64,000 nucleotides of DNA from Pseudomonadota bacterium. GTDB taxonomy: Bacteria; Chloroflexota; UBA6077; JAJPGT01. The translations under genes and the position numbers were made by a program. The DNA lies in contig JAJPGT010000047.1 in NCBI GenBank assembly GCA_021325655.1, positions 62,001 through 126,000 on the forward strand, written 5' to 3'. Numbering within the stretch: the first letter of the stretch is position 1; each line of letters starts with the position of its first letter. The notes beneath the pieces were generated by a model. That model saw nothing but the letters and a program-made list of their open reading frames with translations. It was not told the DNA's origin and ran no database searches. Positions 1 through 64,000 of the stretch are shown piece after piece.

Positions 1-1
1 C

Positions 2-1720
2 CCGGCGGGGCTGTTTGTCGGACTTGCCGTGCTGTTCACCTGGCCGCTGGCGCTGCACCTTGGCACGGTGCTGCCGGCCGCCAAGCTACCCGATGCGCTG
101 CTCCAGGTGCACCGCCTCTGGTTCGTTCCCAGGCTGCTCGCCGCCGGCCGCGACCCCTACGGCTGGACGACTCTGCTGCACTACCCGGCCGGGGCGCGCC
201 AGTACCTGGAGACGCTCATCCCGCTCGTCGGGGTGCTCGCCTGGCCGGCTCTGGCGCTGGGCGGCCCGCTGCTCGCCTACGACCTGGCGGTGCTAGCGCT
301 CCTGGCGCTCAACGGCTGGTGCGCCTACCTGCTGGCGCGTGACCGGGTGGGCGACTCGGGCGCGGCGGTCGTCGCCGGGATCGCCTATGCCTTCAGCCCC
401 TACCTGCTGGCCCACCTGCGTGTGGGGCATCTGAACCTGGTTGCCGCCTGCTGTCCCCCGCTGTACCTGCTGTGTCTGCTGCGGGCGCTGGAACGCCCCG
501 GCCCGCGCTGGCCCCTCCTCGCCGGCCTGTGCCTGGCGGCCACGCTGTACACCGATCTCCAGTGGGCGCTGGCGCTCACGCTGCTGTCCCTCCCGCTCGT
601 CGCCTGGCGGACGCTGGTTTCAGCCATGCGGGTGGCCCACGGCGAGGGGGTAGCGGCGGCGCGCCGAGCAGGTCTGCGGGGCCTGACCCCGCCACGGGCG
701 CTCGTCCACGGCGCCCTGGCGGCTACCGTCGCGCTCGCGCTCGCGGCGCCGCTGCTGCTCGGCATCTGGGCCGAGGTCAGCGCTGGTGCCTCCGCGCCCG
801 GGGCCAACCAGGCGCTCCGCAACTCTGCCGCGCTGGTCGCGTTCCTGGCGCCGCAGCCCGCCCAGCCGCTCTGGCGCGACACCGTCCAACCCTGGTATGC
901 CGCGCATGGGCTCGACCAGGGCGATGAGCAGGTCGTCGCTCTCGGCTATCTCCCGCTGGCGCTCGCCGCCAGCGGCCTGGCGTCCCCGCGCACGCGGCGG
1001 ATCGGCTGGCTGCTGGGGCTGCTCCTGTTCGTCGCGCTGGCCCTCGGGCCGCGGCTACACTTGGCGAGCCGCGACGTGGAGACCGCGCTCCCGCTCGGTC
1101 TGCCGCTGCCCTACGCCCTGCTCCAGCGGCTGCCGCTGGTCGGCTTCGGCCGCGCGCCGGCTCGCTTCGCCGCTCCCGCGACGCTCTGCCTGGCGCTGCT
1201 CGCCGCCTGGGGCGTGGTTGCGCTGCGCCAGCGTCTGAGGCGTGCCCGCTGGGTTCCCGGCCTCTGCGGCCTGCTCGTCGCGCTCGAGCTGCTCCCGCTG
1301 CCCTTCCCGCTCAGCCGCCCCGACGTCCCGGGGCTCTATCAGGCGCTGGCGGCCGAGCCCTGTCCTGGCCCGGTCTTCGAGCTGCCAGTGGAGCCGGGGA
1401 GCGAGCTGGAGAAGTGGCGGCTGTTCTTCCAGATCGCCCACGGCTGCCCGATCTCCGGTGGCTACGTCTCCAGGGAGCAGCAGGCCACAGCGATTCAGCG
1501 CCGCTGGCAGGAGTACGCGCAGCGCCCGGCGGAGGCGCAGCGCCCGGCGGCGGAGGCTCTGCGGGCCGAGCTGCTCGCCGCCGGATTCGTCGAGGTCGCC
1601 TTCTGGCGCGAGGCGTACGCGAGTCCCGACGAGGCGGGCCGGGAGGAGGTGGCGCTGCGGCTCCTCGCGTCCAGCCCGCGGTACGACGGTCCCGATGGCG
1701 CGCTCTACCCGCTGCGATGA
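2..1720 (+). CDS. Multi-pass membrane protein, GT-C/YfhO-like glycosyltransferase-type (5' end outside window)
   Basis: Frame is open from base 2; many hydrophobic segments (FTWPLALHLGTVLP..., LARDRVGDSGAAVVAGIAYAFSPYLLAHLRVGHLNL), typical of GT-C style integral membrane proteins. Confidence 0.6.
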   Translation, partial: PAGLFVGLAVLFTWPLALHLGTVLPAAKLPDALLQVHRLWFVPRLLAAGRDPYGWTTLLHYPAGARQYLETLIPLVGVLAWPALALGGPLLAYDLAVLALLALNGWCAYLLARDRVGDSGAAVVAGIAYAFSPYLLAHLRVGHLNLVAACCPPLYLLCLLRALERPGPRWPLLAGLCLAATLYTDLQWALALTLLSLPLVAWRTLVSAMRVAHGEGVAAARRAGLRGLTPPRALVHGALAATVALALAAPLLLGIWAEVSAGASAPGANQALRNSAALVAFLAPQPAQPLWRDTVQPWYAAHGLDQGDEQVVALGYLPLALAASGLASPRTRRIGWLLGLLLFVALALGPRLHLASRDVETALPLGLPLPYALLQRLPLVGFGRAPARFAAPATLCLALLAAWGVVALRQRLRRARWVPGLCGLLVALELLPLPFPLSRPDVPGLYQALAAEPCPGPVFELPVEPGSELEKWRLFFQIAHGCPISGGYVSREQQATAIQRRWQEYAQRPAEAQRPAAEALRAELLAAGFVEVAFWREAYASPDEAGREEVALRLLASSPRYDGPDGALYPLR

Positions 1721-1925
1721 CCCCGGGCCGTCAGCCGCAAGGCCCCACGCGCAAGACAGCCCGGGGACCGCGCGTGCCACCCACCTCCCGCGTTAGCTCG
1801 CCAGTCTGTGGAGCGAGTTGGAGCAGCCTGTCCCGCTCGACGCTCACGGCGTACAGCCGGGCTCCGTTCCGTCACCAGGGCCAGCCAGCCACGGGCGCTA
1901 TCGCAGGCGCCGGGCCGCATCTGCC

Positions 1926-1931
1926 TATAAT
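1926..1931 (+). promoter_or_regulatory. Perfect -10 box TATAAT, 6 nt upstream of the larB ATG (possible leaderless transcript)
   Basis: TATAATctcggcATG read directly from the sequence. Confidence 0.5.
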
Positions 1932-1937
1932 CTCGGC

Positions 1938-2756
1938 ATGAGCGACATGCTGGAAGACCTGGTGTCTGTCTGGGATGCGTCACCGCTCGCTGGGTCCGAG
2001 GGCGCGCGTGAGATGCTGGCCCCCACCCCCGAGGTGACGACGAACGGAGGGGCGGGGCCGGCCTTCACCCGACCCGACCTGGAGCGGGAGCAGCGCAAGG
2101 GCGTGCCCGAGGTGGTGTACAGCCCGGGCAAGACGGTGGAGCAAGCGGTAGAGATGGCCCGGCTGCTGCTCGTCCGCAATGGGCGGGCGCTGCTGAGCCG
2201 GGTCAGCCCGGAGCTGGAGGCGCGGCTACGCGAAGCGTTCGCGGACTACGAGGTGCAGGTCTTCTCCGCGTCGCGAATGTGCGTTGTGCGGCGCCCCGGA
2301 TCTGCCCGGCGAACGGGCGGCGGCTGCGTGGGGGTGCTGACCGCGGGCACGTCGGACATTCCGGTCGCGGAGGAAGCCGCGGTGCTGGCGGCGGAGATGG
2401 GCTGCGAGGTGATCCAGGCGTATGACGTCGGCGTGGCCGGGCTGCACCGGCTGCGGCAGCCGCTCCAGGAGCTGAAGCGCCGCCGAGCGGACGTTATCAT
2501 CGTCGCCGCCGGGATGGATGGCGCGCTGCCCTCCGTCGTCTCCGGCTTGGTCGACGTGCCGGTGATCGGGCTACCAACCTCCGTCGGCTACGGACTGGGC
2601 GGCCGAGGGGTGGCGGCGCTGCTCACGATGCTGCAGACCTGCTCGCCCGGGCTGACCGTGGTGAACATCGACAATGGCATCGGCGCCGGGGCAACCGCGG
2701 CGCTCATCGCCAATCGCGTCGCCGCCGCCCGCCGGGCAGCACAGGGAGGGGGCTAG
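1938..2756 (+). CDS. larB: Nickel pincer cofactor biosynthesis protein LarB
   Basis: [41 protein letters not shown]...[36 protein letters not shown]...[11 protein letters not shown] matches the LarB/AIR-carboxylase-like family. ATG at 1938 chosen over the longer ORF start. Confidence 0.9.
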
Positions 2757-3172
2757 CTGCGGGACTGGCCCGGCCCGGCCGGCTCGGTCTGGAGCTGTTG
2801 CTTCCGGTACTCCTGCACCGCCGCTTTGAGCGTGCCCAGGGCCACGGTGGCGCAGCGCACCCGGCTGGTCACCACCTCCTTGCCCATGGTGTCGACGATC
2901 TCTTCGAAGCCCATCTCCTCGACTTCCGACGCCGGCCGGCCTTCGAAGTGCTCAGCGACAATGCTCGCTCCGGCCTGGCTGATGGTACAGCCCGAACCCT
3001 CGAAGCGGACCTTCTCCAGCACGTCGTCCTTGAACTTGACGTGCATCGTCACCACGTCGCCACAGCCGGGGTTGCCCCCGCTGACGGTCACGTCCGCGTT
3101 CTCCAGCGGGCCCTTGTTACGCGGGTGCTCGTAATGATCGAGCAGGAAGTCGATGTAATACTGTCGGTCCAT
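2753..3172 (-). CDS. sufU: SufU/IscU-type iron-sulfur cluster scaffold (NifU-like N-terminal family)
   Basis: YYIDFLLDHYEHPRNKG...GGNPGCGDVVTMHVKF...FEGSGCTISQAGASI...SRVRCATVALGTL: conserved Cys motifs of the U-type scaffold. Confidence 0.88.
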   Translation of the reverse strand: MDRQYYIDFLLDHYEHPRNKGPLENADVTVSGGNPGCGDVVTMHVKFKDDVLEKVRFEGSGCTISQAGASIVAEHFEGRPASEVEEMGFEEIVDTMGKEVVTSRVRCATVALGTLKAAVQEYRKQQLQTEPAGPGQSRS

Positions 3173-3374
3173 GCACCTCTCGCCGCGAGCGCGCTCGCGG
3201 CGGCGCGCTCCAATTGGGATACTACGCGTGGCGCGTGATTCCGCGCTAGCCGTGGATTAGGTGTTGCCCCGGGCGTGGCCCTGCTGGCGCAGGAGCATGC
3301 CGCGGCCGTTGCCCCGCGCGCGACTGCTTCACCAGTTTCAACACAAACAGGGGCCGATCGCTTCCCAACGGACG

Positions 3375-3408
3375 CCAGAGGGGCGGGACTGGAGCCCCGC
3401 CCCTCTGG
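3375..3408 (-). terminator. Hairpin terminator downstream of the rhodanese gene
   Basis: CCAGAGGGGCGGG (3375-3387) / CCCGCCCCTCTGG (3396-3408), perfect 13-bp arms with 8-nt loop. Confidence 0.55.
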
Positions 3409-3427
3409 GATCGTGGCCTGGCCGCGG

Positions 3428-4288
3428 TTAGACTTCTTTCTCGATCGGGGCCTTGACCAGGGAGCCCCACTCAGTCCAGGAGCCATCGTAGTTGCGGACG
3501 TTCGGGTAGCCCAGCAGCTGGGTCAGGACGAACCAGGTGTGCGCCGAGCGCTCCCCGATCCGGCAGTAGGCGATGATCTCGCTCTTATCGGGGGTAATCC
3601 CCCTGCTGCTGTAGATCTGCTGCAGCTCTTCAGGGCTCTTGAAGGTGCCGTCCTCGCGGGCGGCGGTGCCCCAGGGGATGTTCTGTGCGCCGGGGATGTG
3701 CCCCGCCCGTTGGGCGCCCTCCTGGGGGTAGCCCATCATATGGATCACTTCACCCCGGTACTCCTGGGGCGAACGGACGTCCACCAGCGCCACGTCCTTG
3801 CCCACCCGTGCCAGCCGCTCGCGGATCTCGTCGCGATAGGCGCGAATCCGCTCGTCGGGCTCCTGGGCAGTGTAGCTGGTCGCCGGATAGGTGGGCACCT
3901 CGCGGGTTAGCTCCCGCCCTTCGGCCAGCCACTTGGCCCGGCCGCCGTTCATGACCTTAAGGTTGGTGTGGCCGTAGTAGCGGAACAGCCAGTAGGAATA
4001 GCAGGCGTACCAGTTGTTCTTGTCGCCGTAGAAGACCACGGTGGTGTCGTTGCTAATGCCCCAGCGGCTCATGAGCCGCTCGAAGCCCGGCTTGTCGATA
4101 AAGTCCCGCTCCACCGGGTCCTGTACATCGACGTGCCAGTCCAGCTTCACCGCGCCGGGGATGTGCCCCTGTTCGTACAGCAGCACGTCCTCGTCGGCCT
4201 CGACAAGCCGCACGTTCGGATCATTCAGATGCGCCGCTACCCAATCGGTTTCGACCAGCGCGTCCGGGTTGGCATAGCCGCTTGGCAT
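3428..4288 (-). CDS. Thiosulfate sulfurtransferase (two-domain rhodanese)
   Basis: Tandem rhodanese domains; active loop [32 protein letters not shown] motifs. Confidence 0.88.
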
Positions 4289-4420
4289 GGTTCACCCCCT
4301 TCGGCCAGGCATCCCTGCCCGGCAGTCGTGCTCATTCTAGCACGTTCTCCATGTGGTCGCTCAACAATGTCGGAAATTCGCTCATTCTGGAACGCTGGGG
4401 GCGGGTATCGGGTGGGGGCA

Positions 4421-5641
4421 TCACCCTTCGAGCAGCTTGCGGCGCTCGTCGGGCGCGATCGCCTCGCGGCCTTTGATGAGGCTGAAGATGCGGGCGCGGA
4501 GCCGCATGTCGCCGATCAGCACTGCGCCAACCAGCCGGTTGTCCAGGAAAAACAGGCGCTGGTAGTTGCGGCCGCGCGCGTCGAGCCGCTCCAGCGACTC
4601 CAGGTCTGGGTACAGCTCCGGGGTGAGCCCGATCACCCGGATGTACGAATCGAACAGGGTGCTGGAGTACATTGGGACGTCTTCGTAGATCGTCTGTTGG
4701 CCGAGCATGTTTAGCGCCGCCACCCGGCCATGGCCCTGGGCGTTGCCCCAGGTGCCAAGCTGGTTGTAGCGCTGGATCACTACGTCGTGGAACTGGGCGA
4801 TATCGCCGGCGGTATAGATGTCGGGCACGTTCGTGCTCAGGTGCTCGTCGGCCAGGATCCCGTTGCCGATCTTAACCGGGGTGCCGGCGAGCAGCTCGGT
4901 ATTCATCGTCAGCCCCAGGCCGACGCCGATCATGTCGGCCTCGAACGTTTTGCCCGTCTTGGTCGTTACGCCGCACACGGCGCCGCCCTGTGCATGAACC
5001 TCTCGCACCTCTTCGCCGTAGTAGACCTCCACCCCGGCGTCGCGGGCGATATCATCCACCAGGGCGCCCCCGTCCTCGTCGAGGACGCGCCGGAGCCAGT
5101 AAGGGCCGCGAATCAGCCAGATGGTCCGCAGTCCGTGGTGGCGGAACGCCTCCGCCAGCTCGTAGGCGATGAAGCTCCCCCCCACGACCACGGCGGTCTG
5201 GGCATGCTCCATGTGGGCGTGGATCGCCTTCGCATCGTCGAAGTACTGGAAGTTGTAGATACCGGCGGTGCCGTCCGCGCCGGGCACCTTCAGGTGGTTC
5301 GGCCGGCCGCCGGTTGCCACCAGCAGCGCGTCGTAGGGCAGCTCGGCGCCGTTGTCGAGCAGGACGGTCTTCCCTTCGCTGTTCACCTGGGTGACCGTGG
5401 TCTCCAGCATCAGGGTGATGCCCCGCTCCGCGTGCTGCGCCACGGTGCGCAGCAGCACCTTCTGCTCCGGGGTGCGTCCCTTGAGATAGGGCGGCAACGC
5501 GACGCGGTTGTAGAGGGGATACGGCTCGTTGCCAATGAGGGTGACCTGGCAGGTGGGGTCGTTCTTGCGCAGCGTCTCGGCGCACGTCGTGCCCGCGACT
5601 CCGTTGCCGACGACGATGTAGCGCTTCGGTCGGTCTGCCAC
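4421..5641 (-). CDS. FAD/NAD(P)-dependent oxidoreductase (nitrite reductase large subunit N-terminal/ferredoxin reductase-like)
   Basis: YIVVGNGVAGTTCAETLRKNDP FAD-binding motif; DALLVATGGRPNHLKVPGADG; IYTAGDIAQFHD. Confidence 0.85.
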   Translation of the reverse strand: MADRPKRYIVVGNGVAGTTCAETLRKNDPTCQVTLIGNEPYPLYNRVALPPYLKGRTPEQKVLLRTVAQHAERGITLMLETTVTQVNSEGKTVLLDNGAELPYDALLVATGGRPNHLKVPGADGTAGIYNFQYFDDAKAIHAHMEHAQTAVVVGGSFIAYELAEAFRHHGLRTIWLIRGPYWLRRVLDEDGGALVDDIARDAGVEVYYGEEVREVHAQGGAVCGVTTKTGKTFEADMIGVGLGLTMNTELLAGTPVKIGNGILADEHLSTNVPDIYTAGDIAQFHDVVIQRYNQLGTWGNAQGHGRVAALNMLGQQTIYEDVPMYSSTLFDSYIRVIGLTPELYPDLESLERLDARGRNYQRLFFLDNRLVGAVLIGDMRLRARIFSLIKGREAIAPDERRKLLEG

Positions 5642-5793
5642 GCCTCTCTCCTACGCCTCCCGCGCGGCGCATCGCCCCGGCCGAGCGTGCGCCGGCGCCA
5701 TCCTTGCTCGCATGATGCGTGTTTCCCGGACGGCTGGCAACCGGGTGAGAGGCTGGGCCCGGGCCAGGTACCATGCGTGCAGCAGGAGGGTAG

Positions 5794-7212
5794 ATGCTCC
5801 ATCCGTGTGCACCGCCGGTTTCCCGCTGGCTCAGCGCGGCGCCGCCCGCGCCGGATGCCGCCATTTCCCACCCGGCCTACCAGGAAGCGCTGGCCGAGAT
5901 CTATGCTTACTCCGCGGTCCCACGCTCGGTCGCGGAGCAGCGAGCGGACCGCCCGCGCAAGCGGGAGCGGATGCGCCGGCTGCTGGCGCTCCTCGGCGGG
6001 CCAGAGCGCGCCTACGCCTCGGTGCTGGTGGCGGGGACCAAGGGCAAGGGCTCGACGGCGGCGTTGCTCGCCTCCATCCTAAGGTGCGCCGGCCTGCGAG
6101 TGGGTCGCTACACCCAGCCACACCTGCACACCTGGCGCGAGCGCACCTGGCTGGACGGTGCGCTCATCACGCCCGAACAAGTCGTCTCGCTCTGGGCCGA
6201 GATGCGCCCGGCGCTGGCTGCCATGGAGACCCAGGTGGACACGCTCGGCCGGCTGACGACGTTCGAGGTGGGCACGGCGCTGACGCTGCTCCACTTCGCC
6301 CGCCAGGCAGCCGATCTGGCGGTCCTCGAGGTCGGCGTTGGCGGCCGCCACGACGCGACCAACGCGGTCGAGCCACTGCTCAGCGTCATCACCCCGGTCA
6401 GCCTGGACCATCAAGCCGTGCTGGGGGAGACGCTCGCGGAGATCGCGGCGGAGAAGGCGGGGGTGATGCGACCCGGCTGTCCGGCCATCCTGGGGCCGCA
6501 GCCGCCAGAGGCCGCCCGGATACTGGAAGAGCAGGCTGCCAGGCTCGGCTGCCCGCTCCAGCGCGTCGGGACGGACTGGCGCTGGGAGCCTGAGTCCAAC
6601 CGCGCTGCCTCCGGGCCGTTCGCGGTGGCCGGGCCGAACGGTGTGTGCTTCGTCGACCTGTCCATGCCGCTGGTTGGCCGGCACCAGCGCGACAACGCCA
6701 CCGTGGCGGTCGCCGCGGCGTGGGCGCTCGCCCACGGTGGCTGGCAGATCGGTGAGCGCGCGGTTCGAGCCGGCTTGTGCCAGGTAGATTGGCCTGGACG
6801 GATGGAGGTGCTGGCCCGAGCGCCGCTGCTGGTAGTGGATGGGGCGCACAACGGCGATTCCGCCGCCCGGCTGCGCGACGCGCTGCGCGAGGCGTTTCGC
6901 TTCGAACGCCTCTGGCTGGTACTGGGCATCACCGACGGCAAGGACCTGGAGGGCATACTGAGTGCGCTCGCGCCGCTGGCCAGCGGCATGATTGCCACTC
7001 GGGCCGACCATCCTCGGGCGCTGGACCCGCGGCTCATCGCCGCCGCAGCGCCAGGGCACATCCTCGCCGTCACCGACACAGTGGCCGCGGGGCTGGAGGT
7101 GGCCTGGTGGCTGGCGGCGCCGGATGACCTGATCTGTGTCACCGGGTCGCTGTTCGTGGTCGGCGAGGCGATCCAGGCCGGCTACCGGCGGCTGGGAGGC
7201 GCGGCGGGATGA
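5794..7212 (+). CDS. folC: Bifunctional folylpolyglutamate synthase/dihydrofolate synthase
   Basis: VAGTKGKGSTAALLASILRCAGLRVGRYTQPHLHTWRER; LEVGVGGRHDATNAV; VVDGAHNGDSAARL. AGGAGG SD upstream of ATG 5794. Confidence 0.9.
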   Translation: MLHPCAPPVSRWLSAAPPAPDAAISHPAYQEALAEIYAYSAVPRSVAEQRADRPRKRERMRRLLALLGGPERAYASVLVAGTKGKGSTAALLASILRCAGLRVGRYTQPHLHTWRERTWLDGALITPEQVVSLWAEMRPALAAMETQVDTLGRLTTFEVGTALTLLHFARQAADLAVLEVGVGGRHDATNAVEPLLSVITPVSLDHQAVLGETLAEIAAEKAGVMRPGCPAILGPQPPEAARILEEQAARLGCPLQRVGTDWRWEPESNRAASGPFAVAGPNGVCFVDLSMPLVGRHQRDNATVAVAAAWALAHGGWQIGERAVRAGLCQVDWPGRMEVLARAPLLVVDGAHNGDSAARLRDALREAFRFERLWLVLGITDGKDLEGILSALAPLASGMIATRADHPRALDPRLIAAAAPGHILAVTDTVAAGLEVAWWLAAPDDLICVTGSLFVVGEAIQAGYRRLGGAAG

Positions 7213-8369
7213 TCGCCTACGTCGACGCCTTCAGCGGCTGCTCCGGCGATATGCTGCTCGGGGCGCTGCTCGACGCCGGGCTGGAGCTGGGCGAGCTGCG
7301 CCGGGTGGTCGGGGCGCTGCCGGTCTCTGGCTACCGGATCGAGGCGCTGGCCCGCCGCGGCGAGGGGCCGGCCGGGACACAGGCGCGGGTGGTGCTGGAG
7401 CCAGATTCCCAGCCGGAGCGGAGCCTGAGCGACGTTCTGGCGCTGGTCGAGCGCGCCGGGCTGGAGCCGCAGGTCGCGGCCACGGCGCGCCGGGTGTTCG
7501 AGCGGCTCGCCCGCGCCGAGGCGGCAGCGCATGGTATCCCGGTGGAGCAGGTCCACTTCCACGAGGTGGGCGCGGTCGACGCGCTGGTCGACGTCGTCGG
7601 CGTGGTCTGGGGGCTGCGGGCGCTGGGCGTCGACCGCTGCTACGCCTCCCCGCTGCCGACGGGCGGCGGCCAGGTCCAGACGCGCCACGGAACGCTGCCG
7701 GTGCCGGCCCCGGCGACGCTGGCGCTGCTGGCGGAGGTCGGCGCGCCGCTGCGGCCAGTATCGGTCGAGGCGGAGCTGGTGACGCCCACCGGGGCGGCCC
7801 TCCTCGCGGAGCTGGCCACGTTCTCCCAGCCCCCGCTGCGCCTGTGTCGGGTCGGCACCGGCTATGGCAGCCGTGCGCTGCCCTGGCCGAACCTGCTGCG
7901 TATCTGGCTCGGCGAGCCGGTGGCGGAGCCCGCCAACCCCGAGCAGGTGGTGCTGGTCGAGACGAACGTGGATGACATGACCCCCGAGCAGCTCGGCTAC
8001 GCGATGGAGCGGTTGTTCGCCGCCGGCGCGCTTGATGTGACTTTCACCCCGGTCCAGATGAAGAAGAACCGCCCCGGGACGCTCCTCACGGTGCTGGCGC
8101 TGCCGGAGCGTGCCCAGGCGCTGGCAGAGGTGGTGCTAGCGGAGACGAGCACGCTGGGAGTGCGGCTGGTGCCGGCCAGTCGCCTGGCGCTGGCTCGCCA
8201 CGTCGGGACGGTCGCCACCGCCTACGGCCCGGTGCGAGTGAAGGTGAAGCACCTGGGCGAGCGGCGTATTCCCGTGCCGGAGTACGAGGACTGCGCCGCC
8301 CGCGCCCGCGAGTCCGGCGTCCCGCTGCTGGAGGTCTACCGCGCTGCCCTGGCGGCGGCGCAGCAGTAG
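7209..8369 (+). CDS. larC: Nickel pincer cofactor biosynthesis protein LarC (single uninterrupted ORF)
   Basis: MIAYVDAFSGCSGDMLLGALLDAG; EQVHFHEVGAVDALVDVVG; VETNVDDMTPEQLGYAMERLFAAGALDVTFTPVQMKKNRPGTLL. Overlaps the folC stop by 4 nt. Confidence 0.92.
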   Translation: MIAYVDAFSGCSGDMLLGALLDAGLELGELRRVVGALPVSGYRIEALARRGEGPAGTQARVVLEPDSQPERSLSDVLALVERAGLEPQVAATARRVFERLARAEAAAHGIPVEQVHFHEVGAVDALVDVVGVVWGLRALGVDRCYASPLPTGGGQVQTRHGTLPVPAPATLALLAEVGAPLRPVSVEAELVTPTGAALLAELATFSQPPLRLCRVGTGYGSRALPWPNLLRIWLGEPVAEPANPEQVVLVETNVDDMTPEQLGYAMERLFAAGALDVTFTPVQMKKNRPGTLLTVLALPERAQALAEVVLAETSTLGVRLVPASRLALARHVGTVATAYGPVRVKVKHLGERRIPVPEYEDCAARARESGVPLLEVYRAALAAAQQ

Positions 8370-8370
8370 T

Positions 8371-9966
8371 TCAGTGCTGCACCGTCACCCGCTGCGCGCG
8401 TTCCAGCAGCGCGCCCTGCGTGTCGGTCAGCCGCGCCAGCAGCACGTACTCGCCGGGCGGGATGCTGGAGAGGTCCAGCGTGGGGCTCGCCAGCGGGCCG
8501 TTGTACAGGGTCCAATCATCGAGCTGTAGCTCCAGAGTGCTCACCGGGAAGTCGGCGCTGACGGCGATAGTCGCCTGAGCCCCGAGGGGGCCGGGCGGGA
8601 CGGTGATGCTCCACGCGGGTGGCGCGGGATAGGTGGCGACCCCGTAGCTGAAGAAGCGCGCCTCGAGCGGGTTCAGGTTCTGTGCCGTGTGCTGCTGGGC
8701 CAGGTCCAGGTAGGCGCGCGGGGTGGCAACCTTGTCGTGGAACAGGGCGACGTAGTCGCGCAGGAACTGGACAAACGCTTCGTCGCCCATGGTGTCGTCG
8801 AGTTCGCCTAGGAAGCGGGCGCCCTTGCGATAGACGATCGTGAAATACGGGCCATCGGATGGAAAGTCGTCGATGGACGAGTTGACCGGCTTGTTGCCCG
8901 CCGCGGCGACGCGATTGGCGTAGCCGCTGCTGACCCGGGCGGCCCAGTCGGACGGGAAGAGCGCCGGCCGCTGCAGCCGGTCGTACAAGAGCGGGGCATA
9001 GGTGGCCATCGCCTCGTCCAGCCACGGGTCGTGAAGCTGGTCGTTGCCCACCCAGCTATAGAACCACTGGTGGGCGATCTCATGGGCGATCAGGTACTCG
9101 CCGTAGCTGCCGTCCGGCGGATCGGGCAGGACGGTGTCGGCCCCGATCATCACCAGGCCGGGGTACTCCATCCCGCCGTAGGAGGGCGGGAGATCCACCT
9201 CGGCCACGTCCAGCTCCGGGTAGGGGTACGTGCCAAAGGTGCTACTGTACCAGTCGACGTACCGCTGGGCGACGGTGGCGAAACGCGGGCCGAGCTCTGG
9301 CCGCAGCGCGTACACGTCGATCTCCGCCGCTCCGGCCTGCGCCTGCGAGCGCTGGAAGCTGGGCGACACGACCAGCGCGAAGTCGCGCACGCTGCCGGCG
9401 TGGAAGGTCCAGCGGCGGCCGTCATGGGAGACCAGGGTTCCGCTGTGCGCGGCGCTGATATCCACGTCGGCGCTGAGCGTGACGTCGAAGTCGGCGACCT
9501 CGGTGAAGAAGGCGTCCCCGACGTCTACGTACTGGTGTCGGAACCAGCCGTCCCGATAGGGGACGACGATCGGGAACCAGTTGCCGAGGGCGATGGTGCG
9601 GGCGCCGACGCCGAAGCGGCCAGGCTGATGGGGCACCGCCAGGCTGAACCCGAGCGCCACTGTGGCCCAGGCGCCGGGGCTCAGCGGCGTGGGGAGCAGT
9701 ACGTCCAGCACCGTGCCGTCCTGAGTCCAGGTCGTTGGCGCCCCGTTGGCGCTGGCGCTCTGCAGCGAGAAGGCGCCGTAGTAGGCCGGGGTCACCTGAA
9801 AAACGAGCCGGTCCAGGGGCACGCCGGTGAGGTTCGGGTAGCGCACCTGCTCGGCCACGTCCAGCGCCGCTTCGCTGTAGCGGAGCGTGGCGTCGAGCGT
9901 GTAGTGGGGCAGCGGCGGCGGGCTGGCGAGGGAGGCTGGGGGAACGGCGGCGCTCAGCAGGAGCAC
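8371..9966 (-). CDS. M1-family (gluzincin) metallopeptidase, secreted
   Basis: GGMEYPGLVMIG and HEIAHQWFYSWVGNDQLHDPWLDEAMATY (HExxH-18x-E); hydrophobic N-terminus. Confidence 0.88.
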   Translation of the reverse strand: MLLLSAAVPPASLASPPPLPHYTLDATLRYSEAALDVAEQVRYPNLTGVPLDRLVFQVTPAYYGAFSLQSASANGAPTTWTQDGTVLDVLLPTPLSPGAWATVALGFSLAVPHQPGRFGVGARTIALGNWFPIVVPYRDGWFRHQYVDVGDAFFTEVADFDVTLSADVDISAAHSGTLVSHDGRRWTFHAGSVRDFALVVSPSFQRSQAQAGAAEIDVYALRPELGPRFATVAQRYVDWYSSTFGTYPYPELDVAEVDLPPSYGGMEYPGLVMIGADTVLPDPPDGSYGEYLIAHEIAHQWFYSWVGNDQLHDPWLDEAMATYAPLLYDRLQRPALFPSDWAARVSSGYANRVAAAGNKPVNSSIDDFPSDGPYFTIVYRKGARFLGELDDTMGDEAFVQFLRDYVALFHDKVATPRAYLDLAQQHTAQNLNPLEARFFSYGVATYPAPPAWSITVPPGPLGAQATIAVSADFPVSTLELQLDDWTLYNGPLASPTLDLSSIPPGEYVLLARLTDTQGALLERAQRVTVQH

Positions 9967-10163
9967 CAGCGCGAACAGAGGCGCCAGGAATTGTCTGGAC
10001 AGAGCACACCTTCCGGCCGCGTGCGCGCGGCGGGTGTCGCATTATAGGAGCCGTGCTACGCCGCGCGGCCGTGTTGTCCCCGGAGGAACGCCGATGGGGT
10101 GGCAATGTCGGGACATTCGGCCCGAACGACGCCGAATGCAGGGTTCCCGGCCCAGCGGAACGG

Positions 10164-10169
10164 TATACT
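10164..10169 (+). promoter_or_regulatory. -10-like TATACT, 14 nt upstream of the GT2 ATG
   Basis: TATACTtcgccgactcagccATG; short or near-leaderless 5' UTR implied. Confidence 0.4.
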
Positions 10170-10183
10170 TCGCCGACTCAGCC

Positions 10184-11131
10184 ATGTCCGACCAGTCGCC
10201 GCTCGTCTCTGTCGTGATCCCGAACTGGAACGGGGCTCGCCTGCTGCGGCCCTGCCTGGATTCGCTCCGGCGGCAGACCTACCGTCCGCTGGAGGTGATC
10301 GTCGTGGACGGCGCTTCCCAGGACGGCTCGCAGGAGCTCGTGCGGCGGGAGTACCCGGAGGCGCGGCTGGTCGCGCTCCCGCGCAATCTGGGCTTCGCTG
10401 GCAACGTGAACGCCGGAATTCGTGCCGCGCGGGGGGAGATCATCGCGCTGCTGAACAACGACGCCACCGCCGAGCCGGACTGGATCGAGCAGCTCGTCCG
10501 CGGCTTCGACGATCCGCGCGTCGGCTCGTGCGCCTCGAAGATGCTCCTGGCCGATCGGCCGGGTGTGCTCAACGCCGCGGGCGACTTCTTCGGTCGCAAT
10601 GGGCTGCCAGGGAACCGCGGCGTCTGGGAGCCGGATCGCGGCCAGTACGATGCCAGCGAGGAGGTCTTCGGGGCCTGCGCCGGGGCGGTCGCCTACCGCC
10701 GGGTGATGCTGGACGACATTGGGCTGTTCGACGAGCGGCTGTTCTACCAGTGCGAGGACGTGGACCTGGCGTTCCGCGCCCAGCTCGCCGGCTACCGCTG
10801 CCGCTACGTCCCGAACGCGCGGGTGTACCACCGGCTCAGCGCCAGCGGCGGCGGAGGGTTGGCCTCGTACTACTGCGGGCGGAACTTCATCTGGGTGCTG
10901 CTGAAGAACACGCCGGCGGCTCTGCTGCGGCGTTACTGGCCGCGCATGCTCGCGGCGCAGGTAGGGCTGGCGCTGCACGCGCTCTGGCACATCCGCGAGC
11001 CGTCCGCCCGCGCCCGGCTGCGCGGCCAGGCGCGGGCGCTGCGGGAGCTGCCGCGCATCCTACGCGCCCGCGCCGAGGTCCAGCGCCGGCGCCGGGTCAG
11101 CGACACCTATATCGAATCGATGCTCGCGTGA
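10184..11131 (+). CDS. Glycosyltransferase family 2
   Basis: PLVSVVIPNWNGARLLRPCLDSLRRQTYRPLEVIVVDGASQDGS; ALLNNDATAEPDWIEQL; FYQCEDVDLAFRAQLAGY. Confidence 0.9.
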   Translation: MSDQSPLVSVVIPNWNGARLLRPCLDSLRRQTYRPLEVIVVDGASQDGSQELVRREYPEARLVALPRNLGFAGNVNAGIRAARGEIIALLNNDATAEPDWIEQLVRGFDDPRVGSCASKMLLADRPGVLNAAGDFFGRNGLPGNRGVWEPDRGQYDASEEVFGACAGAVAYRRVMLDDIGLFDERLFYQCEDVDLAFRAQLAGYRCRYVPNARVYHRLSASGGGGLASYYCGRNFIWVLLKNTPAALLRRYWPRMLAAQVGLALHALWHIREPSARARLRGQARALRELPRILRARAEVQRRRRVSDTYIESMLA

Positions 11132-11955
11132 TCGCCTCATCGCGCCCCCGGCTCTCGGTCGTCATTCCCGCGTACAACGAGGAACGGCGTCTGCCCGCGA
11201 CGCTGGAGACGCTCTGCGGGCGCTTGCAGCAGGCCGGGTACAGCCACGAGGTGCTGGTGGTGGACGACGGCAGCCGCGACGGCACCGTGGCCGCGGTAGA
11301 GCACGCCGCGCGCCGCTATCCCGAGCTCCGCCTGATCCGGGCGCCGCATCGCGGCAAGGGCCACGCAGTAAAGACCGGGATGCTAGCGGCGCAGGGCGAC
11401 TATGTCCTGTTCTCCGACGCGGACCTGTCGGTCCCGGTCGACCAGATGCTGCGCTTCCCGGAGGCGCTGGCAGATGCCTTCGAGGTCGCGATCGCCTCAC
11501 GCGAGGGACCCGGCGCCCGCCGCCACGGCGAGCCCAGCTACCGCCACCTGATGGGCCGGGTGTTCAACCTGCTCGTCCAGGCGCTCGCCGTGCCCGGGGT
11601 GCAGGATACGCAGTGCGGGCTGAAGTGCTTCACACGCGACAGCGCCCAGGCAGTGTTCAGCCGGGTGACCATCGACGGCTTCGGATTCGACGTGGAGGCG
11701 CTCTACCTGGCCCGGAAGCTGGGCTACCAGGTGCGCGAGATTCCGGTGGAGTGGCGCCACGTACCCCAGAGTCGGGTGAACCCGCTTCGCGACACCCTCG
11801 ACATGTTCCTGGACGTGCTGCGCGTTCGCCTGAACGATCTGCGCGGGCTGTACCGCGAGCGGAGCCGCGGGGATGCGGGTGCCGGGGCCGTGGCGCGGGG
11901 CTCGGAGTCGCGCCTCCCGAGCCCGGAGGCGCCTGGTCCCGCAGGCGAGCCCTGA
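11128..11955 (+). CDS. Dolichyl-phosphate beta-glucosyltransferase-like GT2
   Basis: RLSVVIPAYNEERRLPATLETL; VDDGSRDGTVAAVEHAARRYPELRLIRAPHRGKGHAVKTGMLAAQGDYVLFSDADLSVP; GVQDTQCGLKCF. GTG start overlaps the upstream TGA. Confidence 0.88.
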   Translation: MIASSRPRLSVVIPAYNEERRLPATLETLCGRLQQAGYSHEVLVVDDGSRDGTVAAVEHAARRYPELRLIRAPHRGKGHAVKTGMLAAQGDYVLFSDADLSVPVDQMLRFPEALADAFEVAIASREGPGARRHGEPSYRHLMGRVFNLLVQALAVPGVQDTQCGLKCFTRDSAQAVFSRVTIDGFGFDVEALYLARKLGYQVREIPVEWRHVPQSRVNPLRDTLDMFLDVLRVRLNDLRGLYRERSRGDAGAGAVARGSESRLPSPEAPGPAGEP

Positions 11956-12085
11956 GCGTCCGTCGGTACAGCGCGCCGAGGGCACCCCGCGCGGCGAGGG
12001 TGGAGTCCAGGGCCCTCGTTCTGCCGCGCTGAGTTCCCTGGCGGGGTGAGGCCGACCGAGCCCGAGCGCGGCGCGGCGGCGCTGC

Positions 12086-12091
12086 TATACT
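12086..12091 (+). promoter_or_regulatory. Extended -10 element TGC-TATACT upstream of metG
   Basis: TGCTATACT at 12083-12091, followed by GGAGGAG SD and TTG start at 12116. Confidence 0.45.
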
Positions 12092-12115
12092 GCCTCACAG
12101 TCCCCGGAGGAGCCA

Positions 12116-13726
12116 TTGCCCGAGCGTATCCTCGTTTGCACCGCCTGGCCCTACGCTAACGCCTCGCTGCACCCGGGCCACATGGCCGGGGTGTACGTCC
12201 CGGCCGACACGTTCGCCCGCTTCCAGCGGCTGCGCGGCAACGAGGTGCTGATGGTCTCTGGCAGCGACTGCCACGGGACGCCGATCACCGTGCGCGCGGA
12301 GCAAGAGGGGGTCAGCCCGGCGGAGATCGCGGCGCGATTCCACCAGGAGTTCCTCGGGTACTGGGAGCGGCTGGGGATCAGCTATGACCTGTACACCACG
12401 ACGATGACCGACAACCACCGGCGGGTGACGCAGGACATCTTCCTGAAGCTGCTCCGGCAAGGCGATATCTTCACCCAGACGATGGTCTCGCCCTACGATC
12501 CGGTGGTCGGACGCTTCCTGCCGGACCGTTACGTGGAGGGTACCTGTCCCAACTGCGGCTATCCGCGCGCTCGGGGCGACCAGTGCGACAACTGCGGTCG
12601 GCCACTGGACCCGCAGCAGCTCATCGACCCGCGGAGCACGCTCTCCGGCCAGCCGCCCCAGTTCCGCGAAACGGAGCATTTCTTTCTCGATCTGCGGCGG
12701 GTCAACGCCGTGCTGCTGGAATGGGCCCGCCAGCAGACCCAGTGGCGCCCGAATGTCTACAACTTCACCATCCGCTACCTGGAAGATGGGCTCCAGCCCC
12801 GCGCGATCACCCGTGACATCGAGTGGGGCATTCCGATCCCGGTGGCCGGGTACGAGGACAAGCGCATCTATGTCTGGTTCGAAGCCGTTATCGGCTACCT
12901 GTCCGCCAGCGTCGAGTGGGCGGCGCTGCGGGGAGAGCCCGACGCCTGGGAGCGCTGGTGGAAGCAGCCCTCGCGCTCGTACTACTTCATTGGCAAGGAC
13001 AACATCGTCTTCCACACGGTCATCTGGCCCGGCGAGCTGATGGCCTATGGCGGGCTCAATCTCCCCTACGACGTCCCCTCCAACGAGTTCATGAACTACG
13101 AGGGGGAGAAGTTCTCCAAGAGCCGCGGCGTGGGCATCTTCATGCCGGAGCTGCTGGAGCAGTTCGACCCGGACCCGATCCGCTACTACCTGACCGCGAA
13201 CGCCCCGGAGCAGGCGGACAGCGACTTCTCGCTCCGCGAGCTGGTGCGACGCAACAACGACGAGCTTGTGGCCACCTGGGGCAATCTGGTCCACCGCACG
13301 CTCACCTTCGTGCAGCGCTACTTCGAGGGGCGGGCTCCGCGCCCCGGGGGCGACCCATTGGTGCAGGAGGAGATCGAGCGGGCCTGTGCCGCCGTGACCG
13401 CGGGGCTCGAAGCGGCGCGCTTCAAGGACACCCTCGGCGAGGCGTTCGCTCTGGCGCGCTTCGGCAACCGCTACTTCGACGAGAAGGCGCCCTGGAAACT
13501 GGTGAAGCAGGACAGAGAGGCCTGCGCCGCGATCCTGGGCGACCTGCTGCACATTGTGAACGCGCTGAAGGTACTGCTCGCCCCCTTCCTGCCGTTCTCC
13601 TCGGCCCGGCTGCACACGCTGCTGGGCTACCAGGACTCGCTCGAAGCGCGCGGCTGGCGAATGGAGCCCCTGCCGACCGGCCAGCCCCTGCCGCCGCCGA
13701 CGCCGTTGTTTACCAAGCTGGAGTAG
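12116..13726 (+). CDS. metG: Methionyl-tRNA synthetase (short form, TTG start)
   Basis: ILVCTAWPYANASLHPGHMAGVYVPADTFARFQRLRGNEVLMVSGSDCHGTP; Zn knuckle CPNCG...CDNCG; GEKFSKSRGVGI. SD GGAGGAG just upstream of TTG. Confidence 0.92.
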   Translation: MPERILVCTAWPYANASLHPGHMAGVYVPADTFARFQRLRGNEVLMVSGSDCHGTPITVRAEQEGVSPAEIAARFHQEFLGYWERLGISYDLYTTTMTDNHRRVTQDIFLKLLRQGDIFTQTMVSPYDPVVGRFLPDRYVEGTCPNCGYPRARGDQCDNCGRPLDPQQLIDPRSTLSGQPPQFRETEHFFLDLRRVNAVLLEWARQQTQWRPNVYNFTIRYLEDGLQPRAITRDIEWGIPIPVAGYEDKRIYVWFEAVIGYLSASVEWAALRGEPDAWERWWKQPSRSYYFIGKDNIVFHTVIWPGELMAYGGLNLPYDVPSNEFMNYEGEKFSKSRGVGIFMPELLEQFDPDPIRYYLTANAPEQADSDFSLRELVRRNNDELVATWGNLVHRTLTFVQRYFEGRAPRPGGDPLVQEEIERACAAVTAGLEAARFKDTLGEAFALARFGNRYFDEKAPWKLVKQDREACAAILGDLLHIVNALKVLLAPFLPFSSARLHTLLGYQDSLEARGWRMEPLPTGQPLPPPTPLFTKLE

Positions 13727-13727
13727 C

Positions 13728-15335
13728 GCGACGGTCGGCCAGCTTCCCGCGGCGTCGCGGCGCGCCCTCCCCCGCCTGCGCGCCGATCTGCTTGCGCTCG
13801 CCTGGATCGTCGTCGCCTATCTGGCGCTGGCGTGGGGGTACGCCCGAGCGACGCCACCCTGGAACAACCCGGACGAGCCCGCGCACTACGCCTACGTCGA
13901 GTATCTCGCGACCCGAGCGGCGCTGCCCACCCTGCGGCCCGGCGACTGGGACTCCACGGCGCTCGAGGCGCTGAAGGCACAGGCTCGCTTCTCCAGCGAC
14001 GTCTCATTCGCCGGTGCCACCTACGAGTACCACCAGCCACCGCTGTACTACCTGCTCGAAACGCCGGTCTACTGGCTGACTGCCGCGAGCAGCCTGCGCG
14101 CCCGGGTACTGGCGCTGCGGCTGATTTCGATCCTCCTGGGCGCGCTGACCGTCCTGGCCGGCTTTGGCGCTGCCCGCGCCGCGTTCCCGAGCCGGCCGTG
14201 GCTCTGGCCAATAGCGGCGGGCGTCATGGCGTTCACCCCCATGTTCACTGCCATCTCGGCCGCGATCAACAACGACGCACTGGCGAACCTGCTGGCCGCG
14301 TGCGCCGTCTGGCTGCTGATGGCGCTGCCGCGCCGAGGCGCGACCGCGCGCGAGGCGCTGCTCGCCGGAGCGCTCGCCGGGCTGCTGCTGCTGGCCAAGC
14401 TAACCGTCTACCTGTTCGTCCCGCTCCTGCTGCTCGCGCTGCTGGCAGGCAGTGTCATCGAGGCGCGGCCGACGCGCCGCTCCCCACAGCCCACTCCTGC
14501 CGGCGGGGCGCCCGCGCTGCCCACGCCGGGTGCACGCGGGCGCTCACTGCGCCCTGGCAGCGAACCCGGGCATCTGCCGCTCGCGGCCCGCAACCTGGCG
14601 CTCGCCCTCGGGGTCGCGCTGGTGCTCTCCGGCTGGTGGTTCGCCCGTAACGCCGCCGTGTATGGTCTGGCGGACCTGCTGGCGACCGGCCGGCACGACC
14701 AGGTGGTCGTGGGCCAGCTCCGCTGGTCAGAGACCGGCCTGGCACCACTGGAGGCCTGGTGGCTGTTCGGCTCAACGCTGTTCCGCTCGTACTGGGCCCA
14801 GTTCGGCTGGATGGGCATTGTCGTGAGCGACCGCCTGTACTGGCTCTACCTGGTGTTCGCCGTGCTCGGCGGCGCTGGCCTGGCGCTGGCGCGGCGCGAG
14901 CGGGCCTGGCGCGGCGAGCGCAGTGGACGAGCCATCCTGGTTCTCGGCATAAGCGTGCTCGCGGTGGTGGGAGAAGTCCTCTACTACAACCTCACCTTTG
15001 TCCAGCCGCAGGGGCGCTATCTGTTCCCGGCGCTGGCGCCGCTGTCGCTGCTGCTGGCGCTCGGCTGGGATGCGCTGGCGCGGCGCGGCGGGTGGCTCGC
15101 CGGGCTGGTCGCTGGCTGCGCGGTGTTTGCCCTGGGCGTCGCGGGCGAGGAGCTGTTCGGAGTGCTGCTCCGCCCGGCTGGACTCGTGCCGCCCGCGTTG
15201 CTGGCCCTGCTGGCGGCGCTGGCTGGACCGCGCCTGGGCGCTCGTGTGGGCGCATTGGCCCTGATGGTGCTGGCGCTGGCGGCGCTGGACCTGGCCTGCC
15301 TGGTCGGCTTCGTCCAGCGCTTCTTCGCCGGCTGA
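13728..15335 (+). CDS. Glycosyltransferase family 39-like integral membrane protein (start codon unresolved)
   Basis: Same frame as ORF 14226..15335 extends upstream without stop and encodes LLALAWIVVAYLALAWGYARATPPWNNPDEPAHYAYVEYLATR... (DE-P-AHY motif of PMT-like GT-C proteins). The ORF track starts only at an internal ATG. Confidence 0.7.
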   Translation, partial: ATVGQLPAASRRALPRLRADLLALAWIVVAYLALAWGYARATPPWNNPDEPAHYAYVEYLATRAALPTLRPGDWDSTALEALKAQARFSSDVSFAGATYEYHQPPLYYLLETPVYWLTAASSLRARVLALRLISILLGALTVLAGFGAARAAFPSRPWLWPIAAGVMAFTPMFTAISAAINNDALANLLAACAVWLLMALPRRGATAREALLAGALAGLLLLAKLTVYLFVPLLLLALLAGSVIEARPTRRSPQPTPAGGAPALPTPGARGRSLRPGSEPGHLPLAARNLALALGVALVLSGWWFARNAAVYGLADLLATGRHDQVVVGQLRWSETGLAPLEAWWLFGSTLFRSYWAQFGWMGIVVSDRLYWLYLVFAVLGGAGLALARRERAWRGERSGRAILVLGISVLAVVGEVLYYNLTFVQPQGRYLFPALAPLSLLLALGWDALARRGGWLAGLVAGCAVFALGVAGEELFGVLLRPAGLVPPALLALLAALAGPRLGARVGALALMVLALAALDLACLVGFVQRFFAG

Positions 15336-15381
15336 GCCCGTTCGGGGCGTACAATCCGCGCAACCGCAAGGGAGCACGAGG

Positions 15382-16569
15382 ATGACCCTGGACGCCGCGC
15401 CGACGAGCGGAACCGACTTCTACCTGCTGGACGAATGGCTCACGCCGGAGGAGCGCGCGATCCGCGACCGCGTTCGCGCCTTCTGTAACCGGGAAATGGT
15501 CCCGATCATCAACGACTATTGGGACCGGGCCGAGTTTCCATTCGAGCTGATCCCGAAGCTCGCCGCACTCGGCATCGCCGGCGGGACGATCAAGGGCTAC
15601 GGCTGCCCGGGGATGAGTACGATTGCGGCCGGGCTGGTGGGAATGGAGCTGGCGCGGGGCGACGGCAGCGTGAGCACCTTTTTCGGGGTGCACTCCGGGC
15701 TAGCGATGCAGACGATCGCCCTGCTTGGCTCCGAGGCGCAGCGCCGCCACTGGCTTCCCCCAATGGCCCGCCTGGAGCGGATCGGCGCCTTTGCCCTGAC
15801 TGAGCCGAACCACGGCTCGGACGCGGTACTGCTGGAGACGCGCGTCCGGCGCGATGGAGACAGCTACGTGCTCGACGGGGAGAAGCGCTGGATCGGCAAC
15901 GCCTCGCTCGCCGACGTCACGATCGTCTGGGCCCGCGGCGACGACGGCCAGGTGAACGGGTTCCTGGTGGAGAAGGGGACGCCCGGTTTCGAGGCGCAGG
16001 TCATCACCGGCAAGACCTCCAAGCGGGCAGTCTGGCAGACCCACATCAGCCTGCGCGGGGTGCGTGTCCCCGCGGGCAATCGCCTGCCCGGGGCGAACAG
16101 CTTCGAGGATACTGCTCGGATCCTCACCGCGACGCGCTACTCGGTCGCCTGGGGCGCGCTGGGCCACGCCCTGGCCGCCTACGAGGCGGCGCGGAGCTAC
16201 GTGCTGGAGCGGGTCCAATTCGGCAAGCCGCTGGCCGCCTTCCAGCTCGTCCAGGACAAGCTGGCGCGGATGCTGGCCGCGATCACCGCGATGCAGCTCC
16301 TCTGCCTGCGGCTCAGCCAGCTCTTGGAGGCCGGGAAAATGACGCCGGGGATGGCCTCGCTGGCGAAGATGAACAACGCCGCCAAGGCGCGGCAGATCGT
16401 CGCCGACGCGCGCGACCTGCTGGGTGGCAACGGGATTCTGCTGGAGAACCATATCGCCCGGCACCAGGCGGACATGGAGGCGGTGTTCACCTACGAGGGC
16501 ACCGACCACATCCAGGCGCTCATTTTGGGCCGCGAGATCACCGGGCTGTCCGCCTTCTCTGGCCGCTGA
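15382..16569 (+). CDS. Acyl-CoA dehydrogenase
   Basis: FALTEPNHGSDAVLLETRVRRDGDSYVLDGEKRWIGNASLADV; LGGNGILLENHIARHQADMEAVFTYEGTDHIQALILGREITG. Confidence 0.92.
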   Translation: MTLDAAPTSGTDFYLLDEWLTPEERAIRDRVRAFCNREMVPIINDYWDRAEFPFELIPKLAALGIAGGTIKGYGCPGMSTIAAGLVGMELARGDGSVSTFFGVHSGLAMQTIALLGSEAQRRHWLPPMARLERIGAFALTEPNHGSDAVLLETRVRRDGDSYVLDGEKRWIGNASLADVTIVWARGDDGQVNGFLVEKGTPGFEAQVITGKTSKRAVWQTHISLRGVRVPAGNRLPGANSFEDTARILTATRYSVAWGALGHALAAYEAARSYVLERVQFGKPLAAFQLVQDKLARMLAAITAMQLLCLRLSQLLEAGKMTPGMASLAKMNNAAKARQIVADARDLLGGNGILLENHIARHQADMEAVFTYEGTDHIQALILGREITGLSAFSGR

Positions 16570-16632
16570 GCGAACCGCTGGGGACAAGCAGATGAAGGCT
16601 GGTGGCGAGCACGCCATGGAGGTATTGGCGCG

Positions 16633-17007
16633 GTGAGTGACGACGGAATGCAGTACTTCGCGCTGTTCTATGACGTGGTTGACGACTTCGTCCGGCGCCG
16701 GGCGCCGTACCGAGAGGAGCATCTGCGCCTGGCCCGGGAGGCGCATCGCCGGGGCGAGCTGCTCCTCGCCGGTGCGTTCAGCGACCCGGCCGATCGCGCG
16801 CTGCTCGTGTTTCGTGCGCCCCATCGCGCCGTCGCGGAGGACTTCGCTCGGAACGATCCCTACGTTACGCATGGGCTCGTCGTCCGCTGGGAGGTACGAG
16901 CCTGGACAGTCGTGATCGGCGCTCAGCCGACCGAGGCGCTTCCGTCGGGCGGGACAGCGGCAGCACCCGGCGTGGAGCGATCAGTCGGCGCGAGCCCGAA
17001 CTCCTGA
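16633..17007 (+). CDS. YCII-related domain protein
   Basis: YFALFYDVVDDFVRRRAPYREEHLRLAREAHRRGELLLAGAFSDPADRALLVF...FARNDPYVTHGLV. Confidence 0.8.
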   Translation: MSDDGMQYFALFYDVVDDFVRRRAPYREEHLRLAREAHRRGELLLAGAFSDPADRALLVFRAPHRAVAEDFARNDPYVTHGLVVRWEVRAWTVVIGAQPTEALPSGGTAAAPGVERSVGASPNS

Positions 17008-18948
17008 CAGCAGCGATGAGGCTTCCTCCCGCAGCGCCCGAGCCGCAGCGGCGATGCCATCGGCAGTGAGGCCGAGCATCAGTCGTTGCTGGGCCTGCGA
17101 GGCGTGGTCGACGAGCACGTCCGGCACGCCGAGACGGTGCACGCGCACCTGGCCGAGGCCCAGGCGGTCGAGGGCCTCGGAGACGGCGCTGCCAAAGCCC
17201 CCGGCGATGACGTTCTCCTCGACAGTGAGCAGGGCGTCGAACCGCGCCGCGAGCGCGCGCAGCAGCGCCTCGTCCAGTGGCTTGACGAAGCGCGCGTTGA
17301 CCACCGTCGTCTCGATTCCGTCGGCCGCGAGCCGGTCCGCGGCCGCGAGGGCCGGGGCGACCATCGCCCCGATCGCCAGGATCGCCACGTCGCTCCCCTC
17401 GCGCAGTACCTCCGCCTGGCCGAGCGGGATCGGGTCGAACGACGAGTCCAGCGGCACGCCGAGGCCGGCCCCGCGCGGGTAGCGGATCGCGGCTGGGCCG
17501 GGATGGGTGATGGCGGTCACGAGCAGATGCCGCAGCTCGTTCTCGTCCTTGGGCGCCATCACGACCATGTTCGGGATACAGCGCAGATAGGTCAAGTCGT
17601 ACACGCCCTGATGGGTGCGGCCGTCCTCGCCGACGAGCCCGCCGTTGGGGACGGCGAAGGTGACGTCCAGGTTCTGCACGCAGACGTCGTGGATCACCTG
17701 GTCGTAGGCGCGCTGCAGGAAGGTGGAGTAGATCGTGCAGACCGGCTTCATCCCCTGCGTCGCCAGCCCGGCGGCGAAGGTGACGGCGTGTGCCTCGGCG
17801 ATGCCGACGTCGAAGAAGCGATCCGGGAAACGCTGCCCGAAGCGAACGAGATTGGTGCCCGACGCCATCGCGGCGGTGATTGCGACGATGCGCGGGTCGG
17901 TCTCCGCGAGCTGGATGAGCGTGTCGGCGAACACTGCGCCGTACGCGGGCGCAGCCGGCTTCTTCGCCCCCACGGCGGCGATGCCGTGCCATTTCTCGTT
18001 GTCCGCCTCGGCGGGCTCGAATCCCTTGCCCTTGGTGGTCACCGCGTGGATCAGGACCGGGCGGTTGAGCGTACGCGCGGCCCGCAGGGTCTCCTGCAAG
18101 GTCACGATGTCGTGGCCGTCGATCGGGCCGAGATAGGTGAAGCCCATCTCCTCCCAGAACATTGTGAACAGGAGAAAGTCCTTGACGCCGCGCCAGGCGC
18201 GGCGCGCCGCCTGCTGCATCTGCTCCCCGAGCGGCAGCCGCTCCAGCCCCTTCCAGACCTCCTCCTTGGCCTCCCGATAGCGCGGGTGGGTGCGGACTCG
18301 CATCAGGATGCGGGAGATGGCGCCGACGTTCGGGGAGATCGACATCCCGTTGTCGTTGAGCACCACGATGAGCGGGCGTTCCAGGTGCCCGGCGTTGTTG
18401 AGGCCCTCGTAGGCCAGGCCGCCGGTGAGCGCGCCGTCGCCGATCACCGCCACCACCGCGTAGTCCTCGCCGCGCAGGTCGCGAGCGACGGCCATGCCGA
18501 GCGCGGCGGAGATAGACGTACTGGCGTGCCCGGCCCCGAAGACGTCGTGCTCGCTCTCCTCGCGCGCCAGGAAGCCCGACAGCCCCCCGGCCTGGCGGAT
18601 CGTTCCGAAGCGATCCAACCGCCCCGTGACCAGCTTGTGCGGGTAGGCCTGGTGCCCAACGTCCCAGACGATCTTGTCACGGGGCGAGTCGAACACGGTG
18701 TGCAGCGCGAGTGTCAGCTCGACCGTGCCCAGGTTGGGCGACAGATGCCCGCCGGTCCGGGCGACCGTCGCGGCGAGCTCGCCCCGGATCTCCTGTGCCA
18801 GGGTACGCAGCTCGTCGGCGCTGAGTCGCTTCAGGTCGGCGGGGTCGCGGATGTCATCCAGGATTCGAGCCATATCGCTGCCTTCACCCTTCTTGGCCAC
18901 GGGGAGGCGTGGTTCAACCGTCCCGGGCCGGGCGTCTGTTCGAAGCAT
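16981..18948 (-). CDS. dxs: 1-deoxy-D-xylulose-5-phosphate synthase (true start probably near 18873, MARILDDI)
   Basis: VWDVGHQAYPHKLVTGR; VIGDGALTGGLAYEGLNNAGHL; VLNDNGMSISPNVG; TYLGPIDGHD; GEDGRTHQGVYDLTYLRCIPNMVVMAPKDENEL. Confidence 0.93.
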   Translation of the reverse strand: MLRTDARPGTVEPRLPVAKKGEGSDMARILDDIRDPADLKRLSADELRTLAQEIRGELAATVARTGGHLSPNLGTVELTLALHTVFDSPRDKIVWDVGHQAYPHKLVTGRLDRFGTIRQAGGLSGFLAREESEHDVFGAGHASTSISAALGMAVARDLRGEDYAVVAVIGDGALTGGLAYEGLNNAGHLERPLIVVLNDNGMSISPNVGAISRILMRVRTHPRYREAKEEVWKGLERLPLGEQMQQAARRAWRGVKDFLLFTMFWEEMGFTYLGPIDGHDIVTLQETLRAARTLNRPVLIHAVTTKGKGFEPAEADNEKWHGIAAVGAKKPAAPAYGAVFADTLIQLAETDPRIVAITAAMASGTNLVRFGQRFPDRFFDVGIAEAHAVTFAAGLATQGMKPVCTIYSTFLQRAYDQVIHDVCVQNLDVTFAVPNGGLVGEDGRTHQGVYDLTYLRCIPNMVVMAPKDENELRHLLVTAITHPGPAAIRYPRGAGLGVPLDSSFDPIPLGQAEVLREGSDVAILAIGAMVAPALAAADRLAADGIETTVVNARFVKPLDEALLRALAARFDALLTVEENVIAGGFGSAVSEALDRLGLGQVRVHRLGVPDVLVDHASQAQQRLMLGLTADGIAAAARALREEASSLLSGVRARAD

Positions 18949-18990
18949 GGTACCAGCATTGAGGCCCGGAAGGCGCGCCGTGCGGCCGGG

Positions 18991-19848
18991 TCAACTGCCC
19001 ACGGCCGTCGTGGCGCGCTGCCGCCAGGACGCCAATCGAATGCCACGCCGCTCCAGAACGAGCCGGGGGTGCGGGTCGGTGAGGCTGGCGAGCTCCCGCT
19101 CGCGCCCGTCGACGTAGCGGGTCGCCTCAGCGAGCGCGGCGTCGGGGTACCCCGGGTGCGTCATCAGCTCGGTCCAGCCGGGCTCCAGATCGGCGAGCTG
19201 CCTGGCGAGCGCGCGCTGGTCGAAACCGTAGCCCAGCCCGAGCCCGGCGAAGTGGTCGGTGGTACGGAGGCCGGCGGCGCGAATCGCCTGCCGGAGCCAG
19301 CAGGCGCGGGCCGACACGAGCAGCGCGCGCAGCAGATCGCGGGTGGCGCGCCGACGCGGGCGCTCTACAGGGCAGCGGACTGCGGGGATGCCGTATTCGC
19401 GCGCCAGCAGCAGGGTGATACGTCCCACCAGCGGCTGGGTGTGGATGTGGTGATGGGAATCCAGGTGGTCGAGCTGCGCCCCGAGCGTCAGGGCGCGTTC
19501 GATCTGCGCCGACAGCTCGCGGCGGAGGTCCTCCGGGCGCAAGCGACCCAGTTGCGCTCGTGCGAGCCAGACGCCGAGCACCGGGAACCGGCCGTCCGGC
19601 CCCACCAGCGAGGGCACCCGAGCGGCCGGGGTCAGTGGGGCGCCGGCGGTGAGCGTGAGGTGCAGCCCGAGCCCCAGCGAGGGGCACGCGCGCCAGAAGG
19701 CGACCGCCTCCGCCGCCCAGGGCTGATTACTCATCAGGCTGGCGCTGCGCACCAGCCCGCGCTGGTGCGCTTCGATCACCCCACGATTGACCCCGGGGCT
19801 GATCCCGAAGTCGTCGGCATTCACGATCAGTGCGCAACCCTCAGCCAT
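18991..19848 (-). CDS. ChbG/YdjC/HpnK-family carbohydrate deacetylase
   Basis: LIVNADDFGISPGVNRGVIEAHQRGLVRSASLMSN; LDHLDSHHHIHTQPLV; ELMTHPGY. Confidence 0.85.
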   Translation of the reverse strand: MAEGCALIVNADDFGISPGVNRGVIEAHQRGLVRSASLMSNQPWAAEAVAFWRACPSLGLGLHLTLTAGAPLTPAARVPSLVGPDGRFPVLGVWLARAQLGRLRPEDLRRELSAQIERALTLGAQLDHLDSHHHIHTQPLVGRITLLLAREYGIPAVRCPVERPRRRATRDLLRALLVSARACWLRQAIRAAGLRTTDHFAGLGLGYGFDQRALARQLADLEPGWTELMTHPGYPDAALAEATRYVDGRERELASLTDPHPRLVLERRGIRLASWRQRATTAVGS

Positions 19849-19923
19849 CCACAACCCGCCCAGCCGTCGGCCGACGGCGATTGTATACTGCCGCGTCACC
19901 ATCTCTGTTGAGGAGAGCGGGTC

Positions 19924-20598
19924 CTGTCGTCGGCTATCGAGCGCGCCCTGCGGCTCTACGACGATCAGGGCCTTGCCATTCGGCTTCACGTGTGGGCGCG
20001 GCACGTCCTGGCGCCGCTGGACCAGATCGCCGCCTATGTTCCTCGGTGCGGGGAGATCCTCGACGTTGGCTGCGGATATGGCCTGTTCAGCAACGCCCTG
20101 GCGCTGGAGGAGCCCCGGCGCTCCGTCGTGGCGCTGGATCCGGCAGGCCCGAAGGTCGCCGCTGGACGGCGCGCGGGCCGCTCCCTGCCCAACGTGCGCT
20201 ACCTGCAGGGGACGATCGATGCGGCCCGCGGCGGCTCCTTCGACGCGATCACGGTGCTGGACGTGCTGTATCTGCTCCCACCCGCCGAGAAGCGCTATCT
20301 CCTCGCCTGCTGTCGCGAGCTGCTCAAGCCCGGCGGAGTGTTGCTGCTCAAGACGAATGACACCCGGCCGCGCTGGAAATTCCTGGTGACCTGGCTGCAG
20401 GAAGCGATCATGACCCGCTCTGGCCTGACACTGGGGCGCGGGCTGCACTTCTATAGCGAGGCGCAGCACCGAGCGCTCCTGTGCGACCTCGGGTTCGAGG
20501 TGCAGGTGGTCCGCCTGGATGGCTGGTGGCCCTACCCGCACCTGCTGTTCATCTGCCGCCCGGCTGGGGGCGGACAGAGGCGGGAGGGGGGGTCGTGA
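19924..20598 (+). CDS. Class I SAM-dependent methyltransferase (start uncertain)
   Basis: YVPRCGEILDVGCGYGLFSNALAL; ITVLDVLYLLPPAEKRYLL. Frame is open upstream of the 19990 start in the track. Confidence 0.8.
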   Translation: MSSAIERALRLYDDQGLAIRLHVWARHVLAPLDQIAAYVPRCGEILDVGCGYGLFSNALALEEPRRSVVALDPAGPKVAAGRRAGRSLPNVRYLQGTIDAARGGSFDAITVLDVLYLLPPAEKRYLLACCRELLKPGGVLLLKTNDTRPRWKFLVTWLQEAIMTRSGLTLGRGLHFYSEAQHRALLCDLGFEVQVVRLDGWWPYPHLLFICRPAGGGQRREGGS

Positions 20599-21350
20599 CC
20601 CGGCCACGCCTGTCCGTCGTGATCGCCGCGTATAACGAGGAGAAGGTCATCGGGGCGACTGTGCCGCGTGTGGCGGACTATCTTGCCCCTGGCAACAACG
20701 AGCTCATCGTCGTGGACGACGGCAGCCACGACCGGACCAAGGAGATCGTGCGTGCCCTGCAGAGTCGCTATCCCCAGCTCCAGCTCCTGTGCCTGGAGCG
20801 CAACCAGGGCAAAGGCGGCGCGATCACCGCTGGCGTCCTCGCCTCCCGCGGCGAGTACGTCCTGTATACCGACGCCGACCTGGTCTACCCGATCGAGGGC
20901 GCGGCTCCGTTCATCGCGGCGCTGGAGCAGGGCGCAGACGTGGCGATCGGGTCGCGCAGCCACCCGCGGACGCTGTTCGCGTTGCACCCGCGCCACTTCT
21001 CGTACATCTACCAGCGGTATCTTGTGGGGCGGGCGTATATCTGGACGGTCAACACGCTGCTCGGCCTGGGGGTCAGCGACACCCAGTGTGGGTTCAAGTG
21101 CTTCCGGGGCGACGTGGCCCGGGACATCTTCCGGCGGCTGACGCTGCGGGACTTCGCGTTTGACGTGGAGGCACTCTATGTAGCCCGGCTCCTCGGATAC
21201 CGGGTCGTGGAGCTGCCCGTCTACTTCCTGTATCTCGGCGAACAGTCAAGCGTAGAACTGGTGCAGGACTCGATCCGAATGTTCGGCGACCTGCTCCGCA
21301 TCCGGGCCAACGGCCGGCTCGGCCGCTATGGGACCCGCCCACGTCGGTAG
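20595..21350 (+). CDS. Dolichyl-phosphate glucosyltransferase-like GT2
   Basis: RLSVVIAAYNEEKVIGATVPRVADYL; VDDGSHDRTKEIVRAL; LERNQGKGGAITAGVLASRGEYVLYTDADLVYP; GVSDTQCGFKCF. GTG start overlaps the upstream TGA. Confidence 0.88.
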   Translation: MTRPRLSVVIAAYNEEKVIGATVPRVADYLAPGNNELIVVDDGSHDRTKEIVRALQSRYPQLQLLCLERNQGKGGAITAGVLASRGEYVLYTDADLVYPIEGAAPFIAALEQGADVAIGSRSHPRTLFALHPRHFSYIYQRYLVGRAYIWTVNTLLGLGVSDTQCGFKCFRGDVARDIFRRLTLRDFAFDVEALYVARLLGYRVVELPVYFLYLGEQSSVELVQDSIRMFGDLLRIRANGRLGRYGTRPRR

Positions 21351-21352
21351 GG

Positions 21353-21886
21353 CTACTTCTTCTCCGGCCCGCTCTTGCCGAGGTCGTCGATGTCCAGCGT
21401 CTCGATGAACTCCTTGAAGACGCTGAGCTTCTCCTCATCCACCTCACTCGCCTCGGCCTTCTCCGGCTCACCCTCGGACTCCGCCTCGAACACCATGCCC
21501 GCCTGGTCGAGGACCGACTCGTCCACGTAGATCGGAACCTTCGTCCGAATCGCCAGGGCGATCGCATCGGAGGGGCGCGAGTCGACCTCCACGTGGCGGC
21601 CACCAGCGTCGATGATCAGCTTCGCGTAGAACGTCTCATCGGCAAGCTGGTTGATGACCACCTGAGTAAGTCGCCCATTCAGCGCCTGGATGACGGAGCC
21701 GAGCAGGTCATGGGTCAGCGGGCGCGAAACCGGCACATTCTGCATCGGGATTGCGATTGCGTCGGCCTCGAAATGCCCGATCCAGATCGGAAGATACCGT
21801 GATGCAGTCTTCTCCTTGAGCATCACGACACGCTTGTAGTTTGTCATGTTGACGCGAATGCTCTCGACGAAAACCTCGATCACCAC
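21353..21886 (-). CDS. Bifunctional nuclease domain (DUF151) protein
   Basis: VVIEVFVESIRVNMTNYKRVVMLKEKTASRYLPIWIGHFEADAIAIPMQ...RPLTHDLL...SRPSDAIALAIRTKVPIYVDESVLDQAG. GTG start with AAGGAG SD. Confidence 0.85.
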   Translation of the reverse strand: MVIEVFVESIRVNMTNYKRVVMLKEKTASRYLPIWIGHFEADAIAIPMQNVPVSRPLTHDLLGSVIQALNGRLTQVVINQLADETFYAKLIIDAGGRHVEVDSRPSDAIALAIRTKVPIYVDESVLDQAGMVFEAESEGEPEKAEASEVDEEKLSVFKEFIETLDIDDLGKSGPEKK

Positions 21887-21980
21887 GTAGCTCCTTCCAG
21901 ATGGACGCGCCACCACCCCCCACCGGGGGACGACCGAGCGTGCCTAATTCTACCACTCCGCTCGGAAGATGCGAAAAGGT

Positions 21981-22418
21981 CTAATGCCCGAGCACCTGGA
22001 CGCTGTGCAGGCGGGGGTGCCAGAGCAGCTCGACCTGGCCGAAGCGCCCGACGAGCTCCCGGGCACGCTGGTTGAGTGGCGCCAGGTTCGGCCGGGTGAC
22101 CTTCCAGCGCCCCGCGACCTGATTCAGCACGAGCTGGCTGTCGCCACGGATAACGAGCCGGACGCTCTCGGCGGCGCGGCCCTGGCGCGCCAGCTCCTCG
22201 AGCAGATCTTCGAGCGCGTGGATCAGCGCCCGGTACTCGGCCTCGTTGTTGGTGACGCCGTCGCCAAAACTCAGCCGCTTGATTCGGCTCTCGCCGCCCG
22301 GGCCGCGCAGGCGATAGCTTCCATAGCCCCGGCCGGGATTATTCAGGGAGCCGCCGTCGAAGACGACTTCGAACTCGGCGCGCTCTGGCGACGCAGCATC
22401 CGACATTGGCTCTCCCAC
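21981..22418 (-). CDS. Ribonuclease HI family protein
   Basis: FEVVFDGGSLNNPGRGYGSYRLRG; NNEAEYRALIHALEDLLE; VIRGDSQLVLNQVAGRWKV. Confidence 0.87.
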   Translation of the reverse strand: MGEPMSDAASPERAEFEVVFDGGSLNNPGRGYGSYRLRGPGGESRIKRLSFGDGVTNNEAEYRALIHALEDLLEELARQGRAAESVRLVIRGDSQLVLNQVAGRWKVTRPNLAPLNQRARELVGRFGQVELLWHPRLHSVQVLGH

Positions 22419-22478
22419 GATTGGCCCGGCCGCCAGCTCCGTCCGCGGGCGTGCTGGTCCGCGCTACATCTGCGCCGG

Positions 22479-23036
22479 CTAGTACGGCGGGGCGAGATCG
22501 TCGCTCGGCGGATGAGTCGTGCGCTGCCCATTCACCGGCTCGGCAGCCGGTTCGCTGGACGCGACAGGCACGGGAGCCGGCTCCACGGTCGCGACAGCAG
22601 ACGCCGACGGGGTGGAAAGTCCTAGCTCTCCGCTGTCATCAGATACTGCGGCAGCCGCCTCCGAAGCTGCCGCGGGAGCGGGCTCGAACGCGGCGGCGTC
22701 TTGCGCGATGACCGCCGCGTCGACGGGCACCGCGTCCAGCACAGCGCCGCCGGTGCCATTGGGCGCATCGGGGACTGGAATCGGGGCTTGCGCGCTGGAC
22801 GTCGGTGGCTGCGGCACTCGTTCCTCGAGACCCAGGTCGAAGCTCTGCTGGATGCTCTGGATCTCCTGCATGCTCTCGTTGAGCTCGGCGGACAGCTCGT
22901 TCGTCATACGCCGGATGTCGCGGTAGAGCTTCCCAAGCTGCGCAGCGATCTCCGGTAACTTTTCGGGTCCCAGGAACACCAGGGCGAGCACCAGCACGAC
23001 AAGTAGCTCAAGGGGCCCCATGCCAAAAAAGTTCAT
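22479..23036 (-). CDS. tatB: Sec-independent protein translocase TatB/TatA-like, Pro/Ala-rich C-terminus
   Basis: MNFFGMGPLELLVVLVLALVFLGPEKLPEIAAQLGKLYRDIRRMTNEL. Confidence 0.85.
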   Translation of the reverse strand: MNFFGMGPLELLVVLVLALVFLGPEKLPEIAAQLGKLYRDIRRMTNELSAELNESMQEIQSIQQSFDLGLEERVPQPPTSSAQAPIPVPDAPNGTGGAVLDAVPVDAAVIAQDAAAFEPAPAAASEAAAAVSDDSGELGLSTPSASAVATVEPAPVPVASSEPAAEPVNGQRTTHPPSDDLAPPY

Positions 23037-23236
23037 GCCTTGCTCCGCTGGCTCGCGCGTGGCCCGGAGTATACCAGCCGCGCTCCCGGCCTCGGTAGGA
23101 CGGGAGCCGTCCGCCATGTCCAGGCACGAGGAACTCTATACTGCCTAGCGGCGCGGCGGCGGGATTTCGCGCCGTGGTCGGGCGGGCCAGTGGCCCGCCG
23201 AGTCGAGTGGCGCGCCCGCGCGGGCGCTGAGCCTGA

Positions 23237-23809
23237 CTAGGCGACGCGCGGCGACCGCCGCGCGCGCCACTCCGCCAGCAGGGCGAGCATCTCGCGGTTG
23301 AACGCGGGGATGTCCCTGGGCCAGCGGCTGCTCACCCAGTTGCGATCACGGACCACCTCACGGTCCTCCCAGCGACCGCCGGCGTTGCGAATGTCATCCT
23401 GGAGCGTGTAGTAGCTGGTGAGGGTGCGGTCCTTCACCAGGCCGCTGGAGACCAGCAGCCAGGGTCCGTGGCAGATGACTGCCAGTGGTTTGCCAGCCTG
23501 CTGGATCTTTTTGACGAACTCCTGGGCCTTCGGCTCCATCCGCAGCGCGTCCGCGTTGACGACGCCCCCGGGCAGCAGCACCGCGTCGAACTGGTCCGGA
23601 TCGGCCTGGTCCAGGGTGAGATCCACGGGAAAGCGGTCGGCCTTGTCCACGTGGTTCATCCCCTGCACCTCGCCGGGCTTGGGGGCGACGAGCTGCGTCT
23701 GGGCTCCGGCCTGCTCCAACGCCTTGCGCGGCTCGGTGAGCTCTACCTGCTCGAAGTAGTTGGACACCAGAATCGCCACGCGCATGCCATCCAGCCGTTG
23801 CTCGGCCAT
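23237..23809 (-). CDS. DJ-1/PfpI family type 1 glutamine amidotransferase-like protein
   Basis: VAILVSNYFEQVELTEPRKALEQAGAQ; AVICHGPWLLVSSGLVKDRTLTSYYTLQDDIRNAGGRW. Confidence 0.9.
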   Translation of the reverse strand: MAEQRLDGMRVAILVSNYFEQVELTEPRKALEQAGAQTQLVAPKPGEVQGMNHVDKADRFPVDLTLDQADPDQFDAVLLPGGVVNADALRMEPKAQEFVKKIQQAGKPLAVICHGPWLLVSSGLVKDRTLTSYYTLQDDIRNAGGRWEDREVVRDRNWVSSRWPRDIPAFNREMLALLAEWRARRSPRVA

Positions 23810-23829
23810 GATGAACCTCCCTCTGCCAG

Positions 23830-24789
23830 GTGATGCCGTGCGGTGCGCAGGGCACCGCCTCTCGTCAGGCGGCGCACACCGCGTGCCATGGCGTGGAGGC
23901 TGCACCAAGTAGCGATCTTGCTCCCGGACCACCGCTGGTCGATGATGGATGCAGAGAGAGCAGAGGGAGGGTCGCCACGTGCGGTAGGGGAGCGGCCGGG
24001 GCGCAGCCCGGCGCCGCGCGAGATGACGCGGTCGCGGCGGCCGTGGCGCGCCACTACGCGCTCGTTGCGCCGTTCATCGACGCCGAGCTTGCCCGGCGCG
24101 GCGATGAGCGATTCTGGGAGCGGATCGCCCGCGAGCATCGCGGGCAGTGGGTGCTCGAGCTGGGGGCCGGGACCGGGCGCGTCACCGCGATCCTGGCTCG
24201 CTTCGCGGGCGCGGTCGTCGCGGTCGACCTCTCCGCCGACATGCTGGACCGGGCGCGGGCGCGGCTGGCGCGCCTGCGGCGCGTCACGCTCTCTGTCGCG
24301 GATATGCGGACGCTGGCGCTTGGCGAGCAGTTCGACCTGGTCGTCGCGGCGAACGACCCGTTCAGCCACCTCGTGGAAGACGAGGACCGGGCGCAAGCGA
24401 TGGAGACGGCGGCGCGACACCTGGTGCCAGGCGGAGAGCTGGTCCTGGATGCTCTCTGGCTGCCCGGCGACGAGGCGGGTGCAGCGCGAGGAGACACAGG
24501 GCGGGAGCGCGCCCGCATCGTGTCGCTCGGCGGCCAAGCGCTGCTGGTACGCGAGCGCTGGCGTTGCAATCGGTTCAGTCGGCGCTGCGAGGCGCACTAC
24601 GAGTACCAGATGGCCGGGCAGACCCTGGCCGTGAGCACGTTTGTGGCCCGGTACTGGTCGATGACCGAGCTGGAGGTCCGCTGCGCCCGCGCTGGGCTTG
24701 CGATCACCCGCTGCTGGGGCAGCTACGCGGGCGACCCCTGGGACGAGCAGACCGCGCGCTGCCTGGTCGTCGTCGCCCGCAAACGCTAA
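23830..24789 (+). CDS. Class I SAM-dependent methyltransferase (true start likely downstream of the ORF start)
   Basis: QWVLELGAGTGRVTAILARFAGAVVAVDLSADMLDRARARL; DLVVAANDPFSHL. Confidence 0.78.
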   Translation: MMPCGAQGTASRQAAHTACHGVEAAPSSDLAPGPPLVDDGCRESRGRVATCGRGAAGAQPGAARDDAVAAAVARHYALVAPFIDAELARRGDERFWERIAREHRGQWVLELGAGTGRVTAILARFAGAVVAVDLSADMLDRARARLARLRRVTLSVADMRTLALGEQFDLVVAANDPFSHLVEDEDRAQAMETAARHLVPGGELVLDALWLPGDEAGAARGDTGRERARIVSLGGQALLVRERWRCNRFSRRCEAHYEYQMAGQTLAVSTFVARYWSMTELEVRCARAGLAITRCWGSYAGDPWDEQTARCLVVVARKR

Positions 24790-24914
24790 CGGGGTTCATC
24801 GGCAGGCTGTCGAAGATCGACGCTTCCACGCTCCGGTGCCTGTGTAGTGTCGCGCCGCTGCTCGATCGCGCTGAAGAGGCGACGCAGCCCGAACGGGACG
24901 TTGGTGACCAACGT
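24786..24914 (-). pseudogene. Detached, diverged 3' end of a response-regulator gene
   Basis: Minus-strand translation TNVPFGLRRLFSAIEQRRDTTQAPERGSVDLRQPADEPR* matches the C-terminus LTKPFGLRGLFSAIEQRRGTTPGPPPETGDLR* of the intact gene at 26850-27245. No receiver domain is attached. Confidence 0.7.
24856..24896. repeat. Left copy of a 41-bp near-identical direct repeat flanking the R-M cassette
   Basis: cgctgctcgatcgcgctgaagaggCgacgcagcccgaacgg; differs at one base from 26899-26939. Confidence 0.9.
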
Positions 24915-25317
24915 CTTGGTGTATTACCCCGACGAATTATCAGGACTGCGGGGTCCAGTGGCCGGTTGAGCGCCCCGCTAGGCCTTCCAGGGCGGCGGAA
25001 CCGTGGCGGACCGTTTCAGCCATGGAGTTCAGGGGCACGGTACTGGCTGCTGTCGACCCCTCGGTGGTGCACGGGACCCGCATCTCCGCCCCGTTGCATC
25101 CATTGAAGGGAGCAGTGGATTGCGTCCTACGGCCTGTATTGTCCATACTGTCAGAGGCGGGCTGATCCGGAACATACACGAGCGCTCCGGTATCCAAGGC
25201 CAGGGGCCTAAGCCAGTCACCGCGGTGACTCCATTATGTTCCCTACTGGCCGCGTCTCCTGAGGCTGGCCGATTCCGCGCCCGTACGTCATCAAGCTCGC
25301 TGTGCTAGGCTTGCGCC

Positions 25318-26241
25318 ATGAAGGATGAGTTCGTGACTACCGCTCTCGGTTCTGCCCTGGGCCAGGTGGTGCTTGCAGACAACCTGGCCGTGCTCCGCGA
25401 CCTGGCGGATGAAAGCATCGATCTTATCTACGTTGACCCTCCGTTCAACACCGGCAGGCGGCAGGTGCTCCGTCGCATCAGAACGGTGCGCGACGAGGAG
25501 GGAGATCGGACCGGCTTCCAGGGCCAGCGTTACCGAACGATCCGGGTTGGGGAGTCCGGATACCTGGACATCTATGATGATTACCTCGATTTTCTGGAGC
25601 CGCGGCTCAGAGAATTTCAGCGAGTCCTCAAGCGAACGGGCTCCCTGTACTTCCACGTCGATTACCGAGAGGTGCACTACTGCAAGGTACTTCTGGACGC
25701 GATCTTCGGGCGCGACTGCTTCTTGAACGAAGTCATTTGGGCCTATGACTACGGCGCGCGCACGAAGTCGAAATGGCCGCCAAAGCACGACAATATCCTG
25801 GTGTTTGTCAAGGATCCCGAGGAATACTACTTCGACGCCGAGGCAGTCGAGCGGATCCCCTACATGGCGCCTGGCCTTGTCGGACCGGAGAAAGCGGCCC
25901 GCGGGAAGCTCCCGACGGATACATGGTGGCACACAATTGTCCCGACCAATGGAGCAGAGCGAACGGGCTACCCGAACCAGAAGCCGCTCGGGATCCTGCG
26001 TCGGATCATCCAGGCCTCGTCTCCGCCGGGCGGCCTGGTCGCCGACTTTTTCGCCGGAAGCGGCACCGCAGGGGCGGCGAGCTACGAACTCGGCCGTCGG
26101 TTCTTGATGGTCGATAACAATCCCGAGGCGGTTGAGGTGATGGCTCGGCGCTTCGCGGCAATGGTGGGTGTGGAGTACATCGGGTTCGAGCCTCGTGGGC
26201 TGCCGACCTGCCAGCGGCAGCTCTTCGCCCCTCTCCCATGA
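25318..26241 (+). CDS. Site-specific DNA methyltransferase, beta class (N6-adenine/N4-cytosine)
   Basis: Catalytic motif IYVDPPFNTG precedes the SAM motif FFAGSGTAGAAS (beta-class order); NQKPLGILRRIIQASSPPGGLVADFFAGSGT. Confidence 0.9.
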   Translation: MKDEFVTTALGSALGQVVLADNLAVLRDLADESIDLIYVDPPFNTGRRQVLRRIRTVRDEEGDRTGFQGQRYRTIRVGESGYLDIYDDYLDFLEPRLREFQRVLKRTGSLYFHVDYREVHYCKVLLDAIFGRDCFLNEVIWAYDYGARTKSKWPPKHDNILVFVKDPEEYYFDAEAVERIPYMAPGLVGPEKAARGKLPTDTWWHTIVPTNGAERTGYPNQKPLGILRRIIQASSPPGGLVADFFAGSGTAGAASYELGRRFLMVDNNPEAVEVMARRFAAMVGVEYIGFEPRGLPTCQRQLFAPLP

Positions 26242-26801
26242 TCCCGCCTGGGATGGCCCAGCCGCTCAGCGACCCAGACGTCCAGCTCCTCGCGGCTCTC
26301 TCAGCAGGGCTCATGGCTGCCTACATCGATCCTGCTCAGGACCCGTGGGCGGGCAGCCCGTTCGCCTGGATCAAGACTCGGCCTTCCCGGCAGGTGGGGG
26401 CTATCGGGGAACAACTCGTCGCTGGCTGGTGCGCGGCCAGAGGGCTGGATGTCGTCCGGACCGGCGATTCGGAGGCGGACCGCGTCATTAACGGCAAGCG
26501 CGTCGAGATCAAGTTCTCGATGTTGTGGGCCAGTGGCGAATACGTCTTCCAACAGATCCGGGACCAACGGTACGACTACGCGCTGCTGCTGGGACTGTCG
26601 CCCTTCAGCGCCAGTTGCTGGGTAGTGCCTAAGGCAGTGTTGCTAGAACAATCCTCGAAACCCGGTCTGACGCCTCAGCACGGCGGGCGAGCTGGCAGGG
26701 ACACGTGGTGGCTGCGTTTTCCAGCGAGGAGTCCAGTGGAATGGTTGGCTCCCTACGGCGGCTCACTCGCGGCCGCATACCAACGGCTCGTTGCGATGTA
26801 A
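26238..26801 (+). CDS. Putative type II restriction endonuclease, PD-(D/E)XK-like
   Basis: ATGA overlap with the methyltransferase stop; GAIGEQLVAGWCAARGLDVVRTGDSEADRVINGKRVEIKFS has D-x(n)-ExK spacing; located in an R-M pair. Confidence 0.65.
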   Translation: MIPPGMAQPLSDPDVQLLAALSAGLMAAYIDPAQDPWAGSPFAWIKTRPSRQVGAIGEQLVAGWCAARGLDVVRTGDSEADRVINGKRVEIKFSMLWASGEYVFQQIRDQRYDYALLLGLSPFSASCWVVPKAVLLEQSSKPGLTPQHGGRAGRDTWWLRFPARSPVEWLAPYGGSLAAAYQRLVAM

Positions 26802-26849
26802 GCGCGGTAAGCAGCTGGCCCCGTCTGCTTTCGAACTCTATTGGGCGGA

Positions 26850-27245
26850 CTATCGAAGATCGCCGGTTTCTGGCGGCGGCCCCGGCGTTGTGCCGCGGCG
26901 CTGCTCGATCGCGCTGAAGAGGCCACGCAGCCCGAACGGCTTGGTCAGGCACGACCAGGCGCGATAGCGCCGGGCCACGCTCGTTGCCGCGTCGTGGGAG
27001 GCGGACATCACGACCACTGGGATGGCGGCGAGGCGCGGGTCGGCCTGCTGCGCCTCTAGAAAGGCCCAGCCGTCGGTGTGCGGCATGAATAGGTCGAGCA
27101 GGACCAGATCAGGAGCGAAGTCGCGGAGCTTGTCCAGCGCCTCCGCTCCATCCGCGGCGGTTTCGACGGTGTAGCTGGCGGCGCGCAGCACCTCCGCGAG
27201 CATCTCGCGCATGTCGCGGAAGTCATCGACGACGAGAATCTTCAT
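26850..27245 (-). CDS. Single-domain response regulator (receiver)
   Basis: MKILVVDDFRDMREMLAEVLRAASYTVETAADGAEALDKLRDFAPDLVLLDLFMPHTDGW...VVMSASHD...CLTKPFGLRGLFSAIEQ. Confidence 0.88.
   Translation of the reverse strand: MKILVVDDFRDMREMLAEVLRAASYTVETAADGAEALDKLRDFAPDLVLLDLFMPHTDGWAFLEAQQADPRLAAIPVVVMSASHDAATSVARRYRAWSCLTKPFGLRGLFSAIEQRRGTTPGPPPETGDLR
26899..26939. repeat. Right copy of the 41-bp direct repeat
   Basis: cgctgctcgatcgcgctgaagaggCcacgcagcccgaacgg-type copy (40/41 match to 24856-24896). Confidence 0.9.
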
Positions 27246-27399
27246 TGGGTGCAGGCAGCCTCGCGGGGCGGGCCAGGGCGCGGCTATCGTGCGGGGTGGC
27301 GGCGCGGGCGCCAAGGGACTACTGGCCCCGCCGCGGCCGCCAAAGGTCCTCGCTGGCCCGGCCCAGGGCGCTAGCCAGCGGCCGGGAGCGCTAGGAGGG

Positions 27400-27948
27400 A
27401 TGCAGATGAAGGATCCCCTGGTAAAAGGCCATCCGCTGCACGCGATGCTCACCGACGTGCCGGTGGGCACGACGGTGGCCGCGGTGACGTTCGACCTGCT
27501 CGATTGGCTGACGGGCAACGAGCGTTGGCGCTTCGCGGCACGCGCGTCGCTCGGGGTGGCGCTTGGTGGAGGGGCAGCAAGCGCGCTGGTGGGGCTGTGG
27601 GATTACCAGGCGGTGCCGCGCGACCATCCGGCGCGAGCGACGGGGGCGCGGCACGGGGTGCTCAACGGAGCGGCGCTGCTGGCGCTGGGGGCGAGCTTCT
27701 GGCTGCGCGGACGTGGCCGGCAGAGGGAGGCGCTGGGGTTCGGGGCGCTGAGCGCCGGGTTCACGCTGCTGCTCGCCTCGAGTTGGCTGGGCGGCGAACT
27801 GGTGTTTCGCGAGGGCTGGCGCGTCACTCCGGCTGAGCACGCCGAGCAGTTGGAGGCCGACCTGCGCCAGAGCGGGGAGAGGGAGCGGATCGAGCGTGCG
27901 CACCGGGTGGTACGGGAGTACGAGACGAGCCACGCGCTGCTGCCGTGA
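27400..27948 (+). CDS. DUF2231-type membrane protein
   Basis: MKDPLVKGHPLHAMLTDVPVGTTVAAVTFDLLDWLTGN...; AGGAGG SD just before ATG 27400. Confidence 0.72.
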   Translation: MQMKDPLVKGHPLHAMLTDVPVGTTVAAVTFDLLDWLTGNERWRFAARASLGVALGGGAASALVGLWDYQAVPRDHPARATGARHGVLNGAALLALGASFWLRGRGRQREALGFGALSAGFTLLLASSWLGGELVFREGWRVTPAEHAEQLEADLRQSGERERIERAHRVVREYETSHALLP

Positions 27949-27970
27949 GCCCACTGGCCCGGGTGGCGTC

Positions 27971-29161
27971 TCAGGACGGAGGCGCGGCTAGCTCCTCCAG
28001 GGCGCCGGACTCGACCCGGAAAACGCGGGCCTGGGCCAGAAACTCGGTCGGAAAGGTATCGATGTCGGTGGCAGTGGCCAGGGTCTGGCAGCCGTTGGCC
28101 ACTTTGGCCAGCACCAGCCGCCGCCGGCGGGCGTCGAGCTCGGACAGGACGTCGTCCAGCAGGAGGATCGGTGCCTCCCCGGTCTCGCCCTCCAGGTAGC
28201 GGGTCTCGGCGAGCTTGAGCGCCAGCACCACCAGGCGTTGCTGTCCGCGCGACCCGTACACGCCAACGTCTACCCCGTCGACCGTGAAGGTGAGGTCGTC
28301 GCGATGTGGGCCGGCCAGCGACATGCCAGCCTCGATCTCGCGGGGCTGAAGCTGCGCCAGGCGTGTCCGAAAGCGGGCCTGCAGGTCGGCCTCTACATCC
28401 TCGCCATCGGCGATCGGGTCGCGCGTCGTCGTCTGGTACTGGATAGCGAGGCGCTGGCTGGTGCCGCTTAGCTCCTGGTAGGCGGCGCGCGCGGCCACAT
28501 CGAGCGCCCGGACCATCCGCAGCCGCTGCGCTACCAGGTAGCTGCCGGTGGCCGCCAGCTCGGCGGTCCAGAAGTCCAGCAGCTCCCGTGGCTGGCGATG
28601 CTCACGCACCTGCCGCAGCAGGTGGTTGCGCTGCAGCAGCACGCGCTGGTAGCGCTGGAGTGTCCGCAGGTAGAGTGGGCTGACCTGCGAGCTGGTGATG
28701 TCCAGGTAGCGCCGCCGCCCGGCGGGGGGGCCAGACACCAACGTAACGTCGTCCGGGGAGAAGAGGACGACGTTGACCTGGCCGACGAGCTGCGCCGCCC
28801 GACTCGGCAGCCCATTGACCCGGATCGTCTTGGTCACGTGCGACGCGGGGCCACGACCGTTCTCGCTGCCCTCGGCCGGCTCGAGCCGCAGCAGAATCTC
28901 GATGTGTAGCTCGCCCTCCCGCTGGACCCGGGCCTCCAGGCGGGCAAAGGGGATCGGCTCGCGGAGCTCCGCGTTCGAGATCAGCTCGCGGTCGGAGCCG
29001 GCGCGTGGCGAGCGAGTGGTGGCGAGGTAGTAGATCGCCTCGAGTAGATTGGTCTTGCCCTGGCCGTTCTCGCCCAGGAGCAGTGTCACGCCCGGCCCGG
29101 GCTCGAAGCTCAACCGCTCGTAATTGCGGAAGTGCCACAGACCCAGGTGGGTGAGACGCAT
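27971..29161 (-). CDS. recF: DNA replication/repair protein RecF
   Basis: MRLTHLGLWHFRNYERLSFEPGPGVTLLLGENGQGKTNLLEAIYYLATTRSPR; YGSRGQQRLVVLALKLAE; PILLLDDVLSELDARRR. Confidence 0.93.
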   Translation of the reverse strand: MRLTHLGLWHFRNYERLSFEPGPGVTLLLGENGQGKTNLLEAIYYLATTRSPRAGSDRELISNAELREPIPFARLEARVQREGELHIEILLRLEPAEGSENGRGPASHVTKTIRVNGLPSRAAQLVGQVNVVLFSPDDVTLVSGPPAGRRRYLDITSSQVSPLYLRTLQRYQRVLLQRNHLLRQVREHRQPRELLDFWTAELAATGSYLVAQRLRMVRALDVAARAAYQELSGTSQRLAIQYQTTTRDPIADGEDVEADLQARFRTRLAQLQPREIEAGMSLAGPHRDDLTFTVDGVDVGVYGSRGQQRLVVLALKLAETRYLEGETGEAPILLLDDVLSELDARRRRLVLAKVANGCQTLATATDIDTFPTEFLAQARVFRVESGALEELAAPPS

Positions 29162-29166
29162 GCGCG

Positions 29167-29172
29167 ATTCTA
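29167..29172 (-). promoter_or_regulatory. -10 box TAGAAT, 5 nt upstream of the recF ATG (leaderless candidate)
   Basis: Minus strand TAGAATcgcgcATG. Confidence 0.45.
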
Positions 29173-29312
29173 GCACCGACGACCCCGGCGGCTGGCTGGC
29201 GCGCCTACAATGACCCAGACACAGTGAGCGTCAGCCAGCGGGAGCCGCCCTGGACGCGCCATCCGCTCGCGGCTGATCGCTGGCTACCGCGAGCACAGGA
29301 GGTACGGTACGT

Positions 29313-29636
29313 ATGGCAGGTCGCGAGCCGCGGAGCGAACAGCCCGCCCGCCCGTCGTTTGGCATGTCGCACCCCCCGTTCGGACTCAGCAAAGGGGCCG
29401 GGCATCGCGTCGAGCTGATGTTCGCCTTGCGGAGCGGCGGAACCATCGCTGCTTTTCACGATCTCGGGAGTGAGCTGACCGAGGAGTCGTTCGAGCGGTA
29501 CGTGCGGGAGCTGCGTGACCAGGTGGCCAGCGGCAAAGGCGTGGCGACATTCAGCGACGCCTGGAGCGCCACCGGCGGGCAGAGCTGGGTCAACCTGGCC
29601 GAGGTCATCGCCTTCTCGGCGCGGCCAGTGCGGTAA
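29313..29636 (+). CDS. Hypothetical protein
   Basis: Single ORF between recF and the helicase; GGTIAAFHDLGSELTEESFERYVRELRDQVASGKGVATFSDAWSATGGQSWVNLAEVIAFS. Confidence 0.55.
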   Translation: MAGREPRSEQPARPSFGMSHPPFGLSKGAGHRVELMFALRSGGTIAAFHDLGSELTEESFERYVRELRDQVASGKGVATFSDAWSATGGQSWVNLAEVIAFSARPVR

Positions 29637-29660
29637 CGTCGCTAGAGGCAGTCACCCGAA

Positions 29661-32012
29661 GTGTCCACGGCGGGGTTACAGCCTGATACGAAGCCGGCAA
29701 CGTTCCTGCAGGAGTTCCAGGCCCGGCTCCCATACACGCTCGATCCGTTCCAGGTCGAGGCGATGCAGGCGCTGGAGGCTGGGAAATCCGTGCTGGTGGC
29801 CGCCCCGACGGGCACTGGCAAGACGGTGATCGCCGAGTTCGGGATCGCACTCGCGCATCGCGCCGGCTTGCGCTCGATCTACACCACGCCGATCAAGGCG
29901 TTGTCCAACCAGAAGTTCCGCGACTTCTCGCAGCAGTACAGCGGCGAGGTGGGCCTGCTGACAGGCGACATTGTCGTCAACCCGGGCGGCCGGGTCCTGG
30001 TGATGACCACCGAGGTCCTCCGCAACATGCTGGTGCAGGGAGCGGATATCTCCGACGTGGGCGTGGTGGTCTTCGACGAAGTGCACTACATGGGCGACCC
30101 CGACCGTGGGACCGCGTGGGAGGAATCGATTCTGCTTGCGCCGCGGCGCCTGCCGCTCGTCTGCCTCTCCGCCACGGTGCCCAATCTCGCCGAGATCGCT
30201 GCCTGGCTGCGCGCCAGCCACGGCGAGCTGGAATGCATCTTCCACGCCGAGCGCGCCGTGCCGCTGGAGACGCGTTACTACGTGGATGGCAAGGCGTGGA
30301 CGGTGCTGGATGCGCAGGGGCGGCGGCGGAGGTGGTTCGCCGGCGTCGGCGGCGAGCTCGCCAGCCGCATCCGTGGCGGCGCGCACGGCGAGCCGAACGA
30401 CGAGCGCGAGCCACGGGAGGAGCCGAAGCCGTGGGAGGTGCTCCGCGAGCTGGAGAGCCAGCGGCTCACCCCGGCCATCTACTTCCTGTTCGGCCGGCGC
30501 GCCTGCGAGGAGGCGGCCGAGAGCTGCCTGGTGTTGAAGCCAGTCCCGCACGGCGCGGACCTGGTGCGCGAGGCGCGGGCGCGGCTGGCCGACCTGCCGC
30601 CACAGGACCGGGCGTTGCGCCAGCTCGGATTGCTGTTCCGGCTGCTGCCGCGCGGAGTGGCGGTCCACCACGCCGGGCTGCTCCCGGTGGTGAAGATACT
30701 GGTCGAGGAGTTCTTCGCCTCCGGCCGGCTGCGCGCCGTGTTCGCCACGGACACGCTGGCGCTGGGAATCAACATGCCGGCCCGGACGGTTGTCCTGGGC
30801 GAGATGGTCAAGTTCGACGGCGAGACCCGGCGGCTGCTGACGCCCAACGAGTATCGCCAGATGGTGGGTCGAGCCGGAAGGCGGGGGATCGACGAGAAGG
30901 GCTACGCGGTCATCCTCTACTCCCCCTGGGTCTCGTTCGAGCGGAGCATGGAGGTCGCCACCGGCGAGCTGCTGCCGCTGGTCAGCGCCTTCAACCCCGA
31001 CTACTCGACCGCCCTCAACCTCTGGCGCACTCCCAAGGACCAGGACCAGCTTGCCGATCTGTATGCCCGCAGCCTGCGCCGCTTCCAGCACGATCGCCGG
31101 CTGGAAGAGATCACGGAGCGCTGGGAGGCCTTGCAGGACCGCTTCGAGGCACTCAAAGCGCGCTCCCCGGACGATCCTGCCACCTGGCGCGCGGCGCGTG
31201 AGCTGAACCAGGCCGAGCGCGAGCTCCGCCTGGCGCGCAAGGAGGCGGCGCGGGAGGCCCGCGCCACCGTCACCGGGCTGGCCCGGGTGCTGGAGCTGTT
31301 CGGCTACGTGAGCAACGGTCGGCCGACCTGGAAGGCGGACTACCTGCGGGCGATCTTCGACACCAACGCGCTTACGCTGGCCGAGCTGGTCACGGGCCGG
31401 TATCTCGAAGCGCTCGAGCCCGATGAGATCGCCGAGCTCTGCTCCTGGTTCGCCTTCTCCCGCGACGTGCCTGTTCGCTCCCTGCCGATCACCCGGCGAC
31501 TACAGTGGGTGCGGCAGGAGCTGGACGCGCTCCACGGCGCGGTGCTGGCCGAGGAGCGGCTGGCGGGAGTGGAGCAGTCGCGGGTGCTGAACGACGACTT
31601 CCGGGGCGCGGCGCTCGCCTGGGCCCAGGGGCAGCCGCTCGGCGCCATCGCCGGCCGGGCACGCATCGCCGAGGGCGACCTGGTCAGTACCCTGCAGAAG
31701 ACACTCGACGTGCTCGGTCAGCTCAAGGACAGTGTCCGCCAGGCCCGCCGGCCAGCCGGTGAGGCCGCGGCGCGCCGCCCGAACGCGCAGGTGCTGCTCG
31801 CCCTGTTCGACGAGGCGGACCGCCTGCTCCGCCGGGGTGTGGTGGAAGCCTCGTACCAGTGGGCGCTGCGCGGCCCGCCCGAGCCGGATGCAGCGCAGAC
31901 GGCGGAGCTGGGCTTCTGGCCGAGCGAGCAGCCCGAGGAGGAGCGCCGACCGCGGCGGCCGTTCCGCCGGGCTCGAACGCCGGTCCGCCGGCCAGGGCGC
32001 CGCCAACCATAA
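29661..32012 (+). CDS. Ski2/Mtr4-like DEAD/DEAH-box RNA helicase
   Basis: VLVAAPTGTGKTVIAEFGIAL; YTTPIKALSNQKFRDF; VVFDEVHYMGDPDRGTAWEES; FATDTLALGINMPARTVVLGE; YRQMVGRAGRRGIDEKGYAVIL. Confidence 0.92.
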   Translation: MSTAGLQPDTKPATFLQEFQARLPYTLDPFQVEAMQALEAGKSVLVAAPTGTGKTVIAEFGIALAHRAGLRSIYTTPIKALSNQKFRDFSQQYSGEVGLLTGDIVVNPGGRVLVMTTEVLRNMLVQGADISDVGVVVFDEVHYMGDPDRGTAWEESILLAPRRLPLVCLSATVPNLAEIAAWLRASHGELECIFHAERAVPLETRYYVDGKAWTVLDAQGRRRRWFAGVGGELASRIRGGAHGEPNDEREPREEPKPWEVLRELESQRLTPAIYFLFGRRACEEAAESCLVLKPVPHGADLVREARARLADLPPQDRALRQLGLLFRLLPRGVAVHHAGLLPVVKILVEEFFASGRLRAVFATDTLALGINMPARTVVLGEMVKFDGETRRLLTPNEYRQMVGRAGRRGIDEKGYAVILYSPWVSFERSMEVATGELLPLVSAFNPDYSTALNLWRTPKDQDQLADLYARSLRRFQHDRRLEEITERWEALQDRFEALKARSPDDPATWRAARELNQAERELRLARKEAAREARATVTGLARVLELFGYVSNGRPTWKADYLRAIFDTNALTLAELVTGRYLEALEPDEIAELCSWFAFSRDVPVRSLPITRRLQWVRQELDALHGAVLAEERLAGVEQSRVLNDDFRGAALAWAQGQPLGAIAGRARIAEGDLVSTLQKTLDVLGQLKDSVRQARRPAGEAAARRPNAQVLLALFDEADRLLRRGVVEASYQWALRGPPEPDAAQTAELGFWPSEQPEEERRPRRPFRRARTPVRRPGRRQP

Positions 32013-32055
32013 GCCGCGGCGCTGGCTGACCACCTGGACCAAGCAGAGCATGCAG

Positions 32056-32086
32056 CAGGGGAGCGGCCTTTCGGCCCGCTCCCCTG
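32056..32086. terminator. Bidirectional hairpin terminator between convergent genes
   Basis: CAGGGGAGCGG (32056-32066) / CCGCTCCCCTG (32076-32086). Confidence 0.6.
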
Positions 32087-32116
32087 TCTCCGTGAGAAGG
32101 CTGCGCGAGAGACGAG

Positions 32117-32314
32117 CTAGTTCTGCAGGAAGCTCCGGTCGATCTCGTGGTCGACGTAGACCGAGCCACCGCAGCGAGGGCAGCGCACACGCGAGAGCGT
32201 CTCCGCCGGCCGGACGCCCGGCGCCAGCCGGACCACGCGGTCGATTACGTGGCCACAGACCGACCCACACAGAAAGCACTTGAGCGCCGCCGCTTCCCTG
32301 CTGAGCACCGCCAT
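32117..32314 (-). CDS. Small zinc-ribbon protein
   Basis: MAVLSREAAALKCFLCGSVCGHVIDRVVRLAPGVRPAETLSRVRCPRCGGSVYVDHEIDRSFLQN: paired CxxC motifs. Confidence 0.65.
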   Translation of the reverse strand: MAVLSREAAALKCFLCGSVCGHVIDRVVRLAPGVRPAETLSRVRCPRCGGSVYVDHEIDRSFLQN

Positions 32315-32588
32315 CCGAGTCTTCTCCCCTGTTGTTTCCCGAGTCTGTCGCAGAGCTCCACCCTGGACACCGACTCGACCCCTGGACGAGGTACGCTGGT
32401 GTCCAGGCTGCGCGAATACTACCAAACTTTTCTGAAAAGGCAAGGGCTCGGGGCAGCGCCGGGACGACTGGCCAGGGGAGTCGGGCCGAAGGTCCCGGCC
32501 CGGGGCGTTGCGAACAGAAAGGGGACGGCCCGGATGCTGCGGTCAGGGAGATACCGCGCGCCGGGACGCCGTTCGCCCCGGCGCGCGG

Positions 32589-32858
32589 TCAGGAGGAAGG
32601 GCTTGAAGGGTCCGCGCCCGCCTCGGACGACGTCTCCGGCCTGGGGCTGGGAGAGGGCGCGTCTGTGCCAGCAGCCGCGGGCTCGGAGGAGGTCGGCATG
32701 AGTACGCCCCGCTTTCGGGCGCGCTCCCGCACGATAGCGCGCGCTGAGCGTGGGTTGCAGATGATGGTGATGGGCTGCCGGTACAGCTCATGGTCCGGCG
32801 GCAGCTCCGGGCACTGGGTCACGTCGTAGGGCGGCTCCGTACTCCGAGGCAGTGGCAA
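32589..32858 (-). CDS. Hypothetical protein (TTG start with SD)
   Basis: GGTGGAGG SD before TTG at 32858; LPRSTEPPYDVTQCPELPPDHELYRQPITIICNPRSARAIVRERARKRG. Confidence 0.45.
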   Translation of the reverse strand: MPLPRSTEPPYDVTQCPELPPDHELYRQPITIICNPRSARAIVRERARKRGVLMPTSSEPAAAGTDAPSPSPRPETSSEAGADPSSPSS

Positions 32859-33045
32859 GCTCAGTCCTCCACCTGACCAGTTGGTTGCGCGCACTCGGCG
32901 CATCCGCGCGATGCAGCACGTCGCTGATGTGGGCGGCATACGCCCACCAGGTTGGGTCGTGCTGGCGGCCGCCGTCTGCCGCCCCAGTGTACCGCCCCGG
33001 TTCACGGAGAGCAACCGCTGTCCGCCATTGCTGACGTCGAAGCCC

Positions 33046-33633
33046 TCACGGACCTACCCCTTCGAGCAGGAGGTTCCCCGTGCTCGCGTCGAAGACCTGG
33101 TACCCAACCGTGCCAGTGCGGATGGCTCCCGCGGGTCCGGCAACTCTGAAGCTGCCCTGAGAGGTGACCAGGCAGAGAAGTGCGCCAGGGGGCTGCCCCG
33201 TGGAGACGTTGAGGCGGGCGCTCACCTCGCTACTTGTCAGGAACTCGGCACTGGTGACGACCGGCGGAGGCTTCGAGGGGTCACGATCTGGATGAGGATA
33301 GGCCGTGACGAACGCAAGGACGTCGGCAGTCGTAAAGGCCGGGATGCTGCCGGGCAGGGTGGGCTTAATGGCAGGGATGCCTTGAGGAGGCGTCGGGACG
33401 CGAGTGGAGCTAGTCGCTGGTGTGCCCGGAATCGTTGGGGTGCCGGGAGCCGCCGGGACTGAGCGCCGCTGCCCGTCGGGCTGCTTCCGCGACACAACGG
33501 CCGTCGGCCTGGCAGCCGTCTCGGTGACTGCTTCGGGTTTCGCTGCCGAAGAATCCCGCTGCGCCCCCACCACGGTGATGGTAATAGCAAGGAGCACGAG
33601 GAGAGCAGAGACGTAGAGATATGTCCGATGCAT
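33046..33633 (-). CDS. Hypothetical secreted/anchored protein with Pro/Thr-rich linker
   Basis: N-terminal hydrophobic segment MHRTYLYVSALLVLLAITITVVG, Pro/Thr-rich linker, C-terminal domain TSAEFLTSSEVSARLNVSTGQPPGALLCLVTSQGSFRVAGPAG. Confidence 0.65.
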   Translation of the reverse strand: MHRTYLYVSALLVLLAITITVVGAQRDSSAAKPEAVTETAARPTAVVSRKQPDGQRRSVPAAPGTPTIPGTPATSSTRVPTPPQGIPAIKPTLPGSIPAFTTADVLAFVTAYPHPDRDPSKPPPVVTSAEFLTSSEVSARLNVSTGQPPGALLCLVTSQGSFRVAGPAGAIRTGTVGYQVFDASTGNLLLEGVGP

Positions 33634-33675
33634 GGCAGGGTTCTCCTTGGGAGGTGTTTATGGACACGGAAAGCG

Positions 33676-34452
33676 CTAGCAGGGGCATTGAGCCTTCCAT
33701 TTCCCTCCTGTTGATGATGCCGATGGTCGAACTTGCCAAGAGGCGGATATGGGATAATCAGACTCGTCGGAGTCTCCGTCTCGTGTTTGATAAAAGTATC
33801 CCTGACCAAAGAGGAAGTACCGATTCTCTATCCAGTAAGCGAGTGGGGAAGATCCTCCGCTTGACGCAAATAGCTCTTCTCCAATATCAATCCTATTTGG
33901 CTACATCGTGTTGTTCATTGAGTCGTCAGTGACATAAACACCGGGAGACTCAAGTAGTACTGTGAATGATGTACTACTTGATCTTGTGATAGAGATGTGA
34001 GCGTACGCGCCGAAATCCTCCGCCGGGACATCACCGCCAAGATGACGCATGAAGCTGTAACCTGGCTTCTGTTCCGCCCAGAAATAAAATGGGTTTGGTG
34101 AAAAGTACCTCCTTGCCTCCTCTCCGGCCTCCACCCAGTAATAGTTTGTTCCAGTAAATTCTACTAACCAAAGCTCGTTGGTGATGAACGCGGCCTGCGG
34201 GGTGTCTGGGCTAGTCATGTTGACGATGTAGATGCCGGTGTCGGCTCCATCTGTGCCACCTTTCCAAGCGTGGACTCCATAGCAGTGTTGCACGTCGCAC
34301 GGATAGGCCAGAGCTAGTTCTCGGCTTGCTAACAAAATCTTCGGCAGAAGAATAGCTATGAAAAGGCTGAGTCTAGCGCGCTGCTTATTCGTCTGAATTG
34401 AGGTGGATGCTGTGTACTCAGGGGAGGAGCAGCCGGCCACTACCGAGCGCAC
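33676..34452 (-). pseudogene. Secreted hypothetical protein gene interrupted by an in-frame TAG at 33901-33903
   Basis: Upstream part ...ISITRSSSTSFTVLLESPGVYVTDDSMNNTM*; the same frame continues PNRIDIGEELFASSGGSSPLAYWIENRYFLFGQGYFYQTRDGDSDESDYPISASWQVRPSASSTGGKWKAQCPC* to 33676. Confidence 0.65.
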
Positions 34453-34684
34453 ACAATATTGCAGAAAAGGTCAAGGCTTGTCAATAGCCAGGAGTGCCTC
34501 ACACGGATGTGCCTGTGAGTGGCTTGGTCAGGCGAGGCACCTGAATCTCACGATACTATCGCGTCGGGACCAGGGGCTCTCGCCCCCATCGGGCGGCCAC
34601 GCCGCTCTGGCAGCGATCTGGAGGCCAGGAAACACTTGTGGGGGGCGGACCGCTGGGGTATGCTGCGCCGCGAGGGGAATCGCC

Positions 34685-35455
34685 ATGATCGTCACCGTGG
34701 TCGTGCTCCTGGTCATTATCCTGTTCCTGGTGTCGTCCTCCGTACGGCTGGTGCAGGAGTACGAGCGCGGGGTCATCTTCCGCCTTGGCCGACTGGTTGG
34801 CGCGCGCGGACCGGGCGTGTTCTTCCTGATCCCGCTGGTCGAGACGATGACGAAGGTGGATCTCCGCATCGTCACGCTGGACGTCCCGGCCCAGGAGACG
34901 ATCACCCGGGACAACGTGCAGCTCAAGGTGGACGCGGTGGTCTACTTCCGCGTGATCGACCCGGAGTCGGCGGTGACCAAGGTGCTGGACTACCGCCGGG
35001 CGACATCGCTGATGGCGCAGACGACGCTGCGGAGCGTGCTCGGGCAGTCGGACCTGGACGAGCTGCTGTCGCGGCGGGAGGAGATCAACGCCCGCCTACA
35101 GGCGATTCTGGACGAGCAGACGCATCCGTGGGGCGTGAAGGTGAGCATCGTGGAGCTGCGCGACGTCCAGCTCCCGGACACGATGCGGCGGGCGATGGCG
35201 CGGCAGGCGGAGGCGGAGCGCGAGAAGCGGGCGAAGATTATTCACGCCGAGGGCGAGCTGGCCGCGTCGAACCGCCTGGCGGAGGCGGCGTCGATCATCG
35301 GAAGCGAGCCGGCCGGGCTGCAGTTGCGCTTCTTGCAGACGCTGACGGAGATCGCTACGGAGAAGAGCCAGACCGTGGTGATCCCGCTCCCGCTCGACCT
35401 GGTGGGCCGGCTCCTGGCTGAGACGCGCGCGCCGGAGCGGGTGGCGCCGACGTGA
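34685..35455 (+). CDS. SPFH/band-7 slipin (stomatin-like) protein
   Basis: [90 protein letters not shown]. Confidence 0.9.
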
Positions 35456-35754
35456 GGCTGACCCCGCGCGAGGAGGACCGGCTGCTGCTGTTCGCCGCGG
35501 CCGAGCTGGCGCGCAAGCGCCGGGCCCGCGGTGTCTTGTTGAACCACCCGGAGGCTGTAGCGCTGATCTGCGACGAGCTGCTCGAGGCGGCGCGGGATGG
35601 CGCTTCGTACGACGAGGTGGTGGCGCTCGGGACCCGGATTCTGAGCCGAGCCGAGGTGATGGACGGGGTGCCGGAGATGCTCCCGCTGCTGCAGGTGGAA
35701 GCCGTCTTCGCGGACGGCACCAAGCTGCTCACGATCCACCGGCCGATCCGATGA
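35452..35754 (+). CDS. ureA: Urease subunit gamma
   Basis: [50 protein letters not shown]...[33 protein letters not shown] start overlaps the SPFH stop. Confidence 0.9.
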
Positions 35755-36149
35755 CCGAGCCGCCGGGCGCGCTCCGTCTGGCCCACCGGCCGATCCGCGT
35801 CAACCAGGGGCGGCGGACGGCGACGCTGGCGGTGCGCAACAGCTCCCGCTGGTCGATCCAGGTCTCATCCCATTACCACTTCTTCGAGGTCAACCGGCGC
35901 CTGGTGTTCGACCGCGCCCGGGCGTTCGGGATGCGGCTCGACGTCCCGGCTGGCGCCGGGGTACGCTGGGCGCCCGGGGAGACGAAAGAGGTGCGGCTGG
36001 TGGAGTTCGGCGGCCGGCGCGAGCTGTGGGGCTTCGCCGGCCTGACCAATGGCCCGGCCACGCCAGCGCGGCTGCCGGAGGCGCTGCGCCGCGCTGCCGA
36101 GCAGGGCTTTCTCGCCACCACGGACCTGCCCGAGCACGCGACGGACTGA
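35751..36149 (+). CDS. ureB: Urease subunit beta
   Basis: [73 protein letters not shown]. Confidence 0.9.
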
Positions 36150-37856
<1,707 letters not shown>

Positions 37857-37939
37857 GCCAGGTGTGGAATATCCCGGGCTTCAGCCGGGTTGAGCTATGC
37901 GGAAGATCCGCGCTGTAGGCGCGGACCTTGGGAGGAGAG

Positions 37940-38266
37940 ATGGCGAAGCCAATTCACGCCACGGAGCAGGATTTCCGGAGCCAGGTGGAAAGCTCCCCGG
38001 TGCCGGTCCTAGTCGACTTCTGGGCGGAGTGGTGCGGCCCGTGCCGCATGATTGCGCCGGTGCTCGAGCAGATCGGCGAGGAGCAGGGTGAGAAGGTCAA
38101 GATCCTCAAGGTGAACGTCGACGAGCACCCTGGCCCGGCGTCCGAGTACGGCGTCTTCAGCATTCCGACCTTGATCCTGTTCAAGAACGGCCAGCCGGCC
38201 GAGCGTCTGGTGGGCTACATGCCCAAGCAGGCCCTGATGTCTCGGCTGAGCAAGCATCTGAGCTAG
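37940..38266 (+). CDS. trxA: Thioredoxin
   Basis: [62 protein letters not shown]. Confidence 0.95.
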
Positions 38267-38290
38267 CGGCTGGCCGCGCCTGCCCGGCCG

Positions 38291-38309
38291 CGCGAGGCTG
38301 CTCCTCGCG
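38291..38309. terminator. Hairpin downstream of thioredoxin
   Basis: CGCGAGG/CCTCGCG with 5-nt loop, nested in an outer GCGCCTG...CAGGCGC pairing. Confidence 0.4.
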
Positions 38310-38332
38310 GGCTGGGACAGCAGGCGCAGCGT

Positions 38333-38944
38333 TCAGGATTCCTCGGCCCCTTCGAACAGCCCCTGGTAGAAGCGGCGGACATAGGGCGGTAGGAGCCGCA
38401 TGTTGCCCATCACGCCGCTCGCCAGGCCGGCGAACATCTCCCAGTCGTTGCCCTCTACCAGCATCCCGCGCCAGAAGCCGGTGGGGCTATTCGGGTCTGG
38501 CTGGCTGGGGATGCCATGCACATAGTGGCCGGCCAGCGTGGCGGCACGGGCGTAGCGTGGGCTCCGCTCCTCGGAGAGGCGCACGACCGCGTCCAGGAAG
38601 GCAGCGGCGACGCCGGGCTGCTCCCGGCGCGTGTGCCAGAAGGCGTGGGCCAGCTCGTGCAGCGCCGCCTCGTCCTGGCAGCCGCGCACGGTGACCAGGC
38701 CCCGGTCCCCCCACCAGAACCCGCCGCCCCATTCCCGCGAGAGGTCGCCCACCTCCAGCCGCAGCGCCCGGAACTCGTGGCACGCCTCGGCGGTAAAGGG
38801 GTAGCGGGTGAACAGCGCTTCGAACCAGGCTCGCGCCCGCTCGGGCGGCTCCATCTCCTCGAAGCCAAAGCCCTGTCGCATCTCCTCGCTCGCCGGCACC
38901 TTGTCCCGCCGCGTCATCCACTCACCCCCGTGGCCTGGAACCAT
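38333..38944 (-). CDS. Putative metallopeptidase-like hypothetical protein (HELAH motif)
   Basis: DEAALHELAHAFWHTRREQPGVAAAFLDAVVRLSEERSPRYARAATLAGHYVHGIPSQPDPNSPTGFWRGMLVEGNDWEMFAGLASG. Confidence 0.6.
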   Translation of the reverse strand: MVPGHGGEWMTRRDKVPASEEMRQGFGFEEMEPPERARAWFEALFTRYPFTAEACHEFRALRLEVGDLSREWGGGFWWGDRGLVTVRGCQDEAALHELAHAFWHTRREQPGVAAAFLDAVVRLSEERSPRYARAATLAGHYVHGIPSQPDPNSPTGFWRGMLVEGNDWEMFAGLASGVMGNMRLLPPYVRRFYQGLFEGAEES

Positions 38945-41157
38945 TATCTGGCATCCAACGCCACGGCGAGCGGACCGAGATCCGGGCGCGCCGCGACCTG
39001 CCGGCCGTCCAGGAAGAGCCGCAGGCCGTCGGGCGCGCTCCAGCGCAATGAAACCCGCCGGCTGCGCAGCGGCGCATCGTCCAGCTCGAACGCCTCCAGC
39101 CCCAGCGGCAGTGGGCGCACGACGACGTGGGCCGGATCGTCTGAGCGCAGCCCGCAGGCGTACTGCACGATCAGATCGACCAGCCAGGAGTGGAGATAAT
39201 CGTCGATCCCGCGGAACGCCGAGGGTGTGCCAGTGAACGGGTGATAGTGCTCGAAGCAGTTCGGCCGGGCCGGGTCGGCATCCCAGAACAGCGTCCGGAC
39301 GAAGCGCTGGAGCAGCTCCGCTGCTCGGGGCAGGAGGGCAGAGTCGAGCCGCTCCGCGGCATACACGAGCGCTTCCACAACGTGGCTGTTGACCATCGGC
39401 CAGACCCGCCCGTTCCAGGGGCAGTTGCGCCGCACCTCACGCCAGACCCCGTCCGGCGAGAACAGCGGATCGTCCAGGCTCACTGTCGGCACCGGGACGG
39501 GGGTCCAGAAGCTGGCCGGGTCGAGCAGGTGCTCCCACAGCGCCCGGAGGTGCTGGGCGGAGACAAGGTCCGTGGCGCACGGATACAGCCCCGTGGCGGC
39601 GCGCACCGGCGAGCGGGCGAGCGCACCGGGCAGCACATCGACGAAAAAGCCGCGAGCCTCGTCCCAGCAGCGCTCCAGCAATGCCGCGCCGGTGCGTCGA
39701 GCGCGCGCGTTCCAGACGGCGCGCCGCTCCGGCCGCGGGGCAGCGTCGGCGAGCCAGCGAGAGAGCTGGTAGGCATAGACGGTGACGTCCACGCCCTTGA
39801 GGCGAAACGCCTGGCCCCAGCCGGCGTCGCCGGCGTCGGGCTGGGCGAAGGCGTAGCGCGGGGAATACTCCTGGCCGGTCTCGAACTGGTTCCAGACGTC
39901 GATCAGGCCAGTGTCGTCGGGGTCGCGGGTGCGATGCAGCCACTCGGCGTACCGCTCGAAGGCGGGATACACCTCGGCGACGAATGCGGGATCGGGGTGG
40001 ATCTGGCCCAGTGCCCGCAGCGCCGCGCCCCAGTTGGCATGGTAGAAGCTCTCCGGCCGCACCCCGGTGGCGAAGACATGGCCCGGCAGCGAACCGTCGT
40101 CCCGCTGGTGATCCAGGAACGTCCGCACCAGGCCCTGAGCCAGCTCGGGCCTGTCCAGCCAGCGCAGCTCGCGCAGCAGCGCCGGGGCGGAGTAGCTGAT
40201 CGGGGCACGGAAGTAGTCGATCCCCTCGCAGACGAACGGGTGGCGGTAGGCGCCTTCCGGCGCCTCGATGGTGTTCAGGAACACGGTGTACCAGCGGTAC
40301 CAGTAGGCGCGCTCCAGGTATGGGTCCGAGCAGCGAAAGGTGGGGACGCGTTGCAGGAAGCGCTCCCAGGCGGCACGGGTCGGATCGCCCTCGTCGCCCG
40401 GGGGCGCCGTGCGCGCTGCCCCTAATCGGGCGAGCGCCGCCGCTGGGCTGAGCCCAACGCCGGCCGCGGCGACCACCTCGGCCGCGGCGTGTCCGGCGAG
40501 CTCCAGGTCCACCCGCTGGGCTGCGAACATCATCGCGGCGGGCGCCGCCTCCCGGGCCCGCCAGCCGTCCGCATCCAGCCCGAGGCCGGCGAATGGGGTG
40601 AGGTCCCAGCGCGGCAGGGATGGGACCGGCTCAGAAGCGCGGATTGCGGCGGCCTGGGGAGGTGGTGCCATGCCGAACGCGAGCCAGACCTCCAGCGGCG
40701 GGACCCGCGGGTGCTCCAGGCGCCGGGGCGCGAGATGATCGGTCCCGTGGGCGGTGATCGGGCCGGGCTGGGCGGTCCAGAGGACGACTGACAGGCGCTG
40801 GGGATGTGCCGCCAGGTTGCGAAGCCGCAGCCGGGAGACGAGCGCGCCCTGGGGCGTCACCGCCCGGCGCTCCAGCAGCTCGACGTCGCTGCCGGTGTAG
40901 TGCTGGAGCAGCCGGTCCGGCCGCCAGTCGCGCCCAGCAGCCAAGAGGGGGATCTCGCGGCCATCGCCCGCCAGCAGCGCGAGCGCGAACACCGGGGCGA
41001 GGGCGAAGCCGTAGTAGTGAGCCCGATCCCAGCAGCCCGGTCGGCCCAGGAACTGGGGGAACGGCGGTGCCCACAGGAGCGGGCCGCCACCGCCCAGGTA
41101 CCACTTGTCGGGCCGGGCCAGCGACTCCAGAACCTCCGCCGCCGCTGGTCTCACCAT
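38944..41157 (-). CDS. MGH1-like/(alpha/alpha)6 glycoside hydrolase
   Basis: EGIDYFRAPISYSAPALLRELRW...HANWGAALRALGQIHPD...LIDVWNQFETGQEYSPRYAF...RLKGVDVTVYAYQLSRWLAD. ATG at 41157; upstream part of the 1092-aa ORF is non-coding by overlap with the next gene. Confidence 0.75.
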   Translation of the reverse strand: MVRPAAAEVLESLARPDKWYLGGGGPLLWAPPFPQFLGRPGCWDRAHYYGFALAPVFALALLAGDGREIPLLAAGRDWRPDRLLQHYTGSDVELLERRAVTPQGALVSRLRLRNLAAHPQRLSVVLWTAQPGPITAHGTDHLAPRRLEHPRVPPLEVWLAFGMAPPPQAAAIRASEPVPSLPRWDLTPFAGLGLDADGWRAREAAPAAMMFAAQRVDLELAGHAAAEVVAAAGVGLSPAAALARLGAARTAPPGDEGDPTRAAWERFLQRVPTFRCSDPYLERAYWYRWYTVFLNTIEAPEGAYRHPFVCEGIDYFRAPISYSAPALLRELRWLDRPELAQGLVRTFLDHQRDDGSLPGHVFATGVRPESFYHANWGAALRALGQIHPDPAFVAEVYPAFERYAEWLHRTRDPDDTGLIDVWNQFETGQEYSPRYAFAQPDAGDAGWGQAFRLKGVDVTVYAYQLSRWLADAAPRPERRAVWNARARRTGAALLERCWDEARGFFVDVLPGALARSPVRAATGLYPCATDLVSAQHLRALWEHLLDPASFWTPVPVPTVSLDDPLFSPDGVWREVRRNCPWNGRVWPMVNSHVVEALVYAAERLDSALLPRAAELLQRFVRTLFWDADPARPNCFEHYHPFTGTPSAFRGIDDYLHSWLVDLIVQYACGLRSDDPAHVVVRPLPLGLEAFELDDAPLRSRRVSLRWSAPDGLRLFLDGRQVAARPDLGPLAVALDAR

Positions 41158-43322
41158 AGCCGGACGCTCCTGGCGGTGAGATTCGGCAATGAGATTCGCC
41201 GCTGCTGCCCGGTCTCGCGGACGCGCACCAGGGCATCCAGGCGCCGCTCGCGTACCTCGTACCACAGGTCCAGATGCCGACCCTGCCAGGGCAGCCGCTC
41301 GATCCCGTAGCAGCGCCCCGGCCGCAGCAGCTCCGCCGGGAGCCCGGGGGCAAGGGTGATCCAGCCCTCCTCGCGTGAGCGGGGGGCCTCCCGCGCGCCG
41401 ACGACGTGGCGCAGCAGCAGAAGCGCGGTGGCTCCACCCCAGCCGTAGGCCTCGCCAGCGTTCCAGCGGGACAGATCCAGCGGCCACCACTCGCGGGCTG
41501 CGCCAGGCACGGGGCCGTGGTCCAGTTCGGTCGGCCGCCGGTCGTTCTCCGGGTAGACGCGCGCCAGGATCGAGCCGGCCAGGCGGCTGGCGAGGTCCTG
41601 GCGGCCCAGCGCGCTCGCCGCCTCGGCCACTATCCAGCTCCAGGAGGGCCACTCGCACCAGGGCAGGCCCAGGTACCGCTCCACCTCGCGGGCGAGGGCG
41701 CGCCGCTGCGCCGGGGTGGGGGCGCCGGAGAGCGCCGCGGTGAGCGCCAGGACGGAGCATGTGCACGGGTCGCCGCCCCAGTACGGCGGGTCGCCGCATG
41801 GCGCCAGCGGCCGCCCCTGGGCGTCGCGGTCGCGGAACCGCTGCTCGCTGGGCTCCCAGAGGGCGCGCGTCAGGCGGCGGTAGCGCCGGGCCACCACGCG
41901 CCAGCGCCGCGCCTCCGCTACGCGGCCCAGGTCCTCCGCCCAGCGCTGGAGCAGCGCCGCGGCCTGTGCCGCCGCTGCCTGGAGCTCGACCGGGCGCACC
42001 AGCCCGTCCACCACGGCCGCGCCGCGGCGTTCCGGACCGAGCCGCGGGGTATCGTCCTCGCCCGCCTCCCAGGTGCAGTGGTAGCTCAGCCAGCCGCTGG
42101 CGTCGGCGCGGTGCGCCAGCCACCAGTCCAGCAGCGCCGCCAGGAAGGGGTAGAGCGCCGCGCGCCAGTCGCGCTCGGGCGCCAGGTGGTCGAGCAGCGC
42201 CAGGTTGTGAAACGGTAGGCACCAGGCGAGCGAGGTGCCACAGGCCTGGCCGTCCTCCGCGACCATGTTCGGCTCACCATGCTGGAACAGGCAGGGCACG
42301 TTGGGTGCGGGCGCGTCGCGAAACAGGGAGAGCAGCGCCCGGCGGGCGAGGCCCGGGGCCCCGAGCGCCAGGCGGAGCATGTCGAGCGTCGCTTCGGCCA
42401 GCACCGAGCGGGGCCAGTTGGCTGACCAGGCCGGCCAGACGTCGCGATAGATGCCGCCGGCGGGGCGCAGGCAGAGCCGCGCCGTCTCCAGGTCGTACAC
42501 CCAGCCGCGCCGCCAGCTCGCTGGCCAGTCTCCGACGAGCCGGGCTGCTCCGGCCCAGAAGCGGTCGTCCTCCGCCCGGGCTTGCTCCAGCGCCAGGGGC
42601 CAGGCTGCCAGCGCCCGCCGTCCGGTGGCAGCCGGATCTGCCCCCCGTCCGAGCGCGACGACGAGACAGCACTGCTCGCCCGGCCTCAGCGCCATGGCAC
42701 GCTCGACGGAGACGTGCCCGTCCTCCAGGAGCCGGAGCGTCGCCTCGGGCGCGTCGGTCGCCACCGCGTGGCTGGGCCAGGGCGGCAGCTCGAGCCGCGC
42801 GCACCAGGGCTCGGCCAGGCTCGTCCGGGCCGCCTCGGCTGGCCAGGCGCGCGCCTGCACCGAGAGCCGCACCTCGTGTGTCTCGGCTCCACCATTCACC
42901 GCCTGGTAGACACAGACCAGCGCATCAGCGTGGGCGAGGAAAAACGACGCCGAGACCGCGAGGCCGTCGCCGGCGGCCTCGAAGGTGAACAGGCGCGCGC
43001 CGTGGTGGGAGGCGTGCAGCCCCAGCTCGGCCCAGTCCGCGCGCGGGACGAACCAGCGGCCGTCGATCTCCAGTCCGAGCTCCAGCGCGACGCCGGCCTG
43101 ATTCCGCTGCTGGAACGGATACCACCAGCCGAAACCGGGCTGCTGGTCCGTGGAGCGGAGCGCCCCGCCAATGCCCTCGCGCCAGCTCCGGGCGTATGCG
43201 CCCGGATTCGCCAGGTACCCGAACGGGGTGTAGCGGTCAGTGGGAAACACCAGGCGCTCCTTGGCCCAGAGGATACCGGCGCGCGCCCACTGCCTTCTGC
43301 TGCGGCAGCTAGCCCGCCACAA
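41151..43322 (-). CDS. (alpha/alpha)6-type glycosidase-like protein, second of a tandem pair
   Basis: FPTDRYTPFGYLANPGAYARSWREGIGGALRSTDQQPGFGWWYPFQQRN...FYWGGD...GLPWCEWPSWSWIVAEAASALGRQDLASRLAGSILARVYPENDRRPTELDHGPVPGAAREWWPLDLSRWNAGEAYGWGGATALL. N-terminal start uncertain. Confidence 0.65.
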   Translation of the reverse strand: MWRASCRSRRQWARAGILWAKERLVFPTDRYTPFGYLANPGAYARSWREGIGGALRSTDQQPGFGWWYPFQQRNQAGVALELGLEIDGRWFVPRADWAELGLHASHHGARLFTFEAAGDGLAVSASFFLAHADALVCVYQAVNGGAETHEVRLSVQARAWPAEAARTSLAEPWCARLELPPWPSHAVATDAPEATLRLLEDGHVSVERAMALRPGEQCCLVVALGRGADPAATGRRALAAWPLALEQARAEDDRFWAGAARLVGDWPASWRRGWVYDLETARLCLRPAGGIYRDVWPAWSANWPRSVLAEATLDMLRLALGAPGLARRALLSLFRDAPAPNVPCLFQHGEPNMVAEDGQACGTSLAWCLPFHNLALLDHLAPERDWRAALYPFLAALLDWWLAHRADASGWLSYHCTWEAGEDDTPRLGPERRGAAVVDGLVRPVELQAAAAQAAALLQRWAEDLGRVAEARRWRVVARRYRRLTRALWEPSEQRFRDRDAQGRPLAPCGDPPYWGGDPCTCSVLALTAALSGAPTPAQRRALAREVERYLGLPWCEWPSWSWIVAEAASALGRQDLASRLAGSILARVYPENDRRPTELDHGPVPGAAREWWPLDLSRWNAGEAYGWGGATALLLLRHVVGAREAPRSREEGWITLAPGLPAELLRPGRCYGIERLPWQGRHLDLWYEVRERRLDALVRVRETGQQRRISLPNLTARSVRLW

Positions 43323-44175
43323 GCAGGAACAGGCCGCAGGCGATCAACGCCGAGCCGGCAACACGTTGCGGCCCGAACGGCTCACGCAGCACCAGCGTCC
43401 CGAGCAGCGCCGCGAACACGATGGAGACCTCGCGGGCCGGCACCACGTAGCTCACCGGGGTAAAGGTGAGTGCCGCCAGCACCAGGCCGTAGGTGAGGGG
43501 CGTCATCAGGCCGACCGCTGCCACCCGCCACGGCTGGCGGCGCCACTCCTTGGCAGCGGCGGTGCGCCGTGGAAGCAGCAGCGCCGACAGCGCCAGCGCG
43601 CTGCCGAGGTGCAGGACGTACACGTACAGCAGCGGCGACATCAGCGCGACGCCGCGCTTGTCGAGCGTGGAATACGAGGCGACCAGCAGTCCGGTCAGCG
43701 CCGCGTAGCGTGTTCCCGGATGGCGGGTGGCACGTAGCAGCGCCCGCGCCCCGGACCAGCCGAAGGTCGGGAGATGGACGACCAGTACCCCGACGACGAT
43801 GAGCAGGATGCCGAGCGCCGCCAGCGCGGACAGGCGTTCGCCGAGGAGCGCTACCCCGAGCACTGGGACTACCAGCGGGCCGATCCCCCGCGCCACCGGA
43901 TAGACGAGCGAGAGATCGCCATAGCGGTAGGCCTGCGCCAGTGACCAGAAGTAGAACGCCTCGAGCAGGGTGCTGGCGCTGACGATCGCCCAGCCGAGCG
44001 TGGGCGACGGGTGGGTGAGGAGCAGCCAGAGCCCGATGGGGAGGTACAGCGCTGCGGCGACCAGCGTGGCCCCCCACAGGAACGCCAGCTTGTCCGACGC
44101 CTGCTTGGCCAGCAGGTTCCAGGTGGCGTGCGCCAGTGCCGCGAGTAGCACCAGGCCAAGCGCGAGCGCGGTCAT
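43309..44175 (-). CDS. EamA/DMT-family transporter
   Basis: LAALAHATWNLLAKQASDKLAFLWGATLVAAALYLP; LVYPVARGIGPLVVPVLGVALLGERLSALAALGILLIVVGVLVV. Confidence 0.88.
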   Translation of the reverse strand: MTALALGLVLLAALAHATWNLLAKQASDKLAFLWGATLVAAALYLPIGLWLLLTHPSPTLGWAIVSASTLLEAFYFWSLAQAYRYGDLSLVYPVARGIGPLVVPVLGVALLGERLSALAALGILLIVVGVLVVHLPTFGWSGARALLRATRHPGTRYAALTGLLVASYSTLDKRGVALMSPLLYVYVLHLGSALALSALLLPRRTAAAKEWRRQPWRVAAVGLMTPLTYGLVLAALTFTPVSYVVPAREVSIVFAALLGTLVLREPFGPQRVAGSALIACGLFLLVAG

Positions 44176-44453
44176 CCAGCACGTCCTCCGCTGCTATCTC
44201 CTGGCTGGGCACAGCGGGGCAAGCGACTCGCAAGGGCCCGTTCTCGTCGCCGCTGCCTCGCCTCTTCAGGACTGGTTGGGCGGCGTCTCCAGCGCATCAC
44301 ACCCCCTGCTGGCCCGCCTATCTTGCCACCGGGGCCATGCCCGCTGCCGTTGCGCATGTGGAGCGGATCTGCGTCGGGGTTGAGCGGGCCTGTTGGCGGC
44401 CTGCGCGAGCCCTAACAAACGGTTAACAGAGGTGGCATGCTGGATGCGTTCAA

Positions 44454-44858
44454 GTGCAGGCGGATAGCAGTCCCACCCCACCATCTGTTGAGGAGCTGTT
44501 ACAAACCATGGTCGAACACGGGCGCGTGCACGATCCAGCCGCGGTTGCGAAAGCGCGGAAGCGCCTGCTGCCGGCCGCGGCTGAGTCGTTGCTGCGGCCG
44601 CTCAGCGCGGCCCTGTGTGATCCTGTCCGTCTCAAGATTGTCCTTGCGCTCTCTGGCTCCGAACTGACTGTTAAGGACCTGGCGCGGGTGATTGGTCGGA
44701 GCCAGTCGGTCACCTCGCAGCATCTGCGGGTGCTGCGCGACATCGGCGCGGTCACGCCGCACCGCATCGGCCGGCGCGTCGTCTACAGCCTCGCGCCCGA
44801 TGGGCTCGGCCCGCCGCTGCGACGCGTGCTGACCACACTCGCCCGGGTGGCCAACTAG
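44454..44858 (+). CDS. ArsR-family winged-helix transcriptional regulator
   Basis: LSAALCDPVRLKIVLALSGSELTVKDLARVIGRSQSVTSQHLRVLRDIGAVTPHRIGRRVVYSLAP. Confidence 0.85.
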   Translation: MQADSSPTPPSVEELLQTMVEHGRVHDPAAVAKARKRLLPAAAESLLRPLSAALCDPVRLKIVLALSGSELTVKDLARVIGRSQSVTSQHLRVLRDIGAVTPHRIGRRVVYSLAPDGLGPPLRRVLTTLARVAN

Positions 44859-44863
44859 AGTAG

Positions 44864-45133
44864 ATGAGGCAAGGCGCTCAGCGCTGGCGGATGCCAGGTG
44901 GTGGCGCCCGACAGCCCTTCTCGCCTATGGTACGGGGGCAAGCCTCGGAGCCAGCCGTTCCGAGCGCGGCACAGGCAGCCGTGGATCAGGGTCAGAGTCC
45001 GATCGCCTTTATCCGGAACCTCCGGCCGGTCCTGTCCGAGCCACGGCTGCTCGGCCGGGCGGCCTGGAACCTGAGCCGGCGCCTGGTGCTGCGGCAGACG
45101 TGCTGTGGCCACCCTGGGGAGCCGGGCTGCTGA
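44864..45133 (+). CDS. Small protein with C-terminal Cys cluster (CCGHPGEPGC)
   Basis: Immediately downstream of the ArsR gene; SPIAFIRNLRPVLSEPRLLGRAAWNLSRRLVLRQTCCGHPGEPGC*. Confidence 0.5.
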   Translation: MRQGAQRWRMPGGGARQPFSPMVRGQASEPAVPSAAQAAVDQGQSPIAFIRNLRPVLSEPRLLGRAAWNLSRRLVLRQTCCGHPGEPGC

Positions 45134-45337
45134 CAGCCCGCGCCCCGGTCCGGTGCGGACCGTCGCCCCCGCTCACCAGGGTGAGGTCCAGCATCCTGCG
45201 AATCGTGTTCACCTCAGGCGGAGGGCCCTGCCAGGCTTCGCCCTCCACGGGAGCGCGTTATCAGCTCACTCGAGCTCACGTCCCGCGTTCGAGAGCGGGT
45301 CCACGTCCGGCGCGGCCGGCGGGCTGTCCCGCTCGGG

Positions 45338-46141
45338 GTGCTGCTCCGGCATGCCTGCATCGGGCTGTTCGTGCTGATCATTCTGCTGCCGATCATCTGG
45401 GCCGGGCTGATGTCGGTTACCGCCAGCAGCGCCATCCTGCGCTCCAGCCTCTGGCCGGCTGAGCTCGATCTCAGCTTCAGTAGCTACGGCGCGGTGCTGC
45501 GCCGCGGCTCGGCGCTCTCGACCAATCTGCTCAACAGCGTCTGGGTGACGCTCGGGACGGTGCTTATCACCACCGTCTGCTCTGTGCTCGCGGGCTACGC
45601 GCTCACGCACCTGCGCACCCGCGGGGCGGCCCTGGTGGTGATGCTGCTGGTCGCGTCGCTGTTCATTCCGACCAGGGTGGTGTCTGTGATCGCCGTCTGG
45701 CAGATTCAGCGGGCGCTCGGGCTGCTGAACCAGACCTGGGCGCTGCTGCTGCCCTATTCCACCCTTAGTCTGGCTGTCGGGGTGCTGGTGATGCGCTCCG
45801 TCTTTCAGACCATCCCGCGGGAGATCGTGGACGCTGCCCGGGTGGACGGTGCCGGGCCGGGTCGGACGCTCGTCACGATCCTGCTCCCGCTAGTGAGCAA
45901 TGGGATTATCCTGGTCGCCGTGGCGAGCTTCATCGCTGCCTGGGGCGAGTACGCGTTCGCCGCGATTCTGCTCGACGACCAGTCGCGGCGAACCCTGCCG
46001 GTGGTGCTCGGCACGCTGGGCGGGATGATCCGTCCTGGCAGCGCCGCGCTCTGGATTGTCTCGATCCTGCCGGGGGTGCTGTTCGCGCTGACCGCACAGC
46101 GCTGGGTGTCCAGGGCGCTGGTGGAAGGGATCCACCGCTAA
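45338..46141 (+). CDS. Carbohydrate ABC transporter permease (MalG-like); true start may lie upstream
   Basis: IPTRVVSVIAVWQIQRALGLLNQTWALLLPYSTLSLAVGVLVMRSVFQTIPREIVDAARVDGAGPGRTLVTILLPLVSNGIILVAVASFIAAWGEYAFA (EAA-type loop). Confidence 0.9.
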   Translation: MLLRHACIGLFVLIILLPIIWAGLMSVTASSAILRSSLWPAELDLSFSSYGAVLRRGSALSTNLLNSVWVTLGTVLITTVCSVLAGYALTHLRTRGAALVVMLLVASLFIPTRVVSVIAVWQIQRALGLLNQTWALLLPYSTLSLAVGVLVMRSVFQTIPREIVDAARVDGAGPGRTLVTILLPLVSNGIILVAVASFIAAWGEYAFAAILLDDQSRRTLPVVLGTLGGMIRPGSAALWIVSILPGVLFALTAQRWVSRALVEGIHR

Positions 46142-46208
46142 GCTACGGCCCGACGGTCGGTGTCCCACTGCCGCCCGGGCGGCCTGGTACGATTGCCAGC
46201 AGCCGCTT

Positions 46209-46859
46209 ATGTCTGCCGATCCGCAGCTCGCCCGCCTGCGCCGGGCGCTCGCTCCGCCCAGCGATCCTCCAACGCCACTCGCCGGACCCCGGCCAGAGGC
46301 GCCGCCCCGGCCGGCGGCGGTGCTCGTGCTGCTCTACCCGGTCGACGGGCAGCCCCGGTTCGTGCTGGAGCGGCGGCCAGTAGACCTGCCCGACCACGCC
46401 GGCCAGATCTCCCTGCCGGGCGGAGGCGTCCGCGCCGACGACGGCTCCTTCCTGGGCGCTGCCCAGCGGGAGACATATGAAGAGCTTGGGGTCGCGCCCG
46501 ACGAGTACGTCGTCTGGGGCCGGCTGGAGCCGGTGGCGATCCAGGTGAGTAATTTCGTCGTTGTGCCATTCGTCGCTTACGCGCCGCGGCGCCCGGCGTT
46601 CCAGCCCGACCCGCGCGAGGTGGCCGAAGTGCTGGAGATCCCGCTCGCGGCGCTGGTCGATCCGCGGGCGCGCGCTGAGGAGATCTGGCAGGTGCGTGGC
46701 AGCGCGCGCCGGGTGGCGTTCTATCGCCATGGCGAGCACAAGATCTGGGGCGCCACCGCCCGGGTGCTGGTGCAGATCAGCCGGGTGCTGCGCGACCTGC
46801 CGGATCCGGAGGGCGCGCTCGACCCGGGTGAGGTTCTGCCCTGGCCCCAGGATAGCTGA
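46209..46859 (+). CDS. NUDIX hydrolase (CoA pyrophosphatase-like)
   Basis: LPDHAGQISLPGGGVRADDGSFLGAAQRETYEELGVAPDEY. Confidence 0.9.
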   Translation: MSADPQLARLRRALAPPSDPPTPLAGPRPEAPPRPAAVLVLLYPVDGQPRFVLERRPVDLPDHAGQISLPGGGVRADDGSFLGAAQRETYEELGVAPDEYVVWGRLEPVAIQVSNFVVVPFVAYAPRRPAFQPDPREVAEVLEIPLAALVDPRARAEEIWQVRGSARRVAFYRHGEHKIWGATARVLVQISRVLRDLPDPEGALDPGEVLPWPQDS

Positions 46860-46875
46860 GCCGGTCGGCCGCGCC

Positions 46876-47367
46876 TCAGCCGCGCGTCGCTACCGGGTGC
46901 CAGATCGCCGGCTCGAAGAAGCTGCGGTCAATCCCTCCGCCGTTCCACGAGGTCATCTTCACCGGGTGGATGGCGAAGATCACGCGCGGGAGCTGGCTGG
47001 TTGCTCGCAGGTACTTCATCCCTTCCGGTCCAACGTAGCGGCGCACCATGCGCTCGCCGATCGGAATCCAGTCCTCCTCGATCTCCTCGGCCCGCCCCTG
47101 GACCAGCACCCGCCGATAGGGCGGAGTGGGGCTGGCGATTGCCAGCATCGTCCGTGGGTCGCGCCGCAGGTTCTGGCAGACCTGAGCGGTCGGCTTGGTC
47201 ACAATGAGGAACAGGCCGTCCCGGTGCTCGAACCACAACGGGTTGACGTAGGGCGCGCCGTCCTCCTGGAGTGTCGAGACGAACGCGAAGTGCGGCTCCT
47301 GCAGGAACTGGCGCATCTCGTCCTCGGTCATCGCTCGGCCGCGCCCGAGCGGGATCTCGCTGCTCAT
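46876..47367 (-). CDS. Pyridoxamine 5'-phosphate oxidase-like flavin/F420-dependent protein
   Basis: AFVSTLQEDGAPYVNPLWFEHRDGLFLIVTKPTAQVCQNLRRDPRTMLAIASPTPPYRRVLVQGRAEEIEED. Confidence 0.82.
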   Translation of the reverse strand: MSSEIPLGRGRAMTEDEMRQFLQEPHFAFVSTLQEDGAPYVNPLWFEHRDGLFLIVTKPTAQVCQNLRRDPRTMLAIASPTPPYRRVLVQGRAEEIEEDWIPIGERMVRRYVGPEGMKYLRATSQLPRVIFAIHPVKMTSWNGGGIDRSFFEPAIWHPVATRG

Positions 47368-47475
47368 GCTGGTCTCCTCTCGCTGTGCGATGCTCGGCTC
47401 GATTGTACGGCGCGGCCCGGCGCGGCCTGGGCGGCCCGTATACTGAGACGATCCCCCATACCGGGAGTGCGAGCG

Positions 47476-48744
47476 ATGGATCTCGACCCGAACCGTCTGC
47501 TGATCGACGCCGACGAGCTGCAGCGGCACATCGACGAGCTAGGCGCCATTGGCCAGGATCCGCGCACCGGTGGGCTCTGGCGTGGCGTCTACACTCCGGT
47601 CTGGCGCCAGGCGGTGGACCAGGTGCGCCGCTGGCTGGAGGAGGCGGGCCTGAGCACCCGGCTCGACGCGGTTGGCAACCTCTGGGGGCGCCTGGAGGGC
47701 AGCGAGCCAGGCCCGGCGGTCCTGACCGGCTCGCACGTGGATACCGTGCCGCAGGGCGGGAAGTACGACGGGGCGCTGGGGATCCACGCCAGCCTGGCGG
47801 CGGTAAAAGCGCTCCAACAGGCGTTTGGCCAGCCGCGGCGCAGCCTCGAGATCCTGGTAATCTGCGACGAGGAGGGCGGGCGCTTTCGGAGCGACTTCTG
47901 GGGCGCCCGGGCGGTCATTGGGGCGATCCGCCCGGGCGAGGCGGAGGAGCGGCGTGATCTGGAAGGGGTGACGATCGCCGAGGCGATGCGCCAGGCTGGC
48001 TTCGATCCGGCCCGCATCCCCGAGGCACGGCGCGACGACGTCGCCGCCTGGCTGGAGCTACACATTGAGCAGGGCGGCACGCTCGAAGCAGAAGGGCTGG
48101 ACATCGGCGTGGTCCACACCATCACCGGGCACCGCCAGCAGCGGGTGCGGGTGTACGGCCGCCAGGACCACGCCGGTACCACTCCGATGGACATCCGGCG
48201 CGACGCCATGGCCGGCGCGGCCGAGATGATCCAGCACGCGCTGGGCGTCGCCGAGCGGATGGGCCGGCCGACCGTGGCCACGGTCGGCCGGGTCGACGCT
48301 GAGCCGGGCGCCACGAACGTCGTGCCCGGCCTGGTCTCTTTCACGCTGGACCTGCGCGACGCGGACGCGGCGCGGCTGGCAGTGCTGTGTGGCGAGATCG
48401 ACCGCTTCAACACCGAGTGCGCGGCCCGGCGCGGGCTGCGGGTGGAACGCGAGCTGTTCATGGACCGGATGCCCGTCCCACTCACCCCTGCGTTGCAGGA
48501 CCTGCTCGCACAGCAGGCGACCCGGGCAGGACTGCGGTGGAAGTCCATGCCGAGCATGGCCGGCCACGACAGCGAGATCATGGTCGAGCGCTGGCCGAGC
48601 GGGATGCTGTTCGTTCCGAGCCACGACGGCCGTAGCCACACCCCGGCCGAGTTCACCCCGATCGAGCAGGTTGTGCCCGGGGTGCGGGTGCTCGCGGCGG
48701 CGCTCTATCAGCTTGCCTACAGCCCGGCCGGCTCGCCTGGATGA
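47476..48744 (+). CDS. M20-family Zn-dependent amidohydrolase (allantoate/N-carbamoyl-amino-acid hydrolase type)
   Basis: VLTGSHVDTVPQGGKYDGALGIHASLAAVKAL; ICDEEGGRFRSDFWGARAVIG; LELHIEQGGTLEAEGLDIGVVHTITGHRQQRVRVYGRQDHAGTTPMDIRRDA. Confidence 0.9.
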   Translation: MDLDPNRLLIDADELQRHIDELGAIGQDPRTGGLWRGVYTPVWRQAVDQVRRWLEEAGLSTRLDAVGNLWGRLEGSEPGPAVLTGSHVDTVPQGGKYDGALGIHASLAAVKALQQAFGQPRRSLEILVICDEEGGRFRSDFWGARAVIGAIRPGEAEERRDLEGVTIAEAMRQAGFDPARIPEARRDDVAAWLELHIEQGGTLEAEGLDIGVVHTITGHRQQRVRVYGRQDHAGTTPMDIRRDAMAGAAEMIQHALGVAERMGRPTVATVGRVDAEPGATNVVPGLVSFTLDLRDADAARLAVLCGEIDRFNTECAARRGLRVERELFMDRMPVPLTPALQDLLAQQATRAGLRWKSMPSMAGHDSEIMVERWPSGMLFVPSHDGRSHTPAEFTPIEQVVPGVRVLAAALYQLAYSPAGSPG

Positions 48745-48778
48745 TGTGCCCGAGGCGGCGTCCCTCCAGCCGCCCCGG

Positions 48779-48812
48779 GACCGCCGCGCGGCCGTCAGCC
48801 CGCGCGGCGGTC
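48779..48812. terminator. Hairpin between convergent genes
   Basis: GACCGCCGCGCGG (48779-48791) / CCGCGCGGCGGTC (48800-48812). Confidence 0.5.
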
Positions 48813-49403
48813 GCCACGCTCCAGGAAGAACCGCAGCAGGTCGAGGTCCCCGGGCGACTGGCCACAGGCGGTGAGCATCGCTGCCACCTCGCTCCGATGC
48901 TGCGTGCCGTGGTTGGCCACGTGCAGCAGCATCTGCCAGAGCACCTGCCGGAACACCAGTCCGTTCGGGAGCGTGTGCGTGTAGACGCGCTCGGCGTCGT
49001 CCTCGCTCAGCCCGTCGAGGAACGTCTGAGTTGCCCGGGCAACGCTGGACCAGACCTCGCGCACCGAGTCGAGATCGGGAAAGTCGGCCGGGTTCAATGT
49101 CAGGCGGTAGGCCGCCTCTGCTGAGAGCGAGCCGTTCCACCAGGAGAGCCAGGACCGCTGCGCGGAGATCAGGTGCACCAGTGTGTCGCGGATGGAGCCA
49201 CGGCCGGCGGTGCCGGGGGCGAGCCACTGGTCGGGCGTCAGTCTCGCCGCCGCCTCCAGCACCTGTTCGGTCGCCCAGCGGTTGTAGCCATAGAGCGCGC
49301 GCAGCCACTTGATCACCCTCGCCTGTTCCTCCCTGGCCAGCGCGCTCGCTCCCGTTCGCCCCGGTGCGGCGTCCTGCTCGACCTTCGCGACGATAGCACA
49401 CAT
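48795..49403 (-). CDS. DinB-family protein
   Basis: LRALYGYNRWATEQVLEAAARLTPDQWLAPGTAGRGSIRDTLVHLISAQRSWLSWW...QMLLHVANHGTQHRSEVAAMLTACGQSPGDLDLLRF. Confidence 0.85.
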   Translation of the reverse strand: MCAIVAKVEQDAAPGRTGASALAREEQARVIKWLRALYGYNRWATEQVLEAAARLTPDQWLAPGTAGRGSIRDTLVHLISAQRSWLSWWNGSLSAEAAYRLTLNPADFPDLDSVREVWSSVARATQTFLDGLSEDDAERVYTHTLPNGLVFRQVLWQMLLHVANHGTQHRSEVAAMLTACGQSPGDLDLLRFFLERGDRRAG

Positions 49404-49431
49404 GTTCGGAACGGTCGAGGAGCTGGCGGGC

Positions 49432-50613
49432 TTACAGCGCGCGGCGGTATAGCTCGATGATCTCCTGCTCGCTGGGAATGCGCGGGTTGTTGTTCGGGCT
49501 GCCGCTAATCAGGGCGTCGCGGGCCATCTTGGGCGCCAGCGCCATTACCCGCTCCGGATCAAGCCCGGCGCCGGTCAGCGTCGGCACGTTCAGCTCCTGG
49601 CAGAGGCGCCGCACCGCGTTCAGCGCCCAGCGGGCTCCGGCCAACGGATTCGCCGGGTCCTCGGCCAGGCCCATCGCCACCGCCAGCCGCGCGTAGCGCT
49701 GCGGGGCGCTCTCCAGGCTGAACTCCATCACGGTCGGCAGCAGCATCGCGTTCGACAGCCCGTGCGCAAGGTGGAAGTTCGCCCCGATCGGCCGCGACAT
49801 CCCGTGGACGAGCGCGACAGAGGCGTTGCTGAACGCCAGCCCGGCCTCAGTGGCCCCGAGCATCATCTGGTAGCGCGCCTCGCGATCCGTCCCATCACGG
49901 TAGGCGCGGAGCAGGTGGGTGTAGATCCGACGAGTGGCGGAGAGGGCGAAGGTGTCGCTGATCGGATTCGCCCGGCGGGAGACGTAGGCCTCGATGGCAT
50001 GGGTGAGTGAGTCCACGCCGGTGTCGGCAGTCACCTTCGGCGGACAGGAGAGCGTCAGCGACGGATCGACCAGGGAGAGCGTCGGCATCAAGTGTGGGCT
50101 GCCGATCAGCATCTTGACGTCGTTGCGGCTGTCGCCCATCGCGACGAACGCGGTGACCTCGCTCCCGGTCCCGGCAGTGGTGGGGATCGCAACGATGGGC
50201 AGGCCCGGCTGGAGGATGCGGTCCTGCCCCATGTAGTCCTGGATTTCCCCGCCGTTGGTGGCCAGGATCGCGATCGACTTCGCGGTGTCGATCGGGCTTC
50301 CGCCGCCCAGCCCGATCACCGCCTGGGCCTCGGCCTGCTGCAGCCGCGCCAGGCCTTCCACGCAGTAGCGGTCGTCCGGCTCGGTGTTCACCCCCTCGTA
50401 GACGTCCGACTCGACCCCGGCGGCGGAGAGGGCGGCACAGACGCGATCCACGTAGCCGGCGGCGCGCATCACGCGATCGGTAACCACGAGCGCCCGCGAT
50501 ACCCGCAGCCCGCTGATATGTGTCCCCACCTCGTCCACCACGTTCCAGCCGATCCGGAGCAGGCGCGGAGCGCGGAACGAGAACGGCGGTTGATCTTCGA
50601 CCATGGCTGCCAC
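49432..50613 (-). CDS. Iron-containing alcohol dehydrogenase
   Basis: VIGLGGGSPIDTAKSIAILATNGG; PIVAIPTTAGTGSEVTAFVAM; DSLTHAIEAYVSRRANPISDTFAL; ALVHGMSRPIGANFHLAHGLSNAMLLP. Confidence 0.93.
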   Translation of the reverse strand: MAAMVEDQPPFSFRAPRLLRIGWNVVDEVGTHISGLRVSRALVVTDRVMRAAGYVDRVCAALSAAGVESDVYEGVNTEPDDRYCVEGLARLQQAEAQAVIGLGGGSPIDTAKSIAILATNGGEIQDYMGQDRILQPGLPIVAIPTTAGTGSEVTAFVAMGDSRNDVKMLIGSPHLMPTLSLVDPSLTLSCPPKVTADTGVDSLTHAIEAYVSRRANPISDTFALSATRRIYTHLLRAYRDGTDREARYQMMLGATEAGLAFSNASVALVHGMSRPIGANFHLAHGLSNAMLLPTVMEFSLESAPQRYARLAVAMGLAEDPANPLAGARWALNAVRRLCQELNVPTLTGAGLDPERVMALAPKMARDALISGSPNNNPRIPSEQEIIELYRRAL

Positions 50614-50750
50614 CTCGCTGGCGATTGTCCCAATGGTGGGCGCGGCGCCGCCAGACCGTCAAGCCGAGGCGGAACACGCTCGCGGGGTAGGCAGGCGGAG
50701 GCGACTTCTGGCGAGCGAGACCGGCGTGCCGCGTCGCGGCTGGCGCGCGC

Positions 50751-51404
50751 TTACAGTGGCATGGCGTGCTCGGCGTCGAGCCGCTCCAGCCAGCCGCCGG
50801 GAATCCAGTAGCGCTCCTGGTCCACGACGACGAGCAGCCGGGTGCGCCCCCGGCGCTCCACGACGCCGATCTGCCCCGCCAGCGAGCGGCCGCGGGCAAT
50901 GACGCGCACCCGGTCGCCGGGGGCGAACAGGCGCGCCGCCTGGCGCTGCGCGGCAGCTGCGGCGCGCGCCGCCTCGGCTCGGGCGTGGGCAGCGCTGCCG
51001 CGCAGCTTGGCATCGCCACGACCCCGTTCCTCGGGGTCGTCGTACTCGGGGTCGTACAGCCGCGTGGTGCTGGCCTCGTCGAGCAACTGCCGCAGCAACG
51101 CCCAGAAGCGCGGCCCATGGCCTGTGTAGCGCAGGTGGGCAAGCTCGTGCAGCGCGGTGGCGACCAGCGCTCCGGGCCGCCGCCACCCACTCGGGCTGCC
51201 GTCCGCACGGTCGGCCAGGATCCGGAGCACGATCTCCCGCGAGCCGTCCGGGTGGTACAGGCAGCGGCCCCAGGGGCGCATCGCTGCGGTACCGGGGCGC
51301 CAGGTGCAGGCGGGAAGGTGGTGGCGCCGGCGCAGCGGCTCGAGCAGCTTCGCCAGCGTGGCCACCACGGCGCGGCGCGCCGGTGGGTCTGGCGGACCGG
51401 CCAT
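50751..51404 (-). CDS. SprT-like Zn-metalloprotease domain protein with KOW/SH3-like C-terminus
   Basis: ALVATALHELAHLRYTGHGPRFWALLRQLL; C-terminal FAPGDRVRVIARGRSLAGQIGVVERRGRTRLLVVVDQERYWIPGGWLERL. Confidence 0.72.
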   Translation of the reverse strand: MAGPPDPPARRAVVATLAKLLEPLRRRHHLPACTWRPGTAAMRPWGRCLYHPDGSREIVLRILADRADGSPSGWRRPGALVATALHELAHLRYTGHGPRFWALLRQLLDEASTTRLYDPEYDDPEERGRGDAKLRGSAAHARAEAARAAAAAQRQAARLFAPGDRVRVIARGRSLAGQIGVVERRGRTRLLVVVDQERYWIPGGWLERLDAEHAMPL

Positions 51405-51448
51405 CAGCGCGGCGAGGGAGCGCAACGGTGGCTCAGCCGCCACCGCGG

Positions 51449-51772
51449 TCAGGCCGGCTCGATGGTGGCGGTCAGGCCGAAGCCGAGCAGGCGGTCGCGG
51501 TACAGCTCGGCGTGCTCGAGCGGGCAGGTGATGACGACCGCCTTGCCGGTGTTGTGGGCCTCCAGCATGATCGTCACCGCCTTGGTGCGCGACAGGCTGG
51601 GCACCGCCTTCAGCAGCGAGCGGACCACGTACAGCATCTCGTTGTGGTCGTCGTTCCAGAGCAGCACCGACCAGGGTGGGAGGATCTGGGTGCGATCCCG
51701 CTGCTCGGGCGCCACGTCCGGCGTCGCCGGCAGCGTGGTGCCCTCTCGTCGCTTCGACGTCTCGGCCACCAT
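51449..51772 (-). CDS. clpS: ATP-dependent Clp protease adaptor ClpS (start reassigned to 51772)
   Basis: PPWSVLLWNDDHNEMLYVVRSLLKAVPSLSRTKAVTIMLEAHNTGKAVVITCPLEHAELYRDRLLGFGLTATIEPA. SD-like AGGAGCAGA precedes the ATG at 51772. Confidence 0.88.
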   Translation of the reverse strand: MVAETSKRREGTTLPATPDVAPEQRDRTQILPPWSVLLWNDDHNEMLYVVRSLLKAVPSLSRTKAVTIMLEAHNTGKAVVITCPLEHAELYRDRLLGFGLTATIEPA

Positions 51773-52285
51773 TCTGCTCCTCGCAGTGGCAGGCGCCACC
51801 TCGCCCATTTACTATACCGCGGCGCCGGGCTGGGGACACGGGGCCACGGCGATGCCTGGACGCTGCCAGCAGGGGACGTGAAAGCGCCCGTCCTTCGGCC
51901 GGGTGGCCTATCGAGACGGGCGCTTTGACCATTCGGCCTGGCGAGCAAGCCCTGCCACACAGCAACCTTGCAGCCGCTACGCGGTCCCGACCAGTCGCTC
52001 CCGGATCTCTCGTGCAGTTGCCCGTACTCGGGTTCCGGGGTGCGCGCTCGGGATGCCTGCTCACCAGGCGCACTCATACGATACCCCGGGCCAGTGCAGC
52101 GAGCAATCCGCTCGTCCGCTCATTTGGAGAACTGCGAGCACTGTTGCTATCACGGTTCTGTGACAGGCGACCTTGATGGTGCCCGAAGCCAGCCCCGGCT
52201 GGCGTGCCCGGGAATGGCCCCGGATCGGCGGCTGGCGTTTGGTACCATCGAGCCATCCCTGACCAGTATGAGCCAGTGAGGCGGT

Positions 52286-53572
52286 GTGAGCACATCCCAG
52301 TGTCTTCCTCGGCTACGTCCCGTTGAGGTCGTTCACTTTCCAGGCGAAGACGGGCGCCCAGTGGCATGTCTGCGCGACCGGCTCGATCCAGAGGCGCGGC
52401 CGGTCATCATGACCCAGCACGGACTGTTGCTCGCCAGCCTGCTGGACGGCCGGCGCACGCTGGGCGAGGTGCGTGCCGGTTTCCTGCTCCGCACCGGGCT
52501 AGCGCTCACTCCGGAGCAGGTAGCGCAGTTCGTCCAGCAGCTCGACGAGGCCTACCTGCTCGACACGCCGCGTGCGCAGGATCGGTTGGCGGCGCTCCGC
52601 CGCGAGTTCCAGGCGCAGCCTGCCCGCCCCGCAGCGCACGCGGGCGGCGCCTACCCTGGCGATCCCGTAGAGCTGTCTCAGTTCCTCGAAGCGCTCTACT
52701 GTCACCCGGAGGGCCCGGGCGGCCCGCCAGCTAGCCAGCCGCGCCGCGACCTGGTTGGACTGATCGCCCCGCACATCGATCTGCACCGTGGCGGGCCGGT
52801 GTACGCCTGGGCCTATCGGGCGCTCGCCGAATCGGAGCCGGCCGAGCTATACGTCCTGCTCGGCACCTGCCATGCCGGTCTCGGCAGTCTCGTCGCCGCG
52901 ACCAGCAAGCCGTACGACACCGCCTTCGGTCCGGCGCCGACCGACGTCGAGTTCCTGGAGGCGCTGCAGCGCCGCTACGGACGAGACCTCTATGAGGATG
53001 AATATCAGCACCGAGCCGAGCACTCGCTCGAATTCCAGGCGCTGTACCTGCGCTTTCTGGGCCTGGTGGGTGGCCAGTCCCGCGCCCGGTGCGTCCCGCT
53101 GCTGTGCAACGCGCTTCAGGTGCACGTGCCGCCCGGCCAGCGGCCGGAGGCGGTCGACGAGATCGCGCAGTTCGTCGCGGCGCTGCGCGAGACGATCGCC
53201 GCCAGCGGCAAGCGCGTCTGCCTGATCGCCGGGGCCGACCTGGCGCACGTCGGGCCGCAATTCGGCGATCCGCGCGCGCTGACCTCACTGGACCTGCAGC
53301 GGGTGGAGCAGCAGGACCGCGAGATGCTGGAGCTGGTCTGCGCGGGCGACGCGGCGGGGTTCTATGCACAGGTGATGCGCGACGACGACGCCCGCCGCAT
53401 CTGTGGCTTCTCGCCCATCTATCTGCTCCTCGCGACGCTGGATGGCAGCGCGCAGGGGCAGGTGCTGCGGTACGCGCAATGGGTGGATTCCAGCGGTAAC
53501 GGCTCGGTCAGCTACGCGGCGGTCGCCTTCGCGCGCTTGGCCGCGAAGGATAGGGCGCTGCGAGGAACGTGA
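52286..53572 (+). CDS. AmmeMemoRadiSam system protein B (MEMO1-like) with N-terminal extension
   Basis: GGAYPGDPVELSQFLEAL; DLVGLIAPHIDLHRGGPVYAWAYRAL; LYVLLGTCHAGL; AEHSLEFQALYLRFL; LIAGADLAHVGPQFGD. Confidence 0.88.
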   Translation: MSTSQCLPRLRPVEVVHFPGEDGRPVACLRDRLDPEARPVIMTQHGLLLASLLDGRRTLGEVRAGFLLRTGLALTPEQVAQFVQQLDEAYLLDTPRAQDRLAALRREFQAQPARPAAHAGGAYPGDPVELSQFLEALYCHPEGPGGPPASQPRRDLVGLIAPHIDLHRGGPVYAWAYRALAESEPAELYVLLGTCHAGLGSLVAATSKPYDTAFGPAPTDVEFLEALQRRYGRDLYEDEYQHRAEHSLEFQALYLRFLGLVGGQSRARCVPLLCNALQVHVPPGQRPEAVDEIAQFVAALRETIAASGKRVCLIAGADLAHVGPQFGDPRALTSLDLQRVEQQDREMLELVCAGDAAGFYAQVMRDDDARRICGFSPIYLLLATLDGSAQGQVLRYAQWVDSSGNGSVSYAAVAFARLAAKDRALRGT

Positions 53573-53581
53573 AAGAGGAAC

Positions 53582-53630
53582 GCGAAAGTGGCAAAGGGCG
53601 GGGTGACTCCCCGCCCTTTGCCACTTTCGC
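53582..53630. terminator. Perfect 22-bp-stem hairpin between convergent genes
   Basis: GCGAAAGTGGCAAAGGGCGGGG (53582-53603) TGACT CCCCGCCCTTTGCCACTTTCGC (53609-53630). Confidence 0.8.
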
Positions 53631-53656
53631 ACCCGCGAAGCCGCACCCGCGAAGCG

Positions 53657-54889
53657 CTACGGGAGCTGGCCGGATGCTCGGGCTGCGGCGAGCCGGTCGT
53701 ACGCCGGGCGGGTTGTCCCGTCGGGGTTGGTCACCGACCAGTAGTACTGCTCGTTGGTCGGGTCCCAGTATGGCGCGGCCAGGGTCCAGGCGGTCATCAC
53801 CCCGATCCACGGTGACCAGTTGTTGTGGGCCCAGGCATACGCCCGCACCAGGTAATCGGCCTTGGTGTTCTCGTCCACCTGGAACCAGGAGTACTCTGGG
53901 TGGACGGTGTCGGACGTCCAGCCGAACTCGGTGATCCAGATCTGCTTGTCGGCGTCGCCGTGGGCAACCATCTGCGCGCGCACGTCCTCGACGTGGCGGA
54001 AGCAGAAGAAGCGATGTCCGCCGAGCGACGGGTCCGCCTCTACCTGAGCCGGGTCCGTTTCAGGCGCGGCCTTGTAGCCGGCGGCGTGGACCGATAGGAC
54101 GTCGTAGTTGCCCTGCAGCCCGTTCTGGTACATCTGCTCCAGGAAGACGTCGTCCGGCATCGCCGTCTGGTCATTCGTACCGGTCGGGGTAAGCGCACCG
54201 GTCAGGACAGTGATACGGGGGCTGGCGTCCTTGGCCGCGGCGTACGCCAGCTTCAGGAGCTGCACGTACTGGGCCGGATTCGGCGGCTGGTTGGCCCATT
54301 CGCGGGCGATATTGGGCTCGTTCCAGATCTCGATGGCGTGGACGCGCTTCTTGTCCGAGCGGAAGTGCTGGACGAAGGCGAAGATGAAGTCGGCGTAGTC
54401 CTGATAGTTGTCCGGCGGGCTATCGACCGCGCCGTTCTGCCCGCCATCGGCGCGCGCCCAGCTCGGCGTATCGGAGATGCGGGCGATGATCTTCAGGTCA
54501 TGGTCCATTGCCGTCTCGACGATCCGGTCCGCTTCGCTCCAGTCGTACACCTGGCGCTGCGGCTCCATTGCCGACCAGGGCATCTGGAGCTTGATCCAGC
54601 CGAAGTGGGCGTTCTGGACGAGTGCGAAATCGCGGTCCGCGGTGGGCTGGCCGAAGTCCTGTACGACGAAGCCGTACTCGGGGCTGGCCGCCCGGTACGA
54701 CTGGTCCGGCTTCGGCGCAGGCGCCGGCGTCGCCTGCGCGTCAGGTGCGGCGGGCGGCTGGTCCGCGGGCGGTGCCTCCTGGAGCGCCGGGCCGTTTTGC
54801 GGCGCGGCCACTGGCGCGGCGAGCACGACGGTCTGTCCGAGCAGGGTCAGCGCGACGAGCGAGCTGAACAGCGGAAGTCGACGAAACAT
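53657..54889 (-). CDS. Secreted GH39/GH5-like (clan GH-A) glycoside hydrolase
   Basis: Signal-like MFRRLPLFSSLVALTLLGQTVVLAAP; HAIEIWNEPNIAREW; QIWITEFGWTSD; WIGVMTAWTLAAPYWDP. Confidence 0.8.
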   Translation of the reverse strand: MFRRLPLFSSLVALTLLGQTVVLAAPVAAPQNGPALQEAPPADQPPAAPDAQATPAPAPKPDQSYRAASPEYGFVVQDFGQPTADRDFALVQNAHFGWIKLQMPWSAMEPQRQVYDWSEADRIVETAMDHDLKIIARISDTPSWARADGGQNGAVDSPPDNYQDYADFIFAFVQHFRSDKKRVHAIEIWNEPNIAREWANQPPNPAQYVQLLKLAYAAAKDASPRITVLTGALTPTGTNDQTAMPDDVFLEQMYQNGLQGNYDVLSVHAAGYKAAPETDPAQVEADPSLGGHRFFCFRHVEDVRAQMVAHGDADKQIWITEFGWTSDTVHPEYSWFQVDENTKADYLVRAYAWAHNNWSPWIGVMTAWTLAAPYWDPTNEQYYWSVTNPDGTTRPAYDRLAAARASGQLP

Positions 54890-54932
54890 TCCCCCTCCAG
54901 AGGCGAAGCTGCGAAGCATTGGTCTTCCCTGT

Positions 54933-54972
54933 TCGCGGCGGTCGGAAGACCCGGGTCTTCCGACCGCCGCGA
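54933..54972. repeat. Perfect 40-bp palindrome in a same-strand intergenic gap
   Basis: TCGCGGCGGTCGGAAGACCC|GGGTCTTCCGACCGCCGCGA; every base pairs. Confidence 0.9.
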
Positions 54973-54983
54973 GATTGGCGAGC

Positions 54984-56873
54984 CTACTGGGGCTCGAAGG
55001 CGTTGGTCATGTCGGTGTTGGGCAGGTCCCCCGGCCGGTTCAGGCCCAGGGGCATGCCATTGTTGTACTGCTTGTAGAAGATCGACCCCTGCATTTCCTG
55101 GTCGAGGTCGGGCGGGAGGTTCCGCCCGGTGATCACGCTCTTGAAGTAGTCGGCCAGCAGGATGCCACGCGTGCACTGGCAACCGGCGTCGTAGTGCATG
55201 ATCCCGCGCTGGAACCGCAGGTAGATGAAGTTGGCGTTGCTTGGGTCCGGCATCGGGTTCGAGGTCGGCGCCCCGGCCATCTCCAGGTCGAAGCCTGGGA
55301 GCAGGCTCTCGTTGCAGTTGCCCTGCGGGAAGGCATCCTGGCAGGTGACGATGTTGTTGAACGTTGACCAGAAGCGCGTCGGCTGACCGTTGAACGTCTC
55401 TGGCGCGTGAGCGCGCACGAACTCGATGATCGCGGTGTCGTAGTTCGGCGAGCCGGGCTGGGGCGCGGCCTGGGCCACGGCCGGGTCGTAGGCCGGGTAG
55501 GTGGACTGGTTGATCCGGTTGACCGGCATCAGCCCCGGATCGAGCAGGTTCACCAGCCGAGCGTTGCCATCTGGCCCGATCTGGACGATCTGGCGCTGGA
55601 AGAACTGGGTCATGAACCCCTGGAACAGGAAGGTTCGGGAGACCGGGAAGCCGAACGTATTCAGCTTGCCGCGGTGCTGAAAGTAGTCCCAGATCTTGTC
55701 GTTGTCCACCCGGAAGCCGGTTTCCACGAAGTAGCGGTTGTCGTGCACGGCGGGCGGGCCGGGCGTCACCGTGGGAGCCGGCGTGGGGGTGGCGGTGGCG
55801 GCCGGGGTCGGGGTCGCCAGGCCGCTGATCGTCAGGTCGCCGCCACGGATGTCGCCGTTGTGGGCGTCGTCCTGCCAGACGATCGTCGTCCCGGAGATAT
55901 CGGGCACAGTCTGATCGCCATTCTCGGTATTGACCGGGAACTCGGTGTTCGTCGCCAGGTCGTAGCCCCAGATGTGCGGCTTGCCGCTGCCCTTGCGCTC
56001 GTCCTGCCAGACGACGATGGTGCCAGAGATGCGGGGATTGCCGCGGGCGTGCTGGGTGGTTGAGGAGATCTGGCGGACCGTCTTGTCGTCCGTGTTGTAG
56101 ACGTAGATGCCGGCGTTGTCGCTGGCACCATCGGTGTACACGATGTACGGGCCGCCCACGGCCGGCTCGCGGGCGGTGTGCGTGGAGGTGACCCGAAACT
56201 CCGTGCCGGTGTTCAGGTCATAGCCGAAGATGTCGGTCTTGCCCTGCCCATCGCGGTCGTCCACCCAGGCGACGAGATTGCCGTCGATAGCTGGGGCCGT
56301 GTGGTTGCTACTGCCGGTGGAGATGTCGAACTTCTTGCCGCTGGAGATGTGGTAGCCGCGGATGATCCAGTTGCCTGGCTTGTTGCTCTGGTAGACGACC
56401 GTGTCGCCCGACACCGCCGGGAAATCCTGGTCGCCCGAGTCCTCGTCGATGCTGAAGTGGTCGTCCTTGGCGATGTTGTACCCCTCGATGTTCAGGCCCT
56501 TGGAGCTGCTCGCCTCCGCCCAGACGACGATGTCGCCTGAGATGTCCGGCCGCTTGGCCGATTTGCTGTTCTCGTTGACCTGGCTGCTCTTGTCGGACTT
56601 GTCCAGGTCCCGCATGAAGATGTCGGCGTTGGCGTTCTCGTCGATGTCGGCGCTGGCATTGTTCCGGTAATCCTGCCAGACCACCACCCGGCCGCTGATG
56701 CGTGGGCGGACCTCTGCGGCGCTGCCGGCGCGGACGTCGAACGCCGACACGGAGTAGGTCGCGGCGCGGACGACCGCGGTTTGCTGCCCGATCAGGCTTG
56801 GCACCAGGAGAGCGGCGAGTCCCACGGCAAGTGCCGCTCGCCCAACCCAGCCGCGATGCCAGGCTCCCCTCAT
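54984..56873 (-). CDS. Secreted TolB-like beta-propeller protein with Pro/Thr linker and C-terminal domain
   Basis: Repeated blades (VVVWQDYRNN, IVVWAEASS, TVVYQSNKPG, LVAWVDDRDG, YIVYTDGASD, IVVWQDERKG, TIVWQDDAHNG), linker TPTPAATATPTPAPTVTP. Confidence 0.75.
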   Translation of the reverse strand: MRGAWHRGWVGRAALAVGLAALLVPSLIGQQTAVVRAATYSVSAFDVRAGSAAEVRPRISGRVVVWQDYRNNASADIDENANADIFMRDLDKSDKSSQVNENSKSAKRPDISGDIVVWAEASSSKGLNIEGYNIAKDDHFSIDEDSGDQDFPAVSGDTVVYQSNKPGNWIIRGYHISSGKKFDISTGSSNHTAPAIDGNLVAWVDDRDGQGKTDIFGYDLNTGTEFRVTSTHTAREPAVGGPYIVYTDGASDNAGIYVYNTDDKTVRQISSTTQHARGNPRISGTIVVWQDERKGSGKPHIWGYDLATNTEFPVNTENGDQTVPDISGTTIVWQDDAHNGDIRGGDLTISGLATPTPAATATPTPAPTVTPGPPAVHDNRYFVETGFRVDNDKIWDYFQHRGKLNTFGFPVSRTFLFQGFMTQFFQRQIVQIGPDGNARLVNLLDPGLMPVNRINQSTYPAYDPAVAQAAPQPGSPNYDTAIIEFVRAHAPETFNGQPTRFWSTFNNIVTCQDAFPQGNCNESLLPGFDLEMAGAPTSNPMPDPSNANFIYLRFQRGIMHYDAGCQCTRGILLADYFKSVITGRNLPPDLDQEMQGSIFYKQYNNGMPLGLNRPGDLPNTDMTNAFEPQ

Positions 56874-57013
56874 CCGTCTGCCTCCCTTCTGAGCTCGGTG
56901 AGCTACTCGCCATAGTAACGAGTGATGGCGCGGGCCGGTTACGTCCGGGGGCGCAGCGGCCCATTACGTAATCGCACTGTAATGGCCGACCCCCGCCGCG
57001 TAATGCCCGTGTG

Positions 57014-57160
57014 ATGAACCGACCCGTAGACTCCGCGCCGGAGATCATGCTGCGAGGAGGCGGCCGGGTGACGCTGGACAGCGCCTTGATCCTGCTGATG
57101 ATGCTCGTCCTCGCCCTGGTAGCCACTACGCTGCTGGCGGACGGAAATGATGGGGGCTAA
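57014..57160 (+). CDS. Small single-TM protein (48 aa, or 30 aa from GTG 57068)
   Basis: MNRPVDSAPEIMLRGGGRVTLDSALILLMMLVLALVATTLLADGNDGG*; below the ORF track cutoff, overlaps the start of the next gene by 14 nt. Confidence 0.45.
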   Translation: MNRPVDSAPEIMLRGGGRVTLDSALILLMMLVLALVATTLLADGNDGG

Positions 57161-57386
57161 TCGGTCGGCGCACGACGAGCGCCGGATCCGGATGTTTGTC
57201 GAGACGATTCCCGCCTTGAGCGAAACCGTGCTGTCGCTCTCGTCCAAGCTGAACGTGAGTCAGCGCACCTGCCGCGCTGTACTCGAACGGCTGGTGGAGG
57301 AGGGCTTGGTCAGACGGCGGGACTTTCGCGATATCGAGCCGATCTACTACCGGCCGTGGCGGGACGACGCCCGTACCCCCGTCTAG
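57147..57386 (+). CDS. Small winged-helix DNA-binding protein
   Basis: MFVETIPALSETVLSLSSKLNVSQRTCRAVLERLVEEGLVRRRDFRDIEPIYYRP. Confidence 0.7.
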   Translation: MMGANRSAHDERRIRMFVETIPALSETVLSLSSKLNVSQRTCRAVLERLVEEGLVRRRDFRDIEPIYYRPWRDDARTPV

Positions 57387-57442
57387 TGCGCCCGGGTGGG
57401 CGGCTCGCGCGCGGGTCCGGATCCGTCGTACAAGGAGGCCAG

Positions 57443-57856
57443 ATGCTCGTTCATACGCACCAGCGCCGTGTTCTCGTGGTGGACGCCAGCGCGGTGATCC
57501 GGCGGGTGCTGAGCCTGATCTTGCAGGGCGAGGGGTATCAGGTCCACCTCGCCGCGGGTGGACGCGCCGCCCTCGCCCTGGCCCGCGAGCTTCGGCCGGA
57601 TGCGATGACGCTGGACCTGGGGCTGGAAGACCTGGATGGTCGCGAGGTGCTGCGCCGCCTCAAGGAAGACCCGGCGACGCGGGCGATCCCCATCGTCGTC
57701 ATCTCCGCTTATCCAGACACGCTCTCAGAGGTGGAGCGTGGCTACGCCGCGCAGATTATCGTCAAGCCGTTCGACGTTGACGACCTGCTCAACGGCGTCA
57801 GCCGCGCTGTGGGGGTCGCCACGACCCGGCCGGACCTGCGGCGCCGCCTGAATTAG
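57443..57856 (+). CDS. Response regulator receiver protein
   Basis: RVLVVDASAVIRRVLSLILQGEGYQVHLAAGGRAALALARELRPDAMTLDLGLEDLDGREVLRRLKEDPATRAIPIVVISAYPD...IVKPFDVDDLL. Confidence 0.88.
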   Translation: MLVHTHQRRVLVVDASAVIRRVLSLILQGEGYQVHLAAGGRAALALARELRPDAMTLDLGLEDLDGREVLRRLKEDPATRAIPIVVISAYPDTLSEVERGYAAQIIVKPFDVDDLLNGVSRAVGVATTRPDLRRRLN

Positions 57857-57879
57857 CCGCAGGCGGTGCAGGTTCGACG

Positions 57880-58200
57880 CTACGAGGCGCGCCGGTGCTC
57901 CTCGCGGCGCCAGCCACGCGCCGGCTTCGGCAGCGCGACCTCCAGCCCAGGCCGCGGCCCGCGCAGCACGGTGACGAGCGTCCCGAGCTGTCCCTCGCGC
58001 CCGCGCCCGAAGTAGTCCCAGCGAAAGACAGTACCGCAGACCTGGCAGCGCAGGTCGAGCAGGCGGCCTGGGAGACCTCGACGCCAGGGGCTAGGCGCCC
58101 CACCGTCCTGTGCCGCGAGCGTGATGTGCGGGAACGTCCATGGCCCGCTCCAGTCGACGTACGAGATGCCACAGCCTGGACACGCGCGTGGGTAGGCCAT
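57880..58200 (-). CDS. Zinc-ribbon-like hypothetical protein
   Basis: MAYPRACPGCGISYVDWSGPWTFPHITLAA...LLDLRCQVCGTVFRWDYFGRGREGQLGTLVTVLRG: two CxxC pairs. Confidence 0.65.
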   Translation of the reverse strand: MAYPRACPGCGISYVDWSGPWTFPHITLAAQDGGAPSPWRRGLPGRLLDLRCQVCGTVFRWDYFGRGREGQLGTLVTVLRGPRPGLEVALPKPARGWRREEHRRAS

Positions 58201-58367
58201 CCGCTCTAACCTCTCGTCGCTGGCGCTCCGGGCACGGCGGCGCCGGGCAAAATCGCGCCCATCGCTGCAGGAAGCGTGCCAGATTGGAATACGCGGCAGC
58301 CAGACGAGCCAGGTTGACCGGGGCGCAAAGGCACGGGTAGAGTCCCCACGGACCGAGTGGAGGAGCT

Positions 58368-58760
58368 GTGCAGCCGGTCTGGCGTTGGGGACTGCTCTGT
58401 GGCGCGCTGATCGTCGTCATCGACACGGCGGCTCGCCTGGCAGCCGCTGGCCAGCCCGAGACGAGCCTGCAGGCGGCGCTGGCCGCGAACATCGACCTGC
58501 TGGCGAACCTGATCCTCTTCTCCGTCTGCGGCTATCAGGTCGGCCGGCAGACACGAATGGTGCGCTCGGCAGCCGAGGCCGGCGTGACGGCCGGGCTGCT
58601 GGCTGGCGTCGCGGCGCTCGTCGTGGGCCAGCTCATCCCGCCGGCGGAGGCCTCCGCCTCCGCGCTGGTTTCGGTCCTGGCGTTGAACGTCGCGATGGGC
58701 GGCGTGCTCGCGCTGTCGAGCGGCTTTCTCGGTTCCCGGGTTCCGCAGGCGAAGCGCTGA
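58368..58760 (+). CDS. Hypothetical membrane protein
   Basis: MQPVWRWGLLCGALIVVIDTAARLAAAGQ...IDLLANLILFSVCGYQVGRQTRMVRSAAEAGVTAGLLAGVAALVVGQLI. Confidence 0.6.
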   Translation: MQPVWRWGLLCGALIVVIDTAARLAAAGQPETSLQAALAANIDLLANLILFSVCGYQVGRQTRMVRSAAEAGVTAGLLAGVAALVVGQLIPPAEASASALVSVLALNVAMGGVLALSSGFLGSRVPQAKR

Positions 58761-58855
58761 GGCTGGCCGGAGCACCTGCGCCGGGTAAGCGGGCACAGGA
58801 GTTGCACACATCCCACGCGGCTATTCGCGCCGCGTGGCCGGGAGGAGGGGTGCAG

Positions 58856-59368
58856 ATGCGGTTCCTCATCGGCGTACTCATCGGCCTGATCGCGAGCATC
58901 GTCTTCACCAGAAAGCGCGAGCAGCAGGCGCTCGCCCCGCTGGAGTGGGGGCCGGGGACGGCCAGCACCGAGACCGTGGCCTCCGTGGGCGCACCAGTGC
59001 CAGCCAGGGAGCCCGGGCCGGCGGCCGCGGCGCCAAGTCCCGCCAGTGCCGCCCAAGCCCAGGCCGGGCAACAGCCCGGCGTCTCGGGCGACGGCCGAGC
59101 GCGCGAGTCCAAGCTGGCCGAGCTGCGGCAAAAGTACCAGTGGCTGATGAGCTTCAGCGACGACGAGATCCGGACTGTCGCCTTGCTCGACGCCGGCCAG
59201 GAACTGGAACCCTGGGAGCAATACCTTGACGTTTGCCACCGCGAGCAGGGAGTGCTCCGGCCGACCCACGCCTTTGGGAAGCGCGTGCCGGAGGGCCATG
59301 TGTATCTTGCGCAGCACCGCGTGCCGGAGGCGACCTGGTATCGGCTCGTCCGCGCGGCCCAGGCATAG
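58856..59368 (+). CDS. Hypothetical protein with N-terminal TM and Ala/Pro-rich linker
   Basis: MRFLIGVLIGLIASIVFTRKREQQALAPLEWG...LAELRQKYQWLMSFSDDEIRTVALLDAGQELEPWEQYLDVCHREQ. Confidence 0.6.
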   Translation: MRFLIGVLIGLIASIVFTRKREQQALAPLEWGPGTASTETVASVGAPVPAREPGPAAAAPSPASAAQAQAGQQPGVSGDGRARESKLAELRQKYQWLMSFSDDEIRTVALLDAGQELEPWEQYLDVCHREQGVLRPTHAFGKRVPEGHVYLAQHRVPEATWYRLVRAAQA

Positions 59369-59377
59369 CGGCCGCGG

Positions 59378-61171
59378 ATGATGTCCTCGCGGGAGCGGGC
59401 GGGAGTGGAGCGGGAGGCGCCCCGGTCAGGGCTGGCCGAGCTGCTCTCTCCCGACCAACGGCAGCTTCTCAGCCGCGACCGCCAGCTTCTCTGGCGGCTG
59501 CGGGAGGCTCTGGCCGCCGCGGCGGCGAGCGAGGACGACCTGCGGACCCTGCGCCAGGCCGAGGCGGATCTGGATGAACTGTTCCTGCTGGTCATCGTCG
59601 GCGAGTTCAACGCCGGCAAGAGCGCGCTGATCAACGCCTTGCTCGGCGCCCCGGTGCTGCCCGAGGGGGTCACCCCAACCACCGCCGAGGTGACGCTGCT
59701 GCGGGACGGACCTGCGCCGGAGCAACGCTCGGCGGACGGGCTACTGGAGATCCGCTACCCGCTCGACCTGCTGCGCGACCTGGCGATTGTGGATACGCCG
59801 GGTACCAACGCAGTGCTCCGGCGGCACGAAGAACTCACTCGCCGCTTCATTCCCCGCGCCGATCTGGTGCTGTTCGTCACCTCGGCGGACCGGCCCTTCA
59901 CCGAGAGTGAACGCAGCTTCATGGAGCTGATCCGCACCTGGGGCAAGAAGCTCGTCCTGGTACTGAACAAGGTAGACCTGCTCCAGCCGGCCGAGCTCGA
60001 AGAACAGCTCGGGTTCGTTCGCGAGCAGTCGCGCCAACTGCTCGGGTTCATCCCCCAAGTCTTCCCGGTCTCGGCGCGGGCGGCGCTGCGCGCGAAGCAG
60101 GTCGCCTCGGATGGCGAGCGAGAGCAGGCCTGGGCGGCGAGCCGCTTCCAGGCGCTGGAGGCGTTCATCCGGGAGACGCTGGACGACCAGGAGCGGCTGC
60201 GGCTCAAGCTCCAGACGCCGCTCGGTGTGGCCGAGCGGATCGCCGCCAGCTACCAGGACGCGGCGCAGCAGCGCCTTGAACTGCTCCAGGCGGACCTGCT
60301 GCTCTCCGAGAGCCTGGAGGGGCAGCTCGCGCTGTACCTGGCCGACATGCGCCGAGACTTCGGGTTCCGTCTCCACGAGCTGGATACCGTGCTCCACCAG
60401 CTTCAGGAGCGCGGCGAGCGCTTCCTGGACGACACGCTGCGCCTGGGCCGGGTGTTCGATCTGTTCAACGCCGCGCGCATCAAGAGCGAGTTCGAGCGGC
60501 AGGTCGTGGCCGACCTGCCCGCGCAGGTAGATCGCCTCGGCCAATCGCTGATCGACTGGATGGTCGAGCAGGATCTGCGGCTCTGGCGCTCGGTGACCGA
60601 GCAGGTCGAGCGCCGGCGGGCGGCGCGGCCGGGCGAGGGCCCCTCGGCCCGCCTGGCCGGCTCCTTCGAGTATGACCGCCGCACGCTGCTGGGCACGCTG
60701 GGATCCGTGGCCCGCGAGGTGGTGCAGCGCCACGACCACCGGCGCGAGGCGGAGCAGCTCGCCCAGTCGGTTCGGGAGACGGTGACGCAGGCGACGCTTA
60801 TGGAGGCGGGGGCGCTGGGGCTGGGAGCGTTGGTGGTGGCGCTGGTCAGCAGCGCCGCGCTCGACGTCACCGGTATACTCGCCAGCGGGGCGATCGCCGG
60901 CCTCGGGCTGTATCTGCTGCCGCTCAAACGGCGGCGGGCCAAGGAGCAGTTCCGCCTGCGGACCGCGGCGCTCCGGGACGGGCTCGCGAGCGCGCTGTCG
61001 GAAGCGTTCGAGCGCGAGCTCGAGCATTCGGTCCAGCGGGTGCGCGACGCGCTCGCCCCCTACGATCGATTCGTCCGCGTGGAGCAGGCGAAGATGACCA
61101 CGCTCTGTGGCACGCTCGCGGCGATCCTCGCCGAGGCTCGCACCTTGCGTGAGCAGATTCAGCGGCTGTAA
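59378..61171 (+). CDS. Dynamin-like family GTPase
   Basis: IVGEFNAGKSALINALLGAPVLPEGVTPTTAEVTLL; LAIVDTPGTNAVLRRHEELTRRFIPRADLVLFVTSADRPFTESERSFMELIRTWGKKLVLVLNKVDLL; C-terminal hydrophobic hairpin GALGLGALVVALVSSAALDVTGILASGAIAGLGLYLLPL. Confidence 0.88.
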   Translation: MMSSRERAGVEREAPRSGLAELLSPDQRQLLSRDRQLLWRLREALAAAAASEDDLRTLRQAEADLDELFLLVIVGEFNAGKSALINALLGAPVLPEGVTPTTAEVTLLRDGPAPEQRSADGLLEIRYPLDLLRDLAIVDTPGTNAVLRRHEELTRRFIPRADLVLFVTSADRPFTESERSFMELIRTWGKKLVLVLNKVDLLQPAELEEQLGFVREQSRQLLGFIPQVFPVSARAALRAKQVASDGEREQAWAASRFQALEAFIRETLDDQERLRLKLQTPLGVAERIAASYQDAAQQRLELLQADLLLSESLEGQLALYLADMRRDFGFRLHELDTVLHQLQERGERFLDDTLRLGRVFDLFNAARIKSEFERQVVADLPAQVDRLGQSLIDWMVEQDLRLWRSVTEQVERRRAARPGEGPSARLAGSFEYDRRTLLGTLGSVAREVVQRHDHRREAEQLAQSVRETVTQATLMEAGALGLGALVVALVSSAALDVTGILASGAIAGLGLYLLPLKRRRAKEQFRLRTAALRDGLASALSEAFERELEHSVQRVRDALAPYDRFVRVEQAKMTTLCGTLAAILAEARTLREQIQRL

Positions 61172-61216
61172 GGTTCCCGCCGCTGTGCCGATACTCCGAC
61201 CGCGAAGAGGCGAACA

Positions 61217-61612
61217 ATGAAGCGGATCCTGATCGTCGAGGATCACCCTGATACGCAGAGTCTGCTCTGCGACCTGCTGGAGCTGGAGGGGTACGAAGTT
61301 CGGTGCAGCGGTGAAGCACACGGGGTGCTCGGGCTCGCCCGGCGGATGAACCCGGACCTGATCGTTCTGGACGTCAAGCTGCCGGGCCTCAGCGGGATTG
61401 AGCTCCTCGAGCTGCTGAACCGCGACCGGCAGATGCGCCAGGTGCCGGTGCTGATGTGCTCGGGCGCGGTGGACGAGCTCAACGCCAACCGCGAGCAGAT
61501 CGAGGGCAGCGGGGCGCGAGTCATCACCAAGCCGTTCGCGCTGGAGGACCTGCTCAGCGCGGTGCAGAGTTGCATCGAGCAGGGCCAGCGGGCGCTCGAT
61601 CCCTCCGCCTAA
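61217..61612 (+). CDS. Response regulator receiver protein
   Basis: MKRILIVEDHPDTQSLLCDLLELEGYEVRCSGEAHGVLGLARRMNPDLIVLDVKLPGLSGIELLELL...VITKPFALEDLL. Confidence 0.9.
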   Translation: MKRILIVEDHPDTQSLLCDLLELEGYEVRCSGEAHGVLGLARRMNPDLIVLDVKLPGLSGIELLELLNRDRQMRQVPVLMCSGAVDELNANREQIEGSGARVITKPFALEDLLSAVQSCIEQGQRALDPSA

Positions 61613-63075
61613 CCACGAGCCCCAGCTCGCTCTTCCACTGTAGCCGCCGCGGCGCGGGGCGCTGCCGCCAGGTGGGCCCAGGCCACCAGCAGCCCGACGA
61701 TCAGCCAGAACAGCGCCACCATGTGCGGAAAGTCCTTGTTCACGAAGTAGTGGTCGAACAGACCCGCGGTGAGCGCCGCGACGAGCGCCGCCTGGGTGGC
61801 GCCCAGGCTCGTCACGACGTCCGGGCTGGTCCCCGGGCTGCTCCGCAGGGAGCCCAGCAGCGCCGTGCCGACCGCGGCGAGGTAGAGCGCCGTTCCCACC
61901 AGGCCGGTCTGCTCCGCGAGCGTCAGGTACAGGCTGGAAACCCCCTCCTGGAGGTCGAGGTCCGGCGCGGGGCCGAAGCCGATCCCGAGCAGCGGGTAGC
62001 GACGAATGATCGCGACAGCGTTGCGGTACTCCTGGAGCCGTAGCTCCGAGGCCTTGTCCTGGGTGGCGAAACCGCTGGCGAGCCGGTCGAGCATCGTCTG
62101 CCCAACCGGGGACAGGAGGAGCAGCGCCCCGACCACCGCGCCGGCGACGAGCACCCGGCGCGAGCGAAACAGGGCTAGAAAGCCGAGCGCGGCGGCGAAG
62201 CCCACCCATGACGAGCGCGAGTTCGACAGCGCCATCCCTGCGGCCAGCGCGACGAGCGCTCCGGCAAGCGCCCAGCGCGGCGCCAGCGGCGCTTTGCCGA
62301 ACAGGTGCCCGGCCGCCAGGGCGGCGGCGAGCATGAGCATCCCGCCGAGCACGTTTGGATCGATCGAGGTGCCCACCGCGCGGAGCGTGTCGGAGTAGGT
62401 GTTGTTCGGGCCGGGCAGGTAGCGCAGCACCGCCTCGCCGGTCGGGTAGCCTAGGGGGCCGAGCGCGGAGAGGAGCCGGACCTGGAGCGTCGTCGGCAGC
62501 GCCCAGATGCCAACCGCCAGGAGCGCCGCCAGCGTGGCGCCGGCGATCAGCGCCCGCTCCAGCAGGCGCGCCGCGCGCGGGGCGCGGATGGTGTTGACGA
62601 CGCAGTAGTAGAGAACCAGGCTGGCGAGCAGCTTGACGAAACGGCGGGTCAGCTCGTCGAACGCGATCTGGCGGGCCCCGAGCGCGAAGGCGGCGACCGC
62701 GACTACCAGGAACGCGCCCAGCCAGGCCCCGGGGGCGGTGAGCTGGAGCGGCTCGCGGTGCTGGGAGGCTCCGAGCAGCCAGACCAGCAGGAGCGTTGCG
62801 AGCGCCGCGTCCAGCAGGGTGAGCTGGACCCCGAGGCGGACCGGGATGACGCCGAACGGGAGCAGGGTGGCGATGGCGATGACGGCGAGCAGCCCGGAGC
62901 GAGTGCTCGACAGGAGCAGCAGGGCGAGCGCGCCGCCGAGGAGCGCCCCGAGCACGGCGAGCGCCCAGCCGAAGGTGACGGCAGCGCCGATGGCCAGCCC
63001 GGCGCCCAGTGCCAGCGCAAGCGCGACGGGAGGGGAGGCGAGGAGGCGGCGTCCGCCGGACGGTGCAACGATCAT
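61609..63075 (-). CDS. O-antigen ligase (Wzy/WaaL-like) membrane protein
   Basis: Multi-TM; AAGMALSNSRSSWVGFAAALGFLALFRSRR; ASELRLQEYRNAVAIIRRYPLLGIGFGPAPDLDLQEGVSSLYLTLAEQTGLVGTALYL. Confidence 0.82.
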   Translation of the reverse strand: MIVAPSGGRRLLASPPVALALALGAGLAIGAAVTFGWALAVLGALLGGALALLLLSSTRSGLLAVIAIATLLPFGVIPVRLGVQLTLLDAALATLLLVWLLGASQHREPLQLTAPGAWLGAFLVVAVAAFALGARQIAFDELTRRFVKLLASLVLYYCVVNTIRAPRAARLLERALIAGATLAALLAVGIWALPTTLQVRLLSALGPLGYPTGEAVLRYLPGPNNTYSDTLRAVGTSIDPNVLGGMLMLAAALAAGHLFGKAPLAPRWALAGALVALAAGMALSNSRSSWVGFAAALGFLALFRSRRVLVAGAVVGALLLLSPVGQTMLDRLASGFATQDKASELRLQEYRNAVAIIRRYPLLGIGFGPAPDLDLQEGVSSLYLTLAEQTGLVGTALYLAAVGTALLGSLRSSPGTSPDVVTSLGATQAALVAALTAGLFDHYFVNKDFPHMVALFWLIVGLLVAWAHLAAAPRAAAATVEERAGARG

Positions 63076-63100
63076 CGCGCGCCGAGCTCCGGCCGCGGCC

Positions 63101-64000
63101 TCACTCGAAGGAGAGTCCGAGCTCGGCGGCCAGCGCCTGCAGCTCGCGGCGGACCCCCTCCGAGAGTGGGATGCCCTCCGCCAGCCGACGGCGACGCGTC
63201 TCGGCCTCGAGCTCGCCCGGGGTGAAGATCCGCTCCACTCCCTCGGCTCGCGGCGCTGCCCGCACCTGCCGCGCCAGCTCCCCGGCCCGGCGGCGGAACT
63301 CGGTCAGCGGGACCATCTGGTCGATGTCGATCGCCCCGAGCAGATGCCCGATCCCCTGCGGCCGGTCCAGGTTGCCGTGGAGCTGGCCGATCCCGGTCGC
63401 CATCGCGGCCCCGGTCAGCGCCCCGCAGAGCAAGTCGATCAGCAGGGCCAGCCCGGAGCCTTTATGCCCCCCCAGCGGCATGACCGTCCCCTGGAGCGCT
63501 TCGGCGACGCTGCGGGTTGGCTGCCCGCGGGCGTCCAGCGCCCAGCCCGCGGGGATCTCGGTCTGGCCGCTCGCCTGGGCCAGCACGATCCGCCCCTTGG
63601 CCACCAGGCTGGTCGCCATATCCAGCACCAGCGGCTCCTCGTCCGTTGGCACCGCTAGCGCCAGCGGATTGGTTCCCAGCAGCGGCTCCCGGCCGCCCCA
63701 GGGGGCCATCGCCGGCGGGCTGTTGGTGAGCGCCAGGCCAACCATGCCCTGCTGCGCCGCGAGCAACGCGTAGTAGGCACTGGCACCAAAGTGGTTGCTG
63801 TGGCGGACACCTACCCAGGCGGCGCCATTGTGCCGGGCTCGTTCGATCCCCCACTGCATCGCTTTGGTCGCGGCGACCGCGCCCAGGCCGTTATCGGCGT
63901 CGACCAGCAGGGTGGCGGGGCTTTCGGCGACGAGGCGTACCGCCGGGCGGGGGTTGATCCCGCCGGCGCGCAGGCGGTGGATGTAGGGCACCAGCAGCCG
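63101..64000 (-). CDS. Malate/L-lactate/ureidoglycolate dehydrogenase (Ldh2 family), 5' end outside window
   Basis: RLLVPYIHRLRAGGINPRP...GLGAVAATKAMQWGIERARHNGAAWVGVRHSNHFGASAYYALLAAQQGMVGLALTNSPPAMAPWGGREPLLGTNPLALAVP; frame open to the window edge. Confidence 0.9.
   Translation of the reverse strand, partial: RLLVPYIHRLRAGGINPRPAVRLVAESPATLLVDADNGLGAVAATKAMQWGIERARHNGAAWVGVRHSNHFGASAYYALLAAQQGMVGLALTNSPPAMAPWGGREPLLGTNPLALAVPTDEEPLVLDMATSLVAKGRIVLAQASGQTEIPAGWALDARGQPTRSVAEALQGTVMPLGGHKGSGLALLIDLLCGALTGAAMATGIGQLHGNLDRPQGIGHLLGAIDIDQMVPLTEFRRRAGELARQVRAAPRAEGVERIFTPGELEAETRRRRLAEGIPLSEGVRRELQALAAELGLSFE

Follow-up and report, generated by a model that had tools for sequence, protein, structure and literature searches.

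Gene A occupies a minus-strand reading frame of 258 codons (34452-33676) in the window, the whole stretch of 64,000 nucleotides that was analysed. In both DNA and translation the frame is interrupted once, by an in-frame TAG at 33901-33903. It runs from a GTG at 34452 through 183 codons to this TAG, continues for 74 sense codons, and closes with a second TAG at 33676-33678, immediately after the residues WKAQCPC. The TAG at 33901-33903 is the sole lesion, and the frame is otherwise free of decay. A preliminary description of the same DNA had reported an amber codon splitting a gene, with coding continuing in the same frame; this was borne out, and the translation given there was exact. Two GTG codons, at 34452 and 34440, are candidate starts, and no clear Shine-Dalgarno sequence was present at either of them. 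A promoter-like site was found just upstream; it is a consensus match only, with one such site found against 0.4 expected in shuffled sequences. An Rfam scan of the interval from 32 to 36 kb gave no match. The features of the locus and its surroundings are as follows.

29661-32012, plus strand: DEAD-box helicase with a DSHCT domain (Mtr4/Ski2-like)
33046-33633, minus strand: gene B, intact, coding for an exported protein of 195 aa and lying 42 nt beyond the end of A
33676-33900, minus strand: gene A, 3′ part; 74 codons and TAG, with the last third of the domain, E193 and a W/C-rich C-terminus
33901-33903, minus strand: premature in-frame TAG at residue 184, in a model loop just ahead of the strand bearing E193
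33904-34452, minus strand: gene A, 5′ part; 183 codons, with a signal-peptide-like N-terminus and the first two thirds of a predicted beta-sandwich domain
33904-34452, minus strand: conserved motifs H56xY58, E93xW95 and E108xG110 within the 5′ part of gene A
34455-34484, minus strand: promoter-like site ahead of A, with TTGACA and AATATT separated by 18 nt and a TG preceding the -10 element
34676-35455, plus strand: Band-7/SPFH gene, with a close paralogue (68%) in the genome and no conserved neighbours in the order
35452-37856, plus strand: urease gamma, beta and alpha genes, following the SPFH gene

From base composition alone, 74 open codons would be expected by chance with a probability of about 0.025. 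A profile was built from 14 relatives of A, with the window excluded, and the parts of the protein on either side of the stop were scored against it. The 74-residue tail alone scored 52.2 bits (E 4e-18 with Z=1), and the best shuffled control about 11 bits; the part ahead of the stop scored 110.7 bits. Because the tail and the pre-stop part both match this window-free profile, the tail is, on sequence grounds, the final third of the domain that begins ahead of the stop. The proposal that the 74 residues past the stop are real coding sequence is thus upheld by the score of the tail alone. With regard to selection across the stop, the profile bits per residue were similar on the two sides, 0.79 ahead of the stop and 0.71 past it; no close relative, from the same genus or family as the window, was found.

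The preliminary description had suggested a search for homologues of the joined protein. This returned full-length relatives that span the stop, and none that end at the MNNTM position. When read through the stop, A aligned without interruption with proteins of three other Chloroflexota genomes, from residues 49-55 to residues 251-257, with 30-33% identity over residues 49-257. The hosts of A relatives include Dictyobacter arantiisoli (class Ktedonobacteria) and a Ktedonobacterales MAG, and the acidobacterium Terracidiphilus gabretensis also carries one. Intact relatives that are open and collinear through the position of the stop therefore come from Ktedonobacteria and from an acidobacterium. 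Searches of Pfam, NCBIfam and PHROGs with A and B gave no usable match, a sequence search of the PDB with the A and B profiles returned nothing, and neither did a plasmid search for A.

The mature domain of read-through A was modelled with AlphaFold2 together with the 14 relatives, giving a beta-sandwich with a pLDDT of 89.6 and a pTM of 0.88. The best solved structures matched by this model in Foldseek were those of neprosin (7zu8, 7zvc, 9qr8, 7zva and 7zvb; E 5e-9 to 2e-8, TMq 0.67-0.71), followed by scytalidoglutamic peptidase (2ifw, 2ifr and 1s2b; E 2e-6 to 1.5e-5). Neprosin (PF03080) is a prolyl endopeptidase from plants; its two catalytic glutamates are E188 and E297, assisted by H134, Y136, Q173 and W175 (PMC9343461). 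The order of the conserved motifs in A, H56xY58 / E93xW95 / E108 / E193, mirrors H134xY136 / Q173xW175 / E188 / E297 of neprosin, and a step of 15 residues is common to both (E93 to E108 in A, Q173 to E188 in neprosin). E193 of A probably matches the catalytic E297.

The likeness to neprosin lies in the predicted fold, the order of motifs and export. The two proteins differ in that the mature domain of A has about 210 residues and neprosin about 250, and in that neprosin carries an all-beta N-terminal pro-domain of about 100 residues, whereas in A the mature domain directly follows the signal peptide. The position of Q173 in neprosin is occupied by E93 in A. In addition, A is paired with or fused to B, unlike neprosin, and no similarity between the two was detected at the sequence level. 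Four bacterial proteins with a Neprosin domain (L096-L099), three of them from the same phylum as the window, probably share their fold with A, but they belong to a different sequence family (hhalign probability 0.7%). As the profile comparison with the bacterial neprosins failed and A has no Pfam match, we do not class A as a neprosin. The eqolisins, which include scytalidoglutamic peptidase (MEROPS G1), resemble A in the beta-sandwich and in the conserved second Glu; they use a Gln/Glu dyad, whereas canonical A members have Glu first, and a search with A gave no match to the Pfam G1 family.

From the model and the conserved motifs we infer that the A family comprises exported proteins of glutamic-peptidase fold with putative peptidase activity, some members being inactive. 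The intact relatives would most likely cut extracellular proteins by means of the pair E108 and E193 (window numbering); the likeness in fold and motifs could instead mean that A is related to such enzymes without being catalytic, or that it is a sandwich of the lectin type. Both glutamates are lost in the divergent members L064 and L068, where they are replaced by K and L, and E193 is lost in L020. These three may be inactive homologues of A.

The stop falls at model residue 136 of 210, in the loop between strands 124-131 and 139-147. It deletes 74 of the 210 mature residues, with the last six of the 15 strands of the model and E193, which sits nine codons past the stop. As six core strands and E193 are missing, the shortened product should, according to the model, neither fold nor act, and no working enzyme would be made.

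Gene B is open in the window, with AAGGAG ahead of its ATG. The AlphaFold model of B has a pLDDT of 92, and a fold search of the PDB with it gave no match. Twelve of the 13 open copies of A have B downstream or fused: B follows as a separate gene in ten, and in two (G246 and G335) A is fused to a B-like domain. The exception is L049, in which a partial B precedes A. Such pairs were seen in Ktedonobacteria and in Terracidiphilus. A small search with a B profile built without the fusions recovered the fused B domain (E values 3e-6 and 7e-5). On the evidence of gene order and fusion, A and B are, as judged from these sequences, functionally linked. B, a small protein that is exported or anchored in the membrane, probably serves A as a partner or regulator. 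In Ktedonobacteria B is very common; several B genes often share one genome, and A is often missing. Of 47 genomes from this class, 25 contained B and 12 contained A.

Several single loci add detail to this distribution. The natural A-B fusion proteins (L019:1492-2676 and L162:1273-2583) come from two families of another Chloroflexota class, and at L049:1489-2493 (G285) one frame holds the partial B ahead of A, so that the usual order is inverted. At L035:289-1932 (G357) a PQQ beta-propeller protein has a B domain at its C-terminal end. Lipobox-like signals (for example VAACGGS and LSGCSG) occur in some A and B proteins (L062, L064, L020 and L078), which may mean that some genomes have a lipid-anchored form of the pair. 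A motif 'VFDAxTGNLL' had raised the idea that B is a PepSY-type peptidase inhibitor; this was rejected, as B had neither a Pfam match nor a match to a PDB fold.

About 21 copies of A were examined, a small and uneven sample, of which 13 were open and 8 broken. The window copy has one in-frame TAG. L062 and L074 each have one in-frame TAA, past which coding continues; L076 has a frameshift; L075 has split frames and its end is missing; L073 and L071 are truncated; and L036 is a remnant. B was open beside the broken A in the window, L062, L076 and L036, and in L074 it was without its N-terminus in frame. The pattern of a broken A beside an intact B has exceptions: B is missing from L073 and L075, and many B genes stand alone.

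Gene A forms an AT-rich island, with a GC content of 0.51 against 0.63-0.70 in the flanks. Its GC at third codon positions is 0.57 ahead of the stop and 0.42 past it, against 0.85-0.91 in the neighbouring genes. The sampled genomes from the order and class of the window yielded no homologue of A. This absence, together with the foreign composition, indicates that the copy was probably acquired by horizontal transfer. Divergence in the trees of A and B is too great for a donor to be named, and when an unoccupied version of the locus was sought around the SPFH gene within the same order, no synteny was found. The AT-rich island, the partner gene B and the peptidase-like fold were all absent from the preliminary description. 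Elsewhere in the genome of the window, a weak tRNA-Phe call with the unusual anticodon AAA was obtained (L160:97-173, G000:C54; 38.9 bits), which is possibly a pseudo-tRNA or lies on a contaminant contig.

The explanation that we consider likely is that an A-B unit was acquired and that A, encoding an exported protein of glutamic-peptidase fold, was killed by a single nonsense mutation, with its partner B left open. In this mechanism the two genes would have entered together by horizontal transfer, and the mutation would have inactivated A as a dispensable acquired gene. Translation would halt nine codons short of E193, leaving no functional enzyme, and B, probably the partner or regulator of A, would remain open. 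The single in-frame stop, foreign composition and patchy distribution are also those of ordinary bacterial nonsense pseudogenes of acquired genes. The locus differs from these in that the partner B is open, in the window as at several further loci with a broken A. Alternatively, the TAG could be a wrong base in the draft, the real genome carrying an intact A. A single lesion without other decay, and with similar constraint on either side, is what such an error would leave, and the draft is fragmented: the window comes from a 142-kb contig in a 5.2-Mb genome of 111 contigs with an estimated contamination of 7.8%. However, other genomes contain at least seven further copies of A that are broken, by a variety of lesions, and inactivation therefore appears to be common in the family. 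The typical homopolymer error is an indel, unlike the in-frame stop seen here. We infer that the stop is biological, and regard a base error as unlikely.

A biological stop could also be read through, A then being made as a short protein with a full-length form at low rate. The frame is clean on either side of the stop, and L062 and L074 likewise have one in-frame stop each with coding continuing past it. In-frame stops in genes under selection have been reported to be common among prokaryotes (PMC7918605), which makes readthrough of such stops in bacteria a published possibility. However, none of the relatives has a stop at this alignment position; those of L062 and L074 lie elsewhere and are TAA, so that the codon differs between copies, and most relatives have no stop at all. 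TAG ends 5 of the 22 long open reading frames in the window and is thus a normal stop there, and no suppressor tRNA was detected, a CUA anticodon being present in none of the 47 tRNA genes of the genome. The downstream RNA shows no excess of structure over shuffled sequences (z = 0.26), and the short form, lacking six core strands and E193, should not fold. Readthrough is in our view quite improbable. The remaining alternative is that there are two separate genes, the upstream protein ending naturally at ...MNNTM and the tail belonging to a different open reading frame. A mechanical list of open reading frames gives only the 183-aa frame, as this would require, but the relatives run as one domain across this point and the tail holds no in-frame ATG, GTG or TTG; we find this arrangement scarcely credible. 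Among the three readings offered in the preliminary description, the nonsense mutation is thus the best supported, a sequencing error is less likely, and readthrough is disfavoured.

The broken A is in itself ordinary, though it is a clear example of homologues, and not the stop codon alone, settling the choice between pseudogene and readthrough. Of greater importance are the intact relatives, as they represent an exported family of predicted glutamic-peptidase fold that was unrecognised by the curated libraries used, and one to which gene order and fusion link a second unknown family, B. Glutamic peptidases are very poorly studied (PMC9343461). We tentatively raise the idea, which we hold to be doubtful at present, that A and B together make up a hitherto undescribed bacterial system, in which an exported glutamic peptidase would be accompanied by a dedicated exported partner that restrains it or protects the producer. 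Frequent loss of A with retention of B would be expected if A were costly and B protective. A natural protein partner for a glutamic peptidase, if true, would be directly testable.
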